From Flavobacteriaceae bacterium (GTDB lineage: Bacteria; Bacteroidota; Bacteroidia; Flavobacteriales; Flavobacteriaceae), in assembly GCA_013043005.1 (NCBI GenBank), contig JABDOZ010000141.1, forward strand, positions 1 through 36,494: a stretch of 36,494 nucleotides of DNA, read 5' to 3'. The position numbers were made by a program, and so were the translations under genes. Below, in pieces: positions 1-36,494 of this stretch (within the stretch, counting starts at the first letter, position 1; each line of letters begins with the position of its first letter). The notes beneath the pieces are model-generated. The model did not search any database, was not told the origin of the DNA, and saw only the letters and a program-made list of their open reading frames with translations.

Positions 1-554
1 AATTTTTCACCATCATATGGATGAATTTCTACAGCTAAATTAAATTTACTGGCAAGTTCAAAAATAGGTTCATTCTCTTCATCAAAAATACATCGCCAGG
101 TACCAATGGTATCCATATAGTGTGTAGGTAAGCACAATAATTGCATACCTAATTCTTCTACACAACGCTCAATTTCCCAGCAGGCACCTCTTACAAATCC
201 AGGATGTACTACAAATCCACAGGTGAATTTACTTGGATTATCATGCTGGATTCTAGCATTAAAATCGTTTTGAAAACGTAAGGCCTGTTTCATTTCTTCA
301 ACTCTTAGGCCATTTCCATAGAGTTGAGAAAGATTTAGAACAACTGCATGGTCAATATCATATCTATCCATCCATTCCAGCTTTTCATTCAAGAAAAAAC
401 TTGAATCTGTCACAGGTCGACTCCAATCCTTTTGAAGCATGAACTTACGGTCTTCGTCAACCCAAAAAATACCTTTATCCTTCATATATTTGGGTATCTC
501 CTCCGGATATGGGAGTAAATGGGAGTGACCATTTATTCGAATTTTTCGTTTCAT
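1..554 (-). CDS. ACMSD-type amidohydrolase (2-amino-3-carboxymuconate-6-semialdehyde decarboxylase), 3' part missing
   Basis: The first 184 residues are present and the rest lies beyond the left edge. The N-terminus has the HxH metal-binding motif of the amidohydrolase_2 family (NGHSHLLP, residues 9-16), and the visible part ends at another likely metal-ligand His in VEIHP. ACMSD decarboxylates the ring-opened product of 3-hydroxyanthranilate dioxygenase to 2-aminomuconate 6-semialdehyde, in the cytoplasm. The function is inferred from the fold plus position: its ATG overlaps the stop codon of the dioxygenase gene by one base (TAATG), which suggests translational coupling. The family assignment is firm; the exact substrate rests on operon context. 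Confidence 0.87.
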   Translation of the reverse strand, partial: MKRKIRINGHSHLLPYPEEIPKYMKDKGIFWVDEDRKFMLQKDWSRPVTDSSFFLNEKLEWMDRYDIDHAVVLNLSQLYGNGLRVEEMKQALRFQNDFNARIQHDNPSKFTCGFVVHPGFVRGACWEIERCVEELGMQLLCLPTHYMDTIGTWRCIFDEENEPIFELASKFNLAVEIHPYDGEK

Positions 555-1093
555 TAGTCTTCTTCAGTTGGTTTTGCTGGAGGTAACATCTCCATATTAC
601 AATTTTGGCAAGTTCGCTTATCTAAATTACCATAAAATTTATCGAAAATCTTTGGCATATCTGTTTCAATATTGTCCAGTTTAAATTTTTTACGATATAA
701 AGGTTCATTACAACTCTCACAATACCATTCCAAGGCATCTTTCATTTTCTTTTTACGTGGGTACTCAATAACCAATCCAACAGTATTAGCTCCACGTTGA
801 GGTGAATGTGGAACTTTTGGAGGTAAAACAAAGATTTCTCCCTCTTTAATGGGAATGTCTACAGGTTTGCCTTTTTTTATAATTTTTAAGACCATATCAC
901 CTTCAATTTGATAAAAGAACTCTGGTGTTTCGTTGTAATGATAATCCTTTCTGCTATTTGGGCCACCAACAACCATAACAATATAATCAGCATCTTTCCA
1001 AACAACCTTATTTCCTACAGGTGGTTTAAGCAATTCTCTGTTTTCTTCTATCCAAGCCTTAAAATTTATTGGACTTACAATCTTTTTACCCAT
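554..1093 (-). CDS. nbaC: 3-hydroxyanthranilate 3,4-dioxygenase
   Basis: A 179-residue cupin enzyme that opens the ring of 3-hydroxyanthranilate to 2-amino-3-carboxymuconate semialdehyde. The predicted Fe(II) ligands are His52 and Glu58 (HYNETPE) and His96 (VPHSPQR). The C-terminal tail carries two CxxC pairs (C125/C128 and C162/C165), the rubredoxin-like second iron site known in bacterial members and absent from animal ones. The length is normal for the bacterial enzyme. It lies between the short-chain dehydrogenase gene (27 bp gap) and the ACMSD gene (one-base overlap) in the kynurenine operon. Confidence 0.96.
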   Translation of the reverse strand: MGKKIVSPINFKAWIEENRELLKPPVGNKVVWKDADYIVMVVGGPNSRKDYHYNETPEFFYQIEGDMVLKIIKKGKPVDIPIKEGEIFVLPPKVPHSPQRGANTVGLVIEYPRKKKMKDALEWYCESCNEPLYRKKFKLDNIETDMPKIFDKFYGNLDKRTCQNCNMEMLPPAKPTEED

Positions 1094-1120
1094 GATTTTG
1101 TTATTTGTTTTCTTTTAAAT

Positions 1121-1903
1121 TTACAAAGATTTTGTTCGTCCACCATCAACAGGAACATTAATTCCATTAATATAGCTCGCACATTCACTTGCTAAAAACA
1201 CAATTGCATTTGCTGTTTCTTTTGGTTTTGCAAAGCGTTTAGCAGGTGTGTAGTTCTTCATGATTTCAGTCATTTGTTCAATTGAAGTGCCTTCTTTATT
1301 TGCCTTTATTTTAATGATTTCCGTTAAGCGTTCTGTATCTGTAAAACCAGGAAGTACATTGTTAACGGTTATACCAAGAGCACCAATTTCAACTGATAAT
1401 GTTTTACTCCAGTTTCCTACTGCACCTCTTATGGTATTGCTCACACCAAGACCTGGAATTGGTTCTTTTACGGAGGTTGATATTACATTGATGATTCTTC
1501 CAAATCCTTCTTGTTTCATAAACGGAATCGTGACCTGAGCCAGTACATGATTACACTTTAAATGTTGCGTAAAAGCATTTTCAAATTGTTTCAGACTTGC
1601 TTCTAAAACTGAACCACTTCGTGGTCCACCAGTATTATTGATAAGAATATGAAATCCATGATTTTCTTCAATGTATGACGAAACTTTATCTTGTAAATCC
1701 TTCGGATTTGAAAAGTCTGCGATTATATAGTCATGATTTCTATGTGTTGGTAATTCTGCAAGCACTTGTTTTAGTCGCTCTTCGTTACGTGCACAAAGGG
1801 TTACGTTAACACCTTCTGCAGCCAATAGCAATGCAGTAGCTTTACCTATTCCTTGTGTGCTTCCACAAACCAATGCGTTTTTATTATTTAGTTTTAAATC
1901 CAT
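1121..1903 (-). CDS. Short-chain dehydrogenase/reductase-like protein with altered catalytic site
   Basis: A 260-residue Rossmann-fold SDR resembling 3-oxoacyl-ACP reductase. It keeps the cofactor loop (GSTQGIG, residues 14-20), the NNTGGP segment near residue 89 and the C-terminal PVDGG motif. The catalytic YxxxK, expected near residues 155-159, reads SNTIR, so Ser replaces Tyr and Arg replaces Lys. Divergent BKR-like SDR groups with an imperfect tetrad are known, so this may be a subgroup trait rather than damage. It sits between the aldehyde dehydrogenase and dioxygenase genes with short gaps, so a role in kynurenine breakdown is likely, but the reaction is unknown and it may not be a classical dehydrogenase. 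Confidence 0.85.
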   Translation of the reverse strand: MDLKLNNKNALVCGSTQGIGKATALLLAAEGVNVTLCARNEERLKQVLAELPTHRNHDYIIADFSNPKDLQDKVSSYIEENHGFHILINNTGGPRSGSVLEASLKQFENAFTQHLKCNHVLAQVTIPFMKQEGFGRIINVISTSVKEPIPGLGVSNTIRGAVGNWSKTLSVEIGALGITVNNVLPGFTDTERLTEIIKIKANKEGTSIEQMTEIMKNYTPAKRFAKPKETANAIVFLASECASYINGINVPVDGGRTKSL

Positions 1904-1911
1904 TTATCTTT

Positions 1912-3354
1912 TTAATATTTTATACATACATTCTTTGCTTCCGTAAAAAAACGCAAGGCTTCAAAACCGCCTTCACGACCAACTCCAGAAGCTTTTACAC
2001 CTCCAAAAGGTGTGCGTAAATCACGCATCATCCAGGTATTTACCCAAATGATTCCAGCTTGTAATTGATTGCTCATTCTCATGGTACGTTTTAAATTGTT
2101 TGTCCATAATGTAGCTGATAAGCCATACTTTACTTTGTTTGCCATTTGTAGTACATTATCTTCAGTTTCAAAAGCCATAATCGTGACTACTGGACCAAAA
2201 ATCTCCTCTTGATTCACTCTGCATTCATCTGTTGAAACTTCAATAACCGTTGGTTCTAAATAATAGCCGTTTTCGTATCCTTGAACTGTTACTTTATTTC
2301 CACCACACAACACAGCTGCCTTTTCTTCTTTGGCAATATCAATATAGCTCATTACTTTCTCTAAATGTGGTTTTGAAACTAAAGCTCCAATATTGGTGTC
2401 TGATTCAGATGGATGCCCAACTTTTAACTCCTTTACTTTTTTAACAAAATCCGTTTTGAACATCTCATAAATTGAAGCTTCCACAAAAATTCGGCTACCA
2501 CACAAGCAAATCTGTCCTTGATTAGCAAATGATGAACGAATTGTTGTGTCCAACATATCTTTATAATCGCAGTCAGCAAATATGATGTTTGGATTTTTCC
2601 CGCCTAATTCTAAGGATAATTTCTTGAACATTGGAGCAGTTACTTTTGCAATATGTATTCCTGTTGCTGTGCCTCCTGTAAATGATATTGCTTTAATGTC
2701 TGGATGCACTACAATGGCTTGCCCACTTGTAGTTCCTAATCCATGTACAATATTTAGAACACCTTTTGGTAATCCAGCTTCATTGCAAATCTCTCCTAAT
2801 AAATATGCCGTCATTGGTGTGACTTCACTTGGTTTAGCAACCACACAGTTTCCTGCTGCAATGGCTGGAGCAATTTTCCAAGTAAATAGATAGAGAGGAA
2901 GGTTCCAAGGTGAAATACAACCTACAACTCCAATTGGTTGACGCAAGGTGTAATTTACAGCTTGTTGTCCAACGCTTTCATGGCTTTCACTTGCAAATTG
3001 TGTAATGGCATTTCCAAAGAATCGAAAGTTGCTTGCTGCTCTTGGAATATCAACTGATATTGCCAATGAAATTGGTTTACCATTATCTTTACTTTCGGCT
3101 TCTGCGAAGCCTTGTAAATTGTCTTCCAATAATTCTGAAATCTTGATTAGAATTCTACTGCGTTCTTCTAAAGTGGTCTGTGACCAAACAGGAAATGCTG
3201 ATTTGGCTGCTATATATGCATTCTCCACATCTTCTTTTGATGAGTTAGGAATTTGTCCATATACTTCACCATTTGCAGGACAATAATTGTCTATCCAATT
3301 ATCTTGAATTGGATTAATAAATGATCCGTTAATGTAGTTTTGAATACGGTGCAT
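1912..3354 (-). CDS. 2-aminomuconate/2-hydroxymuconate 6-semialdehyde dehydrogenase
   Basis: A 480-residue NAD-dependent aldehyde dehydrogenase of normal length. The catalytic Cys283 lies in NQGQICLCGSR and the general base Glu249 in LELGGKNP; the substrate-entry motif SPWNLP is near residue 148. In this operon it most likely oxidises 2-aminomuconate 6-semialdehyde to 2-aminomuconate, the step between ACMSD and the deaminase. Its start codon shares a base with the stop of the upstream RidA-type gene. The family is certain; substrate choice comes from context and resemblance to the AmnC/NbaE/DmpC group. Confidence 0.93.
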   Translation of the reverse strand: MHRIQNYINGSFINPIQDNWIDNYCPANGEVYGQIPNSSKEDVENAYIAAKSAFPVWSQTTLEERSRILIKISELLEDNLQGFAEAESKDNGKPISLAISVDIPRAASNFRFFGNAITQFASESHESVGQQAVNYTLRQPIGVVGCISPWNLPLYLFTWKIAPAIAAGNCVVAKPSEVTPMTAYLLGEICNEAGLPKGVLNIVHGLGTTSGQAIVVHPDIKAISFTGGTATGIHIAKVTAPMFKKLSLELGGKNPNIIFADCDYKDMLDTTIRSSFANQGQICLCGSRIFVEASIYEMFKTDFVKKVKELKVGHPSESDTNIGALVSKPHLEKVMSYIDIAKEEKAAVLCGGNKVTVQGYENGYYLEPTVIEVSTDECRVNQEEIFGPVVTIMAFETEDNVLQMANKVKYGLSATLWTNNLKRTMRMSNQLQAGIIWVNTWMMRDLRTPFGGVKASGVGREGGFEALRFFTEAKNVCIKY

Positions 3355-3755
3355 TACTGTTTTTTAAATGCCATCACTTTAATCTCAACAACCAAATCTG
3401 GATGCGGTAATTGGTGAACAGCAACCGTCGTTCTAGTTGGCCCAGTTTTTTCATCAAAGAATTCTGCATATGCTTTATTGTAGCCTGCGAAATCGTTCAT
3501 GTTAACTAAAAAGGATGTAACATCTACTACATCTTTTAAAGTAGCACTTTCTTTAGCCAAATTCTTTTCGATGTTTTTTAAAACCTCTCTAGTCTGAACT
3601 TCAATATTTAAACGCTTGGTTCCCATTTCATCTATAATATCAACACCTGCAATGGTGTTATCTGCTCTTCTGGAACTGGTTCCCGATACAAAAATAAAAT
3701 CACCAACTCGTTTGGTGTGTGGGTAAGCGCCTCTTGGCGTTACTTTTTTTTCCAT
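3354..3755 (-). CDS. RidA-family protein, probable 2-aminomuconate deaminase
   Basis: A 133-residue single-domain RidA/YjgF-type protein (FVSGTSSRR near residue 22, [22 protein letters not shown] at the C-terminus shown here only by its ends, RTTVAV and VEIKV). The domain keeps the conserved Arg before TTV and a Glu three residues from the end of the barrel. In kynurenine and 2-nitrobenzoate operons this family supplies 2-aminomuconate deaminase, releasing ammonia to give 4-oxalocrotonate. It overlaps the next gene by one base. Generic imine deaminase activity is the alternative; the operon position favours the aminomuconate role. Confidence 0.87.
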
Positions 3756-3766
3756 AATATTTTTTA

Positions 3767-3840
3767 TTTCCGCGAAGGCGGAAAACTTATTAAATTTACT
3801 TTAATTTATAATGGATTCCCCATCAAGTGCGGAATGACAA
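3767..3840. repeat. Bipartite palindromic intergenic repeat inside the kynurenine operon
   Basis: Two GC-richer hairpins lie in the 89-bp gap between kmo and the RidA-type gene. The first, 3767-3784, is TTTCCGC/GCGGAAA with a GAAG loop. The second, 3815-3835, is ATTCCCC/GCGGAAT with one mismatch and a seven-base loop. Read on the minus strand the block begins GTCATTCCGCACTTGATG and ends at TTCCGCCTTCGCGGAA. This matches my recollection of dispersed intergenic repeats in flavobacterial genomes. It could act as an mRNA processing or stability element inside the transcript; no such role can be shown from sequence. Confidence 0.65.
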
Positions 3841-3844
3841 AACA

Positions 3845-5269
3845 TCAATGATGCATTGTTTTTGCAAGGTTATCCTCTTCAAGAATCTCGTTGGTTTCCA
3901 GCTTGACTCTTCTTAATATCTCTTTTAAATCACCATTTATATCAATTTCTTTATCTGCAATCATGTTAAGAATAGCTTTGTCTTGTGCTCGACCTCGGGT
4001 CATAGCTTCATGATATCCAATATCCTCATTAAAGGTCACTAAGGAATATTTTGATGAATAATCATCGGGAAAATTTTCTTCTAATGCCATCTCTAATTTA
4101 CGTTTTTCTTTAAATATAGGATTTGCAACATGATCTCGCATTTCATAGAAGTTATCAATTGCTAGATCTGCTATTGCATCCGTATCTTTTTTACGAGATT
4201 TTTCATAAGCTTTAAAAGTGGCTTCCCAACCTGCCTTACCGGCAGGCAGGTCGCCGTTGTGTTTATCCAGGAATTTATCAAATTCAACAACATCTTCAAA
4301 CGAAGCATTCATTCCCTGACCATAAAAAGGCACAATAGCATGTGCCGCGTCTCCTAAAAGAATGGTATTTCCTTTATAGTGCCATGGAGAGCATTTCACA
4401 GTTCCCAAAGGAGCCGTTGGATTTTCAAAGAAGTCATCTATTAAATTAGGCATCAATTCTAATGCATCAGGGAATTCTTTTTGGAAAAATTCTGTAACGA
4501 TTTTTGGATTAGTTAAGTTGTTGAAATTATAAGCTCCTTCATTATAACTTAAGAATAATGTTACTGTAAAACTGCCATCTAAATTTGGTAAAGCAATAAG
4601 CATGAAGTTGCCACGTGGCCAAATGTGTAATGCGTTTTTGTCGGTTTTGAATTGACCATCCGCGGTTGGCAGTATGCTCAATTCCTTATAACCATGAGTT
4701 AGATAATTCTGCGAAAAACTGAAGAGGAATTTCCTCTCGAGAAAATAGCTTTTACGCAGGGCTGAACCTGCTCCATCAGTTCCGAAAATAACATCAGCTT
4801 TAACTTGATTTTTTTCTTTTGAAATGTAATCCTGAAAGTAAGCGATGTTGTTTTCGAAATCAATTTTTCTGCATTTTTTGTTAAACTGGATAGTGACATT
4901 TTCTAAGGCTTCAGCTTCATCCATTAATAATGCGGTAAGTTCACCACGAGAAATAGAATTAATATACTCATGACTTCTTCCACTATAATTTGATAGAAAG
5001 GTGTTGCCTTCATTATCATGAATCATGCGACCATTCATGGGAATACACAATGGTTCCACTTTATCCTGAATGCCTACCATTCGCATAGCTTTGATGCCTC
5101 TATCTGAAAATGCAAGATTTATTGAACGACCTGCACTTATGTCTACTTTTCTCAAATCAGGTCTCATTTCTATAACTTGAACATTATAACCGCGTTGACC
5201 TAATCGTAAAGCGAGGAGTGAACCACAGAGTCCTGCTCCGATAACTAGTATGTTGTCTTTTTTAGTCAT
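3845..5269 (-). CDS. kmo: Kynurenine 3-monooxygenase
   Basis: A 474-residue FAD-dependent aromatic hydroxylase converting L-kynurenine to 3-hydroxykynurenine with NADPH and oxygen. The N-terminal dinucleotide site is GAGLCG (residues 11-16), and the second FAD motif GDAAHAIVPFYGQGMN starts near residue 306. The gene starts with ATG inside the 3' end of kynU (8-bp overlap), indicating coupling. Residues 341-347 (LPAGKAG) are encoded by a palindromic element that looks inserted in a surface stretch between HNGD and WEATF; the reading frame is kept. The C-terminal region lacks an obvious membrane anchor, unlike the mitochondrial enzyme. Identification is firm. Confidence 0.96.
   Translation of the reverse strand: MTKKDNILVIGAGLCGSLLALRLGQRGYNVQVIEMRPDLRKVDISAGRSINLAFSDRGIKAMRMVGIQDKVEPLCIPMNGRMIHDNEGNTFLSNYSGRSHEYINSISRGELTALLMDEAEALENVTIQFNKKCRKIDFENNIAYFQDYISKEKNQVKADVIFGTDGAGSALRKSYFLERKFLFSFSQNYLTHGYKELSILPTADGQFKTDKNALHIWPRGNFMLIALPNLDGSFTVTLFLSYNEGAYNFNNLTNPKIVTEFFQKEFPDALELMPNLIDDFFENPTAPLGTVKCSPWHYKGNTILLGDAAHAIVPFYGQGMNASFEDVVEFDKFLDKHNGDLPAGKAGWEATFKAYEKSRKKDTDAIADLAIDNFYEMRDHVANPIFKEKRKLEMALEENFPDDYSSKYSLVTFNEDIGYHEAMTRGRAQDKAILNMIADKEIDINGDLKEILRRVKLETNEILEEDNLAKTMHH
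4230..4250. repeat. Intragenic palindromic mini-element within kmo (encodes LPAGKAG)
   Basis: A 21-bp GC-rich imperfect palindrome with CCTGCC and GGCAGG outer arms, embedded in an AT-rich gene. On the coding strand the seven codons 341-347 of kmo read LPAGKAG, and removing exactly 21 bases would leave a continuous frame joining NGD to WEA. Similar GC-rich palindromes that add short peptides such as LPAGK or LPAGRQ to unrelated Bacteroidota proteins are something I recall, comparable in behaviour to the Rickettsia palindromic elements. The insertion interpretation is inference from composition, symmetry and frame. Confidence 0.68.
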
Positions 5270-6533
5270 CTAATACCTCTTTTAATTTTTCCACCATTTT
5301 AAATACATCTTGAAAGCTATTGTAAAATGGTACAGGGGCACATCTTATTACACCTGGTTCTCTCCAGTCTGTAATTATATTTTCTCTGGTTAATTTATCA
5401 TGCAAACTCTTATCAGCATTTTTGACTTTTATGGATAGTTGGCACCCTCTTTCTTCCGGATTAGAAGGCGTGATAATCCGTATTTTTTCATTTTTTAAGT
5501 CAGTTATTAAAAAATGAAAATAACTCGTAAGTTTTACAGACTTTTTTCTTAATGCGTCGATACCTACTTCGTTGAACATATCTAACGAAGCTTTTATGGC
5601 AGCCATGGAAAGAATAGGAGGATTGCTTAATTGCCAGCCTTCAGCTCCCGGAATGATATCCAGCGGCTGACGCATATTGAACCGAGTTGATTTGTTATGA
5701 CTCCACCAGCCGGCAAATCGTTTTAACTCCTTATTATTTGCATGTTTTTCGTGAACAAATAATCCCGCTAAACTACCAGGACCTGAGTTAAGATATTTAT
5801 ATGTACACCATGCTGCAAAATCAACACCGGAATTATGGAGTTCAGGCTGAATATTGCCAGCTCCATGCGCTAAATCGATACCAACCATACAGTTTTTAGA
5901 ATGACCTATTTCTGCAATACGTTTTAAATCTAAATATTGCCCTGTATAATAGTTAACGCCTCCAATGAGTAGTAATGCTATTTCATCACCTTGTTCTTCA
6001 AGAATGGTTTCTAAATCTTCAATATTAAGCAAATCTTCACCGCTTCTTGGCCTCCATTCTATAATTCCTTCTTTAGCATCAAATCCATGAAAGTCTAATT
6101 GGGTTTGTACCGCATACCGATCAGAAGGAAAAGCATCACTTTCGATAAGAATTTTGAATTTGGTTTTTGTGGGTCTGTAAAAGGAGACCATTAGTAAATG
6201 CAAATTTGTGGTCAATGTATCCATAATAACCACTTCAATTGGTTTTGCACCAACAATATTTGCCATGGATTTTGTTAAATATTCATGGTAGTTCAACCAT
6301 GGGTTTTTAGCGTAAAAATGACCTTCTACTCCAAGATTTGCCCAGTCTTTTAACTCCTGATTGACGTAATCTTTCGTTGTTTTTGGTTGAAGCCCTAAAG
6401 AATTTCCGGTAAAATACAACCAGTCGTTTCCGTTTTTATCTTTTGGAATATGAAATTTTTTTCTGAAAGAAGCTAATTTATCTTGTCGATCTTGTTCCTT
6501 AGCATAATCAAGACCAGTTGTAAATTCAGACAA
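5262..6533 (-). CDS. kynU: Kynureninase
   Basis: A 423-residue PLP enzyme of fold type I that cleaves 3-hydroxykynurenine (or kynurenine) to 3-hydroxyanthranilate (or anthranilate) and alanine. The PLP lysine is Lys246 in WCTYKYLNSGPG, with the cofactor-binding Asp in GIDLAHGAGN (near 218-227). The N-terminal segment FTGNSLGLQP is characteristic of the family. No ATG fits: the reading frame begins at a TTG at 6533, and an in-frame TGA lies a short way upstream, so TTG is the likely start. First gene of the catabolic operon, with a candidate promoter just upstream. Confidence 0.96.
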   Translation of the reverse strand: MSEFTTGLDYAKEQDRQDKLASFRKKFHIPKDKNGNDWLYFTGNSLGLQPKTTKDYVNQELKDWANLGVEGHFYAKNPWLNYHEYLTKSMANIVGAKPIEVVIMDTLTTNLHLLMVSFYRPTKTKFKILIESDAFPSDRYAVQTQLDFHGFDAKEGIIEWRPRSGEDLLNIEDLETILEEQGDEIALLLIGGVNYYTGQYLDLKRIAEIGHSKNCMVGIDLAHGAGNIQPELHNSGVDFAAWCTYKYLNSGPGSLAGLFVHEKHANNKELKRFAGWWSHNKSTRFNMRQPLDIIPGAEGWQLSNPPILSMAAIKASLDMFNEVGIDALRKKSVKLTSYFHFLITDLKNEKIRIITPSNPEERGCQLSIKVKNADKSLHDKLTRENIITDWREPGVIRCAPVPFYNSFQDVFKMVEKLKEVLDD

Positions 6534-6555
6534 TACTTTTTGTTTTGGTTTCTCT

Positions 6556-6590
6556 CAAAAATAGCAATTTTTATTGCTGTTTACAACAAA
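6556..6590 (-). promoter_or_regulatory. Candidate promoter of the kynurenine operon
   Basis: On the minus strand a -7 box TATTTTTG (6563-6556) matches the Bacteroidota consensus TAnnTTTG. Upstream on that strand lies TTTGTTG (6590-6584), with 20 bases between its end and the -7 box, a spacing that fits the -33 TTTG element. The distance to the kynU TTG start is about 22 bases, giving a short leader. Motif match only. Confidence 0.5.
6563..6578. promoter_or_regulatory. Dyad symmetry in the kynU/methyltransferase divergent promoter region
   Basis: The perfect dyad AGCAAT-TTTT-ATTGCT lies between the two facing start codons and overlaps the spacer of the kynU promoter. It is placed where a repressor or activator could control both directions. 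Regulators of kynurenine operons elsewhere include Lrp/AsnC-type KynR, but no regulator gene is adjacent here, so the binding protein is unknown. Confidence 0.35.
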
Positions 6591-6593
6591 TAA

Positions 6594-6601
6594 TAAATTT
6601 G
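6594..6601 (+). promoter_or_regulatory. Candidate -7 box of the divergent methyltransferase gene
   Basis: TAAATTTG matches the Bacteroidota -7 consensus TAnnTTTG and lies 31 bases before the ATG at 6633. A TTG at 6574-6576 is the nearest -33-like match but its spacing (17) is shorter than usual. Single-box evidence only. Confidence 0.4.
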
Positions 6602-6632
6602 TAAATTTAAATTCTTAACCGCAATCAAACCG

Positions 6633-7433
6633 ATGGATAATCAGAAGTATTTTAATGTAAATAAAAGCACATGGAATGAAAAAGTTGAGGTTCATTCTAA
6701 AAGTAAAATGTATGATCTGGATTCTTTTAGAAATGGAAAATCATCTTTAAAGCATTATGAGCAAAATGCCTTGGGTGATGTAAAAGGAAAAAGTTTGCTA
6801 CACTTACAATGTCATTTTGGACAGGATACATTAAGTTGGAGCAGGTTAGGAGCAAAGTGTGTGGGTGTTGATATTAGTAATGAAGGAATTAAGCTGGCAC
6901 AACAATTAAATGAAGAGTTGCATCTGGATGCTGAATTTGTGTGTTGTAATGTATTGGATACATCAAAGTATGTTAAGGAGAAATTTAATATAGTTTTTTC
7001 AAGTTACGGGGTTATCGGTTGGTTGCCAGATTTGAAACCATGGGCCAAAATGATTTTTGACAGGCTAAAAAAAGGAGGTGTGTTTTATCTGGTAGAATTT
7101 CATCCGATTGTCTGGATGTACGATTACATGGATGGAAAAGCAGTCATGAAATATGGTTACATGCAGGATGAGGTGATTTATGAAGAATATGAAGGGACAT
7201 ATGCCAACCAATCATCTAAAATGATCAGTAGGGAATATGGATGGAACCATGGGTTAGGGGAGGTGGTTAGTGCTTTAACAGAAGCAGGTCTGCACGTTAA
7301 TTATTTAAAAGAACATGACGAAAGTCCATATAATGTCTTGCCTGACTTGGTTGAAACTAAATCCGGAAATTTTGTCACACAAGACAAATTATACCCCTTA
7401 ATTTTTGAATTGAAAGTAACTAAACTTCAATGA
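6633..7433 (+). CDS. Class I SAM-dependent methyltransferase
   Basis: A 266-residue cytosolic methyltransferase. Motif I is LLHLQCHFGQDT near residues 54-65, followed by the acidic end of strand 2 in CVGVDIS, and a post-motif FSSYGVIGWLPDL. The substrate cannot be told from sequence. It is divergent from kynU with a 99-bp shared regulatory gap, so co-regulation with kynurenine breakdown is possible. Its 3' end overlaps the convergent msrA gene by seven bases. Confidence 0.85.
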   Translation: MDNQKYFNVNKSTWNEKVEVHSKSKMYDLDSFRNGKSSLKHYEQNALGDVKGKSLLHLQCHFGQDTLSWSRLGAKCVGVDISNEGIKLAQQLNEELHLDAEFVCCNVLDTSKYVKEKFNIVFSSYGVIGWLPDLKPWAKMIFDRLKKGGVFYLVEFHPIVWMYDYMDGKAVMKYGYMQDEVIYEEYEGTYANQSSKMISREYGWNHGLGEVVSALTEAGLHVNYLKEHDESPYNVLPDLVETKSGNFVTQDKLYPLIFELKVTKLQ

Positions 7434-8089
7434 GTTTCTTTTAGAAGATCTGGAAACTTAGCTTGAAATTTTCTCAGCCTTGGTATTGAAACATTTTGTA
7501 TGTATCTGTTTTCCGGATGCAGTTTTTCATAGTTTTGATGATACTTTTCTGCAACCCAAAACTTTTGAAAAGGATACACTTCAGCTGCTATTTTGGCATT
7601 TAATTGTTTAGACAACTCCTCTTTTTTCTTTAAGATAATTTGCTTTTGGTCGTCATTTTGATAAAAAAGTATCGAACGATATTGAGAACCTCTGTCAGGT
7701 CCTTGACCATTTACCTGAGTTGGGTTTTGAGAGCCAAAATATATATCGATTAGAGTTGCAAAGTCAACTATTTCAGGATTATAGATAACCTCTACTGCTT
7801 CAGCGTGCCCTGTTCTTCCAGTATTACTGGCTTCATAAGTTGGATTTTTTGTGTAGCCTCCAGCATATCCATTAATAACTTCTTCAACACCTTTCACACT
7901 TTCATAAACAGCTTCTACGCACCAAAAGCATCCGCTTGCAAAATAGGCTCGAGCAAAACCATTTTCTAAAGGCACTTCAATAGGTTCCGCATTTTGTACA
8001 GCAAGTTGTTTTGAGTTATCCTGTGCCTGATTTTGACAACTCAATAAAATAGAAATGACAATTAATGGATAGATAAATTTACGTTTCAT
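7427..8089 (-). CDS. msrA: Peptide-methionine (S)-S-oxide reductase, lipoprotein form
   Basis: A 220-residue MsrA that reduces methionine-S-sulfoxide in proteins. The catalytic motif GCFWC is at residues 53-57 with nucleophile Cys54. The N-terminus is a lipoprotein signal, with lipobox LLSC and modified Cys18 followed by QNQAQ, so the enzyme is probably anchored in the periplasm or at the outer membrane. This placement suits repair of oxidised envelope proteins. The gene appears monocistronic and its 3' end overlaps the convergent methyltransferase gene. Confidence 0.95.
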   Translation of the reverse strand: MKRKFIYPLIVISILLSCQNQAQDNSKQLAVQNAEPIEVPLENGFARAYFASGCFWCVEAVYESVKGVEEVINGYAGGYTKNPTYEASNTGRTGHAEAVEVIYNPEIVDFATLIDIYFGSQNPTQVNGQGPDRGSQYRSILFYQNDDQKQIILKKKEELSKQLNAKIAAEVYPFQKFWVAEKYHQNYEKLHPENRYIQNVSIPRLRKFQAKFPDLLKETH

Positions 8090-8151
8090 AACAATTTTTT
8101 ATATGCAATAAAATTAAAGAAGCTAAATTGAAATAATGTGAATATTTTATT

Positions 8152-8181
8152 AAAAAAAAAGCCCTCACAAAAGTGAAGGCT
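8152..8181 (-). terminator. Rho-independent terminator after the zf-RING_7-type gene
   Basis: On the minus strand a hairpin AGCCTTCAC-TTTT-GTGAGGGCT (one mismatch) is followed directly by a run of about nine T. It lies 22 bases after the stop codon at 8204 and ends the nif3-like/coiled-coil gene pair. Confidence 0.85.
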
Positions 8182-8203
8182 ATAAAATCTATCTTAATTG
8201 CAT

Positions 8204-8983
8204 TTACAATTTTGCAAATAGTTTGTTCATTTTTGCTTTTTCTTCTTCTGCTAAAGCTTCATCAACCAGAATTCTACCACTATGCTCATCAGTAATAATT
8301 TTTTTACGAGCTGCAATTTCTGCCTGTATTTGAGGTGGAATAGTGAAGAAAGAACCTCCAGACGCACCTCTTTCAATGGGGACAACAGCAAGTCCATTTT
8401 TAACATTTTTACGTATTCTATGATAAGCAAAAACCAATCTCTCTTCGATTTGCTTTTGGTATTGTTCTGATTTTTTTATCAAGGCTTGTTCTTCTTTCTC
8501 TGTTTCAGCAAGAATAGCATCCAATTCACTGGATTTATGTTTTAGATGAGTTTCAAGATCTTTTAAGCGACCTTTGGTTTCTACAATTACTTCTTTCTTT
8601 TGCTCTATCTGAGCCTGATGCTCTTTTATGTGTTTTTCTGCCAATTGGATTTCCAGTTCCTGAAATTCAATTTCTTTTGTAATTGAATTATATTCCCTGT
8701 TATTCCTAACATTCTTTTGTTGCTCGTTGTACTTTTTAATTAAAGCTTTAGATTCTTCAATTAGGTTCTTTTTACTCTTTATCTCTTCTTCAATTGCGTC
8801 TAAGCTTGCATCTAATTTTTGAATTCGCGTATTCAATCCAGCAACGTCATCTTCCAGATCTCGAACCTCTAAAGGTAATTCACCTCTGACATTTCTTATT
8901 TCATCAACTCGAGAATCTATAAGTTGTAAATCATATAGTGCTCTTAGGCGCTCTTCTATTGTAACCTCTTTTTTCTTAACCAT
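8204..8983 (-). CDS. zf-RING_7/C4-type zinc ribbon family coiled-coil protein lacking its zinc cysteines
   Basis: A 259-residue cytoplasmic protein. Residues from about 25 to 190 form a long charged coiled coil, as in the DUF164/zf-RING_7 family. The C-terminal part keeps the family pattern (IPPQIQAEI then GRILV), but the four Cys that bind zinc in other phyla are absent; there is no Cys in that region. I believe this loss is general in the Bacteroidota branch, so it is a clade trait and not damage. It is encoded two bases after the Nif3-like gene, a pairing common across bacteria. Molecular function is not known. Confidence 0.88.
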   Translation of the reverse strand: MVKKKEVTIEERLRALYDLQLIDSRVDEIRNVRGELPLEVRDLEDDVAGLNTRIQKLDASLDAIEEEIKSKKNLIEESKALIKKYNEQQKNVRNNREYNSITKEIEFQELEIQLAEKHIKEHQAQIEQKKEVIVETKGRLKDLETHLKHKSSELDAILAETEKEEQALIKKSEQYQKQIEERLVFAYHRIRKNVKNGLAVVPIERGASGGSFFTIPPQIQAEIAARKKIITDEHSGRILVDEALAEEEKAKMNKLFAKL

Positions 8984-8985
8984 AT

Positions 8986-10080
8986 TTAAAAATAATTGAT
9001 GGGATTGGTATTAATCTTTGATAAAATGATTGCAAAATTACTAATTTTTTTTGTAAGATGAGATACTATTAAATTTTTTGTGAATTGTTCACTTTCATAA
9101 TGTCCAATATCTGCTAATACAATTTTACTTTCTGATCTGTAAAAATCATGGTATTTAAGGTCTGATGTTACAAACATATCAGCTTTAGAGGCTATTGCAT
9201 TTTCTATTGCAAAACTACCGGAACCGCCTAGAACAGCTACTTTTTTCACTGGTTTCTTTAGAAGTTGAGAGTGTTTAATGCTCAGGCAATTAAATGTAGA
9301 TTTTACAAGAGTTAAAAAAGAGAGTTCATCAGTCTCTGTGTCTAATTCCCCAATCATTCCCATACCAATAGTTTGATTAGCATTTTCTAAAGTAATGACT
9401 TCATACGCTACTTCTTCGTATGAATGTACTCTAAAAAGAGTATTCAGTATTTTTTTTTCTAAGTTTTTTTCATATGTCATTGAGACTTGTACCTCAGGTT
9501 CAAAATGTGTTTTACCTTTTTGACCTTTAACAGGGTTTGATTTCTCATTTCCTTTAAAAGTACCAATGCCTTCAATATTAAAACTGCAATTGTGATAATT
9601 TCCTATATGTCCTGCTCCGACCTTAAATAATTCATTTCTTAATAAATCTGCTTCTCCAACTGGAACATAGGTAGTAAGTTTTTTAATTGTTTGATTTTTT
9701 GGAATTAAAACACGACAATTTTTCAATTTTAATTTGTTACAAATCATTTTATTAACCCCATCAAGTGAATTGTCCAAGGCAGTATGTATAGCATAAATGG
9801 CGATATTATTTCTTATTGCTTTTAGAACAACACGTTCAACATAGTTTCTACCAGTGATTTTTTTCAAACCAGAAAATATAATTGGATGAAAGCTTACTAT
9901 TAGGTTACAGTTGTTTTGTATAGCCTCATCTACTACCTGCTCTAGTGTGTCTAAAGTAACCAGTATTCCTTTTACTTTACTGTTCTTATCTCCAACCAAT
10001 AATCCTACATTATCAAAATCTTCAGCATATGCCAAAGGCGCTAATTCTTCTAGATGGTTAATTATGTCTTGAACAATCAT
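8986..10080 (-). CDS. Nif3-like dinuclear metal centre protein (GTP cyclohydrolase I type 2 homolog)
   Basis: A 364-residue member of the Nif3/DUF34 family with the typical metal-site segments: SFHPIIFSGLK near residue 64, AIHTALDN near residue 97, and the C-terminal DIGHYESEQ. The length indicates the long form with an inserted PII-like/CutA-like middle domain (roughly residues 125-235). Biochemical role is unsettled in the family; hydrolase and metal-chaperone roles have been proposed. It is first in a two-gene unit with the coiled-coil protein. A -7 box lies 20 bases upstream. Confidence 0.92.
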   Translation of the reverse strand: MIVQDIINHLEELAPLAYAEDFDNVGLLVGDKNSKVKGILVTLDTLEQVVDEAIQNNCNLIVSFHPIIFSGLKKITGRNYVERVVLKAIRNNIAIYAIHTALDNSLDGVNKMICNKLKLKNCRVLIPKNQTIKKLTTYVPVGEADLLRNELFKVGAGHIGNYHNCSFNIEGIGTFKGNEKSNPVKGQKGKTHFEPEVQVSMTYEKNLEKKILNTLFRVHSYEEVAYEVITLENANQTIGMGMIGELDTETDELSFLTLVKSTFNCLSIKHSQLLKKPVKKVAVLGGSGSFAIENAIASKADMFVTSDLKYHDFYRSESKIVLADIGHYESEQFTKNLIVSHLTKKISNFAIILSKINTNPINYF

Positions 10081-10099
10081 GATTAATTTTGTTTACTGT

Positions 10100-10107
10100 C
10101 AAAGATA
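10100..10107 (-). promoter_or_regulatory. Candidate -7 box of the Nif3-like gene
   Basis: On the minus strand TATCTTTG matches TAnnTTTG and lies 19 bases before the ATG at 10080. It also falls upstream of the preferred GTG start of lpxK, which fits an intergenic region here. No clear -33 element was seen. Confidence 0.4.
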
Positions 10108-10127
10108 AAATAATTACATTCGCCTTA

Positions 10128-11135
10128 GTGAAGCTTCTAAGAAAAATATTATTTCCATTTGTTCCGGTTTATTACTTAGTATCCAGTATTAGAAATAAAT
10201 TATTTGATCTGAATATTTTAAAGTCTAAATCCTATAATATTCCACTTATATGTATAGGAAATCTGAGTGTAGGAGGTACCGGCAAAACTCCCCTAATCGA
10301 GTATTTAATAAGATTATTAAAGAATGACTATTCATTAGCAACTTTAAGCAGAGGTTATAAAAGAAATACCACTGGTTTTATATTAGCAAATGATAAGACT
10401 AATGTCGAGGAACTGGGAGATGAGCCGTTTCAAATCAAAAACAAATTTAAAGATATTCTGGTAGCTGTTGATGGAAACAGGCAAAACGGTATTGAGCAAT
10501 TATTGGCTTTAAATGATCCGCCGGAGATTATTTTATTAGATGATGGCTTTCAACACAGAAAGGTAAAGGCTGGGTTATCAATTCTACTAACCCAATATAG
10601 CAAGTTATATGTAAATGATATTGTTTTACCTACTGGGGATTTAAGGGAATCTAGAAGTGGAGCAAAAAGAGCGGATATAATAATCGTAACAAAGTGTCCA
10701 GAGAATTTAAAGGATGAAGAAAGGACCGAGATTATAAGTATATTGAATGTTAGCTCAAATCAAAGGATATTCTTTAGTACTATTTCGTATTCCGATACCA
10801 TTTTTAGTAAGGAAATCAGCTATTCTTTTGATAAATTAAGTTCTACTGATTTTACACTTATTACTGGTATTGCCGATTCCGGTCCTTTGATAGATTATCT
10901 CAATTCTAAAGGTTTAAGCTTTAATCATTTTGACTTTAAAGATCATTATAATTTTAATGAGAAAGACATTATGACATTTAATAATCAAGAATTTTTATTG
11001 ACTACAGAAAAGGATTATATGCGGTTGAAGAATAAAGTAGATAATTCAAAATTATACTATTTGCCTATAGAAACTAGAATATTTAATGACAGAGAGTTTG
11101 ATAAAATGATCAAAGATTTTATCCTTAAGTTTTAA
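10128..11135 (+). CDS. lpxK: Tetraacyldisaccharide 4'-kinase
   Basis: Inner-membrane-associated kinase of lipid A synthesis that phosphorylates the 4' position of the tetraacyl disaccharide precursor. The P-loop reads GNLSVGGTGKTP and a family motif LLDDGFQHR follows about a hundred residues later. I place the start at the GTG at 10128 (335 residues), because the product then begins VKLLRKILFPF like other family members. A TTG at 10089 would add 13 residues, but that stretch holds the promoter of the divergent gene. The 3' end overlaps the convergent histidine kinase gene by 11 bases. Confidence 0.93.
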   Translation: MKLLRKILFPFVPVYYLVSSIRNKLFDLNILKSKSYNIPLICIGNLSVGGTGKTPLIEYLIRLLKNDYSLATLSRGYKRNTTGFILANDKTNVEELGDEPFQIKNKFKDILVAVDGNRQNGIEQLLALNDPPEIILLDDGFQHRKVKAGLSILLTQYSKLYVNDIVLPTGDLRESRSGAKRADIIIVTKCPENLKDEERTEIISILNVSSNQRIFFSTISYSDTIFSKEISYSFDKLSSTDFTLITGIADSGPLIDYLNSKGLSFNHFDFKDHYNFNEKDIMTFNNQEFLLTTEKDYMRLKNKVDNSKLYYLPIETRIFNDREFDKMIKDFILKF

Positions 11136-13359
11136 CTACCGCTTTTTTTTCCTTCCCAATTAATTCATTGAATAATTTCTTCTCGAAATCTTCTTGTTTG
11201 AATGGTTTTGAAATAATGTCGTCAAAGCCAGCTTCATCAAATTCCTGCATTTTGTCTTCAATAGTAACAGCAGTAAGCGCAAAAATGGTAATTTCCTTGT
11301 CAAATATCCTAATCATTTTAGTCGCTTCTATACCGCTAATACCAGGCATATGGATATCCATTAAAACAACATCGTAGTGCTCTGTTTTTACCTTATCAAC
11401 AGCATCTTCACCGTTATCAACAAGATCACAATTAAGCTTCATTTTATTAAGTATTTTCTTAGTGATCATTTGATTTATCTTGTTATCTTCAACTACCAAG
11501 ATTTTAATGCTGCTTAATTCTATTTCATTGACATCTTTAAAATAACTAGTCTTTTTCTCCTTAATTTCTTCATGAGAATGTAACAGAGGTAACTCAAAAT
11601 AGAATGAAGTGCCTTTATTCAATTCGCTATTCAAATAAATTCTCCCTTTTAAAATATCTATAAGACCTTTTACAATTGATAAACCTAAACCAGTACCTCC
11701 ATATTTTCTGTTAATCTGAATTGAACCTTGAGAGAAACTTTCAAAAAGGTGTTCTTGCTTTTCTTTAGAGATTCCTATGCCATTATCTTCAACTTCAAAC
11801 TTTACATTATAATTATCACCATCACTATTTATTCTATTGACTCTCACCCAAATATCACCATCCTTAGTAAATTTTATTGAATTACCTATAAGGTTCATTA
11901 AAATTTGAGATATTTTAACCTGGTCAGCATTATATACCTCTGGTAAGTTTTTATCATATTCTAAATGAAGTTTTACTTGGTTATCTGCGGCTGAATTTCT
12001 CAAGGCAGCGAGAACATTTTCTATTTTTTGCTTTAAATTAAATACTTCCGGTTCGATATTTACTTTTTCTGCTTCAATTTTATTTAGTTGTAATATGTCA
12101 TTGATAAATGCTAATAAATATTCACCTGAAAATTTTAATGATTTTAAGTGGTTAACTTGATTAGGTTTAGGATCTTCATCCAACAGCATATTCGTTAAAC
12201 CTGTAACTGCATAAAGTGGTGTGCGAAGTTCATGGGTTACAGTTGATAAAAAGTTTGCTTTGGTTTTAGATGCCAATTCAGCCCTTTCTTTTGCAATCAT
12301 TAAATCTTCGTTTTTCTTGTACAACATATTATTAGTTCTGGTCCTAATATTGTTGTTTTTATAAAGTGAAAGTGTTAGCAAGGATAAAATTGTAATCAAA
12401 GCAATACTTAATAAGGAAATCAGTTGTGTTAAATTGCTTTCCTTTTTTAGTTTTGCCAAATCCTCAGCTTGCTTTGCCACTAATTTCTCCCTGTCACTCT
12501 CGGCATACTGAAGTTTGGATTCAGCATCCAAATTAGCACTTTTTAATGCATATATTGAATCTCTTAAATTGATATGAGCTTTTAAATATTCATTCGCTAA
12601 ACTAAATTCTTCCGTACTTTGATAAATATCACTTAATATTAAATAAGCCTCATTTTTGGCTGCTTGATATTTAATTTCTTCTGCTAATTCTAATCCTGCT
12701 TTTGCTTTCAACAAGGCTCTGTCATAGTTTCCCAGATAGAACAATGCTTTTGCAGTATTTATCAATGCGGAACTTTCTGTATCCTTAATATCATATTTTT
12801 TAGATAAAGCAATAGATCTTTCAAGATCTTGTATCGCTTCTTTATAGTCTTTCATTGCAATCAATGATACCGAACTGTTCAATAAGACCTCAGCTACATA
12901 TTCTTCCAAACCAACAAATCCAGAATAAGTTTTTGAAGATTTATAACTTTCCCAAGCTATTTTATGTTCATTTTTCTTAGCATAGATTAGTCCTCTTACA
13001 TTATAGGTCTCTGCTTGATTTGCATAATCATTAGATAACCTTTGAATCTCAAGCGCCTTGTTTACTGATGACAAAGCTCTGTCATATTTCCCTAATGTAA
13101 AGTGAATTTTAGCGATTCGTGTATGTATGTTTCCCTCACTTTTTTTATCATTAATTTCTTTTGCAAAACCCAAAGCTTTTTGAAGATTCTCTTCGGCAAT
13201 AAAGAACTGTGATCTTTCAATATCCAGTTCCGATTGTTCAACATGAAATTTAAGAGTTTGTGAAAGGGCTTTTATGTTTTTTTCTTCACTTTCCTGAGCA
13301 AAAACACAAGCACCGTACAGCAGTAAAAAGGCTAATATATATTGTTTTACTTGGGACAT
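11125..13359 (-). CDS. TPR-containing hybrid sensor histidine kinase
   Basis: A 744-residue sensor. A signal peptide (residues 1-21) leads a periplasmic region of TPR repeats (about 30-275), then a coiled segment, a transmembrane helix (about 312-333), a HisKA domain with phospho-acceptor His376 (TVTHELRTPLY), an HATPase domain (N-box NLIGNSIKF near 489, G-boxes DNGIGI and GGTGLGLSI), and a C-terminal receiver with phospho-acceptor Asp668 (LMDIHMPG). No output domain and no adjacent response regulator, so the signal presumably passes to a protein encoded elsewhere. The stimulus is unknown. It overlaps the end of lpxK. Confidence 0.95.
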   Translation of the reverse strand: MSQVKQYILAFLLLYGACVFAQESEEKNIKALSQTLKFHVEQSELDIERSQFFIAEENLQKALGFAKEINDKKSEGNIHTRIAKIHFTLGKYDRALSSVNKALEIQRLSNDYANQAETYNVRGLIYAKKNEHKIAWESYKSSKTYSGFVGLEEYVAEVLLNSSVSLIAMKDYKEAIQDLERSIALSKKYDIKDTESSALINTAKALFYLGNYDRALLKAKAGLELAEEIKYQAAKNEAYLILSDIYQSTEEFSLANEYLKAHINLRDSIYALKSANLDAESKLQYAESDREKLVAKQAEDLAKLKKESNLTQLISLLSIALITILSLLTLSLYKNNNIRTRTNNMLYKKNEDLMIAKERAELASKTKANFLSTVTHELRTPLYAVTGLTNMLLDEDPKPNQVNHLKSLKFSGEYLLAFINDILQLNKIEAEKVNIEPEVFNLKQKIENVLAALRNSAADNQVKLHLEYDKNLPEVYNADQVKISQILMNLIGNSIKFTKDGDIWVRVNRINSDGDNYNVKFEVEDNGIGISKEKQEHLFESFSQGSIQINRKYGGTGLGLSIVKGLIDILKGRIYLNSELNKGTSFYFELPLLHSHEEIKEKKTSYFKDVNEIELSSIKILVVEDNKINQMITKKILNKMKLNCDLVDNGEDAVDKVKTEHYDVVLMDIHMPGISGIEATKMIRIFDKEITIFALTAVTIEDKMQEFDEAGFDDIISKPFKQEDFEKKLFNELIGKEKKAVVKT

Positions 13360-13553
13360 ACTTTAGCTAAAGTAATAAATATTTGTTTAATTCCTCGACA
13401 AAAGTGGTGATTTTTACGATAAAATGCAAATTTATGACATTTTTCTGTGGAAAATTATATTGTTTTTACTGCAATTACCATTTCTTAAGAGTTAAATAGA
13501 GATAAAGTATCTGTATATTAGATGGTTATAGGAAGAACTAAGAAATTAATCCC
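13360..13553. other. Intergenic region upstream of the hybrid kinase
   Basis: This 194-bp gap holds a candidate -7 box for the kinase on the minus strand (TAAATTTG at 13434-13427) and a perfect 12-bp palindrome CTTTAGCTAAAG at 13361-13372 just before the start codon. A weak 7-bp inverted repeat (AACTAAG/CTTAGTT) spans the stop codon of lipA but lacks a T run. No gene or RNA was recognised. Confidence 0.4.
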
Positions 13554-14432
13554 TTAGTTTATATGTTTTTGAGCTTTATATGATGATCGCACCAGTGCAC
13601 TGCTTTCTACATGACGAAATCCTAATTCTAAACCAATATTCTTGTACTCTTCAAATTGATCTGGCAATATAAATTGTTTAACGGGTAAATGATTTTTTGT
13701 TGGTTGAAGATATTGGCCAATGGTAACAACATCTACTTTAGCATTTTTTAGATCGTGAAGTGTTTCAATAACCTCTTCTCTTTTTTCTCCTAAACCCAGC
13801 ATGATGCCAGATTTTGTTCGTCTTTGACCTGAATCCTTTAAATATTTTAGAACACTCATGCTTCTATCATATTTAGCTTGAATTCTTACTTCTCGAGTCA
13901 ACCTTCTAACTGTTTCCATATTATGTGAAACAACTTCTGGGGCAACATCTATAATTCGGTCAATATGTTTAGAAATTCCTTGAAAATCTGGTATAAGGGT
14001 TTCCAATGTAGTATCAGGATTCATTCTTCTTACTGCCTTTACGGTTTCTGCCCAGAGAATACTTCCCATATCTTTGAGATCGTCTCTATCAACACTTGTA
14101 AGAACAGCATGCTTGATATTCATTAGCTTTATGGATCGTGCAACTTTTTCTGGTTCATCCCAGTCTACAGAATCAGGTCGACCAGTTTTTACTCCGCAGA
14201 AACCACAAGAACGGGTACAAACATTACCAAGAATCATAAACGTTGCTGTTCCTTCTCCCCAACATTCACCCATATTTGGACAACTTCCAGACGTACAAAT
14301 AGTATTTAGCTTGTATTTATCTACCAGTCCTCTCAATTCTGTGTACTTTTTACCAGTAGGCAATTTTACTCGCAACCATTTTGGTTTAGATTTTCTTTCA
14401 GGTAATATATTTGAAGATAACTTTGTTTCCAT
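13554..14432 (-). CDS. lipA: Lipoyl synthase
   Basis: A 292-residue radical SAM enzyme that inserts two sulfurs into octanoyl-protein to form lipoyl cofactor. The auxiliary cluster cysteines are C46, C51 and C57 ([12 protein letters not shown]); the radical SAM cluster cysteines are C72, C76 and C79 (CTRSCGFC). The C-terminal RSSY motif (about 282-285) gives the Ser ligand of the auxiliary cluster. The frame stays open to 14501, but the extra 23 residues are hydrophobic, overlap the upstream transporter gene and are not part of the family, so I use the ATG at 14432. The upstream transporter gene ends 47 bases before. Confidence 0.97.
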
Positions 14433-14479
14433 AAGCAATTTTAAAGAGGCAAAGATACAAAGTAATATGATAAAAAATC

Positions 14480-15691
14480 TTACAAAATTGTCAAGTACCA
14501 AATACTAAAACCGATTAGAAATACAATTCCTAGAATACTAAGGATATGCAGGCCAGTGCTTGGACGCCATTCTTTTGGAGTATAACAACTGCTCAAAAGT
14601 CTGTAATTAACTATTGCATAAAAAGGAGCCGTTATAAATGAAAGCACTGTAGCAGTTTTAACTAAAAATCCCATTTCTGAAATAAAAAACAACAAAATTG
14701 AGATTGTTCCTATGGTCAAAATTCCAATCCAAAACTTATAGCCGAATACAAAGTTCTTCTTAAATAATAATTGTGTTGTTTTATGCATGGCTCTGGGTGA
14801 AGCATCTAAAGTAGTAAGGGTAGTACTAAACATGGTTGTTAAGGCGGCAATTCCTATAAGTGCGTATGCCCAATTGCCAAGACTATTGGTATACATATTT
14901 ATTAACTGCCGGGAAAATTCTGAAGCAGAGTTGCTAAATGTTTCTCCGCTGTTATACATTACTATCGATCCTAGACTTACAAAACCAATTCCAAGAACAA
15001 TAGTACTTGCATAACCTATGTTAAAATCGAAAAGAGCTGCTTTAGTTTTAATTTCTATGTTTTTCTTCTTTTCAATGGTCCAAAGCGATTGCCAAACGGA
15101 AATATCTAATGGTGCAGGCATCCATCCCATAAACGCTATTAGAAAAACGATTCCTACCTCATTTCTGGGTAATATTTGTTCAAAGGCTATTGTTGTATTA
15201 CTGTCTTTAAGAGCCAGAAATACGGCTACCATAGTGCTAACCGTTAACATTACAATAATTACCTTCATCAAATTATCAAGAAATTTGTATCTCCCAAGAA
15301 TTAGTATTGCAATACAAATACCTAATATTATTACACTCCAAATCTCTGTACCTATAGTACCTCCAAATAAGGTGTTTGCAATTCCGGCTGTAACTATTGT
15401 TACTGCTGTTTGAATGGTGAACATTGTAGCAAATGTTAATACTAAATATATTACTAAAACACCTTTTCCTAATTTATAATAACCCTCTAGAAGACTTTCT
15501 CCAGTTGCTCCTGCATAACGAGCTGCATATTGAAAAAAAGGATACTTAAATAAGTGTACCAGAAGCAATGCCCAGATTAAACCAAAACCATAATCAGCGC
15601 CAGCTCTTGTTGACTGTACCAAATGAGATACACCAATTGCTGCACCCGCAAAAAGTAAGCCTGGTCCTAATTTTTTCAATTTGTTCAACAT
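14480..15691 (-). CDS. Nramp-related membrane transporter with altered metal-binding motif
   Basis: A 403-residue integral membrane protein with about eleven helices and the overall Nramp layout. Helix 1 begins [11 protein letters not shown] as in Nramp proteins, but the canonical DPGN of the metal site reads GVSH (residues 20-23). In the helix-6 region MPH reads MPA (190-192), so the Met is kept and the His lost. Canonical Mn/Fe transport cannot be assumed; an Nramp-related carrier of another cation or substrate is possible. Its start codon shares one base with the stop of the ECF sigma gene, so the two are translationally coupled. Confidence 0.85.
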
Positions 15692-16239
15692 TATTTACTT
15701 AGAATGATTTCGGCCAGAAGTTTTTTGGCTCTTAGTAGTTTGACTTTAACATTATTTATTGGCTCACTCAATTCTTTTGAAATCTCTTTATAGCTTAATT
15801 CCTGGAAAAATCGAAGATTAATTACTTCTTGATAGTGTGGCTTTAGTTTTTTGATATCCTTTAAGAGTTTAACCAGATTTTGTTCTGTTATGATCTTATC
15901 TTCCGGGGAAGGCGAGGTGTCCAATATTTCGAGAACCCTTTGTTCGTTTTCATTAGATAGATCTTCATTTATTGATTTTTTCTTTTTTCTTATAAAATCA
16001 ATATGAATATTTTTGGATATAGCGATCAACCAGGTTTTGAATTTATAATCAGGATTGTATGTTTCAATTTTATCAAATGCTCTGGAAAACGTTTGAATGG
16101 TTATATCCTCTGCATCATTTTCATTTTCCATTCTTTTTAGCTGGAAACCAAAGACATCATCCCAAAAAGTATCAAGTAAAAAACTAAATGCTTTTTGATC
16201 ATTATTCTTAGCTTTTTGAACAGCTTCTTTTATTTCCAA
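15691..16239 (-). CDS. ECF-type RNA polymerase sigma factor
   Basis: A 182-residue sigma-70 family protein with region 2 (about residues 20-95, ending FKTWLIAISKNIHIDFIRK) and region 4 (about 128-178, helix-turn-helix LSYKEISKELSEPINNVKVKLLRAK given here by its ends LSYKEI and LLRAK). It has no neighbouring anti-sigma gene. Instead it overlaps the glycosyltransferase gene by ten bases and the transporter by one, so it is made together with envelope proteins. What controls its activity is not visible. Confidence 0.93.
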   Translation of the reverse strand: MEIKEAVQKAKNNDQKAFSFLLDTFWDDVFGFQLKRMENENDAEDITIQTFSRAFDKIETYNPDYKFKTWLIAISKNIHIDFIRKKKKSINEDLSNENEQRVLEILDTSPSPEDKIITEQNLVKLLKDIKKLKPHYQEVINLRFFQELSYKEISKELSEPINNVKVKLLRAKKLLAEIILSK

Positions 16240-17342
16240 TGTTTTGGCTTTGATATAAGATTAGCTATAAAGATAGAGAATTGAAAGAAGACTAGAAATA
16301 ATTCTAAAAAAGGTGTGAGAAAGATGAGATCGGTTTCATTCAATTTCTTGGATGCAAATCCAACAATTAGATATTTTAATAATAATATGAAAATAAACAG
16401 AGCCAAAACTATAATTAGTTTAAACTTCATAAAAATTAAAAAAATTCCCATTATCCAGAACAATATTTGAGAAGAGTAGAATTCTGCTAACAATAGTTTA
16501 TGCAGCAATTTATAGTGATGGGCTGTTGATATATGTCTCCTTTTTTGGTTAAACCAGTCATTAAAATTTGTTTTAGACTTTGATCTGGTAAAACTTACTG
16601 GTGTAAAACATATCGAAGTATTATTTGAATTTGCCACACTATTGATAAACAAGTCATCATCACCAGAATTAATATCCATGTGATCTACAAAACCATTTAC
16701 TCTATAGAATACATCTTTTCTGTAAGCTAAATTTCTTCCTACTCCCATGTATGGGATGCCAAATTTCGTGAAAGAAAAATATTGAATAGCGGTCAACATA
16801 GTTTCATACCGTATTAACTTATTCAATACAGATTTTTTTATTCTGCTATGGCCGCCATAACCCAGAATTATGGTTTTTTCATTACTGAATTGACTACTCA
16901 TTTCCTTAATCCAATGCTTCGATGTTGGTTTACAATCGGCATCAGTAAAAAGCAAATAATCATTTTTTGCTGCTTTGATTCCTAATGTTAGTGCATATTT
17001 TTTATTGGCCCAAAAAGCTTCGTTATTTTTTACATCTACTATATTAATATTATTATGCTTAGCGGCCAGATCTTCCATAATCGCAAGTGAATTGTCAGTC
17101 GAAGCATCATTTATTAGAACTATTTCAAAATCAGGATAGTCTTGTTTGGCTATCAATGGAACAAATTTATGTAAGTTTTGAGCCTCATTTTTAGCGCATA
17201 CAAGTACAGAAACAGCAATATTCTTGGGTTTTGATTTTTGCATTTTGCCAAATGCAAACTTTCCAAAAATTAACAGATAATAAGACAGTTGAATAAAAAC
17301 TACAATAAGAAAAATGTAGAAAATTATATCAAGATAAGTCAT
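16230..17342 (-). CDS. Family 2 glycosyltransferase, membrane-bound
   Basis: A 370-residue GT2 enzyme with an N-terminal membrane helix (about 5-28), a cytoplasmic GT-A domain and two or three C-terminal helices (about 290-365). Visible motifs are SVLVCAKNEA at the domain start, NDAS (about 84), the metal-binding DAD (about 135), the acidic GDDDLF motif, and QKRRH, corresponding to the Q-x-x-R-W motif of processive enzymes. It resembles flavobacterial glycosyltransferases that sit beside lipA and an ECF sigma gene. The sugar and acceptor are unknown; a polysaccharide or glycolipid role is likely. Confidence 0.9.
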   Translation of the reverse strand: MTYLDIIFYIFLIVVFIQLSYYLLIFGKFAFGKMQKSKPKNIAVSVLVCAKNEAQNLHKFVPLIAKQDYPDFEIVLINDASTDNSLAIMEDLAAKHNNINIVDVKNNEAFWANKKYALTLGIKAAKNDYLLFTDADCKPTSKHWIKEMSSQFSNEKTIILGYGGHSRIKKSVLNKLIRYETMLTAIQYFSFTKFGIPYMGVGRNLAYRKDVFYRVNGFVDHMDINSGDDDLFINSVANSNNTSICFTPVSFTRSKSKTNFNDWFNQKRRHISTAHHYKLLHKLLLAEFYSSQILFWIMGIFLIFMKFKLIIVLALFIFILLLKYLIVGFASKKLNETDLIFLTPFLELFLVFFQFSIFIANLISKPKHWK

Positions 17343-17347
17343 TAATT

Positions 17348-17551
17348 TTAGGAATGATGAGGTTCCTTACAATCCTTGAACTGATCTGGAGTTTTACCAC
17401 AAAATCCACAGGATTCACCTTCTTTATTCAAATAAGGACTTTGGCTTGCACAAGTACCTGCAAATTTTCCATCTTTTTTAGACCAGATTTTAATTGCGAT
17501 ACCTGCAATTGCCAATGATAATAAGACTACTGTTATCAAGAGAAGTTTCAT
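17348..17551 (-). CDS. Small Cys-rich membrane or secreted protein
   Basis: A 67-residue protein. Residues 1-22 form one hydrophobic segment that may be a signal peptide or an anchor, followed by a basic stretch (KIWSKKDGK). The remaining 40 residues hold four Cys: one in GTCAS, two in CGFC and one in KDC, and the protein ends in HH. The pattern suggests metal or cluster binding or disulfides, outside the cytoplasmic membrane. It lies five bases before the glycosyltransferase gene and so is probably the first gene of that operon. I do not recognise a named family. Confidence 0.75.
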   Translation of the reverse strand: MKLLLITVVLLSLAIAGIAIKIWSKKDGKFAGTCASQSPYLNKEGESCGFCGKTPDQFKDCKEPHHS

Positions 17552-17592
17552 AGATGGTGATTTTGGCCAAAGATAATGCTTTACGCTGAAAC

Positions 17593-17619
17593 AAAAAAGT
17601 TCCCAAAAAGAGAACTTTT
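17593..17619 (-). terminator. Terminator after the anti-sigma factor gene
   Basis: An inverted repeat AAAAGTTC/GAACTTTT with a nine-base loop is flanked by A on the left and T on the right. On the minus strand it ends in a T run and lies about 20 bases after the stop codon at 17640. It separates the anti-sigma gene from the small Cys-rich protein gene, so the two regulatory units are distinct. Confidence 0.75.
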
Positions 17620-17639
17620 ATCAAGTGTTCAATGTATTT

Positions 17640-18431
17640 CTAATTGTTATTCTGCAATTTTATATTGGCAACAGAATTCTCAATTGTCGCTGTTTCATTG
17701 CCACCTTTAGGTTCTATTGTTATTTCGAATCCAAGAGCATTCTCTGTATAAGGAATTGTTCTAAGATCAGTATTTGCTGCATCCAATATACCTAAATTAA
17801 CCATTTTATCTTGTAACTGAGCCCACATCTGGTAACACTGTTCTTCTGGTAGTTGTGGTAGTGATACTACCTCAATCATCGATGTTTTTTCCTTTGGATT
17901 AATATATGCGACTGTTTTTAAATTTTTAGCCCTTCTATTACCTCTGATGATATATTTCTCAGTTTCAGGATTGTTAAGTCTCATAAACTGCTTCATTACA
18001 CTTTCCAGCTTACTATTGTTGTTTTCAATATCACTGCGTAAATCAAATATTTCTTCAACTACCACCTGATTCTCATCAATTAGCTGCTGATTTTGAAGGA
18101 AAAAGAATGCTGCTGTGGTTGCGAAAAGGATGGCCGCTGCACTCGCTGCAATACTATACCATATAGACACTCTTTTTGTATGCGTATGAAAATGAATTAC
18201 TTTATTTTCATCTAACGAGTTCAGTATAAAATTGAGTGAATCTTTAGGTGCATCTACTGCATTTAATTTTGAAATGATTTCAAGATTATCCTGCAATAAT
18301 TCATATTTGGATTGCACCTCAGGATATTCAGAAATGAAGTTTTCTACTATATTGTTTTCGGCATCATTTGTATCTCCAACTACATATTTCTCTAACAGAC
18401 CTGATTCTAAAAAGGAGTAAAGATCTTTCAT
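17640..18431 (-). CDS. RskA-type anti-sigma factor
   Basis: A 263-residue membrane protein. The cytoplasmic N-terminal part (about 1-85) would hold the paired ECF sigma factor; a single transmembrane helix follows (about 88-112, with SIAASAAAILFATTAAFFF), then a coiled segment and a periplasmic RskA domain (about 155-260, with the typical QCYQMWAQL near residue 197 and GFEITIEPKGG). No classical zinc HxxxCxxC anti-sigma motif is present. Its gene starts 24 bases after the stop of the sigma gene, a standard pairing. Signal unknown; envelope or redox stress is plausible by family. Confidence 0.92.
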   Translation of the reverse strand: MKDLYSFLESGLLEKYVVGDTNDAENNIVENFISEYPEVQSKYELLQDNLEIISKLNAVDAPKDSLNFILNSLDENKVIHFHTHTKRVSIWYSIAASAAAILFATTAAFFFLQNQQLIDENQVVVEEIFDLRSDIENNNSKLESVMKQFMRLNNPETEKYIIRGNRRAKNLKTVAYINPKEKTSMIEVVSLPQLPEEQCYQMWAQLQDKMVNLGILDAANTDLRTIPYTENALGFEITIEPKGGNETATIENSVANIKLQNNN

Positions 18432-18455
18432 AATTAGTTGTTTAAATTTCCCATA

Positions 18456-18986
18456 CTAGACACTATATACTTTTTTTAATTCTCTAAGTGCAATTTTAAG
18501 TCTAGACTTAATTGTACCTAAAGGTATATCCAATTCATCGCTTGCTTCTTGTTGGGTCATTCCTTCGAAAAACAAAGCGTTAAGTACAGTTTTGTACTTC
18601 TGTTCTAATTTATCAACATGTTGTTTTAAATCAATTACGTCTTGATTTAAACTGCTTGTTGTTACATTATATACGTTAGAATGCTCTATTTGGACTTCCT
18701 TACTATTTCTGTTATTAAAACTTCTTAGTTTGTCGATAGCCGTATTTCTGGTAATTCTATAAAGCCATGTAAATAGTTTAGCTTTTTTGGGATCATACTT
18801 GTGAGAGTTCTTCCATATCTTAATAAAGCTCTCCTGTAAAGCATCCTTAGCTAATGCTTCATCCTTAGTAATTTTAAGGGCAACCCCAAATAAGGAATCA
18901 GAATAATTATCGTACAACAGCGACAAAGCCTTTTTATCGCCATTTTTCAATAATTGAATAATATCCTTTTCTAGTTGGGTTCTCAT
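18456..18986 (-). CDS. ECF-type sigma factor (SigK-like)
   Basis: A 176-residue sigma-70 family protein. Region 2 covers about 20-90 (DALQESFIKIWKN, then LFTWLYRITRNTAIDKLR shown by its core WLYRITRN), region 4 about 120-172 with the helix-turn-helix MTQQEASDELDIPLGTIKS. It is the partner of the RskA-like anti-sigma encoded next. The upstream gap holds a pair of 13-bp direct repeats that may be part of its control. Confidence 0.95.
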   Translation of the reverse strand: MRTQLEKDIIQLLKNGDKKALSLLYDNYSDSLFGVALKITKDEALAKDALQESFIKIWKNSHKYDPKKAKLFTWLYRITRNTAIDKLRSFNNRNSKEVQIEHSNVYNVTTSSLNQDVIDLKQHVDKLEQKYKTVLNALFFEGMTQQEASDELDIPLGTIKSRLKIALRELKKVYSV

Positions 18987-19047
18987 AGTTCAAAAAGCAG
19001 TTTTTAACAAAACTTTATGATAATGTTAAAAATCTAAATATCACTTT

Positions 19048-19107
19048 ATTAACGTAAATAAAGTATCATTTTAGTTTTTAACTAAGGTAGCAAAATTAAC
19101 GTAAATA
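19048..19107. repeat. Two 13-bp direct repeats upstream of the ECF sigma gene
   Basis: ATTAACGTAAATA occurs at 19048-19060 and again at 19095-19107, identical and 47 bases apart. Both lie 62-121 bases upstream of the sigma factor ATG. The spacing is close to four and a half helical turns. They could be binding sites for a regulator or autoregulatory promoter elements; chance in AT-rich DNA cannot be excluded. The rest of the 223-bp gap (18987-19209) contains only the terminator at 19177. Confidence 0.5.
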
Positions 19108-19176
19108 ATATCAGATAATTGTTCTTCCAAGAAGATTGATTAATAGCTTTTTCATTTAAAATACAATTATCTATTA

Positions 19177-19204
19177 AAAAAGCCTTACTCACGTAAGGCT
19201 TTTT
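19177..19204 (-). terminator. Terminator after the transglutaminase-like gene
   Basis: A perfect 12-bp inverted repeat AAAAAGCCTTAC/GTAAGGCTTTTT with loop TCAC. It lies five bases after the stop codon at 19210 on the minus strand and has a T run at both ends, so it could work in either direction. Confidence 0.92.
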
Positions 19205-19209
19205 ATATT

Positions 19210-20103
19210 TTATGCTTCGGCGAGGGTGCCTTCGGCCAGTCGTTTCATGTAAGACTTGGCATAAGTGTATTGAATTATTGGCTTGAGAGCTTCTCTAACT
19301 ATTGCAATGTTATTCTCATTGACATAGAACATATAGTTAAAATATCGTCTTAAAACAATCAATATAGTATGGATCAAGACCAATGGTACTCGATTTTGGA
19401 AGGCTAAAAGGGAATCCATTTTACTCACTTTATAGTTCGTTATTAAGAAAAATAGATTCTTGTCATTAAAAAAGTATGTTGCGAGGTATTCTTTGCTCGA
19501 TCCTTTTCTATTATCCACCATATCCTCTAAAGTAAGGTTATCAGCATTAAAACCACTTATATAATCTACCAATTGCTTCACTGAAAGTAATTCCTTTGAT
19601 GACTTATTCATCACAAAAACACAGTTGTGAATGTCAATTAAAATCCATTTACCTAATTCTTCAGAATAGAATTCGTTTATTGAGTGGCCTCCAGCTTGTC
19701 CCGGCACACCAATACCCCATTCTCTTACCTTTATGTCGTTTATGATACAGAAATTAATAAATACTTGAGCATAATCACTGCATACTCCACCTTTTTTATA
19801 ACGCATTGTTATATAACTGTCCTTTGAGGAATACCCCAAACCAGGTCCTCTTTTGAAAAACGTATTAAAATGTTCAGCAATTTTTATAACCTTGACCAAG
19901 GTTGATAATTTCTGTTCAGATTCTGTTAAAGGATTATCTTCATGAAAAATGGAGTGAATATCCTCTTTTTTATTGTATGAATTGTAATTTTCCTCCCTGA
20001 ACTTTGTGAAACGAGGTTCCCTAGTAACCATGAACCATCTTGCCTTCATTAAAAAAGGATGACGTTTAAGCGTATACTTTATTTTATTTATTAAAGAATT
20101 CAT
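19210..20103 (-). CDS. Transglutaminase-like superfamily protein
   Basis: A 297-residue protein with a papain-like transglutaminase core in the middle: catalytic Cys in GGVCSDYAQ (about residue 107), His in GGHSINEFY (about 145) and Asp in WILIDIH (about 159). No clear signal peptide; the N-terminus is basic. The C-terminal hundred residues (about 200-290) include a hydrophobic stretch near 240-258 and have no known domain. Such proteins may act as proteases or amidases, or lack activity. Substrate unknown. It appears monocistronic. Confidence 0.8.
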   Translation of the reverse strand: MNSLINKIKYTLKRHPFLMKARWFMVTREPRFTKFREENYNSYNKKEDIHSIFHEDNPLTESEQKLSTLVKVIKIAEHFNTFFKRGPGLGYSSKDSYITMRYKKGGVCSDYAQVFINFCIINDIKVREWGIGVPGQAGGHSINEFYSEELGKWILIDIHNCVFVMNKSSKELLSVKQLVDYISGFNADNLTLEDMVDNRKGSSKEYLATYFFNDKNLFFLITNYKVSKMDSLLAFQNRVPLVLIHTILIVLRRYFNYMFYVNENNIAIVREALKPIIQYTYAKSYMKRLAEGTLAEA

Positions 20104-20279
20104 TTATTTAGTCTAACAGGAGGGAACTATAATTGATCATAAAACCAATCATTATGCTTAATCATATCAAAAATATGAAATGCTAATCTCAGATTACAAA
20201 GATTTAGATGAATTGCCCAGAAATAAGTTAAATGGGGATTTGGATTGATAACTTGAAAAAAAATCGTTCAAACGAAATC
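20104..20279. other. Intergenic region between murB and the transglutaminase-like gene
   Basis: A 176-bp stretch with no recognised gene. On the minus strand about 45 codons stay open and read like protein (containing NPNPHL and HNDWFYDQL, ending in TAG at about 20132), but there is no suitable start codon, and the opposite strand offers an equally plausible 22-codon frame from an ATG at about 20181. No promoter or terminator stood out. Confidence 0.3.
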
Positions 20280-21293
20280 TTAAATGATATTTACTTCCGC
20301 TTCTAGATCAATATTAAAAATCCTTTTGATTGTCTTTTGAATTAGTTTTGATAAATTGAAAATATCATTACCATTTGCAGATCCATAATTTACAAGTACG
20401 AGTGCCTGGTTTTTATGAACACCATAGTTTCCAAATCGTTTTCCCTTAAATCCAGCTTTTTCAATAAGCCATCCGGCAGGAATCTTAATTTCTGTAGTTG
20501 AAACTTCATAATTCGGAATTTCAGGGAAATTCCGTTTCAACTGATTAAATTGGCTCGCAGTAATTACGGGGTTTTTAAAGAAACTTCCACTATTGCCTAT
20601 TTTTTTAGGATCAGGCAATTTACTCTGTCTTATTTTTATAACTGCATCTGAAACATCCTTAATAGTTGGATTATTTATGCTGCTTTTATTCAATTCATGT
20701 TGAATAGCACCATAAGATGTATTAAGATTGTGGTTTGATTTTCTCAAATTAAATGTAACATTGGTAATGATATATTTCCCCTTCCCTTTGGTCTTAAAGA
20801 AAGAATTACGGTATCCAAATTTACAATCAGATTTTGTAAATGTTTTGGTACTTAATGATTCTAATTCGATGGCTTCGCAGGATTCAAAAACTTCTTTTAG
20901 TTCTACACCATAAGCTCCAATATTTTGAATAGGTGCTGTACCAACATTTCCGGGAATTAATGACAAGTTTTCTATACCTCCAAAATCATTATGGATACAC
21001 CATAAAACAAACTCATGCCAATTTTCACCTGCTTGAATTTTTACAAATATTTCGTCACCTCTTTCATCCAGCACTTCTTTCCCTTTGTTATTTATATGTA
21101 AAACAAGGGCATTTATATCATGTGTAAGCAGAAGGTTACTGCCTCCACCCAAAACAAACAAATTTGAATTCCTATGAGTTTTTAAGATTTCAATTAATTC
21201 AGTTTCTGATTTAATGTCAGCAAATTGATTTGCATAAGCTTCAATTCCGAATGAATTATAAGGCTTTAATGATATATTTTCTTGAATGATCAT
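20280..21293 (-). CDS. murB: UDP-N-acetylmuramate dehydrogenase
   Basis: A 337-residue FAD enzyme that reduces UDP-N-acetylenolpyruvylglucosamine with NADPH in peptidoglycan precursor synthesis. The FAD-binding segment VLGGGSNLLLT (about 47-57), PGNVGTAPIQNIGAYG (about 119-134) and the active-site Ser in GNSGSFFKNP (about 231-240) are all present. Length and C-terminal layout fit the type I (E. coli-like) enzyme. Its ATG shares a base with the stop codon of the aminotransferase gene, so the two are co-translated. Confidence 0.97.
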   Translation of the reverse strand: MIIQENISLKPYNSFGIEAYANQFADIKSETELIEILKTHRNSNLFVLGGGSNLLLTHDINALVLHINNKGKEVLDERGDEIFVKIQAGENWHEFVLWCIHNDFGGIENLSLIPGNVGTAPIQNIGAYGVELKEVFESCEAIELESLSTKTFTKSDCKFGYRNSFFKTKGKGKYIITNVTFNLRKSNHNLNTSYGAIQHELNKSSINNPTIKDVSDAVIKIRQSKLPDPKKIGNSGSFFKNPVITASQFNQLKRNFPEIPNYEVSTTEIKIPAGWLIEKAGFKGKRFGNYGVHKNQALVLVNYGSANGNDIFNLSKLIQKTIKRIFNIDLEAEVNII

Positions 21294-22483
21294 TAAGGCT
21301 TGTATTGTTTTAAAGCTTTTCTTAAAATATTAACTGAAGTCAAAAGATCTTCTTTTTTGAGGACGTAAGCAATTCGCACTTGATTTTTTCCTAATCCAGG
21401 AGTTGAATAAAAACCAGCTGCGGGTGCAACCATTACAGTTTCACCATTTAAACTAAATTTTTCTAGTAGCCACTGCGAAAAATCATCAGCATCGTTTATT
21501 GGTAATTCCGCAATACAATAAAATGCACCTTTCGGTTTAGCCACTTTAACTCCCTCAATGCTCTGCAGTTCTTTAATTAAAGTATTTCTTCTTTCAACAT
21601 ATTCTTCAATCACTTCATCAAAATAGCTTTGAGGTGTCTCTAAAGCTGCTTCACTTGCAATTTGCGCATAAGTAGGTGGGCTTAATCTGGCCTGAGCAAA
21701 TTTAAGAACCGTATTTATCACTTCAGAGTTCTTGGAAACAACACATCCTACTCTAGCGCCACACATGCTATATCTTTTTGAAACAGAATCAATCATAATG
21801 CCATGATTTTCAAGGTCTTCAATTCCCATTATTGAATGATGTTTTTCTCCATCATATGTAAATTCCCTGTATACTTCATCTGCAATCAAAAACAAGTTAT
21901 GCTTTATAACAATTTTTGCCAGTTTTTTTATTTCCTCTTCACTGTAAAGGTATCCTGTTGGATTTCCAGGATTACAAATTAATATTGCCTTCGTTTTTGG
22001 AGTTATCAGCTTTTCAAAGTCTTCAATAGGTGGCAAAGCGAAATTATCTTCTATTTTAGAGATTACAGGAACAACTTTTACTCCTGAGGCAACAGAAAAC
22101 CCGTTATAATTTGCATAAAAAGGTTCAGGAATGATAACCTCATCTCCATGATCCATAATACTTCCAAAAGTAAATAGTAAAGCTTCACTACCTCCTGTAG
22201 TTATTATTATATCACTAGCTGAAACATTAATATGGTTCTTTTTATAGTATTCAGAGAGTTTCGTTCTATATTCTTCCGAACCTTCAGATCTACTATAGGC
22301 AACAATATCTAAATTGTTATTCTTAACAGCTTTTAAAGCTACATCAGGCGTTTTAATATCAGGCTGACCAATATTTAAGTGATAAACTTTAACACCTCGC
22401 TTTTTAGCATCCTCTGCATAAGGGACTAATTTTCTAATGGGTGATTGTGGCATTAATCTGCCTTTATTTGAAATGGATGGCAT
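21293..22483 (-). CDS. Class I/II pyridoxal-phosphate aminotransferase
   Basis: A 396-residue fold-type I enzyme close to bacterial aspartate aminotransferases of subgroup I-gamma. The PLP lysine lies in DSVSKRYSMCGARVG (about residue 236), with NPGNPTG (about 172-178) and the C-terminal substrate Arg in QVRIAYV. It may transfer amino groups to or from aspartate, alanine or related acids; substrate cannot be fixed by sequence alone. It precedes murB with a one-base overlap. Confidence 0.92.
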   Translation of the reverse strand: MPSISNKGRLMPQSPIRKLVPYAEDAKKRGVKVYHLNIGQPDIKTPDVALKAVKNNNLDIVAYSRSEGSEEYRTKLSEYYKKNHINVSASDIIITTGGSEALLFTFGSIMDHGDEVIIPEPFYANYNGFSVASGVKVVPVISKIEDNFALPPIEDFEKLITPKTKAILICNPGNPTGYLYSEEEIKKLAKIVIKHNLFLIADEVYREFTYDGEKHHSIMGIEDLENHGIMIDSVSKRYSMCGARVGCVVSKNSEVINTVLKFAQARLSPPTYAQIASEAALETPQSYFDEVIEEYVERRNTLIKELQSIEGVKVAKPKGAFYCIAELPINDADDFSQWLLEKFSLNGETVMVAPAAGFYSTPGLGKNQVRIAYVLKKEDLLTSVNILRKALKQYKP

Positions 22484-22609
22484 ATATCTTGATTTATCGA
22501 TACAAAGTTGAGAAAATTATCTTAAATTTTATTTAATTTTTTTCACCATTTACAGTATTTGAAATAAAGATTTGTAAATTGAAGTTTAGACCTCGCAAGC
22601 TATTTTCTA

Positions 22610-23941
22610 ATGAAAAATATAATCCAAAGTATCTTATTGTTTTTTCTAGCTGTAAACGGTTTTTCACAGGGTAAATTTGAGCTTCAAGATAATAAAGAGA
22701 GCGATAAAATTAGATTTAAGCTAATTAATAATTTATTGGTTATTCCTGTTGAAATAAATGGTGCAGAATTAACCTTTTTACTGGATTCGGGTGTTAGAAA
22801 ACCTATAATTTTCAATTTTTTAAATGCAACTGACTCTCTTGAGATAAATGAACCCGAAATTATTTATTTAAGAGGTTTAGGTGAAGGAGAACCAATTGAG
22901 GCAATTAGATCCAGAAATAATATAGTTAAAATAGGGAATGCTATAAACATTAACCAGAATCTTTTTGCTGTATTTAATGAGCAATTGAACTTTGCTCCAA
23001 GATTAGGCATACCTATTCACGGGATAATTGGATATGACTTATTCAAAGATTTTATTGTAGAAATCAATTATTCTTCTAAATATATCAGATTAAATAATCC
23101 TGAAACCTATGAGTATAAAGAATGCAAGAAATGCGAAACTCTGGGATTGGAGTTTTACCATAGTAAGCCTTATATTAATGTTGATATAAGAATTGATAAA
23201 AAAAGAGTCCCGGTAAAGTTACTGGTAGATTCTGGAGGAAGTGATGCGCTTTGGTTATTCGAAAGTTTAGAAGACGGGATTGTGTTGGATAAAAAGCACT
23301 TTGATGATTTTCTTGGTCATGGATTGAGTGGAAGTGTGTATGGAAAGCGATCTAAAGTAGATGAGGTTTACATCAATAATTTTGTGCTGAAAAATGTCAA
23401 TGTTGCATTTCCTGATTCTACATCTATTGCTTATGCCAAAAAATTTGAAGAAAGAAATGGCAGTTTTTCTGCAGCTCTATTGAAACGTTTTAATATGATA
23501 GTAGATTACACTAATGCAAAAATTACATTAAAGAAAAATAGATATTTCAGTGATCCGTTTAGTTATAATAAAAGTGGGATTGAACTGGAACAAAGTGGAA
23601 TTCGCGTAATAAAGGAAAAACAAAATAAAATTAAATCAGATGGAGGTCTTTCTACAACAAATAACAGAGGAACTCGTATTGTTTTTGATACTCAGTTCAA
23701 GTTGTCAGTAAAACCGGCATTTAGAATTGTTGAATTACGAAAGGGGTCTCCAGCAGAAAGAATTGGATTAAAAGTAGGAGATGAGTTATTGAAAGTAAAT
23801 AATAAAGTGACTTACAATTATAATCTTCAAGAAATTATACATTTTTTTTATGGAGAGACCAATAGTAAAATACGTCTTAAGATAGAGAGAAATGGCGTGC
23901 CTATGACATTTGTTTTTAAGCTTGAGAGTCCTATAAAATAA
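22610..23941 (+). CDS. Secreted double retropepsin-like aspartyl protease with C-terminal PDZ domain
   Basis: A 443-residue exported protein: signal peptide 1-19 (cleavage after NGFSQ or nearby), then two aspartyl-protease half-domains, each with an Asp-Ser-Gly active motif (Asp59 in LLDSGV, Asp207 in LLVDSGG), and a PDZ domain at about 360-435 (GSPAERIGLKVGDELLKVN). The two motifs in one chain allow an internal pseudo-dimer, as in pepsin. Related PDZ-aspartyl proteases are common in Bacteroidota, presumably acting in the periplasm on misfolded or lipoprotein substrates. Target unknown. It is followed by a strong terminator. Confidence 0.88.
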   Translation: MKNIIQSILLFFLAVNGFSQGKFELQDNKESDKIRFKLINNLLVIPVEINGAELTFLLDSGVRKPIIFNFLNATDSLEINEPEIIYLRGLGEGEPIEAIRSRNNIVKIGNAININQNLFAVFNEQLNFAPRLGIPIHGIIGYDLFKDFIVEINYSSKYIRLNNPETYEYKECKKCETLGLEFYHSKPYINVDIRIDKKRVPVKLLVDSGGSDALWLFESLEDGIVLDKKHFDDFLGHGLSGSVYGKRSKVDEVYINNFVLKNVNVAFPDSTSIAYAKKFEERNGSFSAALLKRFNMIVDYTNAKITLKKNRYFSDPFSYNKSGIELEQSGIRVIKEKQNKIKSDGGLSTTNNRGTRIVFDTQFKLSVKPAFRIVELRKGSPAERIGLKVGDELLKVNNKVTYNYNLQEIIHFFYGETNSKIRLKIERNGVPMTFVFKLESPIK

Positions 23942-23970
23942 AAAAGTCTTCCGTGATGGGAAGACTTTTT
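23941..23970. terminator. Bidirectional terminator between convergent genes
   Basis: AAAAAGTCTTCC/GGAAGACTTTTT is a perfect 12-bp stem with a six-base loop, with an A run on one side and a T run on the other. It starts at the last base of the protease gene stop and lies 24 bases beyond the stop of the DUF1573 gene, so it can end both. Confidence 0.93.
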
Positions 23971-23993
23971 TATTTTATCAAATATTTAAAATA

Positions 23994-24419
23994 TTATTGT
24001 TCCAGAATGCTTTTCTCTTTAGCAAGAACACTTTTACTTCCAGGATCAATTACATTTCCTTTTATTTTAAGCGCTACTGTAGGAGTTTCAGCATTAGATA
24101 AAACAGTTATTGTCTTTCGTATAGGCATTACCCTTTTAGTATCATATTTTACTTGAATTTCGCCCATTTCACCAGGCATAATTGGGCCTTCTGGTTTTTT
24201 TGGAACTGTACATCCACAACTGGAATTCACTTTACTTATTATCAAAGGAGCATCTCCAGTATTGGTAAATTCAAAAGTTCTAACACCATCAGCGCCTTTT
24301 TCTATAGTACCATAATCTATAGTTGTCTTGTTAAATTCAATTTTTGCCATTTTGTCTTGAGCAAAAGAGCTAAAACTAATAAGACTAACAAATAATACTG
24401 CTATTAATTTATTCATCAC
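23994..24419 (-). CDS. DUF1573 domain secreted protein
   Basis: A 141-residue exported protein: signal peptide 1-20 (cleavage after SSFAQ), then an Ig-like DUF1573 domain with the hallmark NTGDAPLIISKVNSSCGCT (core SSCGCTVP). These ASH/MSP-related domains are widespread in Bacteroidota and their function is poorly known. The gene is alone, convergent with the protease gene and divergent from valS. Confidence 0.92.
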   Translation of the reverse strand: MMNKLIAVLFVSLISFSSFAQDKMAKIEFNKTTIDYGTIEKGADGVRTFEFTNTGDAPLIISKVNSSCGCTVPKKPEGPIMPGEMGEIQVKYDTKRVMPIRKTITVLSNAETPTVALKIKGNVIDPGSKSVLAKEKSILEQ

Positions 24420-24552
24420 TTTCTTTTTTAATTAAACGTAAACATAATTACTTTTTCTACAATCTGCAAAAATATTAGACGTAATGCATAATATAATTTT
24501 TCTGATATTGGCTTAAAACCGACTAATTTTTTTTCAGATACATAAATATAAG

Positions 24553-24560
24553 TACTTTTG
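24553..24560 (+). promoter_or_regulatory. Candidate -7 box of valS
   Basis: TACTTTTG matches TAnnTTTG and lies 29 bases before the ATG at 24590. A good -33 TTTG was not found at the usual spacing (the nearest stretch is T-rich without G). Confidence 0.45.
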
Positions 24561-24589
24561 CATGACGTATTTCAAAAACTATTCCAAGA

Positions 24590-27226
24590 ATGAATATTCC
24601 TTCTAAATATGATGCAAGTAATGTAGAAAGCAAGTGGTATGATTACTGGATGAATCACAATTATTTTCATTCAGAACCAGACAATAGGGAACCCTATACT
24701 ATTGTAATACCTCCACCGAATGTAACAGGTGTGTTGCATATGGGGCATATGCTTAACAATACCATTCAGGATGTTCTTATAAGGAGAGCTCGTTTAATAG
24801 GGAAAAACGCTTGTTGGGTTCCTGGTACAGATCACGCTTCTATAGCAACAGAGGCTAAAGTTGTAACTAAACTGAAGGAGCAAGGAATTGATAAGCACGA
24901 TTTAACCCGAGAGGACTTTTTAAAGCATGCATGGGAATGGAAAGAGGAATATGGTGGTGTGATATTGGAGCAGTTAAAAAGACTTGGTTGTTCATGTGAT
25001 TGGTCAAGAACTAAATTCACCATGGATGGTGATATGAGTGAATCCGTGATCAAGGTTTTTATCGATCTGTACAATAAAGGTCTTATTTACAGAGGATTTA
25101 GAATGGTCAATTGGGATCCGGAAGCTAAAACAACCTTATCTGATGAAGAAGTTGTTTACGAAGAAAAACAAGGCTTCTTATATTATTTGCAATATGATGT
25201 TGTTGATAGTGATGAAAAGGTAATTATCGCAACAACACGACCAGAAACTATTCTTGGTGATACAGGAATTTGCATAAATCCAAATGATAAAAGGTTCAGA
25301 CATTTAAAAGGTAAGAAAGCGATCGTACCAATATGTAATAGAGTGATTCCAATTATTGAAGATGAGTATGTTGATATTGAATTTGGAACAGGTTGTTTAA
25401 AGGTAACGCCGGCTCATGACTTAAACGATAAAGAACTGGGAGAAAAATACAATCTTGAAGTAATAGATATATTCAATGATGATGCAACATTAAACAGCTA
25501 TGGCCTGCATTACGAAGGAAAAGACAGATTTGTTGTTCAGAAGGAGATTATTAAGGAATTAGATGAGAAAGGATATTTGGTAAAAACCGAAAATTACATT
25601 AATAAAGTTGGTAAAAGTGAACGAACCAAGGCTGTTATAGAACCAAGGTTAAGCGATCAGTGGTTCTTGAAAATGGAAGACTTAGTAAAACCTGCCATTT
25701 CATCAGTTCTCGAGGATGGAGAAGTTATGTTCTTTCCTAAAAAAATGGAAAACACTTATCGTCATTGGATGGAAAACATTCGTGATTGGAATATATCTCG
25801 TCAGTTAATGTGGGGGCAACAAATTCCGGCTTATTATTATGGTGATGGAAAAGATGATTTTGTTGTTGCCGAAAATAAGGAAGCGGCCTTAAAATTAGTA
25901 CGAGAAAGGACTTCCAACCTCAAACTACAAGTTTCAGATCTAACTCAGGATTCAGATGTGTTTGATACCTGGTTCTCATCTTGGTTATGGCCAATTTCTG
26001 TGTTTGATGGCATACGAAATCCTGACAATAAAGAGATAGGATATTATTATCCAACCAACGATCTCGTAACTGCACCGGATATAATTTTCTTTTGGGTTGC
26101 AAGAATGATCATTGCAGGATATGAGTTTAGACAAAAGAAACCATTTCAAAATGTCTATTTTACTGGATTAGTGAGAGACAGTAAAGGTAGAAAGATGTCT
26201 AAACAACTGGGAAATTCTCCAGATGCTTTAAAACTGATTGATCAATATGGTGCCGATGGAGTAAGGGTAGGAATGTTATTGTTAAGTTCTGGAGCGGGTA
26301 ATGATCTGTTGTTTGATGAAGACAAATGTCAGCAGGGGAAAGCTTTCGCAAATAAAATATGGAATGCCTTTAGATTGATAAATGGATGGGAAGTTAATAA
26401 TAAATTGGAGCAGCCTAATTCAAGCAAAATAGCCTTAAAGTGGTTTGAATCCAAGCTGAATATGGCTCTATTGGAAATTGATGATCATTTTACGAAATTT
26501 AGAATATCTGATGCCTTAATGGCAACATACAAACTAATTTGGGATGATTTTGCCTCTTGGTTATTGGAAATTGTTAAACCTTCATACCAGCAACCCATAG
26601 ATGCCTTAACCAAAAAAGCAGTAGTAACATTTTTTGAGGATCTTCTAAAGATCTTACATCCTTTTATGCCATTTATTTCAGAAGAAATATGGCAACTCAT
26701 TGAGGAAAGAACTCCTGAAAATGCTCTAATTATTTCAAGTTTACCTGAGATAAAAAAATCAGACTCCTATCTTATTAATGAGTTTGAGTACGCCAAAGAA
26801 GTTGTTTCCGGTATACGAACGATCAGGAAAGAAAAAAATATTTCATTTAAAGAAACCATAGATTTTGCTGTGTTGAACAACGACCTGGTTAAGGCTACAT
26901 TTGATGATGTGATCATTAAGTTGGGAAGTCTGAAAGGAATAAACTATATAAACGAGGCTGTTGATGGCGCTTTATCATTTAGAGTTAAATCCAATGAATA
27001 TTATATACCTGTGTCTGGGGCTATAAATGTTGAAAAAGAAATTGAAAAATTAAAAGAAGAACTGGTATATACCAAAGGATTCCTAAGATCGGTTCAAAAG
27101 AAGCTAACAAACGAACGGTTCGTGAACAATGCTCCTGAGCAAGTGGTTGCCAATGAGAAGAAAAAGGAAGCAGATGCTTTGGCAAAAATTGAAACCCTTA
27201 AAGCGAGTTTAGCAAGTTTGAATTAG
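24590..27226 (+). CDS. valS: Valyl-tRNA synthetase
   Basis: An 878-residue class I aminoacyl-tRNA synthetase. The HIGH motif reads HMGHM (about residues 46-50, after PPPNVTG) and the KMSKS motif reads KMSKQ (about 535-539). The CP1 editing domain carries TTRPETILGDT (about 214-224), the WDPEAKTTLSDEEV motif is near 175, and the C-terminal coiled-coil arm ends the protein. Length is normal. Charges tRNA-Val and edits mischarged threonine. Single gene with its own promoter. Confidence 0.98.
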   Translation: MNIPSKYDASNVESKWYDYWMNHNYFHSEPDNREPYTIVIPPPNVTGVLHMGHMLNNTIQDVLIRRARLIGKNACWVPGTDHASIATEAKVVTKLKEQGIDKHDLTREDFLKHAWEWKEEYGGVILEQLKRLGCSCDWSRTKFTMDGDMSESVIKVFIDLYNKGLIYRGFRMVNWDPEAKTTLSDEEVVYEEKQGFLYYLQYDVVDSDEKVIIATTRPETILGDTGICINPNDKRFRHLKGKKAIVPICNRVIPIIEDEYVDIEFGTGCLKVTPAHDLNDKELGEKYNLEVIDIFNDDATLNSYGLHYEGKDRFVVQKEIIKELDEKGYLVKTENYINKVGKSERTKAVIEPRLSDQWFLKMEDLVKPAISSVLEDGEVMFFPKKMENTYRHWMENIRDWNISRQLMWGQQIPAYYYGDGKDDFVVAENKEAALKLVRERTSNLKLQVSDLTQDSDVFDTWFSSWLWPISVFDGIRNPDNKEIGYYYPTNDLVTAPDIIFFWVARMIIAGYEFRQKKPFQNVYFTGLVRDSKGRKMSKQLGNSPDALKLIDQYGADGVRVGMLLLSSGAGNDLLFDEDKCQQGKAFANKIWNAFRLINGWEVNNKLEQPNSSKIALKWFESKLNMALLEIDDHFTKFRISDALMATYKLIWDDFASWLLEIVKPSYQQPIDALTKKAVVTFFEDLLKILHPFMPFISEEIWQLIEERTPENALIISSLPEIKKSDSYLINEFEYAKEVVSGIRTIRKEKNISFKETIDFAVLNNDLVKATFDDVIIKLGSLKGINYINEAVDGALSFRVKSNEYYIPVSGAINVEKEIEKLKEELVYTKGFLRSVQKKLTNERFVNNAPEQVVANEKKKEADALAKIETLKASLASLN

Positions 27227-27315
27227 TGTTTTCGTAAAGGGTCCAGATTAATCTAATGGAAGTCAAATGGATGCTATTGGTATTTTAGCTTATATAAGCA
27301 ACAGTATTCATAATT
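27227..27315. other. Gap between valS and the methyltransferase
   Basis: No gene, no clear terminator hairpin and no repeat was found in these 89 bases, although the two flanking genes converge. Confidence 0.4.
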
Positions 27316-28134
27316 TTAAAATTGTTTAAACCAATCATAGGAACGTTCATCTTCCTTGATTTTTTTTAAAGCAATCATACTAGTATTTAATTTAAACTGT
27401 CTATTTTTTTGAGCAATGTGTCCGGGAAGTATCCGAGAAGTAACAGAGAAAGGTAAGATAAGAGATAGCAATTTCAATGGAAAAGTTAATATTTTTTCTA
27501 ATTCTCTTCTTGGATAAGACATTTCAACTGTACCGATAACTTCGTAACTTGGATATTGCGATATATAGCCCATTAGTTTATTAATACTCGGGTAAGTCAC
27601 ATCATCGAAAATAATTATTCCATTAACTGAAAGCATTTTATTTATATAAAAAAAATCAATTAGTGTATGGTCTAATGTATGCCAACCATCAATAAATCCT
27701 AAGTCAAATTTTTTTCCATCTTTTAACAATTTTGGTAGAGCTAATTCTGAATAGTCTTCAATTAATTCAAAGTAATTTACTCCAGTTTTTTTTAAATTTT
27801 CAAATCCAATATTATTCCATTGTGATGATTGAAACGGATCTATTATTGTGTGATGTTTAGAATATTTCTTTGATAGTCCTAAACAAATGAACAATGATGA
27901 TAATCCATATGCACACCCAACTTCAATAGTATTTGTAATATTGTTACTTTCGATAATATTCTGAATAAACTCACCCTCTTTTTTACTAATACTGGTTAAT
28001 CCAACTTCATATTCTTTGTTATTAGAGTCAAATACTTTACCTGAACTATAGATTTCTTCTAATAAATGTTGTATTTCCTTTATTTTGGTCTTACTATGAT
28101 TACTAATTTTAATGATATGAAATTGTATTAATGT
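27316..28134 (-). CDS. Class I SAM methyltransferase (Methyltransf_24-like), no standard start codon
   Basis: An open frame of 273 codons. Motif I is TIEVGCAYGLSSLFIC, encoded at about 27886-27930; downstream are IDPFQSSQW, FIDGWHTLDHT and IIIFDDV, typical of methyltransferases acting on small molecules or glycans. The only TTG (27894) would begin inside motif I and remove the SAM-binding glycines, so it cannot be the true start. Upstream codons read as normal protein (for example KEYEVGLTSISKKEGEF) up to a TAA at 28137, but no ATG, GTG or TTG occurs there. Either a rare start such as ATT is used or the 5' end has been lost. It lies next to a decayed gene, which favours partial loss. Confidence 0.7.
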   Translation of the reverse strand, partial: TLIQFHIIKISNHSKTKIKEIQHLLEEIYSSGKVFDSNNKEYEVGLTSISKKEGEFIQNIIESNNITNTIEVGCAYGLSSLFICLGLSKKYSKHHTIIDPFQSSQWNNIGFENLKKTGVNYFELIEDYSELALPKLLKDGKKFDLGFIDGWHTLDHTLIDFFYINKMLSVNGIIIFDDVTYPSINKLMGYISQYPSYEVIGTVEMSYPRRELEKILTFPLKLLSLILPFSVTSRILPGHIAQKNRQFKLNTSMIALKKIKEDERSYDWFKQF

Positions 28135-28195
28135 TTATTTAATATGTTATTTGTTCGTCTTTTGTAAGTCACACATCAAAATTGAACTCCTGTAA

Positions 28196-28604
28196 CTAAA
28201 ACCTATTTTTAATGGGTCCGATCACAAAATGGTTCGTTAAATGATTCACCAAATAAGTAATAAGCTGTTGTTCTTTTTATTAGCCGTTTCCTTACCCTCA
28301 TTTTTTTACTTTTTATGTACCACCGTGAACCAATAATGGACCATTTCTTTAAACTTAAACGCTTGTTTCAACAGGGTTTGATTTTTCTACTTCTTTCATT
28401 TAATAATCTTACGTCTCTAAATTTTTTTTATATTATCCCTTTAATTCTGAGTTGCTTTCATTTTCTATAGTTATCTAGAACTTTTCATTTGGTTTTAAAC
28501 ATTTGGTAAAGTCTTTACACATTCTGCAGAATTGATACACTTGGTAAGAACCATAAAACAGATAATTTACCATTGATATAATTCCTTGTAATTTCTTTTT
28601 TCAT
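28196..28604 (-). pseudogene. Decayed (4Fe-4S)-binding (Fer4_19) plus CDGSH iron-sulfur fusion gene
   Basis: Not one open frame, but ordered fragments on the minus strand match a known fusion. From the ATG at 28604: MKKEITRNYINGKLSVLW. After a frame change, 28539-28498: CINSAECVKTLPNV. After another, 28495-28436: KPNEKF, a TAG, then ITIENESNSELKG. Then 28378-28322: NPVETSV with two TAA codons before RNGPLLVHG. Finally 28268-28212: GESFNEPFCDRTH, then a TAA. The first half fits divergent 4Fe-4S mono-cluster proteins (PF06902) and the second the CDGSH domain (PF09360). Two CDGSH cysteines have become aromatic residues. At least three stops and several indels make it non-functional. Confidence 0.82.
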
Positions 28605-28634
28605 AACTGGTTTTTAAATTATTAAAAATGAAAC

Positions 28635-28901
28635 TTACTTTCTGTATAAAAAATAATTATTGACCAAATCAATATATTTTTGTTTGGCTTCATTCTCTGA
28701 AATATCCTCTAATTGAAAGATTGCATTGGTCTTAAACGCATTGATAATTGGTTTTTTACTACCTGGTCTGCTGTAATCGTTTGTTGCCTTTTTGTAGTAC
28801 GCATATAATTTTAACAACACATCGGCCGGAAATGGATCTGTATATTCATTTATTCTTTTAACAGCTTCTTGGAATTCTATGTCTAATTTTTCAGAAGTCA
28901 T
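28635..28901 (-). CDS. Acyl-CoA-binding protein
   Basis: An 88-residue four-helix ACBP: the core YAYYKKATNDYSRPGSKKP (about residues 33-51) carries the conserved Tyr/Lys residues that hold the CoA phosphates. It binds medium and long acyl-CoAs in the cytoplasm, buffering them for lipid synthesis. Its ATG overlaps the end of psd by four bases (ATGA), so it is last in the phospholipid operon. The helix 3 region is slightly divergent from eukaryotic ACBP but length fits. Confidence 0.93.
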   Translation of the reverse strand: MTSEKLDIEFQEAVKRINEYTDPFPADVLLKLYAYYKKATNDYSRPGSKKPIINAFKTNAIFQLEDISENEAKQKYIDLVNNYFLYRK

Positions 28902-29551
28902 GGTTTTTCGGCAACAACATTAATGCCTCCTTTTACTTTTTGGTTTAAGCTTACTTTAATTTTAGTATCTAAAGGTAAGAACAAATCAACTCTACTACCA
29001 AACTTTATGAAACCAGCGTCTACACCCTGAACAGCCAAATCATCTTCCTTGGCATAATTAACTATTCGTCTAGCCATAGCTCCTGCAATCTGTCTGTATA
29101 CAACTTGACCATAAACTTTATTTTCTATAACTACAGTAGTTCGTTCATTTTCTTCACTAGATTTTGGATGCCATGCAACCAGATATTTTCCAGGATGATA
29201 TTTACTAAAGAGTATTTTTCCACTAATAGGGTAGCGGGTCACATGAACATTAATTGGAGACATAAAAATACTAACCTGCAATCTTTTGTCCTTAAAATAT
29301 TCTTTTTCAATGACTTCTTCTATCACAACGACCTTGCCATCAACTGGTGCCAAAACTTGATTATCGTTTAGGATTGTTTGTCGTTTAGGATTTCTAAAAA
29401 ATTGGGCTATCAGTATAAAAAGAACTAAAAATGTAATCAGTAAAATTATTCTTAGCCATTTAATCTCCATAAATTGGTCTGTCAGCAAGCTTAATCCCAA
29501 AAGCAGAATAAATGAAATGATCAGTATTTTATGGCCTTCCTTATGAAACAT
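28898..29551 (-). CDS. psd: Phosphatidylserine decarboxylase, short form
   Basis: A 217-residue proenzyme of the short PSD family that makes phosphatidylethanolamine. Two hydrophobic segments (about 8-24 and 33-51) anchor it to the inner membrane. The autocleavage site is Gly185-Ser186 in FIKFGSRVD, giving the pyruvoyl cofactor; APVDGKV (about 68-74) and HVTRYP (about 103-108) are family motifs. It overlaps cdsA by 11 bases and the ACBP gene by four. Confidence 0.95.
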   Translation of the reverse strand: MFHKEGHKILIISFILLLGLSLLTDQFMEIKWLRIILLITFLVLFILIAQFFRNPKRQTILNDNQVLAPVDGKVVVIEEVIEKEYFKDKRLQVSIFMSPINVHVTRYPISGKILFSKYHPGKYLVAWHPKSSEENERTTVVIENKVYGQVVYRQIAGAMARRIVNYAKEDDLAVQGVDAGFIKFGSRVDLFLPLDTKIKVSLNQKVKGGINVVAEKP

Positions 29552-30362
29552 GGTTTAACATTTTTATAACTAAAAAAATAAATGGAGCTGCAAAGATAAT
29601 ACTATCCAGACGATCCAATAAGCCTCCATGACCAGGCATAATTACTCCACTGTCTTTGACATTTGCCTGCCGTTTGAATTTCGATTCGATTAAATCACCT
29701 AATGTTCCAAAAACACTTATTACAATGGCCAATATAAGCCAGTTCGAAAATTTAAATGTATAAGAGAATTTTGCAATGGCTGCACTCGCGATACATGCGA
29801 AAAATAAGCCACCCAAAAAACCTTCAACTGTCTTTTTAGGAGATACGCTTGGAAATAACTTTTGTTTACCAAAATTTTTACCTATTAGATATGCAAATGA
29901 ATCGTTAACCCAGACTAAAATGAAACTACCCAATAGGATATTTGGGTTAAACATTACATAATATTCGGCTATCAGGATCATGAACAAAAATCCACTGGTT
30001 AAATAGAAAGTAGTTAAAATAAACCGTTTGGATTCGAACAAAGGAATGGTTTTTTCTGAAAAAAGATCCTTAATGAGCAATAGTTGTACAAAAATGGTGA
30101 TCACATGTAAAATCTGGATAGCTTCATTAAATCCCGGAATAGGACTTATTAAATGATGTATTAAACCAAATGCACCATAGATTAAAGCAAAAATTATATA
30201 AGGAAAAAAGCTTTTTAGTTTGATAAGTTTCTTGAATTCGGCCAGACATATTAGGCCAAATACAAAAAATAAAATAATAAGGGCAGTTTCATAAGGCAAT
30301 AATAAAAGAAATAGTGCAACATATATTGCACCAGAAATAGCTCTTATTAAAAGTTCTTTCAT
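29541..30362 (-). CDS. cdsA: Phosphatidate cytidylyltransferase
   Basis: A 273-residue inner-membrane enzyme with about eight helices, making CDP-diacylglycerol from phosphatidate and CTP. The C-terminal signature KDSGVIMPGHGGLLDRLDS (about 237-255) holds the catalytic aspartates, and LVWVNDSFAYLIGKNFGK (about 150-167) the other conserved acid. It lies three bases after the LUD gene and overlaps psd, so the three are one operon. Confidence 0.96.
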   Translation of the reverse strand: MKELLIRAISGAIYVALFLLLLPYETALIILFFVFGLICLAEFKKLIKLKSFFPYIIFALIYGAFGLIHHLISPIPGFNEAIQILHVITIFVQLLLIKDLFSEKTIPLFESKRFILTTFYLTSGFLFMILIAEYYVMFNPNILLGSFILVWVNDSFAYLIGKNFGKQKLFPSVSPKKTVEGFLGGLFFACIASAAIAKFSYTFKFSNWLILAIVISVFGTLGDLIESKFKRQANVKDSGVIMPGHGGLLDRLDSIIFAAPFIFLVIKMLNHVS

Positions 30363-30365
30363 GAA

Positions 30366-30971
30366 TTATAGATCTTCCAACAGAAGCAAATATAAGTTTT
30401 TTGTACTACTCCCATAACTAAGGAAGTCTTTGTCCTCTTTATTCTTAAAATGCTTAATGGTTGTAATATTTGTTGGTAGCTTATTCTTGTTCTTATTTTT
30501 GATTATGCGAAGTCCTTCCCCAATATTTTCCACTAATTGGCTAGTCGTTGCATAAATAACAAAATTAAGAGGTAATTCGGTTAATTTTTTTTCTGCTATT
30601 TGGTTGGAGGAAATTAAGATTGAACCATCATCGGCAATTAAATTTTCACATGTCAGTAAAAAATAAGCTGCTTCTGAACCCTTTTTTGTGATATTTAGTT
30701 TGTAGTCCTTAAAAAGACCTTTAATCCTGTCGTCTATGACCATGACCTTCTCTTTATCCCAATTATTTTCGAGGAGAATTTGTTCAAGACTATAAAATAT
30801 TTCATCAAGGTTATCACAATACAAAAACTTTCCTCCATTTGCTTTAAAGTTTATTGTAAAGCGTTCATCAACAGGGATCTTAATTTCTGGCATATATTTA
30901 CCACGACCAGCTGCAATTTCTTCAGGTAGGCCCTTGGATTTCTTACCAAAAATTCTGCGAAAAATATTCAT
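30366..30971 (-). CDS. LUD domain (LutC/YkgG-like) protein
   Basis: A 201-residue protein with a single LUD domain. Features include the early VMVIDDRIK strand, a TCENLIADDGSILISSNQI segment (about residues 110-128, core IADDGSIL), and the C-terminal KNLYLLLLED. LutC is a component of lactate utilisation, but a lone LUD gene between ftsH and cdsA is a common flavobacterial arrangement and gives no clue to substrate. No LutA or LutB partner is present in the window. Confidence 0.85.
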   Translation of the reverse strand: MNIFRRIFGKKSKGLPEEIAAGRGKYMPEIKIPVDERFTINFKANGGKFLYCDNLDEIFYSLEQILLENNWDKEKVMVIDDRIKGLFKDYKLNITKKGSEAAYFLLTCENLIADDGSILISSNQIAEKKLTELPLNFVIYATTSQLVENIGEGLRIIKNKNKNKLPTNITTIKHFKNKEDKDFLSYGSSTKNLYLLLLEDL

Positions 30972-31087
30972 TTAAAGTTCTTGAATTTATTCAATTAACC
31001 CAGTATATACCAAAGATAAAAAATCTTAGATGAAACTGTTTATAATTGGTAATAATTCAAATATATATTCACTTTTATTCTTGAGAA

Positions 31088-33007
31088 TTACTCAAGGACT
31101 TCTCTTTCATGCGGTCTTTTACCGAATATTTTTTCTAAATTATCTTTAAAAATCACTTCCTTTTCGAGCAACACTTCAGCAAGTTCTGTTAGCTTGTTTT
31201 TATTTTCTTTCAAAATTTTAATGGCTCGTTGATACTGTTTTTCTATGATATCAGATATTTCTTTATCTATCAATTCGGCAGTTTGTTCACTGTAGGGTTT
31301 TGTAAAACCATACTCACTTTGACCTGAGGAATCATAATAGGTTAAATTACCAACTTTATCACTCAAACCATAAACAGTTACCATGGCTCTAGCTTGTTTT
31401 GTTACTTTCTCTAAGTCACTCAATGCTCCAGTTGATATTTTATTGAAAACCACTTTTTCAGCAGCGCGACCTCCCAATGCGGCACACATTTCATCCAACA
31501 TTTGCTCAGGATGCACAATTAGTCTTTCTTCCGGCAAATACCAAGCTGCACCCAAGGATCTACCTCTGGGCACAATGGTCACTTTTACCAAAGGAGCTGC
31601 ATGTTCTAATAACCAACTAATGGTAGCATGACCTGCTTCATGATAAGCAACAGCCTTTTTTTCTTCTGGAGTAACAATTTTATTCTTTTTTTCAAGTCCA
31701 CCGACAATTCTATCCACGGCATCCAAAAAGTCTTGTCTTCCTACTGACTTGCTTCCTTTTCTGGCTGCTATTAAAGCGGCTTCATTACAGACATTAGCGA
31801 TATCTGCACCTGAAAATCCTGGAGTTTGCTTTGATAAAAAGTCTACATCCAGATCTTTCGATTTTTTAAGGGGTTTCAAATGAACATCAAAAATTTCCTT
31901 TCTTTCTCTTACATCAGGAAGGTCCACAAATATTTGTCTATCGAATCTTCCTGCGCGCATTAAAGCCTTATCCAAAATATCGGCACGGTTTGTAGCAGCA
32001 ACTACAATTACATTTGTATTTGTACCAAAACCGTCCATTTCTGTGAGTAATTGGTTTAAGGTATTTTCTCGCTCATCGTTACTTCCAGACATAATATTTT
32101 TCCCTCTTGCACGTCCAATGGCATCAATTTCATCTATAAAAATAATTGACGGTGATTTTTCTTTCGCCTGTTTGAAGAGATCCCGAACCCTTGATGCTCC
32201 TACACCGACAAACATTTCAACAAAATCAGACCCCGATAATGAAAAGAAAGGTACTTGTGCTTCTCCTGCTACTGCTTTTGCAAGTAGGGTTTTTCCAGTT
32301 CCCGGAGGACCAATTAATAGAGCTCCCTTTGGAATTTTTCCACCTAGAGAAGTATATTTATCAGGGTTCTTTAAAAAGTCAACTATTTCTTGAACTTCTT
32401 CTTTAGCGCCTTCAAGTCCGGCAACGTCTTTAAAAGACGTCTTCACGACTGTATTCTGATCAAATAATTTTGCTTTGGATTTGCCAATATTGAATATTTG
32501 ACCTCCAGCTCCGCCTCCCGCTCCAGATGACATTCTGCGCATTATAAACAACCAAACACCTATGAATAAACCAAAGAAGATTAAAGTTGGTAGAATTTCT
32601 GCCCAAATGCTATGTTCTGTTTTATAATCTAGAACCGTCGTTAGATTATTATCTCTAATTATAGTATTAATTTGATTTTCAAAATTCTGTAGGTCACCAA
32701 ATTCAAACGTGTAATTAGGTGAACCGATGGAAAGAAATGATGTGCTCTTGGTTTTTTTATGAACTTCTTTTTCTAAAGCTACCTTAGTTAAAAAAACTTT
32801 TGCTTCATATTTATTGACTATCTCAATTTTGGCCACATCACCATCTTCCAAGTATTGCAAAAATTGAGCTGGAGTTGTTGATTTTATAGTTTCCATACTG
32901 CCTCCAGAAAAAAGCTGAATTCCTAAAAATACAGCCAAAATTATCCCATATACCCAATATGGACTAAATTTGGGTTTTGAAGGTTTATTTTTGTTATCGT
33001 TTGCCAT
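31088..33007 (-). CDS. ftsH: ATP-dependent zinc metalloprotease FtsH
   Basis: A 639-residue membrane AAA protease for quality control of membrane and short-lived proteins. Two transmembrane helices (about 16-33 and 138-156) frame the periplasmic domain. The AAA domain has Walker A GPPGTGKT (233-240), Walker [10 protein letters not shown] (288-296) and the second region of homology near ATNRADILD. The zinc site HEAGH is at 456-460. It lies ten bases after rsfS and 116 bases ahead of the LUD gene. Length is typical of the class. Confidence 0.98.
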
Positions 33008-33017
33008 TAATCTTTTT

Positions 33018-33389
33018 TTAGTAACTAGTTTCTATTTCTGTTGTTATAGCATCTCCCCAAAGACTTTCAATATTATAATATTCTCTCACATGTTTTTGAA
33101 ATACATGCACTACAACATTTACATAATCCATCAGAACCCATTCGGCATTATTACTTCCTTCAATATGCCATGGTTTATCTTTTATTTCTTTACTTACCTT
33201 TTTTTGAATGGAATTTACAATTGCACTAACTTGAGTATTAGAAGTACCATCACAAATTATAAAATAATCGCAAACCATATTTTCAATTTCTCTCAAGTCT
33301 AAGATACTTATGTTTTGTCCTTTTACATCTTCAATTCCAGTGATTACAGAGGCTATTAGTTGATCTGCGGTCGATAAATTTCTCGTCAT
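33018..33389 (-). CDS. rsfS: Ribosomal silencing factor RsfS
   Basis: A 123-residue RsfS/Iojap protein that binds large-subunit protein uL14 and blocks subunit joining in slow growth. Core motifs are CDYFIICDGTSNTQVSAI (about residues 38-55, core FIICDG) and WVLMDYVNVVVHVF (about 86-99). It is encoded just before ftsH with a ten-base gap, and is divergent from birA, with a -7 box just upstream. Confidence 0.96.
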   Translation of the reverse strand: MTRNLSTADQLIASVITGIEDVKGQNISILDLREIENMVCDYFIICDGTSNTQVSAIVNSIQKKVSKEIKDKPWHIEGSNNAEWVLMDYVNVVVHVFQKHVREYYNIESLWGDAITTEIETSY

Positions 33390-33409
33390 TAAAATGTTTT
33401 AATTTTGTG

Positions 33410-33417
33410 CAAAGTTA
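33410..33417 (-). promoter_or_regulatory. Candidate -7 box of rsfS-ftsH
   Basis: On the minus strand TAACTTTG matches TAnnTTTG and lies 20 bases before the ATG at 33389. No convincing -33 element at the expected distance. Confidence 0.4.
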
Positions 33418-33474
33418 AAATTTTTTAGTTCTTTACACTTTAATTGTTTCTTAAGATTATTATAAATCTTCAAT

Positions 33475-34206
33475 ATGCACATAATCAAACTTAGTGCCAC
33501 CGATTCGACAAATTCATACTTAAGAAACAAGAGTTTGAAAGAATTAGTTCAAGATTATACGGTTATTGTTACGGACCATCAAACCAAAGGAAGAGGACAA
33601 ATGGGAACTAAATGGAATTCACAGGCAGGTAAAAACCTTGTATTCAGTGTATTTAAGGATGTTAGATCTTTATGTATAGAGTATCCATTTTATCTCAGTA
33701 TGATAACGTCTTTGTCAATTAAATCGGTATTAAAAAAAATAAATGTACCCAACATAAGAATTAAATGGCCAAACGACATTATGTCAGATAACAAAAAGAT
33801 CTGTGGTGTATTGATTGAAAATGTTTATAAAAAAAACAAACTAAATTCTTCCATAATTGGCATAGGACTCAATGTAAATCAAACACAGTTTACAGAATTA
33901 CCTCAGGCCTCTTCGTTAAAGTTGCAAACAGGTGTTCATTTCAATTCAACCGAATTATTAATTATGATTCTGGATGAACTTAAAATTAATTTTAGTTTAT
34001 ATGACAATGGACACTTGCAAGACATAAAAAAAGAATATGAAACTAACCTATTTAGCATTGATAAAGCATCTAAATTCAAAAGTGCTCATGGTAATATGTT
34101 CTCTGGCTATATTAAAGGAATTGCAGATTCTGGTAAGCTAAAGATTTTAACTGAAGGAAGAGAAATTAAGGAATTTGACTTGAAAGAAGTTCAGCTATTA
34201 TATTAA
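33475..34206 (+). CDS. birA: Biotin-[acetyl-CoA carboxylase] ligase
   Basis: A 243-residue biotin protein ligase without the N-terminal DNA-binding domain, so it is a ligase only and not a repressor. The biotinyl-AMP loop GRGQMGTKW (about 42-50) and the catalytic KWPNDI (about 100-105) are present, followed by GVLIEN and GIGLNVNQ. It attaches biotin to carboxyl-carrier proteins. The 3' end overlaps the SRPBCC gene by four bases in convergent orientation. Confidence 0.95.
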   Translation: MHIIKLSATDSTNSYLRNKSLKELVQDYTVIVTDHQTKGRGQMGTKWNSQAGKNLVFSVFKDVRSLCIEYPFYLSMITSLSIKSVLKKINVPNIRIKWPNDIMSDNKKICGVLIENVYKKNKLNSSIIGIGLNVNQTQFTELPQASSLKLQTGVHFNSTELLIMILDELKINFSLYDNGHLQDIKKEYETNLFSIDKASKFKSAHGNMFSGYIKGIADSGKLKILTEGREIKEFDLKEVQLLY

Positions 34207-34598
34207 ATAGCTCCAGGTATGTTTATAGCCAATGTTTCTATGAGTTTGGTAATTGGACCTTTAATCATCATGGCCATCATTGGGTTAAAGTCTCCATTAA
34301 AAGAAAATTTTACGTCACTTTTATTATCGCCCAGTTCTAAAATGTCACCGGTTAATGAGAAATCAAATTTTCCTCCAGCAGCTCCCAAAACAAATTTATT
34401 AGGAGATAAAGCTTCCTTCCTTTGCAGAACTATTTCTGGCATTCCTTTTAGTGCAAAGAGAAATCTATCATTATCTAAAACTTCAAATTTGCTTATATTT
34501 TCTGGCATTAAAGATTCAAAATTTTTTATATCGTATAAAAAATTAAATACTTCTTGTTGGTTTTTACCAACGGTAACTTGTGACGACTCTAAATTCAT
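34203..34598 (-). CDS. SRPBCC (START/polyketide-cyclase-like) family protein
   Basis: A 131-residue single-domain protein with the helix-grip layout: N-terminal QEVFNFLYDIKNFESLMP (about residues 15-32) and a C-terminal helix (about 108-128). It contains GAAGGKFDFSLTG in the middle. Such proteins bind small hydrophobic ligands, but nothing shows which. It sits 24 bases after the end of pyrE, likely co-transcribed, in a neighbourhood shared by many flavobacteria. Confidence 0.82.
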   Translation of the reverse strand: MNLESSQVTVGKNQQEVFNFLYDIKNFESLMPENISKFEVLDNDRFLFALKGMPEIVLQRKEALSPNKFVLGAAGGKFDFSLTGDILELGDNKSDVKFSFNGDFNPMMAMMIKGPITKLIETLAINIPGAI

Positions 34599-34622
34599 TT
34601 AATTTTATATTAATTATCAATA

Positions 34623-35267
34623 TCAATTAGCATTCCATTCTGACGGATTCTCATTCCAAGCTGATAAAGTCTTCAATTCAGATTCTGATATGTAATTGGT
34701 TTCCAATGCTTGTTCCAATAAATACTCATAGCTGCTTAAAGTATGAAGAGCAATATTGTTTTTTTTGAAATTATCCTCAGCAATCTTAAAGCCATAGGTA
34801 AATAGGGCAACCATCCCTTTCACATTTAAGTTCGCCTCTCTTAACGCTTTTACTGCATTTAAACTACTTTTGCCAGTACTTATTAAGTCTTCAACAACAA
34901 CAATATTTTGGCCCTTTTCTACATATCCTTCAATCTGATTTTTACGTCCATGTTTTTTGGCTTCAGGCCTCACATAAACAAAAGGTAATCCCAAATATTC
35001 AGCAACTAAAACACCTATACCAATTGCTCCTGTTGCCACACCAGCTATGACATCTGGTTTTCCGTATTCTTTCTCAATGAATTTCCCAATTTGTTCTCTG
35101 GCATAATTCCTAATTAAAGGATAGGACAAAACAACTCTATTATCGCAATAAATTGGAGAATTCCAACCAGAAACCCAAGTAAAAGGATCTTTAGGTTGTA
35201 ATTTAATAGCATTTATCTGCAATAATAATTCAGCTGTTTTTTTTGCAGTTTCTTTGTGAAAAATCAT
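34623..35267 (-). CDS. pyrE: Orotate phosphoribosyltransferase
   Basis: A 214-residue enzyme of pyrimidine synthesis making OMP from orotate and PRPP. The PRPP loop is VVVEDLISTGKSS (about residues 117-129); the substrate loop includes RPEAKKHGR (about 91-99), and WVSGWNSPIYCDNR (about 31-44) is typical. I choose the ATG at 35267 because the product then begins MIFHKETAKKTAE as in relatives; a further ATG-like codon at 35282 adds five residues with no family support. Divergent from the Nudix gene. Confidence 0.96.
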   Translation of the reverse strand: MIFHKETAKKTAELLLQINAIKLQPKDPFTWVSGWNSPIYCDNRVVLSYPLIRNYAREQIGKFIEKEYGKPDVIAGVATGAIGIGVLVAEYLGLPFVYVRPEAKKHGRKNQIEGYVEKGQNIVVVEDLISTGKSSLNAVKALREANLNVKGMVALFTYGFKIAEDNFKKNNIALHTLSSYEYLLEQALETNYISESELKTLSAWNENPSEWNAN

Positions 35268-35362
35268 GGCGCTAAAATACATAAAATAAAAATTAATTTA
35301 TTTCAGAAGTTTAATTATTATAAACAAAAATTGATATTTTTACCCATTAATAAATATGTAAC

Positions 35363-35944
35363 GTGTACAAAGTATTTGTCCAAAATAAACCTATAATTTT
35401 AACTACTAAAGTTGAAAAGGAGACAAATTTCAAAAATTATTTACTTAAGACTGTTCACATTGGAAAAGTTATTAAAGATCTTAAGAATTCCAAACTGGAA
35501 TCAGTAAGGTTAATAGACTTTGATAAAGACAAACTTGTGAAAAATTTTTTAAAATTACTTCCAAATGCTATTGCAGGAGGAGGGAAGGTTTACAATGAAA
35601 GCGGAAGGGTGTTGTTTATTTACAGAAATAATAAATGGGATCTGCCAAAAGGAGGAAAAACACGAAAAGAGACTATTGATCAAACCGCAATAAGGGAAGT
35701 AGAGGAGGAAACAGGAGTGCAAAATTTAAGTATTACTAAGCCACTGGAAATAACGTATCACATATTTAAAAGAAACGGCAAACATAAAATTAAAATAACC
35801 TATTGGTTTGAAATGAAAAGTGATTATAAAGGTATTTTAGTTCCTCAGGCAAAAGAAGGCATTACAAAGGCAGAATGGCTGACTAAAGAACAAATAGATG
35901 TGGCCATGAACAATTCTTATGCTAATATTAAATTGTTAGTTTAA
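35363..35944 (+). CDS. Nudix hydrolase
   Basis: A 193-residue protein with a non-catalytic N-terminal part (about 1-70) and a Nudix domain. The Nudix box starts at Gly97, with Glu103, Arg111, Glu112, Glu115 and Glu116 and closing Gly118 all in place, so it should be active on nucleoside diphosphate-type substrates. GTG start at 35363; an in-frame TAA a few codons upstream rules out extension. Substrate is unknown. Divergent from pyrE, a common flavobacterial neighbourhood. Confidence 0.92.
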   Translation: MYKVFVQNKPIILTTKVEKETNFKNYLLKTVHIGKVIKDLKNSKLESVRLIDFDKDKLVKNFLKLLPNAIAGGGKVYNESGRVLFIYRNNKWDLPKGGKTRKETIDQTAIREVEEETGVQNLSITKPLEITYHIFKRNGKHKIKITYWFEMKSDYKGILVPQAKEGITKAEWLTKEQIDVAMNNSYANIKLLV

Positions 35945-36073
35945 TTTCATTTTTTTTCGTTGGAAGAAATATTAGTAGTAATGATATTGTTAATTTTTAG
36001 TTAAGAACAATACATCCAGAGTATATATTGTTTAGTTTTATCAGATAAAAGTTAAACACTAAACAAGAAAATT

Positions 36074-36494
36074 ATGAAAGAAAAATTACCCTATTATTTG
36101 AAAAGCCACTTTCATATCTTTTTATTTCTAACCTTTTTTTCATTCACCCATTACAACGCTATTGCAGCTGAAAACAATTGTGGTGAAATCGAAAATATCG
36201 AATTTTCTAACGGAAATTCTTCTCAAGCCATAAGTGATGGAGGATCCTATAATATAGGTGACCTTCCATCCGATTTTTACATTAACTTGTCCTATTCAGG
36301 TAATGTCAAAAGTGTCCGATACTTTGTTAAAAATTTAGACACTAATCAGGAATACTCTAAATTGGAAAATTTTGAGCCTTATACATTTCCTGGAGGTAAC
36401 AGTCCGTGGAATCTAGGTGAAGGTACTTTTAGTATCAAAGTTAAGGCGTATAAATTTAACTATGGTTTAGGTTGGGCTTGTGATCAGAAAACAT
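36074..36494 (+). CDS. Secreted protein, N-terminal part only
   Basis: An open frame from the ATG at 36074 to the window end (140 codons visible). A long signal peptide spans about residues 1-32 (hydrophobic HIFLFLTFFSF, cleavage after AIAA). The mature part begins ENNCGEIENIEFSNG and looks like a beta-rich Ig-like domain, with a motif ending GTFSIKVKAYKFNYG. Such modules occur in large flavobacterial surface or secretion-system-exported proteins. No catalytic motif is visible. The 129-bp upstream region has no clear TAnnTTTG box. Confidence 0.8.
   Translation, partial: MKEKLPYYLKSHFHIFLFLTFFSFTHYNAIAAENNCGEIENIEFSNGNSSQAISDGGSYNIGDLPSDFYINLSYSGNVKSVRYFVKNLDTNQEYSKLENFEPYTFPGGNSPWNLGEGTFSIKVKAYKFNYGLGWACDQKT

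Follow-up and report, generated by a model that had tools for sequence, protein, structure and literature searches.

A broken Fer4_19-CDGSH fusion gene in an apparently empty interval downstream of acbp in a Flavobacteriaceae genome

The association of the CDGSH domain with Fer4_19 has already been described in bacteria and archaea (PMC5859297), and both the gene family and its fusion architecture are published; the locus reported here is an ordinary pseudogene of that family. A functional protein of this type requires a single open reading frame, the complete 3Cys-1His ligand set of CDGSH and the cysteines of Fer4_19. We analysed a contig of 36,494 nucleotides (the window) from a Flavobacteriaceae bacterium whose genome assembly comprises 2.2 Mb in 181 contigs and is 73.5% complete; the closest matches of the window's phosphatidylserine decarboxylase gene, psd, likewise belong to Flavobacteriaceae. 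We found that an apparently empty interval of the window, at 28198–28607 on the minus strand, is a pseudogene of a fusion of Fer4_19 (PF06902, a 4Fe-4S domain) with CDGSH (PF09360). Like the described fusion proteins, it has both domains, with their order and spacing unchanged over the full length, and intact Flavobacteriaceae members align with it from end to end. Unlike those proteins, it is interrupted by stops and frame breaks, and it lacks the C-x-C pair among the CDGSH ligands as well as a Fer4_19 cysteine.

The minus strand of 28196–28604 contains no long open frame. A sequence-only reading of this DNA, made before our analysis, had picked out six short peptides as remains of a fusion gene, separated by stops and small indels. 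All six are present on the minus strand and in the right order, distributed over three frames: MKKEITRNYINGK and GESFNEPFCDRTH share one frame, CINSAECVKTLPNV lies in a second, and KPNEK, ITIENESNSELKG and NGPLLVHG lie in a third. The by-eye assembly of fragments across frames was thus accurate. Because tblastn with the protein of an intact copy from the same genome (on contig C8, described below) did not report the pseudogene, we wrote a frameshift-tolerant aligner, in which a profile of intact Flavobacteriaceae Fer4_19-CDGSH homologues is aligned locally and without guidance to DNA, with penalties for frameshifts and stops. The best path extends from model position 1 to 140 of 142 and from window position 28607 to 28198 on the minus strand, such that homology covers the full protein over about 140 codons. 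This path carries nine frame breaks and five in-frame stops, counts that vary with the alignment chosen. The Fer4_19 half occupies 28424–28604 and the CDGSH half 28198–28350, both on the minus strand.

The match is far stronger than expected by chance. The pseudogene scored 277 against the profile, whereas 1000 dinucleotide-preserving shuffles of the region gave a mean of 37, a standard deviation of 5.8 and a maximum of 73; no other part of the window (237 further tiles, both strands) exceeded 61, and the opposite strand of the same interval scored 29. Each half was also significant by itself, with scores of 173 for Fer4_19 (shuffle maximum, 54) and 131 for CDGSH (shuffle maximum, 58). The two domains are therefore matched in order on the minus strand, and the proposal that order and spacing lie beyond chance is upheld. 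When the interval was read through its breaks under the guidance of the family alignment, the resulting protein matched both domains at E values of about 1e-5, with 25.3 bits for Fer4_19 (over its cut-off of 24) and 26.7 bits for CDGSH (slightly below its cut-off of 29.5). Because of that guidance, independent evidence comes from the shuffle test. A chance match, considered as a candidate explanation, was rejected on the shuffle test of the pseudogene's score.

Damage to the pseudogene extends to residues that bind the clusters. In the Fer4_19 half, the first two cysteines (CINSAEC) are retained and the cysteine of CPSGAL is gone. In the CDGSH half, the C-x-C pair has been replaced (AFCRC to AYYLF), and the CD and H of the motif are retained (FCDRTH). 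The interval thus has neither the single open reading frame nor the full set of CDGSH and Fer4_19 ligands required of a functional member. Because several cluster-binding cysteines have been lost, the pseudogene cannot make the protein; judging by the ligand pattern of these families, the parts that can still be read would be unable to bind the two clusters as intact members do, and, judged from its sequence, the locus has no protein function now.

An intact version of the gene is present elsewhere in the same genome and also in many of the Flavobacteriaceae genomes sampled. The copy on contig C8 (G000:C8:4275-4688, locus L001) encodes 142 amino acids, and both of its Pfam domains score well over their cut-offs. 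A second match was found in only 8 of 176 other matching genomes; one copy per genome is therefore usual. The intact gene of relatives lies mostly in one of two places, either beside kynU in a kynurenine operon or in a cluster with the order FMN reductase - fusion gene - MarR - pirin, and in the remaining cases elsewhere; the C8 copy is of the latter cluster type. The group to which a gene belongs matches its genomic home (L001-L030, L141-L170), each of the two contexts forming a tree group of its own. In the window itself, the slot next to kynU (6534–6632) consists of 99 bases leading to the usual neighbour of kynU, a methyltransferase gene, and shows no trace of the fusion gene, which many relatives keep at this place.

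We also compared mismatches by codon position. At second positions, mismatch between the pseudogene and intact genes was 0.23–0.35, against 0.10–0.23 between intact genes. The distribution over the three positions was flattened relative to intact pairs, with some third-position excess left, a pattern that fits a gene once under selection and then decaying for some time. The raised second-position mismatch makes the divergence look partly neutral and, together with the intact homologues on C8 and in many relatives, is what a pseudogene would show. The loss had been described initially as recent, a description that is poorly supported in view of some nine frame breaks, five stops, raised second-position differences and lost ligands. 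Given these breaks, differences and losses, the locus looks like an extra copy that has been dead for some time, as opposed to a gene that normally occupies the position between acbp and valS and was freshly lost. We consider it very probable that the pseudogene is a dead extra copy of the Fer4_19-CDGSH family, and we are much less sure of the route by which it arrived.

The upstream neighbour of the pseudogene is an intact gene for an acyl-CoA-binding protein (acbp; PF00887; 28635–28901, minus strand), whose position next to the intact psd (PF02666; 28898–29551, minus strand) is conserved. Relatives keep the order ftsH - lud - cdsA - psd - acbp, and valS, encoding valyl-tRNA synthetase, follows acbp convergently wherever the available sequence reaches it. 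In the window, valS (24590–27226, plus strand) forms the other, conserved border of a spacer that is itself variable, measuring 18 to 2658 bases across 31 relatives. The window's spacer is 1.4 kb long and AT-rich, and it holds the pseudogene and an accessory methyltransferase frame. A DNA search with the spacer across 397 genomes of the family recovered no conserved spacer: its matches were all short or weak, and some of them fell in intact family members at other places. No Rfam family was found in 27000–29000.

The alternative that fares best, and the one adopted in the sequence-only reading, is that a gene native to the genus decayed in place, its orthologue in the acbp-valS spacer of close relatives being intact. 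The pseudogene is co-directional with psd and acbp and starts about 30 bases past the acbp stop, and may thus once have ended their transcription unit. Against this, neither an intact nor a broken fusion gene was present in the sequence fetched for 80 psd loci, none of which come from the pseudogene's genus. The best profile scores, 82 for these loci over their whole lengths and 68 for the other fetched loci, resemble background for sequences of such lengths. Furthermore, in relatives with psd and the fusion gene close together on a single contig, the distance between the two is about 19–42 kb. The spacer is not a usual place for this gene in the family. The initial expectation that a relative would carry an intact copy therefore holds for many genomes of the family, and indeed for this genome, but not for this position in the 80 loci compared. 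As all of the compared genomes lie outside the pseudogene's genus, an intact copy beside acbp may occur in some close relative, and we regard decay in place as improbable, though deserving of some weight.

A second alternative is that the C8 copy of this genome was duplicated late and that the duplicate then decayed fast. The C8 copy is in the same genome, belongs to the same family and shares with the pseudogene the side of the tree without kynU copies; the pseudogene itself sits there on an end branch of 1.37 with no firm placement. An arrangement in which the two are sisters was neither rejected nor favoured (AU p 0.114), and they do not group together in the unconstrained tree. At the DNA level, however, the pseudogene is 68.3% identical to the C8 copy, which is intact and lies in another place, and about 66–70% identical to several other lineages. 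Since the C8 copy does not exceed those lineages in identity, late duplication is unlikely, and we rank it somewhat below decay in place.

A third alternative, that a copy moved from the kynurenine-operon home beside kynU and then died, draws on the many examined relatives that keep the gene there and on the presence in the window of the flanking genes without a copy. The copies in that home (e.g., L030, L023 and L028) encode the same fusion protein; they differ in forming a separate group, stably placed next to kynU, with the pseudogene outside it. Forcing the pseudogene into this group lowered the log-likelihood by 38.9 (AU p 0.0009), and a relic of a kynurenine-operon copy was thus rejected, leaving such an origin very improbable. 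Finally, a fortuitous resemblance, or an intact gene garbled by sequencing or assembly errors, can be dismissed almost entirely: the assembly is fragmented, but the score comparison above speaks against chance, the breaks are limited to the pseudogene and acbp, psd, cdsA and valS are intact, which makes a locally bad assembly unlikely, and the cluster cysteines were removed by substitutions, which indel errors would not cause.

We return to the reading of the pseudogene as a dead extra copy. In the most probable account, an additional copy of a gene common in Flavobacteriaceae reached the permissive, variable spacer between acbp and valS, as an old paralogue or by horizontal gain, either of which appears more likely than late duplication of the C8 copy. 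The gene presumably once worked. It would have been redundant with the copy now on C8, and this redundancy may have allowed its loss, with decay proceeding by point mutations, stops and small indels. The family is mostly single-copy and occupies alternative homes that match its gene groups. One might further speculate that the pseudogene marks the replacement of one genomic lineage of the gene by another; this genome would then still carry both, the loser as the pseudogene at a third location and the winner as the C8 copy. We hold this only tentatively, as a minority possibility.

These results have little meaning past annotation, where they correct a seemingly empty interval to a pseudogene. 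They also provide one data point on the turnover of a poorly studied iron-sulfur protein whose gene lies mostly in one of two homes in Flavobacteriaceae.

The other occupant of the spacer, an open frame for a SAM-dependent methyltransferase (Methyltransf_24; 27316–28107, minus strand), has only distant homologues, at about 30% identity or less, among 149 genomes of the family. No ATG, GTG or TTG start precedes its conserved domain: the first listed start, a TTG at 27894, would cut the SAM-binding region, and the Pfam match begins at residue 61, near 27927. This gene may use a rare start, or may also be decaying. The spacer between acbp and valS (27226–28635, and the same interval in L031-L110) is possibly a site of both gene gain and gene loss.
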